From contig NZ_MEHJ01000001.1 in the NCBI RefSeq assembly GCF_001746415.1, positions 2,563,001 to 2,627,000 of the forward strand: a DNA stretch of 64,000 nucleotides, given 5' to 3'. The notes beneath the pieces are model-generated. The model searched no databases. It was given only the letters and a program-made list of their open reading frames with translations, and was not told the DNA's origin. This stretch comes from Streptomyces agglomeratus (GTDB lineage Bacteria; Actinomycetota; Actinomycetes; Streptomycetales; Streptomycetaceae). The position numbers and the translations under genes are program-made. Of the stretch, positions 1 to 64,000 are shown in pieces (within the stretch, counting starts at the first letter, position 1; each line of letters starts with the position of its first letter).

Positions 1-389
1 GAGGAGACCGCGAAGAGCAGCCAGGCGGGCCGGAACCGGCTCTCGCGCGCGCGGGCGTAGAGGAAGCAGGAGACGGCGGCGATCAGGGCAGCGGCGGCGA
101 GACCGAAATCGCCCATGATCAGCGCCAGTTGTGCGGAGCCCCAGCCGAGGGCCGAGCCGACGGCATAGCCGCCGCAGATCAGCGCGAGAGCGAGCTGCGA
201 GAGCAGGCTCCCTCCACTGCCCGGCACCTGCTGCCGGGCGAGGAGCGCCCCGGGGGCACTCACCGGACCGCCCTGGGGCGGGGCGCTCCGGGCGCCGGGC
301 GGACGGGGAGCGGTCGCGGAGCCCGCGCGCCCGCCGGAGGGCGCGCGAGTGGTCGCCGGTGGCCTCGCCGCGCCGGATCCTTGGTCCAT
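1..389 (-). CDS. Membrane GGDEF/EAL-type cyclic-di-GMP protein, N-terminal part only
   Basis: Only the first 129 or so codons are inside the window; the gene continues past base 1. The likely start is the ATG read leftwards from 389, and a GTG about 45 codons further in is an alternative. A Pro/Ala/Gly/Arg-rich leader is followed by hydrophobic segments containing CGGYAVGSALGWGS and ALIMGDFGL. I recall this pattern from the N-terminal membrane region of Streptomyces GGDEF-EAL proteins of the SCO5511 (CdgF) type. No catalytic domain is visible, so turnover of cyclic-di-GMP is inferred from family resemblance and from the position relative to the gat/lig region. Confidence 0.6.
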   Translation of the reverse strand, partial: MDQGSGAARPPATTRAPSGGRAGSATAPRPPGARSAPPQGGPVSAPGALLARQQVPGSGGSLLSQLALALICGGYAVGSALGWGSAQLALIMGDFGLAAAALIAAVSCFLYARARESRFRPAWLLFAVS

Positions 390-600
390 TCGCCGTGCAT
401 CGCCCGTCGCCCCCCTCACAGTCCGGTCGCTCCCCAGCGCCGTGATAATGCGCGGCGCAGCCCCTTGGTCCGGACGATACACCAATCCAGTCACTCAGGG
501 ACATACTCCCTCTACTCTCCGTGACCACCTGCGGCGTTGTCGGCACGCCGCGCATTCGAGTGGCTTCGGAGTGTGTCCATTCGCGCCCGGGTGCGACCTC

Positions 601-1539
601 TCAGGCGGTGGTGAGGACGATGTTGTCCAGCGGTTCGCCGGCGGCGAACCGGGCGAGCTGTCCAGCGATCAGGCGCTTGGCGCGGGGCATGAACGCCGAA
701 GTGCTGCCCCCCACATGGGGACTGATCAGCAGACCGGGCGCGTGCCACAGGGGGTGGCCTGCGGGAAGCGGCTCGGGGTCGGTGACGTCGAGGGCGGCAC
801 GCAGCCGGCCCGACTCCAGCTCGGCGAGGAGGGCCTTGGTGTCGACGACCGGGCCGCGCGAGACGTTCACCAGCAGCGCCCCGTCCTTCATCCGCGCCAG
901 GAAGTCGGCGTTCACCAGGCCCTGGGTCGCCCCGGTCAGCGGCGTGGAGAGGATGACGACATCGGCGGAGGGCAGCAGTCCGGGCAGTTCGGCCAGTGGA
1001 TGCACCGGCCCGCGCTCCGTTGTACGGGCAGAGCGCGCGACGCGCGCCACCCGCGCGCACTCGAAGGGCGTGAGCCGGTCCTCGATGGCCGAACCGATCG
1101 ATCCGTACCCGACGATGAGAACGGACTTGTCGGCGAGCGCGGGGTAGAAGCCGGCCCGCCATTCCTCCTGGTCCTGTCCGCGTACGAAGCCGGGGATGCC
1201 GCGCAGCGAGGCGAGGACCAGCGCGAGGGTGAGTTCGGCGGTGCTGGCCTCGTGGACGCCCCGGGCGTTGCACAGGCGCACTCCGGGGTGCAGGTCCCCC
1301 AGGCCGGGCTCGACGTGATCGATACCGGCGGAGAGCGTCTGCACGGCGCGTACGGACGTCATCGCGGCAAGCGGGCGGACCGCGATCTCGGGGCCCTTCA
1401 TGTACGGGACGACATAAAAGACGCAGTCGGCAGGATCGGCGGGAAAGTCCTGGCCACCGTCCCAGAAGCGGTAGGTGAAGCCCTCGGGGAGGCCCTCTAT
1501 CTCGGCGGCGGGGAGAGGCAGCCATACGTCTGAAGTCAT
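601..1539 (-). CDS. D-isomer-specific 2-hydroxyacid dehydrogenase
   Basis: A cytoplasmic NAD(P)-dependent oxidoreductase of 312 residues, the normal family length. The Rossmann motif is VGYGSIGSAI near residues 144-153. The catalytic Arg lies in NVSRGPVVDT, the acidic residue in DPEPLPAGHPLW and the catalytic His in SPHVGG. The substrate, a 2-hydroxy or 2-keto acid, cannot be told from the sequence. The chosen ATG gives MTSDVWLPLP. A longer open frame upstream runs antisense through the neighbouring reductase and is not credible. It is divergent from the aldo/keto reductase, with a 75-bp gap holding both promoters. Confidence 0.9.
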   Translation of the reverse strand: MTSDVWLPLPAAEIEGLPEGFTYRFWDGGQDFPADPADCVFYVVPYMKGPEIAVRPLAAMTSVRAVQTLSAGIDHVEPGLGDLHPGVRLCNARGVHEASTAELTLALVLASLRGIPGFVRGQDQEEWRAGFYPALADKSVLIVGYGSIGSAIEDRLTPFECARVARVARSARTTERGPVHPLAELPGLLPSADVVILSTPLTGATQGLVNADFLARMKDGALLVNVSRGPVVDTKALLAELESGRLRAALDVTDPEPLPAGHPLWHAPGLLISPHVGGSTSAFMPRAKRLIAGQLARFAAGEPLDNIVLTTA

Positions 1540-1614
1540 GGCCCCGAGGCTATGCGAAGGGCGGCTGGGCGCAGAGGTTAGTTTGGGGAGCGGCAGAGGG
1601 AGGGGTACGGGGAG

Positions 1615-2607
1615 TTGGAGCGCAGGACAATCGGTGCGGCAGCGCTCGAAGTGGGCGCGATCGGACTCGGATGCATGCCGATGAGCTGGGCGTACACCGG
1701 CTCGCAGCAGCGGGGGGACCGGTCGGTGCGTACCGTTCACGCGGCGCTCGACGCGGGATCCAGCCTGCTCGACACCGCCGACATGTACGGGCCCTTCACC
1801 AACGAGCTGCTGCTGGGGCGGGTGCTCAAGGAGCGGCGCGCCGACGCGTTCGTCTCGACCAAGTGCGGGCTGCTGGTCGGTGATCAGCACATCGTCGCCA
1901 ATGGGCGTCCGGGGTACGTACGGCGGGCGTGTGACGCTTCGCTGCGGCGGCTCCAGACCGATGTGATCGACCTCTACCAGCTGCACCGGCCCGATCCGGA
2001 GGTGCCGGTCGAGGAGACCTGGGGCGCGATGGCGGACCTGGTGCGGGCGGGGAAGGTGCGGGCACTCGGGATGTGCGCGGTGGGGGCGCGTGCGGCGCGG
2101 CGGCCCGGGGCACGGATGCATGACGGAACGATTCGCCAGCTGGAGCGGGTGCAGCAGGTCTTCCCGGTGAGCGCGGTGCAGGCCGAGCTCTCGGTGTGGT
2201 CTCCGGAGGCGCTGACGGCGCTGCTGCCGTGGTGCGAGGCGCGGGGGGTCGGATTTCTGGCCGCCATGCCGCTGGGGAACGGCTTCCTGACGGGCACGCT
2301 CAAGCCGGGTCAGGGTTTCGAGCCGGACGACGTACGGGCCCGGCATCCGCGGTTCACGGCGGAGATGATGGCGGCGAACCAGCCGGTGGTGGCGGGGCTG
2401 CGCCGGGTCGCCGGGCGCCACGGTGCGACGCCGGCGCAGGTGGCGCTGGCGTGGGTGCTGGGGCGCGGTCCCCAGGTGGTGCCGGTGCCGGGTGCCAAGC
2501 GCGAGCGGTGGGCGGTGGAGAACGCGGGAGCGGCCGGGCTGCGGCTGACGGCCCGGGACCTGGCGGAGATCGCGGGGCTTCCGCCGGCCCGGGGCTCGTG
2601 GGACTGA
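1615..2607 (+). CDS. Aldo/keto reductase
   Basis: A 330-residue TIM-barrel NADPH-dependent reductase of the AKR superfamily. The start is TTG, with a purine-rich GAGGGAGGGG stretch about 10 bases upstream. Visible family features are GLGCMPMSW, LLDTADMYG (catalytic Asp and Tyr), VSTKCG (catalytic Lys), IDLYQLHRPD and the C-terminal nucleotide-binding stretch VVPVPGAKR. The physiological substrate is unknown. It stands alone between a divergent dehydrogenase and a lipoprotein gene, and a strong hairpin follows its stop codon. Confidence 0.9.
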   Translation: MERRTIGAAALEVGAIGLGCMPMSWAYTGSQQRGDRSVRTVHAALDAGSSLLDTADMYGPFTNELLLGRVLKERRADAFVSTKCGLLVGDQHIVANGRPGYVRRACDASLRRLQTDVIDLYQLHRPDPEVPVEETWGAMADLVRAGKVRALGMCAVGARAARRPGARMHDGTIRQLERVQQVFPVSAVQAELSVWSPEALTALLPWCEARGVGFLAAMPLGNGFLTGTLKPGQGFEPDDVRARHPRFTAEMMAANQPVVAGLRRVAGRHGATPAQVALAWVLGRGPQVVPVPGAKRERWAVENAGAAGLRLTARDLAEIAGLPPARGSWD

Positions 2608-2608
2608 C

Positions 2609-2657
2609 GCGGGGACCGGCGACCGGCCCCGCGGGCGGCTCCCGCGCCGGTCCCCGC
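2609..2657 (+). terminator. Rho-independent-like hairpin after the aldo/keto reductase
   Basis: Perfect 13-bp arms (GCGGGGACCGGCG and its complement) enclose a 23-base G/C-rich loop. It starts two bases after the TGA stop. There is no T-run, as is common in Streptomyces terminators. Confidence 0.6.
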
Positions 2658-2756
2658 CCGCCGGGCTGATCCGGAGCGGAACCCCGGAGGCGCGAGCGGT
2701 GTATGAAGAGTGAGTGCCGCCGGCGACGACCGCCGGCCGTCGAAGGGATGCCCACC

Positions 2757-3926
2757 GTGCAACGTCCTGCTGTGACAGCTGTGTTGGCTGCCGCCGTTCT
2801 CCTGCTCACCGCGGGGTGTTCCGGCGCGGACGGGAACGCGCCGGCCCCGACGGCCACGGGCAGCCCGAGTGCGTCGCCGTCGGGCGACGCGTCCGGGCCC
2901 GGCTCGGGGGCGCGTGCGGAGCCGCCGCCCGCCAAGGGGTCGGTCGAGGTGGCGGGCACGCTCACCGAGGGCCTCAAGTCGCCCTGGGGCCTCGCCGCCC
3001 TGCCCGACGGCGATCTGCTGGTGTCCTCGCGCGACGAGGGGACGATCACCCGTGTCGACGGTGAGACCGGCAAGAAGACGGAGGTCGGCACCGTCGCGGG
3101 GGTCGCGCCGGCCGGCGAGGGCGGCCTCATGGGGCTGGCGGTCCCAGCCTCCTTCGCCTCGGACCACATGGTCTACGCGTACTTCACCACGGAGTCCGAC
3201 AACCGCATCGCCCGCATGCTGTACGACGAGAAGAAGCCGGCCGGGCAGCAACTCGGCGCACCCGACACCATCTTGCGGGGCATTCCCAAGGGCACGGTCC
3301 ACAACGGCGGCCGGATCGCCTTCGGCCCGGACAGGATGCTCTACGCCGGTACGGGCGAGACGGGCGACACCGGGCTGGCGCAGGACAAGAAGTCGCTGGG
3401 CGGCAAGATCCTCCGGATGACGCCGGACGGCGAGCCGGTGCACGGCAATCCGGAGGCGGACTCGGTCGTCTACTCGTACGGGCACCGCAATGTGCAGGGT
3501 CTGGCCTGGGACAGCGAGAAGCGGCTGTGGGCGGCCGAGTTCGGCCAGAACACCTGGGACGAGCTCAACCTGATCCGTCCCGGCCAGAACTACGGCTGGC
3601 CCGACGTCGAGGGCAAGGGCGGCGAGGAGGGCTTCACCGACCCGGTCGCGCAGTGGAAGACGTCCGAGGCATCGCCGAGCGGCATCGCGTACGCCTCGGG
3701 CTCCATCTGGATGGCGGGGCTGCGCGGCGAGCGGCTGTGGCGCATCCCGCTGGACGGCACGAAGCCGGTGGCGGACCCCGAGTCGTTCCTGGTGGAGGAG
3801 CACGGCCGGCTGCGCACGGTGGTGGCGGCCGGCGGCGACAAGCTCTGGCTGGTCACCAGCGAGACGGACACCCGGGGCACCCCGCAGGCGGGCGACGACC
3901 GGATCCTGAACCTGGAGGTGAAGTAG
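2757..3926 (+). CDS. Lipoprotein PQQ-dependent sugar dehydrogenase family beta-propeller
   Basis: A secreted lipid-anchored protein of 389 residues. The signal peptide ends in the lipobox LLTAGC, followed by a Ser/Pro/Ala-rich spacer and then a glucose/sorbosone dehydrogenase (GSDH) propeller. Diagnostic stretches are LKSPWGLAALPDGDLLVS, EGGLMGLAVP, NGGRIAFGPDRMLYAGTGE, YSYGHRNVQGLAWD and WAAEFGQNTWDELN. Known relatives oxidise sugars with PQQ, but substrate and cofactor use are not proven here. I chose GTG at 2757 because GAAGGG lies 9 bases ahead; an ATG at 2748 directly abuts that site. It is probably monocistronic. Confidence 0.88.
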   Translation: MQRPAVTAVLAAAVLLLTAGCSGADGNAPAPTATGSPSASPSGDASGPGSGARAEPPPAKGSVEVAGTLTEGLKSPWGLAALPDGDLLVSSRDEGTITRVDGETGKKTEVGTVAGVAPAGEGGLMGLAVPASFASDHMVYAYFTTESDNRIARMLYDEKKPAGQQLGAPDTILRGIPKGTVHNGGRIAFGPDRMLYAGTGETGDTGLAQDKKSLGGKILRMTPDGEPVHGNPEADSVVYSYGHRNVQGLAWDSEKRLWAAEFGQNTWDELNLIRPGQNYGWPDVEGKGGEEGFTDPVAQWKTSEASPSGIAYASGSIWMAGLRGERLWRIPLDGTKPVADPESFLVEEHGRLRTVVAAGGDKLWLVTSETDTRGTPQAGDDRILNLEVK

Positions 3927-3943
3927 TCAGGGGCCGCTTCAGG

Positions 3944-3979
3944 GGCCGTGTGCTCGCGGTGGAGCGAAGGCGCACGGCC
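3944..3979. terminator. Hairpin between convergent genes
   Basis: Ten-base arms GGCCGTGTGC and GCGCACGGCC pair with one G-T wobble. They lie between the plus-strand propeller gene and the minus-strand LuxR gene and could stop transcription from both sides. Confidence 0.45.
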
Positions 3980-4119
3980 GCGCGCCCGCGTTCGGCATGA
4001 TCGAGCGGCTGTCGGCGCCGGGCCGCGAACGCGCGCACGTGGAGCCCCGGCGGTGGACTCGTCCCCCGTCGGCACGGGGGCAACGGCCCGGGGGCGGCAG
4101 ACTCCCCCGGGGAAGGCCG

Positions 4120-7100
4120 TCATCCGGCCGCGAGCGGCTGGTCCTGCGAGTCGGTGAACAGGCGCAGCCGGTGCGCGACGGCGGCGGCCTCGCCCCGGCC
4201 CGAGACACCCAGCTTGGCCAGGATGTTGGAGACGTGGACGCTCGCCGTCTTGGGCGAGATGTAGAGCTCCTCGGCTATCTGCCGGTTGCTGCGGCCGGCC
4301 GCGACCAGGCGCAGTACGTCCTGCTCGCGCGGTGTCAGCCCCAGCGACGCGGCCGGACTGGCGATGATCACCGGGGCGTCCGGCGTGTGCGTCAGCGACA
4401 GGCGGGCACGCTGGGCGAGCTGCGTGACGCTCTCGTCGAGGGGGCGGGCGCCCAGGTGCTGCGCCGCGGCCCGGACCAGCCGGAGCAGCTCGACGGCCCG
4501 CTCGCGCTCATCGGCGTACAGCGCACGCGCGCCGGGCGCCCCGGTGCGCGGCGGGGCGGCAGCCTCGGTGCCGGCGCCTGCGGGGGCGGCGGCGAGCAGC
4601 GCCTCCGCCCAGCGCAGCCGGGCGCGGGCCAGGTCGTACGGGCGCTCCAGCTCCTCGAAGGCACTGACGACGCCGGACCAGTCCTCGGGGACGGCGACGC
4701 CCTCGGCGCGGCGCAGTTCGGCTTTCACCCAGCGTTCGTACGCGTGCCAGAGCGGCACCGGGGTGGCCAGCCGCTGCGCCCGGGCCCTGATCAGCTCCAG
4801 GGCCCCGGCGCGGCCCGCCTCGGCGGCCGGGAGGCCGCGTGCGTCGGCTTCGGCGACGGCGGCTTCGGCGAGCAGCGCCCAGGCGTAGCGGTGCGTCCCG
4901 AGCGGGAAACCGGCCTCGGAGGCCCGGGCGAATCCGGCGCGGACGTCCTCGATGCGGCCCCGGGCGGCGGCGAGGGTGAGCTCGACGCGGTGCATCGGAA
5001 GGTCGTGCTGGGGCATCGGGTCGTGGCTGCCGAAGTAGGCGCGGGCGGCGGCCAGCCGTTCGTCCGCCGTGCTCAGTTCACCACGGGCGCGCGCCACGTC
5101 GGCCTGGATCCAGGCGGCGGCGCCGCGCGGCTTGGCACTGGGGGCGGAGGCCCGCTCGATGCCGACGGCGTGCTCGACGGCCTCGCTCCAGCGCCCGAGG
5201 GACATCAGCGACTCGGCGAGATTGCCCCGGACCCAGGCTTCGACGTCGGCGAGGCCGTACATCCTGGAGAAGGCGAGGCCCTCCTCGGCGATGGCCACCG
5301 CCTCGCGGGAACGCCCCACGGACTCCAGTGCGGACGGCAGATTGACGTGGATCCGGCCCGCCACGCTGGCCATGCCCTGGGCGACCGCCTGCTCCCTGAC
5401 GGCGTACAGGGTGGCGAGGCCGCCCTCGACGTCGCCCGAGTCGACGGTCAGGCCCCCCAGGGTGGTCAGCGCCGACAGTTCGGTGTCCCGGGCTCCGACC
5501 ATGCGGGAGTACTCCACGGCCTGCTGCGCGGCCACCAGGCTGTCCGGGCCCGGCTCGTGCAGCATGCCCCAGCCCGCGACGTAGGCCAGCACCTCGGCGT
5601 GGACCGCCGACGGCGGAAGGCCCCGCACGAGGTCGCGCGCGCGGGCCAGTTCCGCCCAGCCGTCGCCCCGCCCCAGGCTCGATATCAGCTTGCAGCGCTG
5701 CACCCAGAACCAGGCTTCGCGCAGGGCGTCGCCTTCTCCGTCGAGGAGTCTCAGCGCCTTCTTGGCGATCTTGAGGGCGCGTTCGCGCTCACCGCCGAAC
5801 CGGCCGGCGACGGTGGCTTCCGCCATGAGGTCCAGGTAACGCAGCGGAGTGGTCGCTGGGTCGCAGCCGCAGGGCGGGTAGACCTCGGCGTAGTCCAGGG
5901 GCCGCAGCACCGCGCGGACGTCGGCCGGGGCGTCGTCCCACAGCTCCATCGCGCGTTCCAGGAGGCTCAGTTGGTCGGCGTACGCGTGGCGCCCGCGCGC
6001 CTCGACGGATGCTTTCAGTACGGCGGGGAGTGCCTTGGCCGCGTCGTGCGCGGCGTACCAGTAGCTGGCGAGCCGTGTGGCGTACTCGTCCGACCGTACG
6101 AGCGAGTGGTCGGCCTCCAGGGCTTCGGCGTAGCGGCGGTTGAGGCGGGAGCGCTCGCCGGGGAGCAGGTCGTCGCTGAGCGCCTCGCGGACCAGGGAGT
6201 GCCGGAACCGGTACCCGTCGCCGTCCGGTGTCGCGAGCAGCAGGTTGGCGCCCACGGCGGCCCGCAGCGCCTCGATCAGGTCGTCCTCGGGGAGCCGCGC
6301 GACGGCGAGCAGCAGCCGGTACTCGACGGTGGAGCCGCCCTCGGCGACGATCCTGGCGACCTTCTGTGCGTCGTCGGGCAGCGCTTCGACCCGTACGAGC
6401 AGGACGTCGCGCAGGGAGTCGCTCAGTCCGGTGGTACAGCCGGTCCCCATGCAGGAGGCCAGTTCCTCGACGAAGAACGCGTTGCCGTCGGAGCGCCGGA
6501 ACACCTCTTCGGCCAGGGCCGCGTCCGGTTCGGCGGCGAGAATTCCGGTCAGCTGGCAGTGCACTTCGGAGCGGTTGAACCGGGACAGCTCGATGCGCTG
6601 GACCGTGCGCAGCCGGTCCAGTTCGGCCAGGAGGGGGCGCAGCGGGTGGCGCCGGTGGATGTCGTCCGCGCGGTAGGTGCCGATCACGACGAGGCGGCCG
6701 CGCCGCAGGGTGCGGAAGAGGTACGCGAGGAGGTGGCGGGTGGACGTGTCGGCCCAGTGCAGGTCCTCCAGGGCGAGGACCACCGTACGCTCCGCGGTGA
6801 TGCGCTCCAGGAGGCGGACGGTCAGCTCGAACAGGCGCGTCATGCCGTCTTCGTTGTGCTGGTCGCGGGTGGTCTCGCCGAGCTCGGGCAGCAGCCGGGC
6901 CAGTTCGCCCTCCTGGCCCTCGGCGGCGGCGGCCACCTCGTCGGGAAGCCTGCGCCGCAGGGCGCGCAGAGCGGTGGAGAAGGGCGCGAACGGCAGTCCG
7001 TCGGCGCCGATTTCGACGCAGCCGCCCACCACGACGACGGCGCCGGCCTCGCAGGCGGCGGCGAAGAACTCCTCGACGAGGCGGGTCTTGCCGACGCCCG

Positions 7101-7290
7101 CCTCACCGCCCACGAGCAACGCCTGCGGCTCGCCCGCGGTGGCGCGGGCGAGCGCATCGGTGAGCTGGGCGAGTTCGCCGGCGCGGCCGACGAACACCGG
7201 GCTGACAGACCTGGTTTCCACATCGCTGAGCATCGCACAGGGGTCCGACAGCGCGGGACTCGTTTTCCCCGGAGCGGCCACGACCGTCAT
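4120..7290 (-). CDS. Large LuxR-family transcriptional regulator with AAA ATPase domain
   Basis: A 1056-residue LAL-type (MalT-like) regulator. The N-terminal ATPase has Walker A GGEAGVGKTRL near residue 62 and Walker B VVLALEDLHWAD. A long helical, TPR-like middle section follows. The C-terminal LuxR helix-turn-helix begins LTPREQDVLRLVAAGRSNRQ and continues through ISPKTASVHVSNILAKL. Such proteins usually bind an inducer and ATP and activate nearby or pathway genes; the target here is unknown. The start could also be the in-frame ATG at 7233, and neither has a strong ribosome site. The gene is flanked by hairpin-bounded single genes, which argues against an operon role. Confidence 0.92.
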   Translation of the reverse strand: MTVVAAPGKTSPALSDPCAMLSDVETRSVSPVFVGRAGELAQLTDALARATAGEPQALLVGGEAGVGKTRLVEEFFAAACEAGAVVVVGGCVEIGADGLPFAPFSTALRALRRRLPDEVAAAAEGQEGELARLLPELGETTRDQHNEDGMTRLFELTVRLLERITAERTVVLALEDLHWADTSTRHLLAYLFRTLRRGRLVVIGTYRADDIHRRHPLRPLLAELDRLRTVQRIELSRFNRSEVHCQLTGILAAEPDAALAEEVFRRSDGNAFFVEELASCMGTGCTTGLSDSLRDVLLVRVEALPDDAQKVARIVAEGGSTVEYRLLLAVARLPEDDLIEALRAAVGANLLLATPDGDGYRFRHSLVREALSDDLLPGERSRLNRRYAEALEADHSLVRSDEYATRLASYWYAAHDAAKALPAVLKASVEARGRHAYADQLSLLERAMELWDDAPADVRAVLRPLDYAEVYPPCGCDPATTPLRYLDLMAEATVAGRFGGERERALKIAKKALRLLDGEGDALREAWFWVQRCKLISSLGRGDGWAELARARDLVRGLPPSAVHAEVLAYVAGWGMLHEPGPDSLVAAQQAVEYSRMVGARDTELSALTTLGGLTVDSGDVEGGLATLYAVREQAVAQGMASVAGRIHVNLPSALESVGRSREAVAIAEEGLAFSRMYGLADVEAWVRGNLAESLMSLGRWSEAVEHAVGIERASAPSAKPRGAAAWIQADVARARGELSTADERLAAARAYFGSHDPMPQHDLPMHRVELTLAAARGRIEDVRAGFARASEAGFPLGTHRYAWALLAEAAVAEADARGLPAAEAGRAGALELIRARAQRLATPVPLWHAYERWVKAELRRAEGVAVPEDWSGVVSAFEELERPYDLARARLRWAEALLAAAPAGAGTEAAAPPRTGAPGARALYADERERAVELLRLVRAAAQHLGARPLDESVTQLAQRARLSLTHTPDAPVIIASPAASLGLTPREQDVLRLVAAGRSNRQIAEELYISPKTASVHVSNILAKLGVSGRGEAAAVAHRLRLFTDSQDQPLAAG

Positions 7291-7320
7291 CTCGCGTCCC
7301 GTACCCGTGGGGAGTCGCCG

Positions 7321-7506
7321 TCACGCGGCCCGTGCGAAGCGGTTGCGCAGCGAACTCACCGGCCCCTCGGATGCGTTCTGCCCGGACGCGCGGGCGGTCC
7401 TGCGGGCGGCGCGACGGGCCTTGACGGCCTGGCGTGCGAGGCGCTCGGCGGCGGCGACGCGCATCAGTTCCGCCGCGTGCTGCTGCTGGATCTCGTGCTC
7501 GTACAT
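7321..7506 (-). CDS. Small conserved Streptomyces protein, unknown function
   Basis: A 61-residue, very basic, Ala/Arg-rich protein starting MYEHEIQQQHAAELMR. The ATG at 7506 is preceded by GGAGAACACC, a well-placed ribosome site, whereas the longer open frame has none. The sequence is predicted helical with Arg/Ala repeats, and there is no membrane segment. I recall similar short proteins in other streptomycetes but no assigned role. It lies 30 bases ahead of the LuxR gene on the same strand. Confidence 0.7.
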   Translation of the reverse strand: MYEHEIQQQHAAELMRVAAAERLARQAVKARRAARRTARASGQNASEGPVSSLRNRFARAA

Positions 7507-7620
7507 GGTGTTCTCCGGTGAGGTCGGGGTGTTCGGCGGGTCGGTCCCGCGTTGCCTCAACTCTCGTTCCCCAGGGGCCACCGGCACATCGGGAGAGTGC
7601 CGCATCTTGGCAGCACGAAG

Positions 7621-7664
7621 GGCCTTAGGGGCGTACGCGAACAGGTGCGTACGTCCCTAAGGCC
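7621..7664 (-). terminator. Long hairpin downstream of the membrane protein gene
   Basis: Arms of 18 bases (7621-7638 and 7647-7664) pair with a single G-T wobble around an 8-base loop. It lies 57 bases past the stop of the leftward membrane-protein gene and upstream of the small basic protein gene, insulating the two. Confidence 0.7.
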
Positions 7665-7720
7665 CCGGGTGCGGCTGCCTTACCGGCCTGCGGTGCGGCC
7701 GCGTTGCCGGTGCGGCCGCC

Positions 7721-8392
7721 TTACTGGCCCGTTCCGGCGGCGGGCGCGGCGGGCATCGAGGCGAAGAGGTCGAAGTACATCCCGGCGGAGACGAACAGCC
7801 CCACGACGCCGAGGGCGAGGCCCGCCCAGGCGAAGGAGCGGACCCAGCCGGGCCGGCCGCTCGTACCGGACGTGCCGGAGGCCGGGAGGGCCAGCACCAC
7901 GGCGGCGACGACGAGCGCGAGCAGGGCGAAGCCGCCGTTGACCAAAGCGGTCATGTGCCAGGGGTCGCCGTACATCGTGGTGATCTGTTCGGCCGGGCCC
8001 GCGGTCTGCGACATGCCCAGCTGGCCGACGACGCGCTCGCGCTCGGCGGCGACATCGCTGATCCAGGTCCCGCTGAGGGCGACGAAGCCGAGCACGGTGG
8101 AGACCACGGCGGCGGCGCCGGTGCCGACGCCGGAGGACCTGGCGTGCGGTGCCTCGTCCAGGAGATCCGCGTCGCCGTCCTCGTCCGCGTCCGCTCCCGT
8201 GAAGCCGGCCGCGTCGGGGCCCGTGTCGCCGTCGTGGCCCTCGGCGCGGTCGTGGCCCGCGCCGGCGCCGTCCTGGCCGTCGGTCTTCCTGATGTCTGCT
8301 GCGGCGACCTCGTCGCCCTTGTCGGGCGCGCCTGCGGCGGCGGCCGTCTCGTCGGCTGTCTCGTCGGACCGGGTACGGGCTGTGGCTGTCAT
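7721..8392 (-). CDS. Membrane protein with acidic N-terminal region, unknown function
   Basis: A 223-residue protein. The first 85 or so residues are hydrophilic and rich in Asp, Glu, Ala and Gly. About three hydrophobic segments follow: a Val/Gly/Ala-rich one near residue 100, one around LLALVVAAVVLALPA and one around FAWAGLALGVVGLFVSAG. A conserved-looking extracytoplasmic loop carries QLGMSQTAGPAEQITTMYGD. I do not recognise a named family. The ATG at 8392 is preferred over a longer frame, but an AAGGAAG element is about 26 bases upstream, so the start is uncertain. It sits next to the MMPL transporter on the same strand and could be co-transcribed if the hairpin between them is leaky. Confidence 0.7.
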   Translation of the reverse strand: MTATARTRSDETADETAAAAGAPDKGDEVAAADIRKTDGQDGAGAGHDRAEGHDGDTGPDAAGFTGADADEDGDADLLDEAPHARSSGVGTGAAAVVSTVLGFVALSGTWISDVAAERERVVGQLGMSQTAGPAEQITTMYGDPWHMTALVNGGFALLALVVAAVVLALPASGTSGTSGRPGWVRSFAWAGLALGVVGLFVSAGMYFDLFASMPAAPAAGTGQ

Positions 8393-8462
8393 ACGCCGCA
8401 CGCTAGGTGCGCTTTCTGAGAGCTTCCTTAACGCGCCCCCCGCCACCGTGGCGGCCGGTGCC

Positions 8463-8490
8463 GTGCCGGTGCCGACACCGGCACCGGCAC
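8463..8490 (-). terminator. Hairpin after the MMPL transporter
   Basis: Twelve-base perfect arms (GTGCCGGTGCCG and its complement) with a 4-base loop, starting 12 bases after the MMPL stop codon in the leftward direction. Confidence 0.6.
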
Positions 8491-8501
8491 CGGCCTCCAC
8501 G

Positions 8502-10721
8502 TCATGGCACGAGCTGCTGGGACTCCTTCGACCCGCCCGTGCGCTGGGCCTCGATCCTGTCGTGCGCCGTGAGCGTTTCGGCGGGTTCGATGCTGATCCG
8601 CGGCAGCCACCGGTCGAGGCTGCGCGGCAGCCACCAGTTCGCGCCGCCCAGCATGTGCATCAGGGCGGGCACCAGGAGCGTACGGAGGACGAACGCGTCC
8701 AGGGCCACGGCCGCCGCGAGGGCGATGCCGAACATCGCGATCACCCGGTCGCCGCTGAGGACGAACGCCAGGAAGACCGAGATCATGATCACTGCCGCGG
8801 AATTGATCACGCGGCTGGTCTCGGCCAGGCCGACCCGCACCGCCCGCCGGTTGTCGCCGGTCTCCAGCCACTCCTCGTACATCCGGCTGACCAGGAAGAC
8901 CTGGTAGTCCATCGAGAGTCCGAAGAGCACCGAGACCATGATCACCGGCAGGAACGGTTCGATCGGTCCCGCGCTGCCGAGCCCCAGCAGCTCGCTGCCC
9001 CAGCCCCACTGGAAGACGGCCACGACGACGCCGAAGGAAGAGGCGACGGCGAGCACGTTCATCAGCGCGGCCTTGAGCGGGATGCCGACGCTGCGGAAGG
9101 CGAGCAGCAGCAGGACGCAGCCCAGCGCGATCACGACGCCCACGAAGAGCGGCAGCTTGTCGACGATGACCTCGGCGAAGTCGTCGTAACCCGCGGTGAT
9201 CCCGCCGACGTACACCTCCAGCGTCGTCCCCTGCTCGGCCTGCGGCAGCACGTCCTCGCGCAGGCGGTCGACGAGGTCGCTGGTGTCCTGCGACTGCGGC
9301 GACGACTGCGGTACGACGGTGAGCGCGGCCGTGTCGCCGTCCGCGCTGTACGCCACCGGGCCGACGGCGGCGACACCGTCGGCGCCGCGCACGGTGCCGG
9401 CGAGGGCGTCCATGGCGGCCCGGTCGTCGGCGCCGTGGACCTCGGCGACGAGAGTCAGCGGGCCGTTGGTGCCGGGGCCGAAGCCGTCGGCGACCAGGTC
9501 GTACGCCGAGCGGGTCGTGGAGGACGCCGGGTTGTTGCCCTGGTCGGACGTGCCCAGGTGCAGCCCGAGGGTGGGCAGGGCGAGGACCACCATGACGACG
9601 GCGGCGACGGCTCCGAGCAGCTTGGGGTGGCGCTCGACGAAGGCGGACCAGCGGGCGGCGAACCCGGTGGGCAGCTCCGGCTGCGGTCCGTGCTCGGCGA
9701 GCTGCCTGCGCTCGCGTCGGCTGAGCGCCCGCATGCCGATGAGGGAGAGCAGGGCGGGCAGCAGGGTCACCGACGCGGCGACGGTGAGGACGACGGTCAG
9801 CGACGCGGCGATCGCGACACCGTTGAGGAAGGACAGGCGCAGTATCAGCATGCCCAGCAGGGCGATGCAGACCGTGGCGCCCGCGAACACGACCGCGCGG
9901 CCGGTGGTGGTGACCGCGTTCGCCGCCGACTCGGCGACGGACAGACCGCTGCGCAGGCCCTTGCGGTGGCGGGTGACGATGAACAGGGCGTAGTCGATGC
10001 CCACGCCGAGCCCGACCAGCATGCCGAGCATCGGCGCGAAGTCGGCGACCGTCATGACGTGGCCGAGCAGCACGGTGCCCGCGTACGCCGTGCCTACGCT
10101 GACCAGGGCGGTCGCGATGGGCAGCAGGCTGGCCGCGAGCGAGCCGAAGGCGACGAAGAGCACGACGGCCGCGACCACGACTCCCACGAGTTCGCTGAGG
10201 TGGGACGTGGGGGCTTCCGTGAGCGCCACGGCGCTGCCGCCGAGCTCCACCTGGAGCTGGTCGCTCTCCGCGCTCTTGGCGGTCTTCACGAGGGCCTCGG
10301 CCTGCGGCTGGAGGACGTCGTCGGACTGCGCGTCGAAGGTGACGGTGGCGTAGGCGGTGTGCCCGTCCTTGCTGATCTGCGCGGCGCCCTCGCGGTCGTA
10401 CGGGCTGACGACGCCCACCACGCCCGGGAGGTCCTCGACGGCTTCGAGCGTGCGCGTCATGGACTGCTCGACCCCGGCGGCCTGGACGGTGGTGCGGCCC
10501 GCCGTGTGCCAGACGATCGTGTTGCTGTCGCCTCCCCGGCCGTCGAATCCGGCGTCGAGGAGGGCGGTCGCGCGCCCCGACTCGGTACCGGGGACCTCGT
10601 AGTCGTTGGAGTACGCCGAACCGGCGACTCCGGCGGCTCCGGCCACCGCGCCGAGCGCGAGGAGCCAGAGGAGGACTGAGGCGAGACGGTGCTTGACGCA
10701 CCACCGGGCGATAGCTGCCAA
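8502..10721 (-). CDS. MMPL/RND-family transporter
   Basis: A 739-residue inner-membrane transporter with the duplicated RND layout: one N-terminal helix, a periplasmic-side loop, a block of about five or six helices, then a second loop and block. Family signatures are FAPMLGMLVGLGVGIDYALF and, in the second half, SVLFGLSMDYQVFLVSRMYEE. Actinobacterial MMPL proteins export lipids or drugs; substrate unknown. The start is TTG with AGGGAG 9 bases upstream. It stands alone and is not next to a fatty-acid or polyketide gene that would hint at cargo. Confidence 0.92.
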   Translation of the reverse strand: MAAIARWCVKHRLASVLLWLLALGAVAGAAGVAGSAYSNDYEVPGTESGRATALLDAGFDGRGGDSNTIVWHTAGRTTVQAAGVEQSMTRTLEAVEDLPGVVGVVSPYDREGAAQISKDGHTAYATVTFDAQSDDVLQPQAEALVKTAKSAESDQLQVELGGSAVALTEAPTSHLSELVGVVVAAVVLFVAFGSLAASLLPIATALVSVGTAYAGTVLLGHVMTVADFAPMLGMLVGLGVGIDYALFIVTRHRKGLRSGLSVAESAANAVTTTGRAVVFAGATVCIALLGMLILRLSFLNGVAIAASLTVVLTVAASVTLLPALLSLIGMRALSRRERRQLAEHGPQPELPTGFAARWSAFVERHPKLLGAVAAVVMVVLALPTLGLHLGTSDQGNNPASSTTRSAYDLVADGFGPGTNGPLTLVAEVHGADDRAAMDALAGTVRGADGVAAVGPVAYSADGDTAALTVVPQSSPQSQDTSDLVDRLREDVLPQAEQGTTLEVYVGGITAGYDDFAEVIVDKLPLFVGVVIALGCVLLLLAFRSVGIPLKAALMNVLAVASSFGVVVAVFQWGWGSELLGLGSAGPIEPFLPVIMVSVLFGLSMDYQVFLVSRMYEEWLETGDNRRAVRVGLAETSRVINSAAVIMISVFLAFVLSGDRVIAMFGIALAAAVALDAFVLRTLLVPALMHMLGGANWWLPRSLDRWLPRISIEPAETLTAHDRIEAQRTGGSKESQQLVP

Positions 10722-10852
10722 CGGACTTGCTCCCTGGGTGGTTCGTGGATCTTTACCGGGAACAAACCCGCAAAGAACTCAGGACCTACGCTCAGCAACT
10801 TTGACAGCTAAACGTGATCCTTTGTCCCTTTCGTGCGCATCGTCACAGGAGT

Positions 10853-10888
10853 CGCGGGAGCCGGGGGCGCAGCTCCCGGGCTCCCGCG
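10853..10888 (-). terminator. Hairpin after phospholipase C
   Basis: Ten-base perfect arms CGCGGGAGCC and GGCTCCCGCG lie just beyond the stop of the leftward phospholipase gene. Confidence 0.6.
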
Positions 10889-10902
10889 TACTGCCCGGCC
10901 TG

Positions 10903-13002
10903 TCAGCCTGAGACGCTCGCGCGCCCGTTCTCAATGTGCCCCATGAGGCGCCTACGGAAAGCGCCGTCACCCGTAACGGTGATCGCCAAGTCGTACCACC
11001 CGTGCGCGTCCGCGGCGGAGTGCACCACCGTGCGGCTGCGGCCGGGTCTCACGGTGATCTCGCGCGGCCGCCCCTCGTCGAGGTCGGCCTCGTCGGCGTA
11101 CGCGAGGGTGCGTACGGCGAAGGTCAGCGGCTCCTTCCCCCGGTTGACCAGGGTGAGGTGCAGGTCACGGTCGCGTACGTCGAGGTACGACGAGACCTCG
11201 GCGACACCCGTCTTCGTACCGGCGAACTCGCGGCGGAAGCCGTTCGGACCGGTGATCGTGAAGCGGTAGGCGTCACGCGTAAGGGGTACGGCCCATTGCG
11301 CCCTGCCCCTTACATCCCGGTGCTGCGGAAGGGCGAACTCACCCGCGTAGGGGTAGAGGGCGAAGTGCGCGCTCGCGCGGCCCGTATTGCTCAGCTGGAC
11401 CCGGAAGACGCCGCCCTCCACCCTGCCGTGGGCGTCCGGCTGGTACGGCAGCGGGCGCGCGGGCCGTGTCCCCTCCTCCTGTACGGGCATGTGCTGCTCC
11501 AGCGGCGGGACGGGCCGCCAGCGCCCCGTGAAGGGCGGTATCGCGCCCGGCTGCTCGACGGGAGGCCGCCGGCGCCCGCGCCTGAAGTCGAACGCGGAGG
11601 TCAGGTCGCCCGCGACCGCGCGCCGCCAGGGGGTGATGTTGGGCTCCTCGATGCCCGTCCACCGCTCCAGGAACCGGATCACGGAGGTGTGGTCGAAGAC
11701 CTCGGAGCACACGTACCCGCCGACCGTCCACGGCGAGACCACCAGCATCGGGACCCTGATGCCCAGCCCTGTCGGCCGCCCCTGGTACCGCTCGTCGGTG
11801 TTGTCGGCGGGCGGCACGGGCGGCGGCACGTGATCGAAGAAGCCGTCGTTCTCGTCGTAGTTGATCAGTACGACGGTGTGCCGCCAGACGTCCGGGTGTG
11901 AGCCGAGCGCGTCGAGCACCTTGTAGACGAGCGAGGCACTGGCGATCGGGGACGACGAGCCGGGGTGCTCGGAGTCGACCGCCGAGGGCACCAGGTACGA
12001 CACCTCGGGCAGCTTCCCGGCCGCCACGTCGGCCCGGAAGTCGTCGGCGAGCCCACCGGTCTCCACACGCCTCAGCCCGCGCTCGAAGAGGGAGCGCTCG
12101 GCGGCCGTCAGCGTGGCCACGCCCTCCTCCAGCGCGGCGAGCAGCCGCTCGCGCTCGGCGGCGTCGGCCGTCTCCCGCACCTTGGCGTAGAACGCCTCCA
12201 TGTACGTGAAGCCGCCGGGTGCCTTCGCGAGCGCCTTGCGGGCGATCGTCTTGAAGGCGGTGAAGAACTCGATGTTGTTGTCGGTGAAGTTCTCCCACTC
12301 CTGGTACGTCTTCCAGGACCGGCCCGCCTTCTCCAGCCGCTCGGCGTACGTCGGCCACGGGTAGCCGGGGTGGGTGCCCTCGGCGTACGCGGCGTTGGTG
12401 ACGGCGCGGCTGCCGTCGGCCTCGTGGCCGGTCCAGCCGCTCCACAGGTGGTTGCGGTTCGGGCTCGTCGACGTATGGATCGAGGAGTGGTAGGCGTCGC
12501 AGATGGTGAAGGTGTCCGCGAGCTCGTAGTGCAGCGGCAGGTCGCGGCGGTCGTAGTACGCCATGGTGGCGGCGGTCTTGGCCGAAACCCAGCCGTCCAT
12601 CCAGCCCTGGTTCCACGCCCTGGCGCCGCCGCCCCACGAGTGGTCGAGGTCGCCGATGTACTGGAGGTCCTTCTGCTGCGCCTCGGCCGCGCCCCGTACC
12701 GGGAAGGGCAGGACGGAGCGCAGCGGGCCGGGCTGCTCGAAGACCGGCTTGCCGGACGGCAGCTCCACGGCGTTGCGGTCACCGAAGCCGCGTACACCGC
12801 GCAGGGTGCCGAAGTAGTGGTCGAAGGATCGGTTCTCCTGCATGAGGACGACGACGTGCCTGACCGCCGCGAGCCCGCCCGAGGGCGGTTCGGCGGCGAT
12901 CGCCGCCTGCAACGAGGGCGGCAGCAGCGATCCGGCCGCGGCGGCGCCGAGGGCGCCTCCGCCCAGCGCGAGCATCCTTCTGCGCGAAATCTCCGGTGAC
13001 AC
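10903..13002 (-). CDS. plcC: Secreted phosphocholine-specific phospholipase C
   Basis: A 699-residue Tat-exported enzyme. The N-terminus carries SRRRMLALGGG, a twin-arginine signal. The phosphoesterase domain has MQENRSFDHYFGTLRGVRGF near the start and NYDENDGFFDHVPPP about midway, both hallmarks of the acid-phosphatase-like PLC family. Two short C-terminal beta domains follow. It would hydrolyse phosphatidylcholine or sphingomyelin outside the cell and release phosphocholine. GTG at 13002 is chosen because GGGAGG lies 7 bases upstream; the longer open frame lacks a site. In streptomycetes such genes are often phosphate-controlled, but no clear PHO box was identified. Confidence 0.92.
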   Translation of the reverse strand: MSPEISRRRMLALGGGALGAAAAGSLLPPSLQAAIAAEPPSGGLAAVRHVVVLMQENRSFDHYFGTLRGVRGFGDRNAVELPSGKPVFEQPGPLRSVLPFPVRGAAEAQQKDLQYIGDLDHSWGGGARAWNQGWMDGWVSAKTAATMAYYDRRDLPLHYELADTFTICDAYHSSIHTSTSPNRNHLWSGWTGHEADGSRAVTNAAYAEGTHPGYPWPTYAERLEKAGRSWKTYQEWENFTDNNIEFFTAFKTIARKALAKAPGGFTYMEAFYAKVRETADAAERERLLAALEEGVATLTAAERSLFERGLRRVETGGLADDFRADVAAGKLPEVSYLVPSAVDSEHPGSSSPIASASLVYKVLDALGSHPDVWRHTVVLINYDENDGFFDHVPPPVPPADNTDERYQGRPTGLGIRVPMLVVSPWTVGGYVCSEVFDHTSVIRFLERWTGIEEPNITPWRRAVAGDLTSAFDFRRGRRRPPVEQPGAIPPFTGRWRPVPPLEQHMPVQEEGTRPARPLPYQPDAHGRVEGGVFRVQLSNTGRASAHFALYPYAGEFALPQHRDVRGRAQWAVPLTRDAYRFTITGPNGFRREFAGTKTGVAEVSSYLDVRDRDLHLTLVNRGKEPLTFAVRTLAYADEADLDEGRPREITVRPGRSRTVVHSAADAHGWYDLAITVTGDGAFRRRLMGHIENGRASVSG

Positions 13003-13184
13003 GCTCGACCTCCCAGTCGACAGCCAATGGTCCACTTGCGATCCATTGAGTGGTACGCCTGGGACGGTAGTGAGGCCGGGTGGCGACGAGAAGACCCGGT
13101 GACGACTCCGGCGTGAACGTCCAAGACAAGGCGCCAGAAGTCCAAGCGTCATCCGGCCACGCGCGAGCGGCCCCCGCACGCCGG

Positions 13185-13222
13185 AGGGGCGGCGCCCCGG
13201 AAGGTTCCGGTGCGCCGCCCCT
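13185..13222 (-). terminator. Terminator of the gat operon
   Basis: Eleven-base perfect outer arms (AGGGGCGGCGC and its complement) enclose a second short CCGGAA/TTCCGG stem. It lies 24 bases beyond the gatB stop. Confidence 0.7.
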
Positions 13223-13245
13223 CGGGCGTATCGGGCGTACGGGCG

Positions 13246-14757
13246 TCAGCCCTCGCTCACGCCCAGCTTCTCCAGGATCAGCTCGCGCACACGCGCCGCG
13301 TCGGCCTGGCCGCGCGTGGCCTTCATGACCGCGCCGACCAGCGCGCCGGCCGCGGCGACCTTGCCACTGCGGATCTTGTCCGCGATGCCGGCGTTGGCGG
13401 CGATGGCCTCGTCGACGGCCGTGGACAGCGCGCCCTCGTCGGAGACGACCTTCAGGCCGCGCTTCTCGACGACGTCGTCCGGGCCGCCCTCGCCCGCGAG
13501 GACGCCCTCGATGACCTGGCGGGCCAGCTTGTCGTTGAGCGAGCCCTCCTTCACCAGGGCGGTGACGCGGGCGACCTGCTCGGGCGTGATCGGCAGCGAC
13601 GCGAGGTCGCGGCCGGACTCGTTGGCGTTGCGGGCCAGCTCACCCATCCACCACTTGCGCGCCGAAGCGGCGTCCGCGCCCGCCTCGATCGTGGCGACGA
13701 TCGGGTCGATCGCACCGGCGTTCAGGATCGACTGCATGTCGTGCTCGGTGACACCCCACTCCTCGCGGAGGCGGTTGCGGCGCACCCGCGGCAGCTCGGG
13801 CAGCCCCTTGCGGAGCTCCTCGACCCACTCGCGCGCGGGGGCCACGGGCACCAGGTCGGGCTCCGGGAAGTACCGGTAGTCCTCGGCGTTGTCCTTGATG
13901 CGGCCGGCCGTGGTGGAGCCGTCCTCCTCGTGGAAGTGCCGGGTCTCCTGCACGATCGTGCCGCCGGACGAGAGCACCGCGGCGTGCCGCTGGATCTCGT
14001 AGCGGGCGGCGCGCTCGACCGAGCGCAGCGAGTTGACGTTCTTCGTCTCGGAGCGCGTACCGAACTCCTCACGGCCGTGCGGCCGCAGCGAGAGGTTCAC
14101 GTCGCAGCGCATCTGGCCCTGCTCCATGCGCGCCTCGGAGACGCCGAGCGCCTTGATGAGCTCGCGCAGTTCGGCGACGTACGCCTTCGCGACCTCGGGA
14201 GCGCGCGTGCCCGCGCCCTCGATCGGCTTGGTGACGATCTCGATGAGCGGGATGCCTGCGCGGTTGTAGTCCAGCAGGGAGTGGGACGCGCCGTGGATAC
14301 GGCCGGTGGCGCCGCCGACGTGCAGCGACTTGCCGGTGTCCTCCTCCATGTGGGCGCGCTCGATCTGCACGCGGAAGATCTCGCCGTCCTCCAGCTGGAC
14401 GTCCAGATAGCCGTTGAAGGCGATCGGCTCGTCGTACTGGGAGGTCTGGAAGTTCTTCGGCATGTCCGGATAGAAGTAGTTCTTCCGGGCGAAGCGGCAC
14501 CACTCGGCGATCTCGCAGTTGAGCGCGAGGCCGATCTTGACGGCCGACTCGACGCCGATCGCGTTGACGACCGGGAGCGAGCCGGGCAGCCCCAGGCAGG
14601 TGGGGCAGGTCTGGCTGTTGGCGTCCTGCTTCAGCTCCGTGGAGCAGCCGCAGAACATCTTCGTCTTTGTGCCAAGCTCGACATGGACCTCCAGGCCCAT
14701 GACGGGGTCGTAGGACGCGAGCGCGTCCTCGTACGACACCAGTTCAGTGACGGTCAC
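13246..14757 (-). CDS. gatB: Asp-tRNA(Asn)/Glu-tRNA(Gln) amidotransferase subunit B
   Basis: A 503-residue subunit that binds and phosphorylates the misacylated tRNA before amidation. The GatB core is clear: [19 protein letters not shown], then [13 protein letters not shown] (zinc-site cysteines), [15 protein letters not shown] and MRCDVNLS, followed by a C-terminal YqeY-like helical tail ([19 protein letters not shown]). The GTG start has GAGAGGG just upstream. It is the last gene of the gatC-gatA-small ORF-gatB order, and the gene set means this organism makes Gln-tRNA (and perhaps Asn-tRNA) indirectly. Confidence 0.97.
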
Positions 14758-14773
14758 GGTGAAACTTTCCCTC

Positions 14774-15016
14774 TCAGCCCAGCAGGACGTCGTCGTCGCC
14801 GAGCTTCTTCAGCTCGCGGTAGAGCAGAGCGAGGCCGGTGACGATGGCGGCGGCGGAGACAGCGGCGTCGACGAGACGCAGCGTGTCGTTGTCCTTGCGG
14901 GCCATACGGGCCTGCTTGACGACGCTGATCGCGCCGAAGGCGGTGGAGCCGATCGACAGGTACGTACCGGCCTTGGAATTCTTGAATCCCTTGGCCTTGA
15001 TGGGCATGGGGCTCAC
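14774..15016 (-). CDS. Small conserved membrane-associated protein between gatA and gatB
   Basis: An 80-residue protein whose GTG start overlaps the gatA stop (GTGA), so it is translationally coupled to gatA; ATG at 15007 is an alternative. It has two moderately hydrophobic stretches ([16 protein letters not shown] and [19 protein letters not shown]) and a basic link between them. I recall an equivalent gene at this position in S. coelicolor, which suggests conservation rather than a chance frame. Function is unknown; coupling hints at a role with the amidotransferase or the membrane. Confidence 0.75.
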
Positions 15017-16512
15017 AGCGACGGTGCCTCCTCAAGCAGCGGGTGGCCCCACTTTTCCACGAAGGCTGCCTCTACGGCGGCGCCGACCTTGTAAAGACGG
15101 TCGTCCTTCATGGCGGGGGCGATGATCTGGAGACCGACCGGCATGCCGTCCTCGGGCGCCAGGCCGCAGGGCAGCGACATGGCGGCGTTGCCGGCCAGGT
15201 TGGTCGGGATCGTGCACAGGTCCGCGAGGTACATCGCCATCGGGTCGTCGGCGCGCTCGCCGATCGGGAAGGCGGTGGTGGGCGTCGTCGGCGAGACGAT
15301 CACGTCGACCTTCTCGAACGCCTTCTCGAAGTCCTGCGTGATGAGCGTACGGACCTTCTGCGCCGAGCCGTAGTACGCGTCGTAGTAGCCGGAACTGAGC
15401 GCGTACGTACCGAGGATGATGCGGCGCTTGACCTCGTCGCCGAAGCCGGCCTCACGGGTGAGGGCGGTGACCTCCTCGGCGGACTTCGTGCCGTCGTCGC
15501 CGACCCGCAGGCCGTAGCGCATGGCGTCGAAGCGGGCCAGGTTGGAGGAGCACTCCGACGGGGCGATGAGGTAGTACGCGGACAGCGCCAGGTCGAAGGA
15601 CGGGCAGTCCAGCTCGACGATCTCGGCGCCCAGTCCGCGCATCAGCTCGACGGACTCGTCGAAGCGCTGGAGGACACCGGCCTGGTAGCCCTCGCCGCGG
15701 AACTGCTTGACGACGCCGACGCGCATGCCGGCGACCGAGCCGTTGCGGGCGGCCTCGACGACCGGCGGGACCGGGGCGTCGATGGAGGTCGAGTCGAGCG
15801 GGTCGTGGCCGGCGATGACCTCGTGCAGGAGCGCGGCGTCCAGGACCGTACGGGCGCAGGGGCCGCCCTGGTCGAGGGAGGACGAGAAGGCGACCATGCC
15901 GTAGCGGGAGACGCCGCCGTACGTCGGCTTGACGCCGACGGTGCCGGTGACGGCGGCGGGCTGGCGGATGGAGCCGCCGGTGTCCGTGCCGATCGCGAGC
16001 GGCGCCTCGAACGACGCGAGGGCGGCGGAGGAGCCGCCTCCGGAGCCGCCGGGGATCTTCGTCAGGTCCCAGGGGTTGCCGGTGGGGCCGTACGCGCTGT
16101 TCTCGGTGGAGGACCCCATGGCGAACTCGTCCATGTTGGTCTTGCCGAGGATGACGACGTCGGCCGCCTTGAGCTTCTTGGTCAGCGTCGCGTCGTACGG
16201 CGGGATCCAGCCTTCGAGGATCTTCGAACCGACGGTGGTCGGGATGCCCTCGGTGGTGAAGATGTCCTTCAGCGCGAGCGGGACGCCGGCCAGCGGGCCG
16301 AGCTTCTCGCCGTTCGCCCGCTTCGCGTCCACGGCGCGAGCCTGGGCCAGCGCACCCTCACGGTCGACGTACAGGAAGGCGTGCACCTTCTCGTCGACGG
16401 CGTCGATCCGGGCCAGGTGGGCCTCGGTGACCTCGACGGCCGTGAGCTCGCCCGAAGCGATCTTCGCGGCGGTCTCGGCGGCGGTGAGCTTGATGATGTG
16501 CGTGTCGGTCAT
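15013..16512 (-). CDS. gatA: Asp-tRNA(Asn)/Glu-tRNA(Gln) amidotransferase subunit A
   Basis: A 499-residue amidase-signature enzyme that releases ammonia from glutamine for GatB. The Ser-cisSer-Lys triad is visible: Lys in [10 protein letters not shown], the cis-Ser region [12 protein letters not shown], and the nucleophile Ser in [12 protein letters not shown]. Length is typical. It starts six bases after gatC ends and overlaps the next small gene by four bases, so gatC, gatA, the small ORF and gatB form one transcript. Confidence 0.97.
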
Positions 16513-16517
16513 GGTGT

Positions 16518-16814
16518 TTAGTCCTCCCCCAGGATCTGCGGCACCTTGAAACGCTGCTGCTCCTGGGCGGGGGCGCCGGAGAGGGCCTGCTCCGGGGTGA
16601 GCGACGGACGGACCTCGTCCGCGCGCATGACGTTCGTCAGCGGCAGCGGGTGGGAGGTCGGCGGTACGTCTTGGTCGGCGACCTCGGAGACGCGGGCGAC
16701 CGCGCCGATGATGTCGTCGAGCTGACCGGCGAAGTGATCGAGCTCTTCGCCCTTCAGCTCCAGACGCGCCAGCCGTGCGAGGTGGGCGACCTCCTCGCGC
16801 GTGATGCCAGGCAT
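16518..16814 (-). CDS. gatC: Asp-tRNA(Asn)/Glu-tRNA(Gln) amidotransferase subunit C
   Basis: A 98-residue stabilising subunit of GatCAB, beginning [20 protein letters not shown], the classical GatC N-terminus. The conserved [17 protein letters not shown] segment wraps GatA in known structures. It is the first gene of the gat operon. The 119-base gap to the upstream GGDEF-EAL gene probably contains the promoter. Confidence 0.96.
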
Positions 16815-16933
16815 GCAGCGATCCTCAGGGGTGAGTGTGTGGATTTTGGCCCAATCCTATGGGGCCGGGCCCCCTGGCCACGAAACGGATTCCCCGCGGG
16901 CTGCTTCCTATGCTCTTCGGCTGCTCTTCGGCG

Positions 16934-19069
16934 CTACTTCACCGGCTGGCCGGACGGCGACGGGGACTGGCGCTGCGCCTCCTCCAGGGCCGCCGCCGCG
17001 GCCACCCGGTCCAGGTCGACCTGGCGGTGCCAGCCCCGCTCGCCCCGGGCCAGGAGCCACGCCGTCGCCTCGTCCGGGGGCATGGCGGCCGCCACCAGCC
17101 AGCCCTGGACCGCGTCGCAGCCCAGGTCCCGCAGGCGCTCCCACGTCTCGTCGTCCTCTACGCCCTCGGCCACCACCAGCAGGCCGAGCGAGTGGGCGAG
17201 GTCGACGGTGCAGCGGACGATCTCGGCGTCCTCGTTGTCGACGGCCAGCCGCGCCACGAACGACCGGTCGATCTTGAGCTCGCTGACCGGCAGCCGGCGC
17301 AGATGGACGAGGGACGAGTAACCCGTGCCGAAGTCGTCCAGGGACATCTTCACGCCGTGCCCGGTCAGCCCGGCCAGCGTGTCCGCCGCCCGCTGCGGGT
17401 CCTCCAGCAGCACGTGCTCCGTTATTTCGAGTTGCAGGGACCCCGCGGGGACACCGTGCCTGGCCAGCCGCGCGGCCACCGCGCCCGCGAAGCCCGGCGT
17501 GTGCACGTCGCGCGGTGACACGTTCACCGCCACCGGGGTGTTCAGCCCCTGCGCCCGCCAGCGCGCGACCTGCGCGAGCGCGGTCTCCAGTACGTACTCC
17601 GTCAGATGGGGCATCAGCCCCGACGACTCCGCGATGGCGATGAACTCGTCCGGGGGAACCCGCCCGCGCTCCGGGTGCACCCACCGGACCAGCGCTTCGA
17701 GCCCCGCCACGTGGCCGTCGAACCCGACCTTCGGCTGGTAGTGCAGCTCGACCTCGCCCGCGTCCAGCGCGCGCCGCAGGTCGCCCAGCAGGCCGAGCCG
17801 GTCCGGGGTGTTGCTGTCGCGCTTGGACTCGTAGACCTCCACGCCGGTACGGTCGCGCTTGGCCTGGTACATCGCCACGTCCGCGCGCCGCAGCAGCCCT
17901 TCCGCGTCCAGCGCGTGGTCGGGGAAGACCGCGACGCCCGCGCTGGCCTCCAGAACGAGCGTCAGGCCGTCCAGATCGAGGGGCGAGGAGAGTGCGGCCA
18001 CCAGATGCCTCGCGACGCGCTGCGCGCTGGTCGTCGAGTCCGCCGTCGGCAGCAGCACCGCGAACTCGTCCCCGCCCAGCCGCGCGGCCTCCGCCCCGCG
18101 CGGCAGCGCCAGGCGCAGCCGGTCGGCTATCTGGAGCAGCAGCCGGTCGCCCGCGAGGTGCCCGAGCGTGTCGTTGACCGCCCTGAAGCGGTCGAGGTCT
18201 ATCAGTACGAGGGCGGACCTCGTCCCCACGCTCTCGGCCTCTTCGAGGACGGGGCGGGCCCGCTGGAGCAGCCAGTGCCGGTTCGGCAGCCCGGTCAGCG
18301 GGTCCCGCAGCTGCTCCTCGGCCCGGGCCCTGGCGATCCACAGCGTGGAGTCCAGCGCTATCAGCGGTACGGCGAACAGCGGCAGCAGGACGGGCAGCGC
18401 CACCGCGACCACGCAGATCAGCGGTGCGATGCCGAGCAGCGCGACCGCGACGAGTCCCTGCCGGTACAGGGCCGTCCTGGCGACGGACGGCAGCCGTCCC
18501 CGGCGCGGCGCCAGCGCGTACCAGAGCAGCAGCCGGGTGAGGGCGAGGTACGCGGTGGCGGCCAGCACGACCTCCGGGACCGTCTCCAGCCCCCACTCCA
18601 GCGGATTCCAGGGCTTCTCGACGGTCGGTACGTCGCCGAACACGGCCAGCACCAGCGCGGCGATGCCGATCCCGAGTATGTCGACGGCGCCGTGCAGCAG
18701 CCCCTGTTTCCAGCGGTGCCGGCGGGCCACGCCGACCAGGACCACGACGGCCAGGCTGACCAGACCGGCGGGCACCCAGCCGAACAGCAGCAGGACGGCC
18801 AGGGTGAGCGCGGCGCCCGATCCCGTGCCGCCCCACCACCGGTCGCGGCCGAGTGCGACCAGGTGGCCGACGATGACTCCGGTGAGGACCGCGAGGGACC
18901 AGCCGACCGTGCCGTCGGGGAACAGGGCGCGGTCCCCGGTCACGGCGCCGAAGATGCCGGTGGCCAGGACAAGGGCGGCCAGTGTCACGATGGCGGCGGG
19001 CAGCGCCCTGGGGGTGCCCGCCCACCGCCGCAGCCGTGAGGCCGGGTCGGCACTCTCGGTCGGTTTCAT
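16934..19069 (-). CDS. rmdB: Membrane GGDEF-EAL cyclic-di-GMP enzyme (RmdB-like)
   Basis: A 711-residue protein with several N-terminal membrane helices in the first 250 residues, then a GGDEF domain (LIDLDRFRAVNDTLGH, RLGGDEFAVLLP) and an EAL domain (LEALVRWVHPE, NVSPRDVH, SLDDFGTGYSS, LKIDRSFVARL). Both signature motifs are intact, including DDFGTGYSS of active phosphodiesterases. S. coelicolor RmdB (SCO5495), at the same position next to gat and lig, degrades cyclic-di-GMP and affects development; the name is given on synteny and architecture. ATG at 19069 is supported by GAGAGGGA; a longer frame is not. Confidence 0.85.
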   Translation of the reverse strand: MKPTESADPASRLRRWAGTPRALPAAIVTLAALVLATGIFGAVTGDRALFPDGTVGWSLAVLTGVIVGHLVALGRDRWWGGTGSGAALTLAVLLLFGWVPAGLVSLAVVVLVGVARRHRWKQGLLHGAVDILGIGIAALVLAVFGDVPTVEKPWNPLEWGLETVPEVVLAATAYLALTRLLLWYALAPRRGRLPSVARTALYRQGLVAVALLGIAPLICVVAVALPVLLPLFAVPLIALDSTLWIARARAEEQLRDPLTGLPNRHWLLQRARPVLEEAESVGTRSALVLIDLDRFRAVNDTLGHLAGDRLLLQIADRLRLALPRGAEAARLGGDEFAVLLPTADSTTSAQRVARHLVAALSSPLDLDGLTLVLEASAGVAVFPDHALDAEGLLRRADVAMYQAKRDRTGVEVYESKRDSNTPDRLGLLGDLRRALDAGEVELHYQPKVGFDGHVAGLEALVRWVHPERGRVPPDEFIAIAESSGLMPHLTEYVLETALAQVARWRAQGLNTPVAVNVSPRDVHTPGFAGAVAARLARHGVPAGSLQLEITEHVLLEDPQRAADTLAGLTGHGVKMSLDDFGTGYSSLVHLRRLPVSELKIDRSFVARLAVDNEDAEIVRCTVDLAHSLGLLVVAEGVEDDETWERLRDLGCDAVQGWLVAAAMPPDEATAWLLARGERGWHRQVDLDRVAAAAALEEAQRQSPSPSGQPVK

Positions 19070-19362
19070 TCCGTCCCTCTCACAGCCGGCGGTGCCCCTG
19101 CCAAGCGGTGGCCCCGTTGTCATGCCGTCCACGACTGAAATCCCTTCCCCGGGCTCCTTATGAGCAGGGGACACCCCATTGCAGCCGTGCACGGCAGGCG
19201 CACATCTCAACAGTAGGCCGCAGAAGGCTCTCCGGGGCAGCGGTCCACCGCTGTTGCCCGAATGCGACCCAGCCACCCGCGTCCGTCTGCTATGCGCCGA
19301 ACGGGTGATCCCTGCTGGGGACTTACCCCTCTCACCGGCCCTTTCCCCGCCCCGCGGCGCAC

Positions 19363-21576
<2,214 letters not shown>

Positions 21577-22584
21577 TTACTCAGGGTTGTCCGCGAGCGA
21601 TCTCGCGGCCCTGGCGCAGTGCGCGAGCGCGGCGCGCGCGTACGCGGGGGAAGCCCCCGCGAGCCCGCACGACGGAGTGATCACCAGGGACTCCGCCAGA
21701 GTCCCCGGATTCAGCCCCAGCCTGCGCCACAGCGTCCTGACACCCATGACGCTACCGGCCGGGTCGGACAATGCCGTGTCGGTGCCCGGCACGATTCCGG
21801 CGAACAGCTGCGTACCGCCCTCCACGGCCTCACCGATCGACTCCTCGTCACGCTCGGTGAGCAGCGAGAAGTCGAACGAGACGCCCGCGGCACCGGCCCG
21901 GCGCAGCAGGGCGAACGGCACGTCGGGTGCGCAGGAGTGCACGACCACCGGCCCGTCGTTCACGCCCATCACGTCCCGCAGCGCGCCCTCGACGACCTGG
22001 CGGTCCACCGCCCGGTACGTCCGGTAGCCGCTCGCGGTCCTGACGTGTCCGCGCAGTACGGCCGTCAGCGACGGCTCGTCGAGCTGGAGCACCACCTGCG
22101 CGCCGGGCACCCGCCGCCGCACCTCCGCGAGATGCGCGCGCAGGCCCTCCGCCAGCGAGCCGGCGAGGTCGCGGGCCGCGCCCGGGTCGCCGACCGCCGC
22201 CTCGCCGCCGCGCAGTTCCAGCGAGGCGGCCAGCGTCCACGGCCCGACGGCCTGCACCTTCAGCGGGCCGGTGTACCCCTGGGTGAACTCCTCCAGCGCG
22301 TCCAGGTCCTCGCCCAGCCAGGAGCGGGCCCGCCGGGTGTCGCGCCCCGGCCGGTCGCTGAAGCGCCAGCCGCTGGGTTCGAGGTGGACGTACATCTCGA
22401 CGAGCATCCCGGCGGTCCGGCCGATCATGTCGGCGCCGGGGCCGCGCGCGGGCAGCTCCGCGAGGTACGGGAAGTCCTCGAACGATCCGGTGACGGTCCT
22501 GGCGGTCTCGCGGGCGTCCCCGCCCGGCATGGAACCGACGCCGGTCGCCGGGCCCCACACGTACCCGCCCTCGTGCGCGCTCAT
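21577..22584 (-). CDS. MetE C-terminal-like (vitamin B12-independent methionine synthase family) protein
   Basis: A 335-residue protein of the UROD/MetE-C fold, about the size of the catalytic half of MetE. Putative zinc-site residues appear in VVVHSCAPDVPFALL and in ITPSCGLAGASP near the C-terminus. Full MetE uses methyl-tetrahydrofolate, but the N-terminal half is absent here, so it may transfer methyl groups between other partners. The ATG overlaps the upstream SDR stop by four bases (ATGA), so the two are coupled. The next gene is ligA. Confidence 0.82.
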   Translation of the reverse strand: MSAHEGGYVWGPATGVGSMPGGDARETARTVTGSFEDFPYLAELPARGPGADMIGRTAGMLVEMYVHLEPSGWRFSDRPGRDTRRARSWLGEDLDALEEFTQGYTGPLKVQAVGPWTLAASLELRGGEAAVGDPGAARDLAGSLAEGLRAHLAEVRRRVPGAQVVLQLDEPSLTAVLRGHVRTASGYRTYRAVDRQVVEGALRDVMGVNDGPVVVHSCAPDVPFALLRRAGAAGVSFDFSLLTERDEESIGEAVEGGTQLFAGIVPGTDTALSDPAGSVMGVRTLWRRLGLNPGTLAESLVITPSCGLAGASPAYARAALAHCARAARSLADNPE

Positions 22585-23270
22585 CGGCCCGGCCGCACGG
22601 TGAGGTCGTTGACCTCGGCGTCGCGCGGGAGGTCGAGGGACATGAGGATCGTCGTCGCGACCGACTCCGGGTCGATCCAGCGCGACGGGTCGTACTCCTT
22701 GCCCTCCTGGTGGTGCACCTTCTCCTGCATGGCGCTTGCGGTACGCCCCGGATAGACGGACGTGACGCGTACGCCGTTGCCGTGCTCCTCCTGGCGCAGC
22801 GCGTCGGCCAGTGCCTTCAGGCCGTGCTTGCTGGCGGCGTACGGGCCCCACTCGGCGTGCGCGGTCAGGCCCGCGCCGGAGTTGACGAAGACCACGTGGC
22901 CCTTGTCGTGGCGGAGTTGGGGCAGGAACAGCCGGGTCAGCTCGGCCGGGGCGATCAGGTTCACGTTGAGCTGGCTGTGCCAGGTCTTGGTGCCGAGGTC
23001 GCCGACGCGGCCGAGGTCGACGACGCCCGCGATGTGCAGCAGCGAGTCCACCCGCTCCGGCATCGGCTGGTGCGAGAACGCCCAGGAGAGCCGGTCGGGG
23101 TTGGCGAGGTCGCCGACGAGCGTACGGGCGCCGGGGAACGCTCCCGCGAGCTGCTTGGCGCGGCCCGCGTCGCGGGCCATCAGGACGATGTCGTCGCCGC
23201 GCTCGTGCAGGCGGCGGGCGACGGCCGCGCCGATGCCCGAGCCGGCTCCGGTGATCACATGTGTAGCCAT
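22581..23270 (-). CDS. Short-chain dehydrogenase/reductase
   Basis: A 229-residue SDR. The cofactor loop is TGAGSGIGAAVARRL at the very N-terminus. The catalytic Ser lies in VFVNSGAGL and the YxxxK pair is in YAASKHGLKALAD. A basic residue after the second beta strand (MARDAGR) suggests NADP. Substrate unknown. ATG at 23270 gives MATHVITGAG; an ATG three codons upstream (23279) is possible. The four-base overlap with the MetE-like gene makes a two-gene coupled unit followed by ligA. Confidence 0.9.
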   Translation of the reverse strand: MATHVITGAGSGIGAAVARRLHERGDDIVLMARDAGRAKQLAGAFPGARTLVGDLANPDRLSWAFSHQPMPERVDSLLHIAGVVDLGRVGDLGTKTWHSQLNVNLIAPAELTRLFLPQLRHDKGHVVFVNSGAGLTAHAEWGPYAASKHGLKALADALRQEEHGNGVRVTSVYPGRTASAMQEKVHHQEGKEYDPSRWIDPESVATTILMSLDLPRDAEVNDLTVRPGR

Positions 23271-23286
23271 AGGGCCCATGCTCGCA

Positions 23287-23832
23287 TCACTGCACGCCGG
23301 TCGACTCCTCAAGGTAGGCGAGTGCCGCGACGCCGTCCTCCGCGAAGAACACCAGGTCGGCGAGGGGGACCGGCAGGAAGCCCTCCGCTTCCATCCGCTG
23401 GAACTGGAGCTTGAGGCCGTCGTAGAAGCCCGCCGTGTTGAGCAGCACCACCGGCTTGTCGTGCAGGCCGTGCTTCTTCAGCTCCAGTATCTCGGTGGCC
23501 TCGTCCAGCGTGCCGGTGCCGCCGACCATGACGACGATCGCGTCGGACCTGGCGAGCAGCAGCGCCTTGCGTTCGGCGAGGTCCTTGGCGATCACCATCT
23601 CGTCGGCGTTCTCCCGCGCCACGGTGTGCAGGAACTCCACCGATACGCCGACGAGCCGCCCGCCGGCCTCCTGCACGCCGTCGGCGACGACCTTCATCAG
23701 CCCGGCCTCCGACCCTCCCCACACCAGCGTGTGGCCGCCCTTGCCGATCAGTTCGCCGAATTCGCGGGCGGGGCGCGTGTAGCGCTCGTCGAGGTCGGCG
23801 GCGGAGAGGAAGACGCAGATGTTCAGTGCCAT
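23287..23832 (-). CDS. LOG-family (TIGR00730) Rossmann-fold protein, putative nucleotide phosphoribohydrolase
   Basis: A 181-residue lysine-decarboxylase-like fold protein. The family signature is VGGTGTLDEATE near residue 107, close to the PGGxGTxxE consensus of LOG enzymes, and LVWGGSEAGLMKVVADG binds the phosphate side. Known members cleave cytokinin riboside monophosphates or other nucleotides to free base plus ribose 5-phosphate; this activity is inferred. It ends 16 bases before the SDR start on the same strand, so it may head that operon. It is divergent from the DUF427 gene. Confidence 0.85.
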   Translation of the reverse strand: MALNICVFLSAADLDERYTRPAREFGELIGKGGHTLVWGGSEAGLMKVVADGVQEAGGRLVGVSVEFLHTVARENADEMVIAKDLAERKALLLARSDAIVVMVGGTGTLDEATEILELKKHGLHDKPVVLLNTAGFYDGLKLQFQRMEAEGFLPVPLADLVFFAEDGVAALAYLEESTGVQ

Positions 23833-23905
23833 GGGGAAGAACCTACGCCGCGCGGACGCTGGAGTGGGAAACGCCCGTCTTACCCGGACCGAGAGAGGGT
23901 CGCCC

Positions 23906-24238
23906 GTGACCGCAGGACACCGCATCACCGTCGAGCAGGGCACCGAGCACGTGCGCGTCACGCACGGCGGAGTGGTACTGGCGGAGAGCCGCCGCCCGCT
24001 GCTCCTGCGCGAGACCGGCCTGCCGGTGCGCTACTACCTGCCGCCCGAGGACGTCAGGACCGACCTGCTGACTCCGTCGGACCGGCGTACGCACTGTCCT
24101 TTCAAGGGGTACGCGTCGTACTGGTCGGTGCCGGAGGCCGCCGATCTGGTGTGGGCCTATCTCGACCCGAAGCCGGAAGTGGCCGCCGTGAAGGGCCACT
24201 TCTGCTTCTACGACACGGAGGTCGTCGCGGCGGGGTGA
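23906..24238 (+). CDS. DUF427 domain protein
   Basis: A 110-residue single-domain protein. Family features are the strand-rich opening RITVEQGTEHVRVTHGG, then LRETGLPVRYYLPPEDVRTDLL, HCPFKGYASYWSV and the C-terminal VKGHFCFYDTEV. The biochemical role of DUF427 proteins is unknown. GTG at 23906 is chosen for GAGAGAGGG just upstream; a longer frame would run into the divergent gene. The 73-base divergent gap must hold both promoters. Confidence 0.85.
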   Translation: MTAGHRITVEQGTEHVRVTHGGVVLAESRRPLLLRETGLPVRYYLPPEDVRTDLLTPSDRRTHCPFKGYASYWSVPEAADLVWAYLDPKPEVAAVKGHFCFYDTEVVAAG

Positions 24239-24368
24239 ATCCTTTCCGCCGGGAGCGACGTTCCGGGGCTTCGCGTCGTGGACCGAGCCGTTGGAGCGCG
24301 TCGTCGACCGGGACGCCGTCCGCGACTCCGCTCCTCGAACGCGGAGATCACGCACTGGCCCCGGTGGC

Positions 24369-25493
24369 TCAGACGGTGGCCGCGGCCGCCCGCGTCGTCG
24401 TCGCGATCGTCGCCGAGCCGACGACGCGCGTGCCGTCGTACAGCACGATCGCCTGGCCGGGCGCGACGCCGCGCACCGGCTCGTCGAAGGTGACGCGCAG
24501 CTCGCCGTCGACCAGCTCCGCCGTCACCGGCGTCTCGCCGCCGTGCGCGCGCAGCTGGGCGGTGTACGTGCCGCTGCCCGTCGGGGCCGTTCCGCACCAG
24601 CGGGGCTTGATCGCCGTCAGGGAGGTGACGTCGAGGGCCTCGACCGGGCCCACCGTCACCGTGTTGTTCACCGGGGAGATGTCCAGGACGTAGCGCGGCT
24701 TGCCGTCGGGGGCCGGGTGGCCGATGCGCAGGCCCTTGCGCTGGCCGATGGTGAAGCCGAAGGCGCCCTCGTGGCTGCCGATCTTCGTACCCGACTCGTC
24801 GAGGATGTCGCCCTCCGCCTTGCCGCCGAGACGGTCGGCCAGGAAGCCCTGGGTGTCGCCGTCCGCGATGAAGCAGATGTCGTGGCTGTCGGGCTTCTTG
24901 GCGACCGCGAGGCCGCGGCGCTCGGCCTCGGCGCGGATCTCTTCCTTCGTGGTGAGCGTGTCGCCGAGCGGGAACATCGCGTGCGCGAGCTGCCGCTCGT
25001 CGAGGACGCCGAGGACGTACGACTGGTCCTTGGCCATGTCGGAGGCGCGGTGCAGTTCGCGCGAGCCGTCCTCGCGGAGCACGACCGTCGCGTAGTGGCC
25101 GGTGGCCACCGCGTCGAAGCCGAGGGCCAGCGCCTTGTCGAGCAGCGCGGCGAACTTGATCTTCTCGTTGCAGCGCAGGCAGGGGTTCGGGGTCCGTCCG
25201 GCCTCGTACTCCGCGACGAAGTCCTCGACGACGTCCTCGCGGAAGCGCTCGGCGAGGTCCCAGACGTAGAAGGGGATGCCGATGACGTCGGCCGCCCGGC
25301 GCGCGTCGCGCGAGTCCTCGATCGTGCAGCAGCCGCGGGCGCCCGTGCGGAACGACTGCGGGTTGGCGGACAGGGCGAGGTGTACGCCGGTCACGTCGTG
25401 CCCGGCCTCGGCGGCTCGGGCAGCGGCAACGGCGGAGTCGACCCCGCCGGACATGGCGGCGAGGACACGGAGGCGGCGCGGGGTCTCAGTCAT
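24369..25493 (-). CDS. mnmA: tRNA-specific 2-thiouridylase
   Basis: A 374-residue enzyme that thiolates U34 of Lys, Glu and Gln tRNAs. The PP-loop is [16 protein letters not shown]. The catalytic cysteines sit in [11 protein letters not shown] and [11 protein letters not shown]. The central [11 protein letters not shown] and the C-terminal beta-barrel are complete. The ATG at 25493 is preceded by GGTGGAG; longer upstream frames are antisense to the amidase. Its sulfur donor is probably the cysteine desulfurase encoded 0.7 kb away on the same strand. Confidence 0.96.
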
Positions 25494-25547
25494 AGCTCCA
25501 CCAGGGTAGACGGAACCACCGACAGGGCCGAAAGCGTTAAAGGGCTC

Positions 25548-26216
25548 ATGGAGCAGAAGAAGGCGGCAAGGGTGAGCAGACGCGCGCTGTTCATCGGGGG
25601 TGGCGCGGCCCTGGTGGGCGGTACGGCCGCTGTGTACGGCGAGGAGCTGGCCCGGATGTGGTGGCTCGTGCCGGGTATCGACAAGCAGCGCACGGAGGGA
25701 GAGGTGGATCACAAGGGCGCCCGGTGGGTGGCGGCGTCGGCGGCGAACCTGCGGACCGCCGACCGTCCCGCCGACTACACGATCGACCGGATCGTGATCC
25801 ACGTGACGCAGGGCAGCTTCGCCTCGGCCGTGCGCGTCTTCAAGAACCCGCTGCACGCGGCCGCCGCGCACTACATAGTGCGCGCGAAGGACGGCCACAT
25901 CACGCAGATGGCCCGGGAGCTGGACGTCGCCTATCACGCGGGGAACCGCTCGTACAACGAACGCAGCGTGGGCATCGAGCACGAGGGCTTCGTCGACCGT
26001 CCCGAGGACTTCACGGACGTCATGTACCGCTCGTCGGCCCGTCTGGCCGCCGGGATCTGCCGCCGGTACGGGATTCCCGCCGACCGGGAGCACATCATCG
26101 GCCACGTCGAGGTCCCGGGCACCGACCACACGGACCCGGGCCCGCACTGGGACTGGGCCCGCTACCTCCGGCTCGTACGACAGGAGCTGGCGGGCGGGCC
26201 GCCGGTCAGGACCTGA
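25548..26216 (+). CDS. Tat-exported N-acetylmuramoyl-L-alanine amidase
   Basis: A 222-residue peptidoglycan amidase of the Amidase_2/PGRP fold. The twin-arginine signal is [16 protein letters not shown]. Zinc ligands are suggested by [12 protein letters not shown] (His), the histidine of HAAAAHYIV or [11 protein letters not shown], and [11 protein letters not shown] at the C-terminus. It would cut the bond between muramic acid and the stem peptide outside the cell. ATG at 25548 is chosen; a GTG at 25572 (VSRRAL) with GGCAAGG ahead is a real alternative. It is divergent from mnmA and converges on the cysteine desulfurase with a 9-base gap. Confidence 0.9.
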
Positions 26217-26225
26217 CCGGCGGCG

Positions 26226-27395
26226 TCAGACGAGTCCGGCCGTACGCGCCCGCTCCACCGCCGGACCGATCGCCCCGGCCACCGCCGCCACGTCCTCGGC
26301 GGTCGAGGTGTGCCCCAGCGAGAAGCGCAGCGTGCCGCGCGCGAGGTCGGGGTCGGTCCCGGTGGCCAGCAGCACGTGGCTCGGCTGGGCGACACCCGCC
26401 GTGCAGGCGGACCCGGTGGAGCATTCGATGCCCTGCGCGTCGAGCAGCAGGAGCAGCGAGTCGCCCTCGCAGCCCGGGAAGGTGAAGTGGGCGTTGGCCG
26501 GCAGCCGGCCGCCCGGGGAGGGGTCGCCGCCGAGGATCGCCGTGGGGACGGCCGTGCGTACGGCCGCGACCAGGTCGTCGCGCAGGCCGCCGATCTCGCG
26601 CGCGAACCACTCGCGCCGCTCGGCGGCGATCCGGCCCGCCACCGCGAAGGCGGCGATGGCCGGGGCGTCGAGGGTGCCGGAGCGCACGTGCCGCTCCTGA
26701 CCGCCGCCGTGCAGCACGGGAACGGGCGTGTACTCGCGGCCGAGCAGCAGCGCGCCGATGCCGTACGGGCCGCCGATCTTGTGCCCGGAGACGGTCATCG
26801 CGGCGAGTCCGGAGGCCGCGAAGTCCACGTCGAGCTGACCGTACGCCTGCACCGCGTCGGCGTGCAGCGGCACGCCGAACTCGGCTGCCGCGTCCGCCAG
26901 TTCGCGGACCGGCATGACGGTGCCGATCTCGTTGTTGGCCCACATCACGGTGGCAAGGGCGACATCCGAGGGGTCGCGCCCGATGGCTTCGCGCAGCGCC
27001 GCCGGGTGCACCCTGCCGTAGGCGTCGACCGGCAGGTACTCGACGGTCGCGCCCTCGTGCTCGCCCAGCCAGTGGACGGCGTCCAGCACCGCGTGGTGCT
27101 CGACGGGGCTGGCCAGGACGCGGGTTCTGCGCGGGTCGGCGTCGCGCCTGGCCCAGTACAGGCCCTTGACGGCGAGGTTGTCGGCCTCGGTGCCGCCGGC
27201 GGTGAACACCACCTCGCTCGGACGGGCGCCGAGTGACTCCGCGAGTGTCTCACGGGCCTCCTCGACGGTGCGCCTGGCCCTACGGCCGGCGGCGTGCAGG
27301 GACGACGCGTTGCCGGTGACGGCGAGCTGGTCGGTCATTGCCCCGACCGCTTCCGGAAGCATCGGGGTGGTCGCGGCGTGGTCGAGGTAAGCCAT
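26226..27395 (-). CDS. Cysteine desulfurase (NifS/IscS family)
   Basis: A 389-residue PLP enzyme that converts cysteine to alanine and a persulfide. The start [13 protein letters not shown] is classic. [12 protein letters not shown] binds cofactor phosphate, [15 protein letters not shown] carries the PLP lysine, and the persulfide cysteine lies in [10 protein letters not shown]. IscS/NifS proteins feed sulfur to Fe-S assembly and to MnmA; the neighbouring mnmA supports the latter here. The start has only a weak ribosome site, and longer frames upstream lack one too. Confidence 0.95.
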
Positions 27396-27460
27396 GGTGC
27401 ACTCGATTCTACGAGTCCGCCGGACGCTCCCCCGTCCCGCCCTTGGCCCGCCGCGTCCGG

Positions 27461-27733
27461 TCAGCCGCCGAAGGTCCAGGAGACGGTGTTGTCGGCGGAG
27501 GCCAGGACGGCGAGGACCACCAGGTCGGCCACGCCGAGGCCGAGGCCGAGCAGTGCCCTGCCCCGGCGTTCGGTGCCACGCCAAAGGGCAAGGGAGGCCA
27601 GCACGATTGCGATGGGGCCGAGGAAGATGTTGAGCACGAGGAGCCCGAGAAGGCCGAGGACGAACGAGGCGACGGCCATGCCGTCGGCGTCCCGCGTGCC
27701 GGTGAGCCGACGGGCGGATGCGGTGAACTCCAT
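27461..27733 (-). CDS. Small DUF4190-type membrane protein
   Basis: A 90-residue protein with two hydrophobic segments, [20 protein letters not shown] and [20 protein letters not shown], separated by a polar turn with RGTERRGR. This pattern ([11 protein letters not shown], then [10 protein letters not shown]) fits DUF4190-like proteins. Function unknown. ATG at 27733 has AAGGAG at the longer-than-usual distance of 11 bases. It follows another tiny membrane gene after 7 bases, so the two are probably co-transcribed, divergently from the TetR gene. Confidence 0.75.
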
Positions 27734-27740
27734 GGCGCGT

Positions 27741-27905
27741 TCAGCTCCTTCGGGTGGACCGTCGCGAATGACGTTCACGGGCAGCGAAGACGAGCAGCCA
27801 GACGCCGATGAGCGCGGCGGCGACGAGGGAGACCTGGGCCGGCACATGGGCCACGGTGCCCATCAGCACCCCCAGCAACAACAGAGCCGCTACGAGGAAG
27901 AACAC
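27741..27905 (-). CDS. Very small two-helix membrane protein
   Basis: A 54-residue protein, almost entirely two membrane helices (FFLVAALLLLGVLMG and SVSLVAAAL-like, then VWLLVFAARE), with a basic tail HSRRSTRRS. I chose the GTG at 27905 because AGGAGG lies 6 bases upstream, a textbook ribosome site; an upstream GTG at 27935 lacks one. It is the first gene of a leftward pair starting 98 bases from the divergent TetR regulator, with candidate operator sites in between, so it is a likely regulated target. Unrecognised family. Confidence 0.7.
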   Translation of the reverse strand: MFFLVAALLLLGVLMGTVAHVPAQVSLVAAALIGVWLLVFAARERHSRRSTRRS

Positions 27906-27918
27906 TGAACCCCTCCTG

Positions 27919-27936
27919 AGAGTACGACTGTTCACT
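27919..27936. promoter_or_regulatory. Candidate TetR operator, site 1
   Basis: On the minus strand this reads AGTGAACAGTCGTACTCT. It shares the core GAACAGTYGT with site 2 in inverted orientation and resembles the published DesT/FabR-type operator style (AGTGAAC...). It sits just upstream of the first leftward small membrane gene. Confidence 0.4.
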
Positions 27937-27977
27937 GACTTCTCAGTCTAGTGTGCCCCCGCGGGTTCCCCGCAATC

Positions 27978-27995
27978 GGAGAACAGTTGTTTACT
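27978..27995. promoter_or_regulatory. Candidate TetR operator, site 2
   Basis: GGAGAACAGTTGTTTACT contains the palindrome AACA-GT-TGTT and lies 7 bases before the TetR start codon, where binding would block the regulator's own expression. Confidence 0.45.
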
Positions 27996-28002
27996 GGATG
28001 TC

Positions 28003-28629
28003 ATGAGTCACACCGTCGGCGTCCGCCAGGCCCAGAAGCAGAAGACCCGCCAGGCACTCATGGAGGCGGCCCTGGGCCTGCTCGAACACCAGAGCCTGAG
28101 CAGCCTGGGTCTGCGCGAGGTCACGCGCGCGGCCGGAGTCGCCCCGACCGCCTTCTACCGGCACTTCCGGGACACGGCCGATCTCGGCGTCGCGCTCGTG
28201 GACGAGGCGCTCGGCAGTCTGCACACGATGATCCGCTCGACCCTCGCGACGACCGGCGGCAGCGCGGAGCGCATCGACCGTACGGTCGGGCTCATCGCGC
28301 GTCATGTCCGCGCGTACCCCGCCCACGTCCGCTTCGTCACCCGCGAACGGCACGGCGGCGTCGAGCGGGTGCGCGCCGCGACAGGTGAGCAACTGGGCCT
28401 GTTCGCCGACGAGGTGGCGGACTGGCTCGCCACCCAGCCCGACATGTCGGGCTGGAGCGAGGACGACCGGCGGATGCTCGCGCACGTGTACGTCGACCAC
28501 ATGGTGATGACCGCGTCCGCGTTCCTGGAGGCGTGGCCGCACGGCGAGGAGCACGTCGAGGCGGCCGCCGCCCTGGCGCGCCGCCAGCTGCGCCTGGTCG
28601 GTCTCGGCCGCCGGCACTGGCTGGACTGA
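28003..28629 (+). CDS. TetR-family regulator, FabR/DesT-like
   Basis: A 208-residue regulator. The DNA-binding helix-turn-helix is LGLREVTRAAGVAPTAFYRH in residues 35-57. The wording of this block, with the long C-terminal all-helical domain, resembles FabR/DesT proteins that sense acyl-CoA and control unsaturated fatty acid synthesis; that is inference. Candidate dyads at 27919 and 27978 lie in the divergent region, which fits autoregulation and control of the two small leftward membrane genes. A hotdog thioesterase gene converges from downstream, also pointing to acyl-CoA metabolism. Confidence 0.88.
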   Translation: MSHTVGVRQAQKQKTRQALMEAALGLLEHQSLSSLGLREVTRAAGVAPTAFYRHFRDTADLGVALVDEALGSLHTMIRSTLATTGGSAERIDRTVGLIARHVRAYPAHVRFVTRERHGGVERVRAATGEQLGLFADEVADWLATQPDMSGWSEDDRRMLAHVYVDHMVMTASAFLEAWPHGEEHVEAAAALARRQLRLVGLGRRHWLD

Positions 28630-28663
28630 CCCGCACGGGCCCTCGCGGGCCCGGCGGCGGGAC

Positions 28664-29500
28664 TCAGAGGCGCGGCGCCCGCGCGAGCTGCCGGGACTGG
28701 GCGACGAGCCGGTCCGCGCTGTCCCAGACCTCGGCGTCCTCCTCCAGGAAGCCGCCCGCCAGGTTGCGGGTGGTGATCGAGACGCGCAGCGGCCCCGGGG
28801 CGGGACGGCAGCGTATGTGGGTGGTGAGTTCGACGGTCGGCGTCCAGCCCTTGAGGCCCAGCTCGAATGAGGTCGGCGGCAGCGCGTCGACCGTCAGCAG
28901 CAGCGAGAGCGGGTCGGCGTCCCGGCCGTCGGCCAGGCCGAACCAGCCGCGCATCTCCCCCTTGCCGGAGGGCGCGCCGATTGCCCAGCCGACGGTGGCG
29001 GGGTCGAGCCGGATGTCGAGCCGCTCCGTGATGGCCGAGCTGCCGGGGATGACGGCGGGCCCGGCGTCGGCGCCGAGGCAGTGCTCGTACGGCGGCATGG
29101 CCGGCGGCTTGGCGGTGGTGCGGACGTCGTCGGGCAGGGCGTCGAGGTCGCCGTAGGAGGCGAGGACCCGGATCCGCTCGACCTCGGTGCCGTCCTCGGC
29201 GTACTGGTAGAGGGACGCCTGGCCGGTGGAGAGGGTGCGTCCGGTGCGTACGGTCTCGGTACGCACCACCGCCTTGCCGGGCACGGACGGCGTCAGGTAG
29301 TGCGCCGAGATCGTGAACGGGTCGGGGTGCGGCAGGGCATCGCCGAGGGCCCGGCCGAGCAGGGCGAGGAGGTAGCCGCCGTTGACGGCCTGGATGATCG
29401 TCCAGCCCGCGGAGAGCTCCGCGTCGTAGACGCCCGGTGCGCGCGCCGTGAGGGCGGTGTCGCGGTCGAACTCGCTGTCCCCGATGGATGCCTGTGCCAT
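28664..29500 (-). CDS. Acyl-CoA thioesterase family protein (double hotdog)
   Basis: A 278-residue protein with two hotdog repeats. The first contains WTIIQAVNGGYLLALLGRA and HPDPFTISAHYLTP. The second contains GWTPTVELTTHIRCRPAPG and RNLAGGFLEEDAEVWDS. This matches the TesB-like thioesterase family, which releases free fatty acids from acyl-CoA in the cytoplasm. ATG at 29500 gives MAQASIGDSEF; a GTG three codons earlier is possible and neither has a clear ribosome site. It converges on the TetR gene. Confidence 0.82.
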   Translation of the reverse strand: MAQASIGDSEFDRDTALTARAPGVYDAELSAGWTIIQAVNGGYLLALLGRALGDALPHPDPFTISAHYLTPSVPGKAVVRTETVRTGRTLSTGQASLYQYAEDGTEVERIRVLASYGDLDALPDDVRTTAKPPAMPPYEHCLGADAGPAVIPGSSAITERLDIRLDPATVGWAIGAPSGKGEMRGWFGLADGRDADPLSLLLTVDALPPTSFELGLKGWTPTVELTTHIRCRPAPGPLRVSITTRNLAGGFLEEDAEVWDSADRLVAQSRQLARAPRL

Positions 29501-29572
29501 GGCATGCACCGTACACCGCTACGTTACTAAGCGGTAGCTAAGAAAAGGTCTCGGTTGGGGAGGAGGCCGGGC

Positions 29573-30247
29573 TCACGCGGCGGCCTCGGACTTCTCCTCC
29601 GCCTTCGCCGAGCTCCGGTGCCAGGCGCGCGGCGCGCGCCAGTGGAAGTGCATCGCGAGCAGCCGCAGCGTGAAGGCCGTGACGACGGCGATGCCGCTGG
29701 TCAGCGCGTTCAGGGCGTCGAAGCGCAGGCACAGCGCGACCATCGCGGCGCCGACGATCGCGGGCACGGCGTACAGGTCGCGGTCCCAGCGCAGCAGCGA
29801 GGGCACCTCGTTGGCGAGGACGTCGCGCAGCACGCCGCCGCCGACCGCGGTGGCGAGGCCGAGGGCCGCCGAAGCGGTCAGGCCGAGCCCGTAGTCGTAC
29901 GCCTTGGTGGTGCCGGTGACGCAGAACAGCCCGAGCCCGGCCGCGTCGAAGGCGTTGACCGCGCCCTGGATGCGCTCGACCTCGGGGTGCAGGAAGAAGA
30001 CGAGGGCCGCCGCGATCAGCGGGGTGGTGAAGTACCCGAGATCGGTGAAGGCGGCCGGCGGCACGGCGCCGATGATGAGGTCGCGGAACAGCCCTCCGCC
30101 CAGCGCGGTGACCTCTGCGAGCACCGCGATGCCGAAGACGTCGAAGTTCTTGCGCACGGCGAGCAGGGCGCCGGAGATCGCGAAGACGAAGATCCCGACG
30201 AGGTCGAGCGAATGCTGGACGGAGGGCGTGAAGAGTTCCTGGAACAC
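29573..30247 (-). CDS. TRIC (UPF0126) cation channel family membrane protein
   Basis: A 224-residue protein with about seven membrane helices arranged as two similar halves. Each half has the glycine-rich signature: VLAEVTALGGGLFRDLIIG in the first and GLATAVGGGVLRDVLANEVP in the second. Bacterial TRIC-like proteins form trimeric monovalent cation channels. The C-terminus is charged (SSAKAEEKSE). The start is GTG at 30247. It lies 18 bases downstream of the OppF-like gene and could be read through from the transporter operon. Confidence 0.88.
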   Translation of the reverse strand: MFQELFTPSVQHSLDLVGIFVFAISGALLAVRKNFDVFGIAVLAEVTALGGGLFRDLIIGAVPPAAFTDLGYFTTPLIAAALVFFLHPEVERIQGAVNAFDAAGLGLFCVTGTTKAYDYGLGLTASAALGLATAVGGGVLRDVLANEVPSLLRWDRDLYAVPAIVGAAMVALCLRFDALNALTSGIAVVTAFTLRLLAMHFHWRAPRAWHRSSAKAEEKSEAAA

Positions 30248-30265
30248 CGGGCAATTGTGCCGGTT

Positions 30266-31477
30266 CTATTCCTTGCCGGTGCCCTCCGCACCCGCCGGCG
30301 GGGTCGCGGCCCCGGTGTCGGGCCCGTCCCCGGCCACCGCCGCCTTCGCGGCGGCCGGCGGTGTGACGTCGACGATCGCGATCGCCTCGCGGGCCGTCTC
30401 CAGGACGGCCGTGGACTCCGGCGCCTGGTCGGGCCCGTTCTCCGGGTGGTGGCAGGCCACCTGGTGGCCGGTCTTCAGAGCGGTCAGCGCCGGCTCCCGC
30501 GTCGTGCAGATGTCCGTCGCCTTCCAGCACCGCGTGTGGAAGCGGCAGCCCGAAGGCGGCGAGATCGGCGAGGGCACGTCGCCCTTGAGCAGGATGCGCT
30601 CGCTCTTGGCACCGCGCCGCCGGGGGTCGGGCACCGGGACGGCGGACAGGAGCGCCTTCGTGTACGGGTGCATCGGCGCCTCGTACAGGGACTTGCGGTC
30701 CGCCAGCTCCACGATCTTGCCGAGGTACATCACGGCGATGCGGTCCGAGACGTGCCGGATGACCGAGAGGTCGTGCGCGATGATCACGTACGTCAGACCG
30801 AGCTCGTCCTGGAGGTCGTCGAGCAGGTTGACGACCTGCGCCTGGATCGAGACGTCCAGCGCGGAGACCGGCTCGTCCGCCACGACCAGCTTGGGCTTGA
30901 GCGCGAGCGCGCGGGCGATGCCGATGCGCTGGCGCTGGCCGCCGGAGAACTCGTGCGGATAGCGGTTGTAGTGCTCGGGGCTCAGGCCCACCAGCTCCAG
31001 GAGGTGCTGGACCTCCTTCTTGATGCCGCCCTCGGGCTCGACGCCCTGGAGCCGGAACGGCGTGCTGACGATCGATCCGACCGTGTGGCGCGGGTTCAGC
31101 GAGCCGTAGGGGTCCTGGAAGATCATCTGCACGTCGCGGCGCAGCGGCCGCATGCCGCCGGTGCCGAGGTGCGTGATGTCGTGACCGTCGAACTCGATCT
31201 TGCCCGAGGTCGGTTCGAGGAGCCGCGTGATCAGCCGGCCCATGGTCGACTTGCCGCACCCCGACTCGCCGACGACACCGAGGGTCTCACCGCGGCGTAC
31301 ATCGAAGTCGATGCCGTCGACCGCCTTCACGGCTCCGACCTGGCGCTGCAAGATCCCCTTTTTGATGGGGAAGTGCTTGACCAGCCCCTGAACCTTGAGC
31401 AGCGGTTCGGGAGATGCGGTGGCCTGCTCGGGCACCTCGACGGCGTCGGCCCCGGCCGTCTTCTTCGTTTCGCTCAC
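30266..31477 (-). CDS. Oligopeptide ABC transporter ATP-binding protein (OppF/DppF-like)
   Basis: A 403-residue ATPase. Walker A is [13 protein letters not shown], the Q-loop [17 protein letters not shown], signature [18 protein letters not shown], Walker [12 protein letters not shown] and H-loop IIAHDLSVI. The C-terminal oligopeptide-transporter extension with cysteines ([15 protein letters not shown]) is present, plus an unusual Ala/Pro-rich tail of about 50 residues. The GTG start overlaps the upstream oppD-like stop as GTGA, so it is coupled. It powers the peptide uptake system encoded by the next four genes. Confidence 0.95.
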
Positions 31478-32574
31478 AGCTTCGGCGCAATCTCTTCGGT
31501 CCAGATCCGCGTGCGGTCCTCGTGCGACATGTGGCAGGCGGAGTAGTGCCGGCTGCCGACCTCGCGCAGCTGGGGGCGGTCGGTGCGGGTGATCCCGCCC
31601 TTCGGTACGTCCGCGTACGGGCAGCGCGGGTTGAAGGCGCACCCGGAGGGGACGTTGATGAGGCTGGGCGGCGAGCCCTTGACCGGGATGAGGCGTTCGG
31701 TCTGGTCGCGGTCGATGCGCGGCATCGAGCCCAGCAGGCCCCAGGTGTACGGGTGCTGGGGGGCGTAGAAGATGTCCTCGACCGGACCGCGCTCGACGCA
31801 ACGGCCGCCGTACATCACGAGGATGTCGTCGGCGATCTCCGCGACCACGCCGAGGTCGTGGGTGATGATGATGACCGCGGAGCCGAACTCCTTCTGGAGG
31901 TCCCGGATCAGGTCCAGGATCTGCGCCTGGACCGTGACGTCCAGGGCGGTGGTCGGCTCGTCCGCGATGAGCAGTTCGGGGTTGTTGACCAGCGCCATCG
32001 CGATCATCGCGCGCTGGCGCATACCGCCGGAGAACTCGTGCGGGTAGCTGTCCACCCGCTTGTCGGGCTCGGGGATGCCGACCCGGTCGAGCAGCTCGAT
32101 CGCGCGATTGCGGGCGATCTTCTTGTTCACGTCGTTGTGGACGCGGTATGCCTCCACGATCTGGCTGCCGACCGTGTAGTACGGGTGCATGGCCGACAGC
32201 GGATCCTGGAAGATCATGGCCATCTCGCGGCCGCGCATCCGGCGCACCTCGTCCGGTTCGGCGCCGACGAGTTCCTTGCCGCCGAGCCAGATCTCGCCGG
32301 ACATCCTGACGTTCTTGCCGCGCGCGCCCTGACGGTGCAGGCCCATCACGGCGAGTGACGTGACGGACTTGCCCGAGCCGGACTCGCCGACGATGCCGAG
32401 GGTCTTGCCCTTCTCCAGCTGGAAGGTGAGCCCGTCGACGGACTTGACCAGGCCGTCGTCGGTCGGGAAGTGCACCTTGAGGTCGCGCACCTCCAGGAAC
32501 GCCTCCGGGGTGGTCGGCTCCCCGGACGTCACCGGCTCGCCCACGGCGGCACCGGTCTTGGACAGTTCGGTCAC
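31474..32574 (-). CDS. Oligopeptide ABC transporter ATP-binding protein (OppD/DppD-like)
   Basis: A 366-residue ATPase with Walker [18 protein letters not shown], signature [17 protein letters not shown], Walker [12 protein letters not shown] and the C-terminal cysteine extension [12 protein letters not shown]. The helical [14 protein letters not shown] stretch is typical of OppD. Its GTG start overlaps the permease stop by four bases and its stop overlaps the oppF-like start by four. The two ATPases probably act as a heterodimer. Confidence 0.95.
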
Positions 32575-33578
32575 GAGAGCCTCACGCGCGGGTCGACGGC
32601 GGCGTACAGCAGGTCCACCAGGAGATTGCAGATCACGACGAAGAAGGCGGCGACCAGTGTCACGCCGAGGATGGGCGGCAGGTCGTTGGCTGTGATGCCC
32701 TGGACCGCGTATTCGCCGATTCCGTGCAGCGAGAACACCGACTCGGTGATCAGCGCACCGCCGAGCAGCAGACCGAGGTCCATGCCGAAGACGGTGATGA
32801 TCGGGGTGAGCGCGGCGCGCAGGCCGTGGCGGACGACGACCTTCCGCTCACGCAGGCCCTTGGCGCGCGCGGTGCGGATGAAGTCCTCGTTCATCGTCTC
32901 CAGCATGCCGGACCGGGTGAGCCGGGCGTAGATCGCGGAGTAGAGCAGGGCGAGCGAACACCAGGGCAGGAACATGGTGTTGGCCCACTGCGCGGGATTC
33001 TCGGTCAGTGGCACGTAGGTTCTGCCGAAGATCTCCAGCTTGTAGCTGAAGAGCAGCAGCGCCAGCTGGCCGGTGAAGAACATGGGAAGCGAGACGCCGG
33101 CGAGCGAGACGCCCATCGCGGCCCGGTCGAAGACGGAACCCGGCCTGAGCGCGGAGATCACGCCCGCGGTGACACCCGAGAGCAGCCAGATCACGGCCGC
33201 GCCGCTGGCCAGCGAGATGGTGACCGGCAGCCGGTCCATGAGCTGGGGCCAGACTTCGAGGTGGTCCTTGAAGGAGTAGCCGAAGCAGGGCGCGTTGCAG
33301 TGAACGGTGGTCGGGCCGAGGTCGTAGTCGGCGCCTACCAGGATCCCCTTGATGAACTCCCAGTATTGGGTGTAGACGGGCTGATCCAGGCCGAGGTTCC
33401 GCTTGACAGCCGCGATGTCCTCGGGCGTGGGGTTCTTTCCGATGTACTGCTGGGCCAGCTGATCGACGCTCTGGCCGGCCAGCCTCGGCAGCAGGAAGAA
33501 GATGCCGAAGGTGACCGCGGTGACAACCAGCAGCAGGATCACTGCCGCGATTGTCCGGCGGAGGATGTACGAGATCAC
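32571..33578 (-). CDS. Oligopeptide ABC transporter permease (OppB/DppB-like)
   Basis: A 335-residue inner-membrane protein beginning [20 protein letters not shown], the standard OppB opening helix, with about six helices. The coupling loop for the ATPases is [22 protein letters not shown]. The extracytoplasmic insert after the first helix carries the paired cysteines of HCNAPCFG. It overlaps oppD by four bases. The 72-base gap upstream separates it from the binding-protein gene. Confidence 0.95.
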
Positions 33579-33650
33579 GGGGACCGGCGCTGGTGCCCGC
33601 GGGCGGCGAAGCCCGCGGGCACCAATGCCTTCACCTGCCTTCCGGGGCTA

Positions 33651-35402
33651 CTACTTCGTGGTACCGATGTTGAGGTAGTCGTACTGACCGCTGAAGGCAG
33701 CCGTGGACACCAGGTTGGTGGCGTTGGGCGAGCGGTACAGCAGGACCTTGAAGTAGGACAGGGGGACGATGACGGCCTGCTCCATGAGCTTCTTGTCCAC
33801 CTCGGTGTAGGCCGCGTTGCGGGCCGCCTCGTCGGTGTTCGCGATGGCGTCGTCGAGGAGCTTGTTGATCGCCGGGTCGTTCAGCTCGGAGAGGTTCGTG
33901 TTACCGGACTGGCCGATGGCCTCGCCGTGCGCGATCTGCTGGAGGAAGCCGTAGCCCGTGGGCCAGTCGGAGCCCCACTGCATCATCATGAGGCCGATAC
34001 CCTCCTTCTTCGTGAACTTCGGGACGCCCGCGTAGTCCGAGAAGTACTTGCTGGAGGGGTACTGCTTGATGCTCGCCTCGATGCCGACCTTCTTGAGGGC
34101 CTCGACGATCGCGGTGGCCGAGTCGACCTCACTCTGGCGGTCGCTGCGGGCGGAGATGACGGTCTTGAAGCCCTTCTCCTGGCCACAGGCCTTCAGGTGC
34201 TCCTTGGCCTTCGCGGCGTCACCCTTGCCACCGGGGGTGGCGTACATGTCGTCCTTCACGTAGCCCTTGATGTCCGTCGGCATCACGGTGCTGGCGATGT
34301 CACCACGGATCGAGCCGCCCATCGCGGTCTGCACGGAGACCTTGTCGACGGCGTACTGCACGGCCTTGCGGCACTCGACGTTGTTGAACGGGGCGACCTT
34401 CGTGTTGATCGCCGTGTAGACGAGACGGCCACCGGCGGTGTTGTCGGTGTTCGCCTTCTTCTTCGGGTCGCTCATCAGCTGGGCCTGGGTCTGGGTGTCG
34501 ACACCCCGGCCGGCCAGGTCGACGTGCGTGGCACCCGAGAGCAGGTCCTTGTCGATGGTCGCCTGGTTGACCTTCAGGTTCAGGACGATCTTGTCCGGGT
34601 ACTGCTTGCGCAGCGGGTCGGTCTTGGCGTCCCAGTTCGGGTTCCTGACCAGGGTGACCTGCTTGCCCTCCTGATAGGTCTCGAACTTGTACGAGCCCGA
34701 GGACAGGATGGACTTCGTGTAGTCCACGCCCTTGTCCTTGGCCTTCGGCACCGGAGCGGTCTGCGGGGCGCTGACCAGGTAGTCGAAGTCCGCGAACGCC
34801 TTCTTCAGCTTGAAGACGATGGTGGTGTCGTCCGGGGTCTGGATGGACGCGAGACCCTTGTCGCCCTTGTCCTTGTACGGGCCCTTGTACTTGTCCGGGT
34901 CCGCCAGCATCTGCTGGAAGTAGTTCGGGCCGAGCGACAGCACGTCACGCGCGAAGTTGGACCGCTCGACGGCGTACTTGACGTCCTTCGAGGTCACGAC
35001 GGTGCCGTCGTCGTACTTCACACCCTCGCGGATCTTGTACGTCCACGTCTTGCCACCGTCGGTCGGCACGCCCTTGCTCGCGGCCAGGTCGGGGACGAGC
35101 TCGTTGCCCGCCTCGCCCGGAGCGGGCTTGAACGTCATCAGCGGTCGGGCGTACAGCCGGCTGAAGTTGTAGATGAAGGCGTAGTACGTGTTGCCGGGGT
35201 CGAACGACTCCGGGGCGTCGGCCATGGCATAGGTGACCGTTCCGCCCTTCTTGTCGGAGGCGTTGACCATCTTCTTGGTGGCGGCATTGGCGCCGGCGCT
35301 CTTGGCGTCGCCGCCGTTCTTGTCCTCGGCCTTACTGCAGCCGGCGAGCAGGAGGCTCGCACTGCTGATGACCGCGATTGCGGCCACTGCTGACCTTCGC
35401 AT
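33651..35402 (-). CDS. Oligopeptide-binding lipoprotein of the ABC transporter
   Basis: A 583-residue SBP_bac_5 family solute receptor. The signal peptide ends in the lipobox LLLAGC, anchoring it outside the membrane. Family stretches are MADAPESFDPGNTYYAF, WTYKIREGVKYDDGTVVTSK and VNNVECRKAVQYAVDK-like NNVECRKAVQYAVDK. ATG at 35402 (MRRSAVAAIAV) is chosen because GAAGGGG lies about 11 bases upstream and the signal is then of normal length; a GTG at 35444 is possible. It resembles BldK-type receptors, whose peptide uptake matters in Streptomyces development, but ligand specificity is unknown. Confidence 0.93.
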   Translation of the reverse strand: MRRSAVAAIAVISSASLLLAGCSKAEDKNGGDAKSAGANAATKKMVNASDKKGGTVTYAMADAPESFDPGNTYYAFIYNFSRLYARPLMTFKPAPGEAGNELVPDLAASKGVPTDGGKTWTYKIREGVKYDDGTVVTSKDVKYAVERSNFARDVLSLGPNYFQQMLADPDKYKGPYKDKGDKGLASIQTPDDTTIVFKLKKAFADFDYLVSAPQTAPVPKAKDKGVDYTKSILSSGSYKFETYQEGKQVTLVRNPNWDAKTDPLRKQYPDKIVLNLKVNQATIDKDLLSGATHVDLAGRGVDTQTQAQLMSDPKKKANTDNTAGGRLVYTAINTKVAPFNNVECRKAVQYAVDKVSVQTAMGGSIRGDIASTVMPTDIKGYVKDDMYATPGGKGDAAKAKEHLKACGQEKGFKTVISARSDRQSEVDSATAIVEALKKVGIEASIKQYPSSKYFSDYAGVPKFTKKEGIGLMMMQWGSDWPTGYGFLQQIAHGEAIGQSGNTNLSELNDPAINKLLDDAIANTDEAARNAAYTEVDKKLMEQAVIVPLSYFKVLLYRSPNATNLVSTAAFSGQYDYLNIGTTK

Positions 35403-35456
35403 GATGGTCGATACCCCTTCGTTGTCGGAAACTTGTTGGGACACAGCCGGCAGACG

Positions 35457-36455
35457 TCAGCGACTGCGCGGGTCGAGCGCGTCCCGGAGGCCGTCACCGA
35501 GCAGGTTGAACGCCAGCACGGTGACGAAGATGGCAAGGCCGGGCACGACCATGTACTGGGGGTCGACCTCGAAGAAGTCCTTGGCCTGGTCGAGCATTCC
35601 GCCCCAGGAAGCCTGGGGCGGCTGGATCCCGACACCGAGGAAGCTGAGCGACGCCTCGAAGATGATGTTGGTCGGGATGAGCAGCGTCGAGTAGACGATG
35701 ATCGGCGCGACAAGGTTCGGCAGCAGTTCCTTGAAGAGGATGTACGGCCCGCGGGCCCCCATCCCGCGCGCCGCGTCCACGAACTCCCGCTCACGTAGCG
35801 CCAGTGCCTGACCGCGGACGATCCGTCCCATGTAGGGCCAGTTGAAGAATCCGATGACGAAGATCAGGACGAGGATGTGCAGCGGGAGACCTTCGAGGCC
35901 GAAGGCCCCGCCTTGCAGCGTGGCGGAGATGGCGATCGCGAAGAGAAGCAGGGGGAAGGCGAGGAACGTGTCCATCATGCGGCTGATGACCGTGTCGACC
36001 CGTCCCCCGTAGTACCCGGCGACCACACCGAGGATGGTGCCGATCGCGTTGGAGAGCAGCGTCGCGCCGAAGGCCACGACGAGGGAGACCCAGGAGCCCT
36101 CCAGGATGCGGGCCAGGATGTCCCGCCCGAATTTCGGTTCCACACCCAGCGGGTGGTCCCAGCTCATCCCGCCGAAATCACCCTTGGGCAGGGTCGTGTT
36201 CGGGTCGATGAGGTCCTGGTGGAACTGGTTCGGGTCGAGCCCGAGCAGCGCCTGGAGCGGTCTGGAGAGGGCGGCGGCCAGGACGAGCAGCACCACGACG
36301 ATGCCGCCGCCGACGGCCACCTTGTCGCGCTTGAAGCGCGTCCAGGCGATCTGCCCGAGCGAACGGCCCTCGATCTGCTGGGACTTGACGCCCACCAGGA
36401 CAGCCTCGGGCTGAGCGTCGGTCTGCGATCCAGTGGTCTCAATGGGTGCGGTCAT
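35457..36455 (-). CDS. Oligopeptide ABC transporter permease (OppC/DppC-like)
   Basis: A 332-residue permease with a cytoplasmic N-terminal tail, first helix VGGGIVVVLLVLAAAL and five further helices. The ATPase-coupling loop is EFVDAARGMGARGPYILFKELLP. HPLGVEPKFGRDILARI is the usual OppC motif. ATG at 36455 is supported by GAGGG just ahead. It is the first gene of the transporter operon, so the order is permease C, binding protein, permease B, two ATPases. The promoter lies in the 500-base gap upstream. Confidence 0.94.
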   Translation of the reverse strand: MTAPIETTGSQTDAQPEAVLVGVKSQQIEGRSLGQIAWTRFKRDKVAVGGGIVVVLLVLAAALSRPLQALLGLDPNQFHQDLIDPNTTLPKGDFGGMSWDHPLGVEPKFGRDILARILEGSWVSLVVAFGATLLSNAIGTILGVVAGYYGGRVDTVISRMMDTFLAFPLLLFAIAISATLQGGAFGLEGLPLHILVLIFVIGFFNWPYMGRIVRGQALALREREFVDAARGMGARGPYILFKELLPNLVAPIIVYSTLLIPTNIIFEASLSFLGVGIQPPQASWGGMLDQAKDFFEVDPQYMVVPGLAIFVTVLAFNLLGDGLRDALDPRSR

Positions 36456-36959
36456 CATCCCTCGTGCTTGCCCGTGCCGGCGTTTGCCGACGGTGCTTTG
36501 CGACCCTCCCCGGGTCGACGGTGGTCGGCTTTCCGGGTGATTCAGGTGGTGCTGACGCACGACGTGTTGTCGCTTGATCTCGGCTGCACACACGTCCGAA
36601 GCCTCTTGCTTGCCGGGAGTCTTCAACGCTGTGGCGATCACCCGCCAGACCTGTCGGTGAATGGATGCGCAACCGTGATGTGACCAGGCGCCTTCCGTTA
36701 TCCGGACGCGGTGATCGCCTCAGCGAAGCGGGAGTGACCGCAATGCCCGGATCGCACGTGAATTCAACGCGCGCTATATGAACAGGAATTGACCGAACCG
36801 GGCACATTGTCCCCGGCCGATCACTACGGGCACCGGGCAGGCCGGAGCCCCGGGTGGCATCGGCGGTCGGCCTGACCGCGCGTCAGCAGGTGTGAGCCGT
36901 GGCCGACTGAGCAACTGGCTTGCCCCTGCGGTCAATTGAACGACAAGGAGGGATGTGGT
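36456..36959. other. Non-coding stretch upstream of the peptide-transporter operon
   Basis: Roughly 500 bases without a convincing gene on either strand. Base composition falls below that of the genes, with A/T-richer patches near 36765-36800 (around TATATGAACAGGAATTGACC) where a leftward promoter could sit. No tRNA or clear hairpin was seen. Confidence 0.5.
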
Positions 36960-37154
36960 GTGAGGCAGGTCACATGCATGCCGCGCGGAGTCCCGTTTCG
37001 CCCCCGGAAGCCGTTTCATCCCTCCGACATAGGGACTCAATCGCCCAAACGCCGGCCTTCCCCAATTAGCCCGCATGACGTATCTGAGGTTCGCTTGAGG
37101 GTCCGTCTCCCCAGCTTCAGCGAAAGGCTTGTTCAGCCTTCGGCCGCTCACTAA
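36960..37154 (+). CDS. Possible 64-residue protein with an ideal ribosome site
   Basis: AAGGAGGG at 36945-36952 lies 7 bases ahead of a GTG opening a 64-codon frame (VRQVTCMPRGVPFRPRKPF). This is one of the best Shine-Dalgarno matches in the window. Third-position G+C is only about 65%, low for Streptomyces, so it may be foreign, regulatory, or not a gene. The product would be basic and Pro/Arg/Ser-rich with no signal or membrane segment. A competing ATG at 36953 directly abuts the site and opens a 38-codon frame. Confidence 0.3.
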   Translation: MRQVTCMPRGVPFRPRKPFHPSDIGTQSPKRRPSPISPHDVSEVRLRVRLPSFSERLVQPSAAH

Positions 37155-37210
37155 CTTCAGTCCACGCCAGCGCAGTTCCGCTGCGTCGACAACAGAAAAC
37201 GGGGAAGAAG

Positions 37211-37786
37211 TTGAAAGCAACAAGCAAGCGTGGGCTCTATTCAATAGCGGCAGCGACAGCGCTCCTCGCGGGAAGTGTTTCCGCGATTCCCAGCGCCGTG
37301 GCGAGCGAGTCCGCGCCGCCGCCGCAGTGCCAGCCGTTCACCTATTACAAGGTGACGAAGTACGGAAGCGCCTCGTACAAGCCGAGGGGCCCCATCGTCA
37401 GCAAGTACAACAGCAGTTCGCACAAGTCCACGCTCACCTACGCCATCGAGACCACTCAGGCCCGCGAGACCACGTGGGCCGCCGAGCTGGGGGGCAGCGT
37501 CTCCTGGGGGATCGGCCAGGTGGAGGCCAAGACCTCGTACGACGTGACCAAGAAGGTGAGCAGGGGCGTCACCGTGACCAACCGGATGTCGGTGGACTCC
37601 CGTAAGCGCGGATACACCCAGCCGATGGTCGAGTACCGGAAGTTCTCGATCGACAAGTGGCGTGAACTGGGGAACTGCCGGCAGGACCGCATAGGCACCG
37701 TGGGAAGGCTCAAGGCCATCACGTCCCACCTGCATTTCGCGGAGTGCCAGACGCGGAGCAGCGACGGGTGCCGGCCCAAGCCCTAG
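37211..37786 (+). CDS. Secreted protein, unknown function, beta-rich
   Basis: A 191-residue protein with a Sec signal (KRGLYSIAAATALLAGSVSA, predicted cut after AVAS). The mature part has four cysteines (one near the start, three near the end) and a central region rich in Ser, Thr and Val in alternating pattern (ELGGSVSWGIGQVEAKTSY, then VSRGVTVTNRMSV), which reads like amphipathic beta-hairpins. Such alternation is seen in pore-forming toxin stems, but no fold is proven. The TTG start follows GGGGAAG closely. I recall similar unnamed secreted proteins in other streptomycetes. A strong terminator follows. Confidence 0.75.
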   Translation: MKATSKRGLYSIAAATALLAGSVSAIPSAVASESAPPPQCQPFTYYKVTKYGSASYKPRGPIVSKYNSSSHKSTLTYAIETTQARETTWAAELGGSVSWGIGQVEAKTSYDVTKKVSRGVTVTNRMSVDSRKRGYTQPMVEYRKFSIDKWRELGNCRQDRIGTVGRLKAITSHLHFAECQTRSSDGCRPKP

Positions 37787-37850
37787 TGTTTGAGCGGGGG
37801 GAGCACTGAAGCAAGAGGGCCCTTACTGAAATGAGGGCCTTTACCGAGCT

Positions 37851-37891
37851 GAGCCCGACGGAATGCAAACGGCCATCATCCCGTCGGGCTC
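37851..37891. terminator. Bidirectional terminator
   Basis: Perfect 11-bp arms GAGCCCGACGG and CCGTCGGGCTC with a 19-base loop, followed on the plus strand by GGCTTTT. It sits between the secreted-protein gene and the convergent SseB-like gene. Confidence 0.85.
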
Positions 37892-37975
37892 GGCTTTTGC
37901 ACAGCATTCGTCGGCACGCGTGCGAAACGGCCTTCAAGCGCGGTTCGCCGACCGGTCGACCGGACGCGCCGGCTT

Positions 37976-38776
37976 TCAGTAGGCGCGCGGGGCCGGGTAG
38001 CCATAGCCGCCCTGTCCGGTGGACGAGGGAGCGGGCGGCGCGTGCGCCTCGCGGTCGTAGAACGGGCGGGCGTTGGCGCGCAGCCACATGGAGACGGGGT
38101 CGTACTCGTCCGACATCGCGACGGTGGACACGGGCAGCCCCTCGGGGACCACACCGATCGACTGCTGCATCATCGCGCGCACGGCGTCGACGGACTGCTG
38201 GCTCGTGTCGTACAGGTCGAGCCCGATGGCCAGATACGGCGCTCCCAGCGCCGGCTGCACCCAGGCGCGGCGCAGCGCGCGGACCGCGGACGTGCGGTGG
38301 GCGTTCTGCGTGAGCAGGGCGTAGAACTGCGGGATCTCGATCGCGGGTTCGGACAGCCGCAGCGGTCCGGCCGGCATCCGGTCGAGTCCGGTAGCGATCC
38401 GCCGCAGGTCCAGCCAGGGGATTCCGACGCCGCCACCGGGGGCGTGCGGGTTGAGCCAGATCCCCCAGCGGTCGGGGAAGAGGGCACGCGCGACGTCACG
38501 TCCGGACACCACTTCGTACGCCCTGCTCCACCCGCTCGCGGCTAGCTCCTGGGCGGAGGTGACGCACGGCGCGTAACCGAGGCCGTCGACGTCCATGTTT
38601 CCGTACTGGGCGTCCGGCGATCCCGCCTGGCCGTGCCAGAGCAGCATCCAGACCTTGCCGCCCGCCGGATCGGCGAGGGCGCGCAGGAGTGCCTCGTACG
38701 CGTCGTAGCGCCCGGGTGTCACCTGGCGCAGCATGTGCTCGACCTGCCCGGCCGCCGCAGTGCCTGACGCGCTCAC
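37976..38776 (-). CDS. SseB-like protein (enhanced serine sensitivity family), copy 1
   Basis: A 266-residue protein with an N-terminal SseB domain (KVWMLLWHGQAG, GYAPCVTSAQEL, WGIWLNPHAPGGGVGIPW) and a C-terminal SseB-C-like domain ending MWLRANARPFYDRE, then a Pro/Gly-rich tail. In E. coli extra SseB alters serine sensitivity; the molecular role is unclear. GTG at 38776 is chosen over a longer frame, but neither start is strong. A second member follows upstream on the same strand, and both lie beside the glycine/serine catabolic genes, which fits the family name. Confidence 0.8.
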   Translation of the reverse strand: MSASGTAAAGQVEHMLRQVTPGRYDAYEALLRALADPAGGKVWMLLWHGQAGSPDAQYGNMDVDGLGYAPCVTSAQELAASGWSRAYEVVSGRDVARALFPDRWGIWLNPHAPGGGVGIPWLDLRRIATGLDRMPAGPLRLSEPAIEIPQFYALLTQNAHRTSAVRALRRAWVQPALGAPYLAIGLDLYDTSQQSVDAVRAMMQQSIGVVPEGLPVSTVAMSDEYDPVSMWLRANARPFYDREAHAPPAPSSTGQGGYGYPAPRAY

Positions 38777-38854
38777 CCTGGGTCCCGCCCCTCTTCGATC
38801 CACCGTGTCGGTTGTCGGCCAAGCTTAAGCGGCAGCGCTGACACAGAACACGAG

Positions 38855-39628
38855 TCAGGCACGTGTGTAGAAAGGCCGGACCTTCTCCAGCATCCAGCCG
38901 GCGACCGGGTCCTGCGCCACGTCCAGCAGGACGAGGTTGACCTCCCAGGGCACCTGGACGCGGCCGAGCGCCCGGCCGAGGGCGTCCATCGGGGCGTTGC
39001 GGTCCGGGCCCTCCCAGGCGGACAGCTGTACGCCGACGAACATCACCGGGGCGCCGCCCTCGATGCTCGCGAGCGCCCGCCGGGCGGTCAGCACCACACC
39101 GCTCTCCTGGAACTCACCGGCGGCGGCGGAGAGGAAGTCGACCGGCTCCTCCTGCCAGTCCGGCTCGAAGAGCCGCACCCTGCCCCCGCTGGCCGGCCCG
39201 TCCAGCGGCGTACGCCCGGCCCTGCAGAGTTCGGCGACGGCGGGCGGCGGCAGCGGCACACCGACCGGGCCGTCCGGGTTCACGGCGATGCCGAGCTGCG
39301 GGGGCAGGCCGCGGGCGAACTCGCGGGCGGGGGCCACGGTGAAGGACATGTGGGGCCCGGCGCACTGGCGCAGCTGTTCCTCCGAGCTGTACACGGGGAC
39401 GTACGCCTCGCCGTGGATCTGCACCGTGGGCAGGTCGAGGTTCGGGGAGTCCGGCCCGCCGCCGTTCGGCAGCGGCACCCACACCTGGCTGCGCCCCAGC
39501 ACCTCGACTATGCGGCCGCCGGCGGCGGGGTTGCCGAGCGACGCGCCCAGCACCTCTTCGAGCTCGTTGCCGGGCCAGCCGCTGCCGCCGTGGGGGTGGG
39601 CCGGTACCGGGAAGTCTGGGTAATCCAC
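38855..39628 (-). CDS. SseB-like protein, copy 2
   Basis: A 257-residue paralogue of the preceding gene. The N-terminal domain includes VWVPLPNGGGPDS and AYVPVYSSEEQL, and QLGIAVNPDGPVGVPLPP matches the WLNPHAPGGGVGIP block of copy 1. The C-terminus, GWMLEKVRPFYTRA, mirrors copy 1. The start is GTG at 39628 with a poor ribosome site. A 78-base gap separates the pair, so co-transcription is plausible. Confidence 0.8.
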   Translation of the reverse strand: MDYPDFPVPAHPHGGSGWPGNELEEVLGASLGNPAAGGRIVEVLGRSQVWVPLPNGGGPDSPNLDLPTVQIHGEAYVPVYSSEEQLRQCAGPHMSFTVAPAREFARGLPPQLGIAVNPDGPVGVPLPPPAVAELCRAGRTPLDGPASGGRVRLFEPDWQEEPVDFLSAAAGEFQESGVVLTARRALASIEGGAPVMFVGVQLSAWEGPDRNAPMDALGRALGRVQVPWEVNLVLLDVAQDPVAGWMLEKVRPFYTRA

Positions 39629-39682
39629 GGCACGACTTTAACGCGGGGCGCGGCTGCCCCGGGGGCCTGTTCCCCTGCCCGC

Positions 39683-40408
39683 CTACGCCCCCGCCGCCGG
39701 CCCCGGGAATTCGATCACCGTGAGCGCGCCCGCGGCGTCCCGGTCCAGCAGCACCGCCGAAGCGCAGCCCACCGGCAGCCGGCCCGCCTCCGCGTCCCGT
39801 ACCAGCCGGGCCACCGCCCTGCGGTGCCGGGCGAAGGCGTAACCCGAGACGCCTCGGCCCCGCTCCTGCTGGCCGGCCCGCGCCACGTCGGCGGTCACGT
39901 CGAGCAGCACCAGGTGCAGCGCGACGCCCCGGCGGCGGGCGTCGCGCGCCAGCCAGCGCCGCACCCAGGTCTGCGTACCGCAGTCGTGCACCACGACGCC
40001 CTCGCCCGAACGCAGCGCCCGCCGGAGCCCGGCGTAGTGCGCCACGCGCACCAGCGGCCGGTAGAGGGCGTACGGCACCGCGCGGGGCATCCGCGCCTCC
40101 CACCGCTCGCGCACGTCCTGCGAGTCGATGCGGTGCGCCGCCGCACTCGCCGTACGGCGGATGAGGGTGCTCTTCCCGCTGCCGGGCAGGCCGGACACCA
40201 CCACCGTGTCACCGGCCGCGAAGGCCAGCACCCGCGGGCTGCGCCCCTCGCGCTCGCGCAGGTCGCGCACGGTCGCCGCGGGCCGCCGCGCGGCCGCCCT
40301 GACCGGAACCGGTACGGGCACGGCCATCGGCACGCCCTGCTGGGCCGGTACCGCGCGCTGTGCGGCACCGGCGGTCGCCGCGTAGGCACCTGGCTGCTGG
40401 AACGTCAT
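39683..40408 (-). CDS. P-loop ATP-binding kinase-like protein
   Basis: A 241-residue protein. The first 50 residues are Ala/Pro/Val-rich and look disordered. The Walker A VSGLPGSGKSTLIRR then appears near residue 75, IDSQDVRERWEARM carries the next acidic site and VVVHDCGTQTWVRR fits Walker B. The layout is that of small zeta-toxin or shikimate-kinase-like NTPases; the substrate is unknown. ATG at 40408 has GGGGGAAG ahead. It is divergent from the glycine riboswitch operon. The end is 54 bases from the start of SseB-like copy 2. Confidence 0.78.
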   Translation of the reverse strand: MTFQQPGAYAATAGAAQRAVPAQQGVPMAVPVPVPVRAAARRPAATVRDLREREGRSPRVLAFAAGDTVVVSGLPGSGKSTLIRRTASAAAHRIDSQDVRERWEARMPRAVPYALYRPLVRVAHYAGLRRALRSGEGVVVHDCGTQTWVRRWLARDARRRGVALHLVLLDVTADVARAGQQERGRGVSGYAFARHRRAVARLVRDAEAGRLPVGCASAVLLDRDAAGALTVIEFPGPAAGA

Positions 40409-40540
40409 CGTCTTCCCCCTGTCGGGTGTCCCCCACCCTTCCCCCACCCTTCCCCAAGAAGTGTAAAGAAAAGGTAATGCGCCACAAGTCCATTTCCGTG
40501 CAATGATGTGCCCGCCAACTGCATACCGGCCGCTTGAATC

Positions 40541-40731
40541 CGCGCGGGAGAGTCCGGGGCACCCTGTGCCCGGGACGCCGAAGGAGCAAGTTCCTCCCTT
40601 GAATCTCTCAGGCCCCGTACCGCGCGGGCGAGGCAGATCTGAAAAGCGGGCCGCTTCGTCGCGGCTCCACCCAAGGTGCAAGCCGGGGCTCTCCCGGTGA
40701 ACCTCTCAGGTTCCGATGACAGATGGGGAGG
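40541..40731 (+). ncRNA. Tandem glycine riboswitch
   Basis: Two consecutive glycine aptamers lie in the leader of gcvT. The first runs from GCGGGAGAGTC (about 40544) through CGCCGAAGGAGCAA to GAATCTCTCAGGCC (to about 40615). The second includes the linker AGGCAGATCTGAAAA, ACCCAAGGTGCAA and GAACCTCTCAGGTTCC, ending near GACAGATGGGGAGG. These are the conserved cores of the gcvT RNA element. The start codon is about 37 bases further on. The GAGGA-TCG-TCCTC hairpin at the 3' end may be part of the switching region. Glycine binding should turn on the downstream genes. Confidence 0.95.
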
Positions 40732-40767
40732 ATCGTCCTCGCCTGTCATGCCCTGGGAGCCCCTCAC

Positions 40768-41883
40768 ATGAGCACTGTCCCCCGTCACACCGCCCTCGAC
40801 GCCACTCATCGTGCGCTGGGCGCGACCATGACCGACTTCGCGGGCTGGGACATGCCGCTGCGGTACGCCAGCGAGCGCGACGAGCACAACGCCGTTCGCA
40901 CCCGCGCCGGCCTCTTCGACCTCTCCCACATGGGCGAGATCACCGTCTCCGGCCCGCAGGCCGTGAACGCGCTCGACTACGCCCTCGTCGGCAACATCGG
41001 CACCATCGGTCTCGGCCGCGCCCGCTACACGATGATCTGCCAGGAGGACGGCGGGATCGTCGACGACCTGATCGTCTACCGGCTGGGCGAGACCGAGTAC
41101 ATGGTCGTCGCCAACGCCGGCAACGCCCAGGTCGTCCTCGACGCGATCACCGAGCGCGCCGCCGGCTTCGACGCCGTCGTACGGGACGACCGTGACGCGT
41201 ACGCCCTGATCGCCGTCCAGGGCCCCGAGTCCCCCGGCATCCTGAAGTCCGTCACCGACGCCGACCTCGACGGGCTGAAGTACTACGCCGGCCTGCCCGG
41301 CACCGTCGCCGGCGTCCCGGCGCTGATCGCCCGTACCGGTTACACCGGCGAGGACGGCTTCGAGCTGTTCGTGGAGCCTCGGCACGCCGAGACGCTGTGG
41401 CAGGCGCTGACCGAGGCGGGCAAGGACGTCGGTCTGGTCCCGGCCGGCCTCTCCTGCCGCGACACGCTGCGCCTGGAGGCGGGCATGCCGCTGTACGGGC
41501 ACGAGCTGACCACCGCGCTCACCCCGTTCGACGCGGGCCTCGGCCGCGTCGTGAAGTTCGAGAAGGAAGGTGACTTCGTCGGCCGCGCCGCCCTCGAAGC
41601 CGCCGCCGAGCGCGCCGAGACCGCCCCGCCGCGCAAGCTCGTCGGCCTGATCGCCGAGGGCCGCCGCGTCCCGCGCGCCGGTTTCCCCGTCGTCGCGGAC
41701 GGCAAGGTGATCGGCGAGGTCACCTCCGGCGCCCCCTCCCCGACGCTGGGCAGGCCGATCGCCATGGCGTACGTCGACGCCGCGCACGCCGCTCCCGGCA
41801 CCTCCGGTGTCGGCGTCGACATTCGCGGTACGCATGAGCCGTACGAGGTCGTCGCGCTGCCGTTCTACAAGCGCCAGAAGTGA
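40768..41883 (+). CDS. gcvT: Aminomethyltransferase (glycine cleavage T protein)
   Basis: A 371-residue folate enzyme that moves the methylene group from lipoyl-bound aminomethyl to tetrahydrofolate and releases ammonia. Landmarks are [12 protein letters not shown] near the N-terminus, [26 protein letters not shown] and the folate region [17 protein letters not shown] at 40768 ([11 protein letters not shown]) has GGGAG 8 bases upstream; the longer frame would begin inside the riboswitch. It is the first gene under the glycine riboswitch. The decarboxylase gcvP is not in this window. Confidence 0.97.
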
Positions 41884-41941
41884 CCCCCCGCACAACCTCC
41901 CCGTTCACCAGCACTCCCCCGCGTACAGGAGAATTCAGGTC

Positions 41942-42322
41942 ATGAGCAACCCCCAGCAGCTGCGTTACAGCAAGGAGCACGAGTGGCTGTCGACCGCCGA
42001 GGACGGCGTCGCGACGGTCGGCATCACGGAGTTCGCGGCCAACGCGCTCGGTGACGTCGTCTACGCCCAGCTCCCGGCGGTCGGCGACACGGTGAGCGCG
42101 GGCGAGTCCTGCGGCGAGCTGGAGTCGACCAAGTCGGTCAGCGACCTGTACTCCCCGGTGACCGGCGAGGTCGTCGAGGCCAACCAGGACGTCGTCGACG
42201 ACCCGTCGCTGGTGAACTCCGCCCCCTTCGAGGGCGGCTGGCTCTTCAAGGTGCGCGTCACGGACGAGCCGGGCGACCTGCTCTCCGCCGACGAGTACGA
42301 CGCCTTCTCCTCCGGCAACTAA
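41942..42322 (+). CDS. gcvH: Glycine cleavage system H protein
   Basis: A 126-residue lipoyl carrier. The modified lysine is in [15 protein letters not shown], and YSKEHEWLS opens the domain as in all H proteins. It shuttles the aminomethyl group between the P, T and L proteins. The start at 41942 has GGAGAATTCAGG ahead. It lies 58 bases after gcvT. Confidence 0.97.
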
Positions 42323-42341
42323 GACCTCGATCGGGACCGTG

Positions 42342-43604
42342 ATGACGCTTCTCAACACTCCCCTGCATGAGCTCGACCCGGACGTCGCCGCCGCCGTCGA
42401 CGCCGAGCTGCTCCGCCAGCAGTCCACCCTCGAAATGATCGCCTCGGAGAACTTCGCTCCGGTCGCGGTCATGGAGGCCCAGGGCTCCGTACTGACCAAC
42501 AAGTACGCCGAGGGCTACCCGGGCCGCCGTTACTACGGCGGCTGTGAGCACGTCGACGTGGTCGAGCAGATCGCCATCGACCGCATCAAGGCGCTCTTCG
42601 GCGCCGAGCACGCGAACGTACAGCCGCACTCGGGTGCCCAGGCCAACGCCGCCGCGATGTTCGCGCTGCTCAAGCCCGGCGACACGATCATGGGTCTGAA
42701 CCTGGCCCACGGCGGTCACCTGACCCACGGCATGAAGATCAACTTCTCCGGCAAGCTCTACAACGTGGTCGCGTACCACGTGGACGACGCCACCGGCGAG
42801 GTCGACATGGCCGAGGTCGAGCGCCTCGCCAAGGAGTCCAAGCCGAAGCTGATCGTGGCCGGCTGGTCGGCGTACCCGCGCCAGCTGGACTTCGCCGCCT
42901 TCCGCCGCATCGCGGACGAGGTCGGCGCGTACCTCATGGTCGACATGGCGCACTTCGCCGGTCTGGTCGCCGCGGGTCTGCACCCCAACCCGGTGCCGCA
43001 CGCCCACGTCGTCACCACGACCACGCACAAGACGCTCGGCGGCCCGCGCGGCGGAGTGATCCTCTCCACCGCCGAGCTCGCCAAGAAGATCAACTCCGCG
43101 GTCTTCCCCGGCCAGCAGGGCGGCCCGCTGGAGCACGTCATCGCCGCGAAGGCCGTCTCCTTCAAGGTCGCCGCGAGCGAGGAGTTCAAGGAGCGCCAGC
43201 AGCGCACCCTGGACGGCGCCCGCATCCTGGCCGAGCGCCTGGTGCAGGCCGACGTCACCGAGCACGGCGTGTCCGTCCTCACCGGCGGCACGGACGTCCA
43301 CCTGGTCCTCGTCGACCTGCGGAACTCCGAGCTCGACGGCCAGCAGGCCGAGGACCGCCTGCACGGTCTGGGCATCACGGTCAACCGCAACGCCATCCCG
43401 AACGACCCGCGCCCCCCGATGGTCACCTCGGGTCTGCGGATCGGTACGCCGGCCCTGGCCACGCGCGGTTTCCAGGCCGAGGACTTCGCCGAGGTGGCGG
43501 ACATCATCGCCGAGGCGCTGAAGCCGTCGTACGACGCCGACGCTCTTTCGGCCCGCGTCACGGCGCTCGCCGGCAAGCACCCGCTTTACCCTGGTCTGAA
43601 GTAG
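42342..43604 (+). CDS. glyA: Serine hydroxymethyltransferase
   Basis: A 420-residue PLP enzyme that interconverts glycine plus methylene-tetrahydrofolate with serine. [11 protein letters not shown], the [12 protein letters not shown] block, [14 protein letters not shown] and the PLP lysine in [15 protein letters not shown] are all present. ATG at 42342 has GGGA 5 bases away; the GTG one codon earlier is closer to the site and less likely. It starts 19 bases after gcvH. With the cleavage system it converts two glycines to one serine. Confidence 0.97.
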
Positions 43605-43628
43605 TTACGTACGGCACAGACTGAATAT

Positions 43629-43668
43629 CGGGGCACCGCGCACACTGAACAGTGAGTGCGGTGCCCCG
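43629..43668 (+). terminator. Hairpin between glyA and sdaA
   Basis: Perfect 11-bp arms (CGGGGCACCGC and its complement) with an 18-base loop. There is no T-run afterwards. It may end or reduce transcription before sdaA, or process the message. Confidence 0.6.
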
Positions 43669-43746
43669 CACCGTGTTGCCCCGCCTTGATCATCTGCACC
43701 ACCCAGGCAGACAACGGCGTCTTCCCCACCCCTTAGGAGTTCCCCC

Positions 43747-45114
<1,368 letters not shown>

Positions 45115-45120
45115 GCCCTC

Positions 45121-45146
45121 CCGGACGCCCCGGGGGCCCCGTCCGG
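45121..45146 (+). terminator. Probable terminator after sdaA
   Basis: CCGGACG and CGTCCGG form a 7-bp stem with a G/C-rich inner loop directly after the sdaA stop codon. Confidence 0.5.
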
Positions 45147-45252
45147 ATCTTGGTGATCCGTTTTCCGGGCGGGCAGTCGGCGCGTAGGCGGACGGAGCGC
45201 GGGCACCCTGCCTGCGGGGAAAACACGTCCGCGACTCGTCTGGAGAGCGTGC

Positions 45253-45306
45253 ATGTCTGATCAGGGGAGTGCGTCCGCGACGCACGCGATGCCCGGTGGC
45301 TGCTGA
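45253..45306 (+). CDS. Possible 17-codon leader peptide ahead of PPK2
   Basis: ATG at 45253 has GGAG 8 bases upstream and opens MSDQGSASATHAMPGGC followed by TGA at 45304-45306. It overlaps the possible GTG starts of the polyphosphate kinase in another frame. The true kinase start lacks its own good ribosome site, so translation of this leader could deliver ribosomes by coupling. Confidence 0.3.
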   Translation: MSDQGSASATHAMPGGC

Positions 45307-46240
45307 GGAGGAGGCCCTTCTCGAAGGGCTGACCGTCGACGACCGTCACCCAGAGCGGCCCGTACTGCTCGACGACGACGGGCGTCCCCTGCGGACGTGG
45401 CGGGAGAACCACCCGTACGACCGCAAGCTCGGGCGCCAGGAGTACGAGCGGAACAAACGGCTGCTCCAGATCGAACTGCTCAAGCTCCAGCGGTGGGTCA
45501 AGGACACGGGGCAGCGGATCGTCGTCATCTGCGAAGGACGTGACGCGGCGGGCAAGGGCGGCACCATCCACCGATTCACCGAGCGGCTCAATCCGCGCGG
45601 TGCCCGCGTGGTGGCGCTGGAGAAGCCCACGGAGCGGGAGTCCGGTCAGTGGTACTTCCAGCGTTACGTCGCCCATCTCCCGTCCGCGGGGGAGATCGTC
45701 TTCTTCGACCGCTCCTGGTACAACCGGGCGGGCGTCGAGCGCGTGATGGGATTCTGCACGCCGGCCGAGTGCCGCGGCTTCCTGGACCAGGCACCGCTCT
45801 TCGAGCGGATGCTGACGGACGACGGGATCCTGCTGGTGAAGTTCTGGTTCTCGGTCTCGCGCAACGAGCAGCGCACGCGCTTCGCCATCCGGCAGGTGGA
45901 TCCGGTACGCCAGTGGAAGCTTTCGCCGACCGATCTGGCCTCGCTGGACCTGTGGGACGCGTACACCGCGGCGAAGGTAGACATGTTCCGGGCCACCGAC
46001 ACCGTTCACGCGCCGTGGACCGTCGTGAAGAACAACGACAAGAAGCGCGGCCGGCTGGAAGCCATGCGCAGCCTGCTGTGGCGGTTCGACTACGCGAACA
46101 AGGACGAGAAGGCGGTCGGAGAGCCCGATCCGCTGATCGTCGGCCCGGCGGACACCCTCCTGGAGCCCGGGGAGGAGAGCACCGCCCTGTCCCCGACGCC
46201 GCTCACCGGCCACCGCGACGGCCCGGGCGAGCACCCCTGA
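45269..46240 (+). CDS. ppk2: Polyphosphate kinase 2 family protein
   Basis: A 323-residue P-loop enzyme that uses polyphosphate to phosphorylate nucleotides, or the reverse. Walker A is CEGRDAAGKGGTIHR, Walker B EIVFFDRSWYNRAGVERV and the lid RTRFAIRQVDPVRQWKLSP. The acidic Pro-rich tail is variable in the family. The start is uncertain: GTG at 45269 is so close to AGGGGA that initiation would be poor, and GTG at 45296 has none. The nucleotide substrate class cannot be fixed from motifs alone. Confidence 0.92.
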   Translation: MRPRRTRCPVAAEEEALLEGLTVDDRHPERPVLLDDDGRPLRTWRENHPYDRKLGRQEYERNKRLLQIELLKLQRWVKDTGQRIVVICEGRDAAGKGGTIHRFTERLNPRGARVVALEKPTERESGQWYFQRYVAHLPSAGEIVFFDRSWYNRAGVERVMGFCTPAECRGFLDQAPLFERMLTDDGILLVKFWFSVSRNEQRTRFAIRQVDPVRQWKLSPTDLASLDLWDAYTAAKVDMFRATDTVHAPWTVVKNNDKKRGRLEAMRSLLWRFDYANKDEKAVGEPDPLIVGPADTLLEPGEESTALSPTPLTGHRDGPGEHP

Positions 46241-46283
46241 CACCGTCGGCGTGGCTGTCGTGTGCTGGGCGGGAAGCGGCTTG

Positions 46284-46306
46284 TTGACCCTCACACCGTG
46301 TCAGGT
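46284..46306. promoter_or_regulatory. MerR-type operator and -35 box
   Basis: TTGACC (46284-46289) overlaps an imperfect dyad with arms ACCCTCACAC and GTGTCAGGT. This is the spacing and style of MerR/TipA-class promoters, where the regulator binds between the -35 and a distant -10. It lies 18 bases before the MerR-like start codon, so autoregulation is likely. Confidence 0.6.
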
Positions 46307-46324
46307 GCTGAACTCGGAGACATC

Positions 46325-47146
46325 ATGTTCACCATCGGAGACTTCGCCCGGCACGGCCGCGTATCGGTCCGCATGCTGCGTCACTACGACGCCACTGGAC
46401 TGCTACGCCCGGCCCACGTCGACCCCGCCACTGGCTACCGGTACTACTCGGCTGCCCAGCTGGCCCGCCTCAACCGCGTCATCGCGCTGAAAGACCTCGG
46501 CCTGACCCTCCAGCAGGTCCAGCAGATCCTGGACGAGAAGGTCACCACCGAAGAACTGCGCGCCATGCTGCGGCTGCGGCGGGCCGAGCTGGAGGTCGCG
46601 ATGACCGCCGCGGCGGCGCGGCTGATCCAGGTCGAGGCGAGGCTCCGGTCGATCGAGAGCGAGGGGCACATGCCCACGAACGACGTCGTCTTCAAGAGCG
46701 TCCCGGCTGTCCGAGTGGCGGAACTGACCGCGACCGCCGCGAGCTTCGAGCCCGAGGACATCGGCCCGGTCATCGGGCCGCTCTACGACGAGCTGTTCCG
46801 GCGTCTGGACACGGCCGGGGTAGCGCCCGCGGGGCCCGGTGTCGCCTATTACGAGGAAGCCCCGGAGGGTGGTGGCAGGATCACCATCCACGCCGCTGTC
46901 CAGGTCGCGGCCCCGCTCCAGGACGGCGCCTTCCGGGTGCTGGACCTGCCGCCCGTCGACCAGGCGGCGACAATCGTGCACCGTGGCTCAATGGACACCG
47001 TGCTGCCCACGGCCCAGGCCCTGGCCTTCTGGATCGACGAAAACGGGTACCGGTCAGCCGGATACCCCCGGGAGATCAACCTGGAGTGCCCGGACAACCG
47101 CGACGACTGGGTGACCGAACTCCAGGCGCCGGTGACCAAGCCCTGA
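46325..47146 (+). CDS. MerR-family regulator with GyrI-like effector domain
   Basis: A 273-residue regulator. The winged helix opens FTIGDFARHGRVSVRMLRHYD, then PATGYRYYSAAQLARLNRVI and the dimer coiled coil (residues 80-120, ELEVAMTAAAARLIQVEARL). The C-terminal half resembles the GyrI-like small-molecule-binding fold seen in BltR/BmrR-type drug regulators. Its own operator is upstream. No transporter gene follows, so targets may be elsewhere, perhaps lost when insertion elements decayed next door. ATG at 46325 has CGGAGAC 6 bases ahead. Confidence 0.9.
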   Translation: MFTIGDFARHGRVSVRMLRHYDATGLLRPAHVDPATGYRYYSAAQLARLNRVIALKDLGLTLQQVQQILDEKVTTEELRAMLRLRRAELEVAMTAAAARLIQVEARLRSIESEGHMPTNDVVFKSVPAVRVAELTATAASFEPEDIGPVIGPLYDELFRRLDTAGVAPAGPGVAYYEEAPEGGGRITIHAAVQVAAPLQDGAFRVLDLPPVDQAATIVHRGSMDTVLPTAQALAFWIDENGYRSAGYPREINLECPDNRDDWVTELQAPVTKP

Positions 47147-47169
47147 GACCCTGGGCCATCGTCCCGGGA

Positions 47170-47435
47170 CAAGGCCCACACCGCGGCGGCCGGCGGGATG
47201 CCCTGAGCGTCGGACAGGACGTGCAGGTTGCTGCCTTTCCTACCGCGATCGACCGGGTTCGGCCCGGTCAAGGTGCGCCCCTTTTCGCCCGCACGGACGC
47301 TGCGTCGGTGATCGCCGAAGGCCAGTCGACCTCGCCCCTGGCCCCGAGTAAATCCACGACAGCGCGGTGCAGCCGACGCCACAGGATCGCCTCCGTCCAC
47401 GCCGTGAACCGGCGGTGTGCCGTCGCGAAAGACAC
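47170..47435 (-). mobile_element. Remnant of an IS5-family (IS427-like) transposase
   Basis: On the minus strand two frames encode consecutive fragments of a DDE transposase. The first reads AHRRFTAWTEAILWRRLHRA and DWPSAITDAASVRAK. The second, shifted by one base, reads LTGPNPVDRGRKGSNLHVLS followed by DAQGIPP. The shift falls at AAAAGGGG (47278-47285), the slippery type that such elements use for programmed frameshifting. The N-terminus and the C-terminal part with the last acidic residue are missing, and no terminal repeats were found, so this is a dead fragment. Confidence 0.75.
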
Positions 47436-47502
47436 CTCATGCGGTTCACGGGTCAAGGCGCCCGCCGGTGACGCCGGCCTGTGGACGCCGGATGCTTCGT
47501 GA

Positions 47503-47997
47503 TCACGTTGAGGTGTCAGGCATGAAGGCACACGTCCGGAGCGGATCGAGGTGCAGCTCGTGCGGGCCCGTACAGTCCGCGGCAAGAGTGGCCACGCGTG
47601 CCCCGCACCTGCACGCCATGTTGCGGCCTCCGGTTCCAAGCGGCCCGCAGCACCCGTGGTGAATGCCCAACGAGCTGGTCAACCGCAGACTCGGCATGTC
47701 CTGTGGATGCACGACCACGGAGTTCCTGGGTCCGGCAGGCACCATGCCGGTCATGTCAGGTGGCATGAGAAGCGCGCGGCTCCCCTGCACGTCCGCGGTC
47801 TGGGCATCCGGATTTTCAAAGGGGGCGCCCCAGGGTTCGGGGTCGATGGCGTAGCTGCCTCGGGGGACTGTCGATGGCGCGAGCCGTGTCGTGCCGTGGC
47901 GGTCCTTGTCGTGCACGGAGACGTCCGGGACGCCCGGCAGCTCTTGCAGGCCCGGGGTGAGTTCGGCACCGCACTTCGCGCAGTAGAAGCCCGTCAT
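47503..47997 (-). CDS. Zinc-ribbon protein of unknown function
   Basis: A 164-residue protein starting MTGFYCAKCGAELTPG, a CxxC knuckle. A second cluster of cysteines near the C-terminus (HHGCCGPLGTGG, MACRCGARVATLAADC) probably completes metal sites. The middle is Pro-rich and variable. The longer open frame runs back into decayed transposase sequence and is rejected. ATG at 47997 has no strong ribosome site. I recall similar proteins in streptomycetes. It stands as an intact gene between two insertion-element fragments. Confidence 0.65.
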   Translation of the reverse strand: MTGFYCAKCGAELTPGLQELPGVPDVSVHDKDRHGTTRLAPSTVPRGSYAIDPEPWGAPFENPDAQTADVQGSRALLMPPDMTGMVPAGPRNSVVVHPQDMPSLRLTSSLGIHHGCCGPLGTGGRNMACRCGARVATLAADCTGPHELHLDPLRTCAFMPDTST

Positions 47998-48102
47998 ACG
48001 AGCCGTTGTATCCCACCGACAGCGTCGGTCACGACTGCGTTTTCCCTGCTCAGTCTGCCTATCCGGCGCAGGCGGTAGGAAAGGCGATGGCTTCGTCGAA
48101 GG

Positions 48103-48265
48103 GAACGCATGGGTGAGGGTGGTGAAGGCACCGAGGTATCCGGCGTGGTTGAGCCGGTTGTTCTTCACAAACCGGTGACCGACGTTCTTGCGTTTGCCGG
48201 AGGCCGGATGAGGGGGGCCGCACCCGCGTAAGCCTTCAGTCCGTCGGCGGCGGAGAAGCGGGTTC
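48103..48265 (-). mobile_element. Remnant of an IS110-family transposase
   Basis: Minus-strand frames encode TRFSAADGLKAYAGAAPLIR and, after a frameshift near 48205, PASGKRKNVGHRFVKNNRL followed by a GAF-type tail. This matches the C-terminal transposase_20 part of IS110 elements. No intact frame, catalytic N-terminal domain or element ends are visible. Confidence 0.7.
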
Positions 48266-48373
48266 GCCTGGATTCCCATGGCTTCCTCGGCTGCGGGCAG
48301 CCGGCGGGCGACCGCGTGCCGGAGCAGCGTGTGGAGCCGTTCGGCAATTCGTAAAGCTGCGACAAACGGAAAG

Positions 48374-48435
48374 CCGCGTGACAGCGTCCGGTCCGGGCAC
48401 ATTTCCTTCTGCCCGGACCGGACGCTGTCACGCGG
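48374..48435. repeat. 26-bp perfect inverted repeat
   Basis: Arms 48374-48399 and 48410-48435 are exact complements around a 10-base loop (CATTTCCTTC). It begins 18 bases beyond the stop of the leftward csbD gene and could be its terminator. Its length and perfection, next to two decayed elements, also suit an insertion scar or a small mobile repeat. Confidence 0.85.
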
Positions 48436-48452
48436 TACGCCTTGTCGCGCGG

Positions 48453-48632
48453 TCAGTGCTTGAAGGTGTCCTTGATCTTTTCCTTCGCCTGACGCGCGTC
48501 GCCCTTGGACTGTTCCAGCCGGCCTTCGGTCTCCATGGGTTCGTCGCCCACCGCCCGGCCGGCTACTTCCTTGGCCTTGCCCTTGACCTGCTCGGCCTTC
48601 GCCTTCGTCTTCTGGTCCTTCTTGTCAGCCAC
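48453..48632 (-). CDS. CsbD-family stress protein
   Basis: A 59-residue, highly charged helical protein. The CsbD pattern is plain: KAEQVKGKAKEVAGRAVGD then EGRLEQSKGDARQAKEKIK. In other bacteria CsbD is induced by general stress sigma factors; the action is unknown. GTG at 48632 has AGGA 10 bases away; a GTG three codons earlier is possible. It is divergent from the PRC-barrel gene with a 152-base shared control region. Confidence 0.85.
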   Translation of the reverse strand: MADKKDQKTKAKAEQVKGKAKEVAGRAVGDEPMETEGRLEQSKGDARQAKEKIKDTFKH

Positions 48633-48784
48633 GACACTCACGTCCTGCCGGTCGGAAGATTTGACGCTATTGCGTCTCACCGTAAAAGCGCCATTCAAAC
48701 GTGCCATTGCTCCGGTGTAAGTCGCCGAATCCCGGACACCCGATGAATTGGTTACACCTCGTCGACACAAAGGAGCCATTGAGC

Positions 48785-49135
48785 ATGAGCGACATCTGGG
48801 GCTACCAGCCGACGACCGGGCACACCGCGGGAAACACGCTGACCGGATTCAAGGTCGAGGCGACCGACGGGAGCATCGGGAAGGTGGACAAGCACTCCGA
48901 CGAGGTCGGGTCGTCCTACGTCGTCGTGGACACGGGCGTCTGGATCTTCGGCAAGCACGTACTGCTGCCGGCCGGCACCGTGACGCGCGTCGACACGGCC
49001 GAAGAGAAGATCTACGTCGATCTCACCAAGGACCAGATCAAGGACGCGCCCGAGTTCGACAGGGACAAGCACATCGGCGACGCCGGTTACCACGAGCAGG
49101 TGGGCGGCTACTACGGCCGCCACCGGCGCGTCTGA
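48785..49135 (+). CDS. PRC-barrel domain protein
   Basis: A 116-residue protein with one PRC-barrel (TLTGFKVEATDGSIGKVDKH, then HVLLPAGTVTRVDTAEEKIYV). PRC-barrels serve in RNA processing, photosystem and stress proteins; the role here is unknown. The C-terminus is Tyr/Gly/His-rich (YHEQVGGYYGRHRRV). ATG at 48785 has AAGGAG 9 bases upstream. The divergent csbD gene suggests joint stress control. Confidence 0.85.
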   Translation: MSDIWGYQPTTGHTAGNTLTGFKVEATDGSIGKVDKHSDEVGSSYVVVDTGVWIFGKHVLLPAGTVTRVDTAEEKIYVDLTKDQIKDAPEFDRDKHIGDAGYHEQVGGYYGRHRRV

Positions 49136-49151
49136 GCATCCGCACGCGCGA

Positions 49152-49194
49152 TGCGGGTGGGGCCCGGCAGGAGCGACTCCTGCCGGGCCCCACC
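49152..49194 (+). terminator. Very strong terminator hairpin
   Basis: Perfect 20-bp arms (49152-49171 and 49175-49194) with a CGA loop, 16 bases after the PRC-barrel stop. Confidence 0.85.
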
Positions 49195-49281
49195 CGTATG
49201 TGTGACCCCACCCGCATGTGTGCCGTACGGGCCGGGTGCTCCGCGGCCCGGGTGCTCCGCTTGCCACGGGCGGCGGGGAGA

Positions 49282-50814
49282 TCAGGCGCTTTCGGCGGCG
49301 CGGAGCTTGTCCTGCGGGCGCCTGGCGAGCAGATAGACGAGACCGGCGGTGATCACGACGCCGGTGCCCAGCAGCCCGGCCCAGACCTGGTACCAGGGGG
49401 CGCCCGGCGGGGCGAGGATCGCGCGGGGCCAGCAGACGTTGGCGACCTCGAAGGCCGTCCACAGCACCGCGAGCACGTTGAGGAGGGTGCCCTTTGCCCC
49501 CTGGCGGATGTGGCCGGACGGCACCCAGGTGCCGCGCAGGCGGGCGATCAGCGCGGCCAGCGACACCAGGAAGAACGGCAGGAACGTGGCCGCCGTCCCG
49601 ACCGCGATCAGGCTGCCGATCGCGGTCGCGTTCAGCCCGAGCAGCAGCGCGGAGCAGCTGACCACGGTGGAGGCGACGAGGCCGCCGATCGGGGCCTGCC
49701 GCCGGTTGACCTTGCGTACGTACCGGGAGAAGGGGAAGACGCCGTCACGGGCCAGCGAGTACACACCGCGGGCGGCGCCGCCCTGGGAGGCCATGGCGCA
49801 GGCGAGGAAGCCGATCAGTACGACGAGCACGAACGGCTTGTCTGACCAGGAGCCGAACGACGAGATCACGGCGGTCGTCACGGGGTCCAGGTCCTCCCCC
49901 GCCACCACGGCCGCCGGGTCGGGGTGGGCCAGCGCGACGGCGATGGCGTTGAGGATCACGACGACGCCGACACTCAGCAGCGCCCACCACATGGCGCGCG
50001 GCACCTGGCGTCCGGCGTCCTTCGTCTCCTCGGCCGTCGAGACGCACGCGTCGAAGCCGATGAAGCCCCAGCCGGCGACGGCGAGGACGGCGAGGAACGC
50101 CATGACGGTGGAGCCGCCGGACAGCTCCTCGGCCCCGAGCGTCCGGGTGAACAGCGCGAAGCCGTGCTCGCGGAAGAACAGCAGCAGGGCGAAGCCGACG
50201 AGTACCGACGCCACCGCCTCGGCGGCGATGCCCAGCGACACGAACCAGCTGAGGATCCTGATGCCGAAGGCGTTGACCAGCATGCAGCCGAAGAGGATGC
50301 CGGCGGCCACCGCCACCATCGTCCCGGGCGTGGGCGCGACCCCGACGAGGGCGAACACCCAGGGCGCGGCCAGGTAGGCCACGGTGGTGTTGCCGAACAT
50401 CACCGCGAACTGCCACACCCAGCCGCTCATCCAGCCGAAGGAGGGCCCGAGGAGCCGTCTGCCCCACTGGTACGGGCCGCCGGTCAGCGGCCACTGGGAC
50501 GCCAGTTCGGCGTACACGTTGACCACCAGGCACTGGCCCAGCAGGACGACCGGCAGCGCCCATACCCAGGCGGGCCCGGCGATCATCGTGCCGACCATGG
50601 ACACGGCGTACAGGGCGACCACGGGCGAGACCACGGCGAAGCCCATGGAGATGTTCCCCAGGACGCCGAGGCTGCGGCGCAGCTCCTGCTGGTATCCCAG
50701 ATCGCCGAGCCGGGCGGCGTCGGCGTCCCGGGTGGCGGCAGGGCCGGCGACGGGCTGCGGGGCGGCGGCCGGTGGGACGGTGGCCGCCGGGCCGGAGGAA
50801 GAGGGTTCTGACAT
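49282..50814 (-). CDS. APC-family amino acid permease
   Basis: A 510-residue membrane protein with about 12 helices. Family cues are DLGYQQELRRSLGVLGNISM at the start of helix 1, PLTGGPYQWGRRLLG, and in the middle GFDACVSTAEETKDAGRQVP, typical of amine/choline/amino acid permeases in the AAT/ACT group. The cytoplasmic N-terminus is Pro/Ala-rich. ATG at 50814 has CGAGGTG ahead. It is divergent from a TetR regulator with a dyad between them, so TetR repression is likely; the transported molecule is unknown. Confidence 0.9.
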   Translation of the reverse strand: MSEPSSSGPAATVPPAAAPQPVAGPAATRDADAARLGDLGYQQELRRSLGVLGNISMGFAVVSPVVALYAVSMVGTMIAGPAWVWALPVVLLGQCLVVNVYAELASQWPLTGGPYQWGRRLLGPSFGWMSGWVWQFAVMFGNTTVAYLAAPWVFALVGVAPTPGTMVAVAAGILFGCMLVNAFGIRILSWFVSLGIAAEAVASVLVGFALLLFFREHGFALFTRTLGAEELSGGSTVMAFLAVLAVAGWGFIGFDACVSTAEETKDAGRQVPRAMWWALLSVGVVVILNAIAVALAHPDPAAVVAGEDLDPVTTAVISSFGSWSDKPFVLVVLIGFLACAMASQGGAARGVYSLARDGVFPFSRYVRKVNRRQAPIGGLVASTVVSCSALLLGLNATAIGSLIAVGTAATFLPFFLVSLAALIARLRGTWVPSGHIRQGAKGTLLNVLAVLWTAFEVANVCWPRAILAPPGAPWYQVWAGLLGTGVVITAGLVYLLARRPQDKLRAAESA

Positions 50815-50873
50815 GGGGGCACCTCGGAGGGCAGGGGACACGAGGGAGGCGGCCGGCATCGCACTGCCGACCT

Positions 50874-50894
50874 AAATCTAACGTTGTTAGGTTT
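50874..50894. promoter_or_regulatory. TetR operator in the permease/TetR divergent region
   Basis: Arms AAATCTAAC and GTTAGGTTT, separated by GTT, are complementary at 8 of 9 positions. The site sits 59 bases from the permease start and 90 from the TetR start. Confidence 0.7.
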
Positions 50895-50984
50895 ACGGGC
50901 TGCGGGGACGGTAACGCGCCCCCGTCCCCTTGTGAAGCCCCTGCCGCCGAGTAACCTGACCGGCGAAAGAGGGGGAGCGCCACC

Positions 50985-51620
50985 ATGGCCCGACCGAGTC
51001 AGCCGCTGCTGAGCCGCGCGATCATCGCGCGGGCCGCCCTGGAGCTCCTTGAGGAGGAGGGCCCCCAGGCCCTCAAGATGCGGGCGCTCGCGGAGCGGCT
51101 GGGAGTGCGCGGCGCCTCGCTGTACCACCACGTCGCCTCCAAGGACGACCTGCTGGACGCGGCCTCGGAACTCATCAACGAGGAGATCGACCTCGGCCCG
51201 CTCCAGAACCCCGAGTGGCGCGACGGTCTCGCCGAGTACGCCCGTGGATACCGCCGGGTGTACTTGCGCTACCCGAACGTGATCGCCCTGGTCGCCCGCC
51301 GCCGGGTCGAGGCCGACAAGGCCCTGCGCGGTTACGACGCCCTGCTGGCCACCCTGGTACGCGCGGGCTGCACGCCGGACCGGGCGGCGGAGGCCGCCGC
51401 CGCCTTCGACTACCTGGTCCTCGGCTCCGCCCTGGAAACGTTCGCGGCGGGATTCACCCGCGACCCGGCCGGCTACCGCCCCGCCCACCCGGCCCTCGCC
51501 GATGCCCTGGAGTCGGCGGACGCCCGTCCGGGCGGGCTCGCCGCGCTCGACGACCGGGGCTTCGAACTGGGCCTTCGCCTCATCCTCGACGGCCTCGCCG
51601 CCCGGCTCGCGGCGCCGTAG
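50985..51620 (+). CDS. TetR-family regulator with TetR/AcrR C-terminal domain
   Basis: A 211-residue regulator. The helix-turn-helix is LKMRALAERLGVRGASLYHH in residues 29-50, followed by VASKDDLLDAASELINEE as in the TetR class C proteins. The C-terminal domain (residues 75-211) is the ligand-binding part. ATG at 50985 has GGGGGAG 7-10 bases upstream. It probably represses the divergent permease through the 50874 dyad. Its last 41 bases overlap the end of the convergent acyltransferase gene. Confidence 0.9.
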   Translation: MARPSQPLLSRAIIARAALELLEEEGPQALKMRALAERLGVRGASLYHHVASKDDLLDAASELINEEIDLGPLQNPEWRDGLAEYARGYRRVYLRYPNVIALVARRRVEADKALRGYDALLATLVRAGCTPDRAAEAAAAFDYLVLGSALETFAAGFTRDPAGYRPAHPALADALESADARPGGLAALDDRGFELGLRLILDGLAARLAAP

Positions 51621-52545
51621 GCCGTCGGCCGGGTCCGTAGCCCGGTCCCTCGGCGCGGATCCCCCCGCCGCCGGCCCGGACCAGCCACTCGGCTCCGCCG
51701 ACGGCGGACCGGGCTCCGGCGGCCGTCGACCGCCGGTCGGCCGGGCGCAGCGGGGGGTGAGGCGTGAGCCGTACGGTCAGGCCGGACGCACCGGCCACCC
51801 GGCGCAGCGAGGACACGAAGTCCTCGTCGCCGAGGAACGCGGCCACCGTACTGGGGGCGCCCGCCTGCTCGTACGCGATCGTCAGCGGCCGGACCGGGGC
51901 GCCCGCGTCGAGCGCCGCCTGGAACGCGGCCCGCCGGAACCGGCCGCCGGGCACGGAGCACCAGGTGGTGGCCTGCGGGAAGACCAGGACGGACCGACCG
52001 GAGCGCAGCGCCGACGCCAGGCCGGCGACGGCGGCGGGCAGTTCGCGCGGCCGCTCGCGGTCGATGAAGAGGGTGCCGACGCGGCGCGCGAGGGTGCCGA
52101 CGACCGGCCACCGGCCGATCTCCCGCTTGGCGAGCAGGGTCACGGGCTCGGCGGCGAGTACGGCGACGGCGTCGAGCCAGGAGATGTGGTTGGCGACGAT
52201 CAGGGTGCCGGGGCCGCCCTCGGAGCGAGGCGCGGCCAGTGGCTCCGGGCCCGCCACCAGGCGTACGCCGAGGGCGTCGAGGATGCTGCCGGCCTGGGCG
52301 CGCAGCACCCCGGGTCCGGCGAGCCGCTCGCCCCGGGACACGGCCCGGGCGAGCTCGCGGGCCAGCCCGGCGCAGCGGCGTACGGCTTCCGTCATGGGCA
52401 CGGGCGGGGCCGCGTCGGCCGCGCAGTCCGGAGCGCAGCCGGTGTCCACGGCCCACGGGCTCACTCTCCCCGCGGCCCCTGGGCCCGTGGACTCCACGGC
52501 CCGCGGGCACACTCCCTCTCCCCGCCGCACGGCCTCCGCGGTCAC
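51580..52545 (-). CDS. olsA: PlsC-family acyltransferase, OlsA-like
   Basis: A 321-residue membrane-associated acyltransferase. Motif I is VANHISWLDAVAVL (HX4D intact), motif II region is GTLFIDRERPRELP and motif III reads VFPQATTWCS, whereas the usual form is FPEGT. It should acylate lyso-ornithine lipid, given the coupled OlsB-like gene. Its GTG overlaps that gene's stop as GTGA. The C-terminal 50 residues are low-complexity and overlap the convergent TetR tail. The changed motif III could alter or weaken activity. Confidence 0.8.
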   Translation of the reverse strand: MTAEAVRRGEGVCPRAVESTGPGAAGRVSPWAVDTGCAPDCAADAAPPVPMTEAVRRCAGLARELARAVSRGERLAGPGVLRAQAGSILDALGVRLVAGPEPLAAPRSEGGPGTLIVANHISWLDAVAVLAAEPVTLLAKREIGRWPVVGTLARRVGTLFIDRERPRELPAAVAGLASALRSGRSVLVFPQATTWCSVPGGRFRRAAFQAALDAGAPVRPLTIAYEQAGAPSTVAAFLGDEDFVSSLRRVAGASGLTVRLTPHPPLRPADRRSTAAGARSAVGGAEWLVRAGGGGIRAEGPGYGPGRRPTAPRAGRRGRRG

Positions 52546-53291
52546 GGGGTCCCGCCCAGGAAATAGCGGCGGTAGCGGTCCGAGAGACGGTCCATGTCCA
52601 GCAGGACGAAGAAGTCGGCCACCTCGAAGTCGGGGTCGTGGGCGGGCGCCCCGCACATCCACGCGCCGAGCCTGAAGTACCCCCGCAGCAGCGGCGGCAG
52701 GCCCGCGTAACCCGGCTGTGCGGACGGCAGCCCGGCGGGCGTCCACGGCCGGCGCGGGTGCACCCTCAGCCCCGGCGGCGAGGAGTGCTTCGCCGTGCCG
52801 AGCAGCCAGGCGCCGGCCGCCGCCGCGCCGCCGTCCGACAGGGGTACGGAGGTGCAGCCGGCCAGGTAGCGGTGGCCGGAGAGCAGGACGTAGCGGGCGA
52901 GCGCGGACCACATGAGGTTGATCACCGCGCCGGAGCGGTGGTCCGGGTGTACGCACGAACGGCCTGCCTCGATCATGGCCGGGCGCAGGCCGTCCAGGGC
53001 CGCCAGGTCGAACTCGCTGTCGGAGTAGGACCGTTCCGTCCGGCCGGGAGGCAGCAGCCGGTACGTGCCGACCACCTCGCCGGTGACGGTCTCGGTGACG
53101 ACGAGGTGGTCCACGAGGTCGTCGTACGCGTCGATGTCGTGTCCGGGCAGCGGCGAGTCGAGGCGCGCGCCCATCTCCTCGCCGAAGACCCGGTACCGGA
53201 GCCGCTGCGCCGCCCGGATCTGCTCCGCGGAATGCGCGATGGAGGTGACGTAGGAACTGGTGGGCGTCGGGGCGGTGGCTATGGGATGCAT
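52542..53291 (-). CDS. olsB: OlsB-like ornithine acyltransferase (GNAT fold)
   Basis: A 249-residue acyl-ACP-dependent N-acyltransferase. Landmarks are IRAAQRLRYRVFGEEMGARL near the N-terminus, HDIDAYDDLVDHLVV, GTYRLLPP, SEFDLAAL, EAGRSCVHPDHRSGAVI and FKIGAW-like YFRLGAWMCGAPAHDPDFEV. OlsB makes lyso-ornithine lipid from ornithine and a 3-hydroxyacyl-ACP. ATG at 53291 has GGAG 11 bases off. It is coupled by four bases to the OlsA-like gene. Ornithine lipids replace phospholipids under low phosphate. Confidence 0.82.
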   Translation of the reverse strand: MHPIATAPTPTSSYVTSIAHSAEQIRAAQRLRYRVFGEEMGARLDSPLPGHDIDAYDDLVDHLVVTETVTGEVVGTYRLLPPGRTERSYSDSEFDLAALDGLRPAMIEAGRSCVHPDHRSGAVINLMWSALARYVLLSGHRYLAGCTSVPLSDGGAAAAGAWLLGTAKHSSPPGLRVHPRRPWTPAGLPSAQPGYAGLPPLLRGYFRLGAWMCGAPAHDPDFEVADFFVLLDMDRLSDRYRRYFLGGTP

Positions 53292-53446
53292 GAGGTGCCG
53301 TACTCCGTCCGGTTCGGGGCCGATCGCGCAAGCGAGCATGGCGCCGGCGGCGGTCGTACCGGTGACAGGGAGGGCCGGTCGCCGGATCCGGCGCATGAAC
53401 AGCGGGTTCGCGGAGCGGACGACTGTCGCCCCGATGCCGGGGTGGG

Positions 53447-53459
53447 TAATACTCGCTGT
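53447..53459 (+). promoter_or_regulatory. -10 element of a leaderless GNAT transcript
   Basis: TAATACT is a near-perfect -10. The ATG begins 7 bases later, so the transcription start would coincide with it. No clear -35 is seen. Confidence 0.5.
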
Positions 53460-53918
53460 ATGGGTACATGCATTACGGGCATCCGGCGCGCCACGGCGCG
53501 GGACGCGAAGCGGCTCACCAGGCTGGTGCGGACCTCGCGCGCGTACGAGGGTCCGTACGCCCCGATGGTGGCCGGATACCGGGTGGGGCCCGACTACATC
53601 GAGGCGCACCGGGTCTTCGTGGCCGTGGAGCCCCACGAGGACCGGCTGCTCGGCTTCTACGCTCTCGTGCTCGACCCGCCGGAGCTGGACCTGATGTTCG
53701 TCGCCGACTCCGCGCAGGGCCTGGGGATCGGCCGTCTGCTCGTGGCCCACATGCTCGGCCAGGCCCGTGACGCGGGGATCACCGGCGTACGGGTGGTCTC
53801 GCATCCGCCCGCCGAGGGCTTCTACCTCAGCGTGGGCGGCGAACGGACCGGAACCGAGCGCGCCAATCCGCCCGCGGTGATGTGGGACCGCCCGGAGTTG
53901 CTGATTCCGGTCGCCTGA
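53460..53918 (+). CDS. GNAT-family N-acetyltransferase, probably leaderless
   Basis: A 152-residue GNAT with the opening GIRRATARDAKRLTRLV and the acetyl-CoA loop QGLGIGRLLVAHMLGQARDAG. ADSAQ precedes the loop and PPELDLMFVAD is beta strand 4. Substrate unknown. The ATG has no ribosome site, and TAATACT lies 7 bases ahead (53447-53453), so the message probably begins at the start codon. It is divergent from olsB. Confidence 0.85.
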   Translation: MGTCITGIRRATARDAKRLTRLVRTSRAYEGPYAPMVAGYRVGPDYIEAHRVFVAVEPHEDRLLGFYALVLDPPELDLMFVADSAQGLGIGRLLVAHMLGQARDAGITGVRVVSHPPAEGFYLSVGGERTGTERANPPAVMWDRPELLIPVA

Positions 53919-54116
53919 CGCCGTCCGGCCGGGCCCCGCGCTCCGTCATGCCTTCCGTCGCGCTTTCCGTGCGCTTTCCTCGCGCGCACCCGTCACGCGG
54001 CCATTCGGAGGACTGACGGGAGCGGACGGGAACTGAGCGGGCCGCACAAGCGTTGGCGGATTGGGCAAAGAGATCGTCAAAGGGCGCGGCCCGCGCCGGA
54101 TTGAGCAGGGATCTTC

Positions 54117-54692
54117 ATGGGTGTCAGTCTCTCCAAGGGCGGCAACGTCTCGCTCTCCAAGGAGGCCCCCGGCCTGACCGCTGTCACGGTGGGCCTGGGC
54201 TGGGACGTACGCAGCACGACCGGTACCGACTTCGACCTCGATGCCAGCGCCCTGCTGCTCGATGTCAACAACAAGGTCGTTTCGGACCAGCACTTCGTCT
54301 TCTTCAACAACCTCAAGAGCCCCGACGGCTCGGTCGAGCACACCGGTGACAACCTCACGGGTGAGGGCGAGGGCGACGACGAGCAGATCAAGGTCGGCCT
54401 CTCGACGGTGCCCGCCGAGGTCGACAAGATCGTCTTCCCGGTGTCGATCCACGAGGGCGAGAGCCGCGGCCAGAGCTTCGGTCAGGTGCGGAACGCCTTC
54501 ATCCGGGTCGTCAACCAGGCGGACAGCAACGAGCTCGCCCGTTACGACCTCTCCGAGGACGCCTCGACCGAGACGGCCATGGTCTTCGGCGAGCTGTACC
54601 GCAACGGCGCGGAGTGGAAGTTCCGTGCCGTCGGCCAGGGGTACGCCTCGGGCCTGCGCGGCATCGCGACGGACTTCGGCGTCAACATCTGA
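54117..54692 (+). CDS. terD: TerD-family (tellurite/stress, calcium-binding) protein
   Basis: A 191-residue protein. The TerD opening [20 protein letters not shown] and the acidic loops [12 protein letters not shown] and [16 protein letters not shown], which bind calcium in known members, are intact. [17 protein letters not shown] and [15 protein letters not shown] [17 protein letters not shown] complete it. TerD proteins act in tellurite and stress resistance and in Streptomyces differentiation. ATG at 54117 has AGGG ahead. It stands alone, and a terminator hairpin follows. Confidence 0.95.
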
Positions 54693-54704
54693 TACGCCGC
54701 CGCG

Positions 54705-54742
54705 CGGGCTGTCCGTGCCGGGCTTCTGGCCCGGACAGCCCG
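54705..54742 (+). terminator. Terminator after terD
   Basis: Perfect 11-bp arms CGGGCTGTCCG and CGGACAGCCCG with a 16-base loop start 13 bases after the stop. Confidence 0.7.
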
Positions 54743-54823
54743 GCTCGCCGTGCCCGGGTTCACCCGGTCCGACGCGCGGGGGGCCTCACCCGGTCCGATG
54801 CGCGTCGATCGACGCGCCCGGGT

Positions 54824-54893
54824 CCGGTAGTCCTTGCCCGGTAGTCCTTGCCCGGCCGTCCATGCCCGGCCGTCCATGCCCGGCCGTCCATGC
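54824..54893. repeat. Five tandem copies of a 14-bp unit
   Basis: Units of CCGGTAGTCCTTGC (two copies) and CCGGCCGTCCATGC (three copies) run head to tail between terD and the hydrolase gene. Unit length varies by no base. Confidence 0.85.
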
Positions 54894-54977
54894 CCGGTTC
54901 GCCGGTGCGGCCGTCTTCCCGCCAGTCCGACCAGTCGGTACGTTCCTCGGTAACCGACTGCCGCCTGGAGGGGCCCG

Positions 54978-56150
54978 ATGAGCCAGCCCACGCCCGTACC
55001 TGAGATCCACGGCCACTGCGACGACCGGTTCACTGCCGTGCGCACCGCGTTCGAGGAGAACTTCCGGGAGCGCGGTGAGCTGGGCGCGGCCGTGACCGTG
55101 ATGGCCGGCGGGCAGACCGTGGTCGACCTCTGGGGCGGCTGGGCCGACGCCGCGCGCGGGCGGCCGTGGGAGCGGGACACCGTGGTCAACGTGTGGTCGA
55201 CGACCAAGGGCCCGACGGCGCTCTGCGCCCATCTCCTGGCCGACCGGGGGCTGCTCGACCTCGATGCCCCCGTCGCGTCGTACTGGCCGGAGTTCGCCGC
55301 CGCGGGCAAGGAGTCCGTTCCCGTACGCCACCTCCTGTCGCACCGGGCGGGACTGGCCGGGCTGCGCGAGCCGCACACCTTCGCCGAGCTCTACGACTGG
55401 GAGCTGACCTGCGCGCGACTGGCCGCGACCGAGCCGTGGTGGGAGCCGGGCACGCGGTCCGGCTATCACGCGATCACGTACGGCTTCCTGGTCGGTGAGG
55501 TAGTCCGGCGGGTCACCGGCCTGCTGCCGGGTGAGTTCCTGCACCAGGAGGTCACCGGGCCGCTCGGCATCGACTTCACGATAGGGCTGCCGGAGAAGGA
55601 GGCCGGACGCGCGGCCGAACTCGTGCACGCCCGGGCCGAGCCGACCGGAGAACAGGCGGCGCTGTTCGCAGCGCTGGAGCCGGTCGCCGTAGCGGCCCTG
55701 CTCAACCCGGGCCCCGGCGCGGCCCAGGCCAACACCGCCGAATGGCGGGCCGCCGAGATCCCCGCCGCCAACGGCCACGGCACGGCTCGCGCGGTCGCCG
55801 CCCTGTACGGGATCTTCGCCCGGGGCGGGCGCTCGGGTGAGCGACGCGTCCTGTCTCCCGAGGCCGCCGAACGGGTCCGCGAGGGTCAGGGCAGCTGCCG
55901 GGACCTGGTGCTCGGCGCCGGCTTCGGCCGTGAGACGGAGATCGGGCTCGGCCTGTGGCTCAGTGGACCGCGCGGCTCGTACGGACCGAATCCGCGGGCC
56001 TTCGGCCACGACGGTTTCGGTGGTTCCTGCGGGCTCGCCGACCCCGAGGCGGACCTCAGCATGGGGTACGTCATGAACCGTATGGGCAACGGCATCGCCG
56101 ACGACCCGCGCAAGATGGCACTGGTGGAGGCCGTCTACAGCGCGGCCTGA
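54978..56150 (+). CDS. Serine hydrolase of the beta-lactamase / EstB family
   Basis: A 390-residue class C beta-lactamase-fold protein without a signal peptide, so cytoplasmic. The nucleophile is in VWSTTKGPTALCAHLL (SxxK). The second motif region is SGYHAITYGFLVGE and the third HDGFGGSCG. LLSHRAGLAGL is the usual family block. Members act as esterases or peptidases rather than true beta-lactamases. ATG at 54978 has GGAGG 7 bases ahead. It is alone, with a repeat array before it. Confidence 0.9.
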   Translation: MSQPTPVPEIHGHCDDRFTAVRTAFEENFRERGELGAAVTVMAGGQTVVDLWGGWADAARGRPWERDTVVNVWSTTKGPTALCAHLLADRGLLDLDAPVASYWPEFAAAGKESVPVRHLLSHRAGLAGLREPHTFAELYDWELTCARLAATEPWWEPGTRSGYHAITYGFLVGEVVRRVTGLLPGEFLHQEVTGPLGIDFTIGLPEKEAGRAAELVHARAEPTGEQAALFAALEPVAVAALLNPGPGAAQANTAEWRAAEIPAANGHGTARAVAALYGIFARGGRSGERRVLSPEAAERVREGQGSCRDLVLGAGFGRETEIGLGLWLSGPRGSYGPNPRAFGHDGFGGSCGLADPEADLSMGYVMNRMGNGIADDPRKMALVEAVYSAA

Positions 56151-58546
<2,396 letters not shown>

Positions 58547-58571
58547 CGGGGCCCGTACCTAGGATGCGGTC

Positions 58572-59174
58572 ATGTCCCTCCCGTACGCGATCCTCACCGC
58601 CCTGCTCGAAAAGCCGTCGTCCGGGCTGGAACTGACCCGCAGGTTCGACAAGTCGATCGGCTACTTCTGGTCCGCCACGCACCAGCAGATCTACCGCGAG
58701 CTGGGCAAGCTGGAGCAGTCCGGCGCGATCCGGGCCCTGCCCCGTCCGCACCGGCCGACGCGGGGCCAGAAGAAGGAGTACGAGGTCCTGCCGGCCGGGC
58801 GCGACGAACTGGCCGCCTGGGTGGCGAAGATCGAGGACCCGAAGCCCATCCGTGACGCGCTCCTGCTGCGCCTGCGCGCGGCGGGAGTCGTCGGCACCCA
58901 GGGCCTGGCGGCCGAGGTGCGCCGCCATCTGACGCTCCACCGGGCGCAGTTGGCGGAGTACCGCGCGATCGAGGAGCGGGACTTCGGTGAGGGCAGGGAC
59001 AGCGAGGGCGACCGGCTGCGGCACCTCGTGCTGCGCGCCGGGATCGACCTGGAGCACTTCTGGGTCGGCTGGCTGGAAGCGGCGCGAGCGGAGCTGGACA
59101 CCATGGACCCCACGGACACCGTGGGGAGGGACACCGGCGCGGATGCGCATACGGGCCCGGAATCAGCCATCTGA
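58572..59174 (+). CDS. PadR-family transcriptional regulator
   Basis: A 200-residue regulator. The winged helix is SLPYAILTALLEKPSSGLEL, then FWSATHQQIYRELGKLEQSG and the wing RGQKKEYEVLPAGRDEL. A long helical C-terminal dimer domain follows (residues 95-180). It starts 25 bases after the reductase, so the two are probably co-transcribed, and it is a good candidate to bind the dyads at 56458. A strong hairpin overlaps its stop. Confidence 0.9.
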   Translation: MSLPYAILTALLEKPSSGLELTRRFDKSIGYFWSATHQQIYRELGKLEQSGAIRALPRPHRPTRGQKKEYEVLPAGRDELAAWVAKIEDPKPIRDALLLRLRAAGVVGTQGLAAEVRRHLTLHRAQLAEYRAIEERDFGEGRDSEGDRLRHLVLRAGIDLEHFWVGWLEAARAELDTMDPTDTVGRDTGADAHTGPESAI

Positions 59175-59192
59175 GCGGATTCCGGGCCCGTA
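59150..59192. terminator. Bidirectional terminator after PadR and the EF-hand gene
   Basis: Perfect 15-bp arms (59150-59164 and 59178-59192) with a 13-base loop overlap the PadR stop codon and lie just past the end of the convergent EF-hand gene. Confidence 0.8.
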
Positions 59193-59201
59193 CGCGAGGC
59201 G

Positions 59202-59417
59202 TCAGCCCTTGTTCTGGGAGGCCCAGAACTCGTCGAAGGTGAGCTTGCCGTCACCGTTGCCGTCGTGGGCGTTGATCACGGCCTGGGCCACCGTCTCGGT
59301 GACATAGGGGTCACCGAGCTGCGCCATGACGCTCTTGTACTCGGCCGCCGAGATCGTCCCGTCCCCGTTGAGGTCGTACCGCTCGAAAGCCTTGCGCGCC
59401 GACTCGATGTCCGCCAT
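59202..59417 (-). CDS. Small EF-hand calcium-binding protein
   Basis: A 71-residue protein with two EF-hand loops, DLNGDGTISAAE and DGNGDGKLTFDE, each with the full set of acidic and polar ligands. This is the calerythrin/calcium-sensor type seen in actinomycetes, with no signal peptide. ATG at 59417 has AAGGGGTGGG ahead; the longer frame has none. It lies alone and converges on the PadR gene. Its partner is unknown. Confidence 0.92.
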   Translation of the reverse strand: MADIESARKAFERYDLNGDGTISAAEYKSVMAQLGDPYVTETVAQAVINAHDGNGDGKLTFDEFWASQNKG

Positions 59418-59523
59418 GGACCCACCCCTTCTGGTGCTGATCAGAACCCGCACAGATTATCGGTCCGGCCGGTTGCCGGTCCCCCCTGCCTTCGGCGCCC
59501 CCGGGCGGTGCTTGGATCTCCGT

Positions 59524-60240
59524 ATGACCGACTCGGCCGGCTCCACCGAATTCACCGCCACCACTGGCACCACCAGCACCGCCGACAGCGCCGACAGCGC
59601 CGACAGCGCACTGGCGCGGATCCTCGCCGCCGTGGCGCGCGGCGACTTCCCCGCGGCCGACGGCTCCACGACCGTGGTGCCGCAGCCGAACGCGCGGGAC
59701 GCGGGGGTCCTGGCCTTCACCGCGCACTCGGTGATCTTCACGGACGAGGACCCGGACTGGGTCCGGTCCGCCCTGGCCGCGACCCGCTGCGACCCGCTGG
59801 CCGCTTCGATGAATCCCGCCTTCCTCATGACCCTGATGGCGCGCACGGGCCGCAGGATGAACGACACCATCGACCTGCTGACGTACGCACCCGCCCTGCC
59901 CGGCGCCCCGGAGGTGGAGCTGCGCGAACTCGACGACCCGGAGCACCCGCGGGTCGTGCGGGCCAGGAAGTTCCGGCACGACGTACGGGTCTGGTCGGCC
60001 GACGGCGGCGTACTGATACTCGGCCGGGGCGTCGCCGGACGCCGGGAGGCCGCGATCGAGGTCGAGGAGAAGGCCCGCGGCCGGGGTCTGGGGCGGCAAC
60101 TCGCGCTGGCCGCGCGCCATCTGACGCCGGACCCGGTGGTCTGGGCCCAGCAGCCGCCGGGCAACGCCCGCAGCGTACGCACCTTCCAGCAGGCGGGATA
60201 CCGGCCCGTGGGATCGGAGGCCCTGATGGTCGCGCACTGA
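59524..60240 (+). CDS. GNAT-family N-acetyltransferase
   Basis: A 238-residue protein. The N-terminal part is Thr/Ser/Ala-rich with three direct ADS repeats (about residues 20-28), probably flexible. The GNAT core is in the last 110 residues: AAIEVEEKARGRGLGRQLALA is the acetyl-CoA loop and VWAQQPPGNARSVRTFQQAG the conserved end. Substrate unknown. ATG at 59524 has only a weak GGAT ahead, and longer frames are antisense to the EF-hand gene. Confidence 0.82.
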   Translation: MTDSAGSTEFTATTGTTSTADSADSADSALARILAAVARGDFPAADGSTTVVPQPNARDAGVLAFTAHSVIFTDEDPDWVRSALAATRCDPLAASMNPAFLMTLMARTGRRMNDTIDLLTYAPALPGAPEVELRELDDPEHPRVVRARKFRHDVRVWSADGGVLILGRGVAGRREAAIEVEEKARGRGLGRQLALAARHLTPDPVVWAQQPPGNARSVRTFQQAGYRPVGSEALMVAH

Positions 60241-60423
60241 AGTATTTCTCGACAAAGCATCAGCCCGCCGGGACAGCGCGTTTTTCGCCCTGGAGTGCTG
60301 AGTTCCGGCCAATACCAGGGCCCACTTCGTCACTCTCCGCCGCCGGGCGATAACTTCATGACGTCGCCGCCACACCAGGAGCACAGGGCTCCTCGGGACT
60401 AGCGGCGCAAGGGCGTTCTCTCA

Positions 60424-60666
60424 GTGGACCTCACGACTGACGCATTCACGAGCGATTCCCGCACCTGGCGCATCCGCCGAACTCCGCAGCATTCCGCCCG
60501 CCTCGCCGCCAGGCAATTCGAAGCGGTCCGCCGGCGAAATCCGGCCGGGGTCGAGACGGCAGGGCCACCCGGTGTTCCGGCCCGGGCGGCGGACCCCTTC
60601 GCATTCTCCGGCCGACGCCGCGTACGAGTTGCCGCACGACGCCTACGGAAGGACCGCGGACGATGA
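60424..60666 (+). CDS. Possible 80-residue protein overlapping the P450 start
   Basis: GTG at 60424 opens an 80-codon frame that ends in TGA overlapping the P450 ATG (ATGA), the usual sign of coupling. The product is basic (about 20 Arg) with no recognisable motif. Third-position G+C is about 70%, below typical Streptomyces genes, and AAGGGCG lies 10 bases upstream. A second frame from GTG at 60572 (36 codons, MFRPGRRTPSHSP then AAYELPHDAYGRT) has AGGG ahead and a higher third-position G+C, near 88% in its first part; it runs 20 bases into the P450 gene. At most one is likely real. Confidence 0.3.
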   Translation: MDLTTDAFTSDSRTWRIRRTPQHSARLAARQFEAVRRRNPAGVETAGPPGVPARAADPFAFSGRRRVRVAARRLRKDRGR

Positions 60667-61853
60667 GCGACAGGCTGCTTGATTTCCCGCTTTCGCGGCG
60701 GGGCGACGTACTCCCCGAAGAGTGCTCCTGGCTGCGCGAGCAGCAGCCGGTGGCCCGGGTGCGCACACTCACCGGTGACAGTGCCTGGCTGGTGAGCAGC
60801 TACGCGCTGGCCAAACAGGTGCTGGAGGACGACAGGTTCAGTCTCAAGGACACGACCGCTCCGGGGGTGCCGCGCCAGTACGCGCCGACCGTCCCGCCCG
60901 AGGTCGTGAACAACATGGGGAACATCGACAGCGCCGCTCTGCGCGGGGCCGTGATGAAGGCGCTCAACCCGCGAACGGGCGAGGGTCTGAACGGCTGGCT
61001 GCGCATCACGGCGGACCGGCTCATCGACGACCTGATGGCCTGGGGACCTCCGGTGGACCTCCGGGCGGGGTTCGCCGACCCCTTCTCGGCGGCGCTGCAC
61101 TGCAAGGTTCTCGGAGTGCCGTTCGAGGACTGGCCGCGGCTCATGTCGAGTCTGGACATCGCGTTCATGACCAGCGCGCACCCCTTCGAGGGCGCACAGC
61201 TCAACTGGTACAAGGACGTCGGCTACATGGTGGAGCGGCTCAACGCTCCCGCGTCCGAACGGGCGGGGCTCCTGGGTGAGCTGGCCGCGCTGCGTGAGGA
61301 CGCGGAGTCCTCACACCTGACGGACGAGATGCTCGCCACCGTCGCCGCCTCACTGTTCGGCGCGGGCGCGGTCTCCACGTCCGCGTTCCTGGTGCTCGCG
61401 GTGCTCGCGCTGCTCCAGCGGCCGGAACTGATCGGCTATCTGCGCGACCACCCCGACCGGATGGGCCGCGCCGTCGACGAGCTGCTGCGCTGGAACCTGT
61501 CGGTCGGCGACGGCCTGCCGCGCCTCGCTCTCGCCGACGTACGGCTCGGTGACGTGCTCGTGCGCAAGGGCGAGCTGGTCCTGGTCCTCGTCGAGGGGGC
61601 CAACTTCGACCCGGAGGTCTTCGAGGACCCGCGGACCCTGAACCTGAACCGCGAGCACAACCCGCATCTGGCCTTCGGTGCCGGCCGGCACTTCTGCCCG
61701 GCGTCCGCGCTCGGGCGCGCGCACGCCCGTGCGGCGCTCTCGGTGCTGGTGGAGCGGATGCCGCGGCTGGGGCTCGCGGTTCCGGCGGAGCAACTGGTGT
61801 GGCGTACGGGCTTCATCAAGCGGCTGCCGGAGCGGCTTCCGGTGCTCTGGTAG
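60663..61853 (+). CDS. Cytochrome P450, CYP121-like
   Basis: A 396-residue P450 with GAGRHFCPASALGRAHA around the heme cysteine at residue 345. This matches, as I recall it, Cys345 of the 396-residue CYP121 of Mycobacterium tuberculosis, which couples the rings of cyclo(Tyr-Tyr). Further shared runs are PPEVVNNMGNI, ALHCKVLG, GDGLPRLALADV-like blocks, KGELVLVLVEGANFDPE and PERLPVLW. The I-helix is LFGAGAVSTSAF, lacking the usual acid-alcohol pair. At the positions of CYP121 Gln385 and Arg386 it has Ile and Lys. GGAAGG lies upstream of the ATG. The natural substrate is unknown. Confidence 0.92.
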   Translation: MSDRLLDFPLSRRGDVLPEECSWLREQQPVARVRTLTGDSAWLVSSYALAKQVLEDDRFSLKDTTAPGVPRQYAPTVPPEVVNNMGNIDSAALRGAVMKALNPRTGEGLNGWLRITADRLIDDLMAWGPPVDLRAGFADPFSAALHCKVLGVPFEDWPRLMSSLDIAFMTSAHPFEGAQLNWYKDVGYMVERLNAPASERAGLLGELAALREDAESSHLTDEMLATVAASLFGAGAVSTSAFLVLAVLALLQRPELIGYLRDHPDRMGRAVDELLRWNLSVGDGLPRLALADVRLGDVLVRKGELVLVLVEGANFDPEVFEDPRTLNLNREHNPHLAFGAGRHFCPASALGRAHARAALSVLVERMPRLGLAVPAEQLVWRTGFIKRLPERLPVLW

Positions 61854-61874
61854 GGAATCCGGCGGCGGCCCGTG

Positions 61875-63059
61875 TCAGCGGAAGACGCCCGTGTGGCCGA
61901 GCGAGTAGCGGCCCGGCTGCGGGTAGACCGCCAGGCCGTGCGGGCCGCCGCCGACCGGGATGCGGGCGAGCTGGTCACCGGTGGTGGTGTCGATCGCGTA
62001 CACCTCGGAGTCGTAACGCCCGGACAGCCACAGCACCTTGCCGTCGGCCGAGACGCCGCCCATGTCCGGGCTGCCGCCGTCCGGCAGGTGCCACTTCTTC
62101 GTCAGCTTCTTCTTGGTGAAGTCGAACACGGAGACGGACCCCTCGCCGCGGTTGGAGACGTACATCTCCCGGGAGTCGCGCGAGACGTAGAGGCCGTGGC
62201 AGCCCTTGCCCGTCGGCAGCAGCTCGGGGGTGGTGAACTTCTCGCCGTCCAGGACCCACATGCCGTGCGCCATCATGTCCGCGATGTAGATCGTCTTCCC
62301 GTCGGGCGAGATCTTCACGTCCTGCGGCATCGCGCCCTCGAACGGAAGCTTCTGCTGGCCGACCACCTTCATCTTCTCGGTGTCGACCTTGAGCAGCTCC
62401 CCGGAGAACTCGCAGGAGACGACGAAGTACCGGCCGTCGGCGGAGAAGTCGGCGTGGTTGACGCCGTAACAGGAGACCGGAACGGTCTTCCTGCGCTCCA
62501 TGGTGTGCGGGTCGCGGAAGACCAGTTCGCGGTCCATCGACGCCATGACGACGGCGTACTTCCCGTTGGGCGTGAAGTAGAGGTTGTACGGGTCGTGCAC
62601 CTCCACCGGCTTGCCCACCTCGCCCGTCGCCGGGTCGATCGGGGTGAGCGTGTGGCCCCGGTTGTTGTTGACCCACAGGGTCTTCATGTCCCAGGACGGG
62701 ACGACGTGCTGCGGCTGGACGCCGACCGGGATGGTCTTGACGACCTTGTACGTCTTCGGGTCGATCACCGACACCGTGTTGGAGTTGGTGTTGGGGACGT
62801 AGACGCGGGACGGGAAGTTCTTGACGGCCGGTGACAGCTGGTTCGGCCGGTCGGCGGCGTAGACGTCCTTCGGGTCGAGCACCGGCGGCATCCCGGGCAG
62901 CCCGGCGGGCACGGTCTTCTCCACTTTGCCGGGCGGCGCGGCGCCCTCGGTGCCGCGCGCCTCGGCCGGGCCCTTGTCGTGGGGGCCGGCGCAGCCCGCG
63001 AGGGTGGCCAGGAGGGCGCCGGCGAGCAGTGCGGCCGTACGTCGGGTGATCGTCGTCAT
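61875..63059 (-). CDS. Lipoprotein YVTN-type beta-propeller
   Basis: A 394-residue secreted lipoprotein with lipobox LATLAGC. At least six propeller repeats are visible, e.g. YVPNTNSNTVSVIDPKTYKV, VNNNRGHTLTPIDPATG, VSNRGEGSVSVFDF and LSGRYDSEVYAIDTTTGD. These are YVTN-like surface or electron-transfer-type repeats; enzymatic activity is unknown. It overlaps the stop of the deacetylase-like gene by four bases (ATGA), so the two are translated together. It converges on the P450 gene with a 21-base gap. Confidence 0.9.
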   Translation of the reverse strand: MTTITRRTAALLAGALLATLAGCAGPHDKGPAEARGTEGAAPPGKVEKTVPAGLPGMPPVLDPKDVYAADRPNQLSPAVKNFPSRVYVPNTNSNTVSVIDPKTYKVVKTIPVGVQPQHVVPSWDMKTLWVNNNRGHTLTPIDPATGEVGKPVEVHDPYNLYFTPNGKYAVVMASMDRELVFRDPHTMERRKTVPVSCYGVNHADFSADGRYFVVSCEFSGELLKVDTEKMKVVGQQKLPFEGAMPQDVKISPDGKTIYIADMMAHGMWVLDGEKFTTPELLPTGKGCHGLYVSRDSREMYVSNRGEGSVSVFDFTKKKLTKKWHLPDGGSPDMGGVSADGKVLWLSGRYDSEVYAIDTTTGDQLARIPVGGGPHGLAVYPQPGRYSLGHTGVFR

Positions 63060-63871
63060 CGGGTCAGCAGCTCCGTGGTCGTCACCGCGCGCAGGCCACG
63101 GCGGTCGAGTTCGTCGAGGAGGGCGGGCAGGGCGGCGACCGTGTCCGCGTAGCCGAAGTGCAGGCTCACCACGGATCCGTTGCGGACCTCCCCGGCGATC
63201 CTGCGGGTGACGGCCGGGGCGCCGGGTGAGGTGAAGTCCAGCGGGTCGACGTCGTACGAGAGGACGTGCGGGTAGCCGGCCCGGCGCGCCAGCCGCTGCA
63301 CGAGCGGCGTGGCGTACTGGGCGCGCGACGGCCGGAACCAGGTGCCGATAGAGCCGGTGAGCCGGCGCAGCCGGTCGGCGCAGCCGCTGATCTCGGCGTA
63401 CGCCTCCCGCTCGCCCATGGCCGAGATGGCGAGGTGGCGCTGGGTGTGGTTGCCGAGGTCGTGGCCGCCGTCGAGGATGCGGCGGGCAAGCCGGGGGTGG
63501 GCGTCCAGCCAGCTGCCGACCGCGAGGACGGTGAGGCGGGCGCCGCGCCGCTCGGCCTCGGCGAGCACGGCCCGCGCGGTGGCCGGGTCGCCCTGGCCGT
63601 GGAAGGTGAGGGCGACGCGGGGCCGGTCGCGCGGGCCGTGGGTGATCTGGACGGGCAGGCCCGCGAAGCGGTGGGGCCCGGGGGCGGGGCGGGGGGCCGC
63701 GGGCCGGGCCGTGGCGGCAGGACCGGAGGGCGCGCCGGCGGACGGTGCGGGGGCGGGTGACCCGGGGCCCGCCTCGCAGCCGGTGGCGAGTGTTCCCGCG
63801 GCGGCCGCCCCGGCCGCTCCGGCTCCGGCGCGCAGCACGCTACGGCGGCATGTCAGTGTCACGCGCCCCAT
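63056..63871 (-). CDS. Secreted polysaccharide-deacetylase-family protein
   Basis: A 271-residue NodB-fold protein. The N-terminus has twin arginines (CRRSVLRAGAGAAGAAAAGT) and a lipobox-like LATGC, so it is exported. Metal histidines are in GNHTQRHLAIS, and SRAQYATPLVQRLAR and SLHFGYADT fit later motifs. The first motif reads TFHGQGD instead of TFDDG, so the catalytic base or metal site differs from the classic form. ATG at 63871 has no clear ribosome site; a GTG three codons later is possible. It is the first gene of a coupled pair with the propeller. Confidence 0.87.
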   Translation of the reverse strand: MGRVTLTCRRSVLRAGAGAAGAAAAGTLATGCEAGPGSPAPAPSAGAPSGPAATARPAAPRPAPGPHRFAGLPVQITHGPRDRPRVALTFHGQGDPATARAVLAEAERRGARLTVLAVGSWLDAHPRLARRILDGGHDLGNHTQRHLAISAMGEREAYAEISGCADRLRRLTGSIGTWFRPSRAQYATPLVQRLARRAGYPHVLSYDVDPLDFTSPGAPAVTRRIAGEVRNGSVVSLHFGYADTVAALPALLDELDRRGLRAVTTTELLTR

Positions 63872-64000
63872 TTAAGGGGTAATGCGAGCAAAAGATAACG
63901 ATTGAGCCAATTCGCGGCACAGCGGGTCGCCCGACACCGTGACCGCACCCAGGGGCGCTGGCTAATGATTCACCCGTCACGACCCATATTTATGCACGCA

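Follow-up and report, generated by a model that had tools for sequence, protein, structure and literature searches.

What does a diketopiperazine-type cytochrome P450 work on when the gene for the substrate-making enzyme is not beside it? The window analysed here, a stretch of 64,000 nucleotides of the Streptomyces agglomeratus genome (contig NZ_MEHJ01000001.1), raises this question, as it contains a CYP121-like P450 gene that is preceded by small open frames and has, as a first-pass annotation had said, no cyclodipeptide synthase (CDPS) gene beside it. The annotation had offered two readings, a peptide-crosslinking pair and an orphan diketopiperazine enzyme. We found the following features at this locus; interest centres on the retained P450 and the folded leader.

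60327..60356 (+), promoter-like pair TCGTCA - 18 nt - TAACTT, placed by eye and by position relative to TTGACA..TAACTT of tyrosine-type relatives
60350..60415 (+), two-stem RNA leader, from alignment A1 and pair counts (cmsearch 85.7 bits)
60365-60370 with 60402-60407 (+), leader stem P1, 6 bp
60378-60382 with 60388-60392 (+), leader stem P2, 5 bp
60424..60682 (+), relic of a CDPS gene; GTG 60424 is the old start, and the old stop at 60682 overlaps the P450 start
60424..60451 (+), CDPS 5' piece, matching L003 7295-7322 (blastn 59607-60451 / L003 6471-7322, 83%)
60490..60637 (+), CDPS middle piece, matching L003 7529-7675 (blastn 69.8%, E 1.6e-7)
60634..60682 (+), CDPS 3' piece, matching L003 7972-8020 (blastn 60634-63996 / L003 7972-11364, 86%)
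60424..60666 (+), 80-codon frame, no codon-position bias
60572..60682 (+), 36-codon frame, its end being the old CDPS C-terminus in the old frame
60663..61853 (+), CYP121-like P450 of the tryptophan (GutD/PtmB) type, 396 aa, heme Cys345, open frame, purifying selection

The sequence of 60663-61853 bears out the annotated length of 396 aa, the heme Cys345 and Ile385-Lys386, and the only Pfam match in the product is to P450. Among solved structures, the best match was 9o4d, named 'Cytochrome P450 121' (681 bits), followed by PtmB (586 bits), GymB1 (533 bits) and M. tuberculosis CYP121 (478 bits). By sequence, the nearest characterised kin of the window P450 are tryptophan-diketopiperazine, nucleobase-coupling P450s associated with CDPSs (PtmB; GutD of S. 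purpureus), rather than the tyrosine-type CYP121. Against NCBIfam TIGR04538 (CDPS-associated P450) the product scored 87.3 bits, below the curated cut-off of 500 bits. PtmB is reported to couple cWW with guanine and hypoxanthine (PMC13122648) and the S. purpureus P450 to couple guanine to cWW (PMC7954767; PMC10092475), one CDPS of the latter species being reported to make cWW only (PMC5816076). A YncE-like beta-propeller gene (window 61875-63059, -) adjoins the locus in 17 of the 18 loci L001-L018, and an EF-hand gene (59202-59453, -) in 16 of the 18, indicating that the operon occupies a stable chromosomal place.

The overlap described by the annotation is present: the 80-codon GTG frame (60424-60666) closes with an ATGA that overlaps the P450 start, and the 36-codon GTG frame (60572-60682), containing AYELPHDAYGR as annotated, overlaps that start by 20 nt. 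Both frames lie in a stretch that is collinear with the L003 CDPS (start 7295, ORF end 8020), and equally with the L004 and L015 relics. L003, Streptomyces ISL-98, has a P450 88% identical to that of the window and an intact CDPS that ends within the beginning of the P450 gene; the distance from CDPS start to P450 start is 706 nt in L003 versus 239 in the window, indicating a loss of about 470 nt. In the translations, MDLTTDAFT represents the CDPS N-terminus and HSARLAARQFEAVRRR..AGPPG an internal CDPS piece, and AYELPH and DAYGRTADDERQAA correspond to CDPS VYELLH and DSFGRTADDLRRAA, in another frame. The annotation had looked to amino acid conservation in an upstream frame as a sign of a peptide substrate. 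Instead, the window and L004 relics differ at 20/14/18 sites at codon positions 1/2/3 (of 80/80/79), the P450 genes of the same two loci differ at 42/37/93 (of 392 each), and the relic pairs among window, L004 and L015 gave 20/14/18, 17/15/16 and 5/7/5, an evenness that argues for an absence of coding constraint. The conserved upstream peptide frame expected beside a RiPP P450 was not found at the window locus, and the peptide-crosslinking pair is not supported, the small frames being collinear CDPS gene pieces without such constraint. All seven orphan relics are open up to the P450 start, and selection for translational coupling was considered as the cause; it was rejected because random deletions inside the CDPS kept the frame readable up to the P450 start in 44-53% of draws for L003 and L014 and in 79-99% for L006, L007, L008, L012 and L017, so that the openness is no more than chance expectation. 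On their sequence, the small frames are explained, and ordinary, as relics of a substrate-making enzyme gene.

Among the 80 best-matching of 175 relatives of the window P450, 74 have a CDPS immediately upstream, the exceptions being L001, L002, L004, L010, L015 and L018. In alignments read by eye, both deletion junctions of the window are common to L004 and L015, suggesting that this CDPS loss is older than the window branch; L001 and L002 have one common junction, other than the window's, and those of L018 and L010 are different once more. At least two origins of the orphan state are required on the P450 tree, and a gutted CDPS lies beside an open P450 in seven genomes. A survey of the genus (392 sampled genomes, P450 cut-off E<=1e-120) gave 107 P450 matches in 96 genomes, with CDPS present in at least 142 of the 392 (at least 150 CDPSs). 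Among the CDPS matches listed, one lies just upstream of 102 of the 107 P450s, and one further (G332, L191) was found singly; the five P450s without a listed CDPS are those of the window, G085 (the L002 place), G114 (the L004 place), G119 and G332, leaving 4 of 107 without an adjacent CDPS. At other loci the P450 had itself degenerated: it is frameshifted in G119 (L192) and cut to 194 aa in G381 (L180), both having no full CDPS; it is in fragments, with a weak CDPS match, in G781 (L201), which came from the class search; and in G199 (L179) both genes are gone with the leader kept, indicating that decay does happen. The G199 and G381 loci came to light through the search with the leader. Of the 11 loci lacking a full CDPS, a set gathered by different routes and not a sample, 7 have an open P450. 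Elsewhere, the P450 of L193 (G285, 2280-3442) was matched in two frames beside a one-frame CDPS, which may be real or a sequencing error, and a tyrosine-type CDPS in two pieces with a full P450 adjoining was seen in L190 (G163, 2024-2753, the pieces lying in two frames) and also in L024, L040 and L067.

The type of the lost CDPS can be approached through its partner. P450s with Ser230/Ile385 pair with a CDPS pocket of Leu..Ser/Ala at 37 of 37 loci, and those with Thr230/Met385 pair with a pocket having Asn at the key site at 61 of 61; two pocket positions were read by pattern, 4 of the 102 loci having no readable motif. The Leu..Ser/Ala motif is reported to occur in tryptophan-using CDPSs and the pocket Asn to be essential for tyrosine (PMC5816076). 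The window P450 carries Ser230/Ile385, the tryptophan-type signature, and this pairing, together with the reported cWW chemistry of relatives, makes it most likely that the lost CDPS was of the tryptophan type. The annotation had taken Ile385 and Lys386 to point to a different substrate; the residues are there but by themselves do not prove a new substrate, since all 95 distinct intact relatives have Lys386, and Ile385 accompanies tryptophan-type pockets. The genome-wide CDPS search that the annotation proposed did detect one elsewhere (the only one at E <= 0.001), at C1:786929-787588, 1.84 Mb from the window P450 (C1:2623663), but this CDPS has a tyrosine-type pocket and its own P450. In that second operon (C1:786929-788798), the CDPS is followed by a CYP121-like P450 that is 65% identical to the window P450 and of the Thr230/Met385 type, whereas the window P450 is of the Ser230/Ile385 type.

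Selection was estimated with a codon model (own script) on 27 P450s, taking residues 62-97 as the loop, a choice made after viewing the alignment and controlled by a sliding scan. Outside 62-97, omega was 0.059 for the background, 0.057 for the window, 0.068 for L018, 0.054 for L001/L002, 0.107 for L010 (mildly relaxed, 2dlnL 7.0) and 0.154 for L004/L015 (relaxed). For the window P450, omega = 1 was rejected there (2dlnL 371) along a branch with roughly 0.95 neutral changes per codon; the codon model thus indicates strong purifying selection on this P450 outside the loop since the CDPS was lost. Within 62-97, with branch lengths fixed from the rest of the P450, omega was 0.031 for the background, 0.133 for the window, 0.44 for L018, 0.13 for L001/L002, 0.35 for L010 and 0.60 for L004/L015. 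The 24-codon sliding scan peaked at residues 73-96 (2dlnL 37.5), and segments starting before 43 or after 97 reached at most 8.8, that one with less orphan change. Loop changes are few in the window P450, and the excess on its branch alone is weak (2dlnL 3.8), the strongest cases being the sister orphans. Residue 75 (CYP121 Leu76), Leu in 95 of 95 distinct intact relatives, is altered in 6 of the 7 orphans (P, M, L, P, H, H and P in window, L001, L002, L018, L004, L015 and L010), and residue 229 (CYP121 Val228, reported as a ligand contact in a table of PMC11084333) is Ala in the six window-clade orphans and Val or Leu in all 95 intact rows. In L004/L015, the loop is largely replaced at residues 62-94, with 4 or 7 residues missing, and the heme cysteine and most other contact residues are kept. 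At the 16 CYP121 ligand-contact positions, the window had 2 of its 5 changed conserved sites (Fisher 0.05, borderline); an enrichment over the window, L001, L002 and L018 together was not significant (2 of 11, p 0.21), and adding L010 gave 5 of 17 (p 0.005).

Upstream of the relic, a 22-nt leader pattern was found with at most 4 mismatches in 108 of 109 loci, and with none in 7 of 7 orphans, versus 5-9 mismatches in downstream controls. The S. agglomeratus genome has 8 sites with at most 3 mismatches, compared with 13 for the reversed pattern; the only two with fewer than 3 head the two CDPS-P450 loci. The 86 distinct leaders align into two stems with 98.2% of 944 cells paired, around an internal loop with conserved CACACC and GGGAC, and compensatory changes occur at 5 pairs, 69 cells having changed on both sides. 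Not one of 500 shuffles reached the cells paired or the covariation score, and slid controls were 30-53% paired; the count of further pair types is not exceptional, being reached by 44 of 500 shuffles. RNAalifold is in agreement and adds 2 pairs. Folded alone, the window leader gave a z of -2.35, and the second-operon leader (G000:C1:786790-786856; cmsearch 85.7 bits, equal to the window leader), folded in a longer stretch, gave -0.84. A short conserved leader peptide (M.S.PH.EHRAPRD) was considered and dropped, since the tyrosine-type leaders looked at have no ATG at that point and the changes fit RNA stems. Rfam gave no match at E<=1 in window 60200-60700 and none at the gathering score in L014, L028, L055 and L078, and among the open-access papers listed for CDPS or cyclodipeptide loci no title or abstract opening described such an element; the leader may be undescribed.

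Searching 384 Streptomyces genomes with leader model R1 yielded 126 matches in 105 genomes. At 45 bits or more there were 105 matches, 98 of which precede a CDPS among the CDPS matches listed, the other seven being those of the window, G085, G114, G119, G199, G381 and G332. Among the CDPS matches listed in the sampled Streptomyces, the leader precedes 96 of 102 CDPSs beside a CYP121-like P450, the exceptions being G036, G048, G081, G367, G385 and G388 (the last two may lie outside the 384 genomes searched), and 3 of 48 other CDPSs (G004, G227:C4 and G310), two of them beside P450-matching DNA. Nine weaker matches stand 8-10 nt before a 115-aa LuxR-type (GerE) gene, two of them in the S. agglomeratus genome (40.5 and 34.2 bits); the remaining weak matches, for which no common neighbour was seen, may be due to chance. 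These two diverged leaders lie on contig C2 (L178 2582-2648, +, and 8723-8788, -), 8-9 nt before LuxR-type genes that are paralogous, about 6 kb apart and facing each other. A class-wide search of 384 genomes gave 14 with a match: 12 Streptomyces, one from another family with CDPS and P450, and one weak. At L179 (G199), the leader (2921-2986) is kept at 76 bits though CDPS and P450 are gone, reflecting either a recent loss or another use of the leader, so that a conserved leader is by itself no proof that the P450 is used. The leader probably lies at the 5' end of the message, immediately ahead of the ribosome site. On balance we favour the reading that an undescribed structured RNA leader stands at the head of CDPS-P450 operons in Streptomyces and some relatives, with a diverged form ahead of a small LuxR-type regulator gene, and that it is a candidate switch or protein-binding site tying diketopiperazine production to a shared signal. 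In the orphans, where it is nearly unchanged while the relic has drifted, it would govern the P450 alone.

Taken together, it is very probable that the window P450 is the orphan of a former two-gene guanitrypmycin-type CDPS-P450 operon, in which the CDPS decayed to a relic and the P450 was kept; of the two initial readings, the orphan diketopiperazine enzyme was right. The sequence shows that the CDPS gene, presumably of the tryptophan type, shrank to a relic of about 260 nt through internal deletions and a frame change, which yielded the small open frames; the P450 remains open with its heme cysteine, and the folded leader has been retained. The P450 would still be made and active, and by analogy with GutD and PtmB would carry out the oxidation of an indole diketopiperazine and its coupling to a nucleobase, with substrate coming from outside this locus. 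The enzyme is most likely still functional, acting on a substrate that the locus does not make. An altered ligand is the likeliest option, with about an even chance, since constraint falls mainly in the substrate (B-C) loop; a tryptophan diketopiperazine from elsewhere (NRPS, surroundings or other strains) comes next and is possible but doubtful, and slow decay that is yet invisible in the window copy is rather unlikely. The relaxed L004/L015 P450s, with their loop largely lost, and the mildly relaxed L010 P450 speak against an orphan that was kept.

Supply in trans, in which the window P450 would use the tyrosine diketopiperazine of the second operon, has one association in its favour: all 7 orphan genomes whose P450 is open have a tyrosine-type CDPS-P450 pair elsewhere, and among 30 relatives whose tryptophan-type locus is intact, 6 have a second pair (Fisher 1.7e-4; the second pair was typed in the 7 orphans and in L003, whose pair, not being tyrosine-type, was scored as absent, and G119, G199, G381 and G781 were left out). 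L010, for example, has a second pair, and its sister L017 and near relatives L006, L007, L008 and L012 do not. However, the comparison contains only 2 independent tree contrasts (sign test p 0.5), so we rest no explanation on it; G199 lost its P450 despite having a second pair, and G119, with its frameshifted P450, has no second match at E <= 1e-120. A shift of orphan P450s toward the tyrosine type was also not seen: of 20 sites that distinguish the P450 types, orphans retain the tryptophan-type state at 14-18, and their sole tyrosine-type states, at 158 and 163, are common to the six window-clade orphans and the intact L003 and hence are older. Supply in trans is therefore improbable.

That the P450 modifies a small ribosomal peptide from the 80- or 36-codon frame is suggested by the open frames, the ATGA overlap and the Tyr and His in the tail, but is extremely unlikely, as these frames are pieces of the CDPS that occupies their place in most relatives, the relics of window, L004 and L015 differ about equally at all three codon positions, and the frame end differs between L004 and L015; a conserved peptide precursor is thus already refuted. 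Plain decay, with the P450 a functionless survivor that is not yet broken, would agree with the broken or lost P450s at L192, L179, L180 and L201, with relaxed selection in L004/L015 and with the leader persisting alone at L179. The low omega of the window P450 over so long a branch, the open P450s at most of the CDPS-less loci and the near-constancy of the leader beside a drifting relic argue against it, and we think it has little chance of being correct.

The kept orphan would thus come from a biosynthetic operon that lost its substrate-making gene at least two times, the tailoring P450 being kept and its substrate loop freed, and CDPS-less loci with intact sisters may serve as a natural experiment on P450 substrate change. 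The folded leader, found at CDPSs and at a LuxR-type regulator gene, would give a first handle on the control of such clusters, one of which is reported to be silent in standard culture (PMC13122648).

In biarylitide/cittilin-type systems, the P450 gene is preceded by a tiny precursor gene; a short frame precedes the P450 here as well, but that of the window is a CDPS gene relic. CYP121 (Rv2276, mycocyclosin synthase) resembles the window P450 in its 396 aa, Cys345 and most ligand-contact residues, but has Gln385-Arg386 in place of Ile-Lys; its partner CDPS is reported to make cYY (PMC7954767), and no tyrosine-type CDPS is paired with the window P450. GymB1 belongs to the same P450 group. Closest are GutD and PtmB: the window P450 is 79% identical to the P450 of L014 (S. 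purpureus JCM 3172) and 67% identical to that of L020 (Kitasatospora mediocidica KCTC 9733), the presumed counterparts of GutD and PtmB, and agrees with them in its Ser230/Ile385 type, heme Cys, operon position and leader. Both have an intact CDPS next door, whereas the operon of the window has the relic alone, and the window P450 differs from them in the substrate loop by Ala65Thr, Leu75Pro, Ile77Val, Asn89Asp and Gly92Ala.
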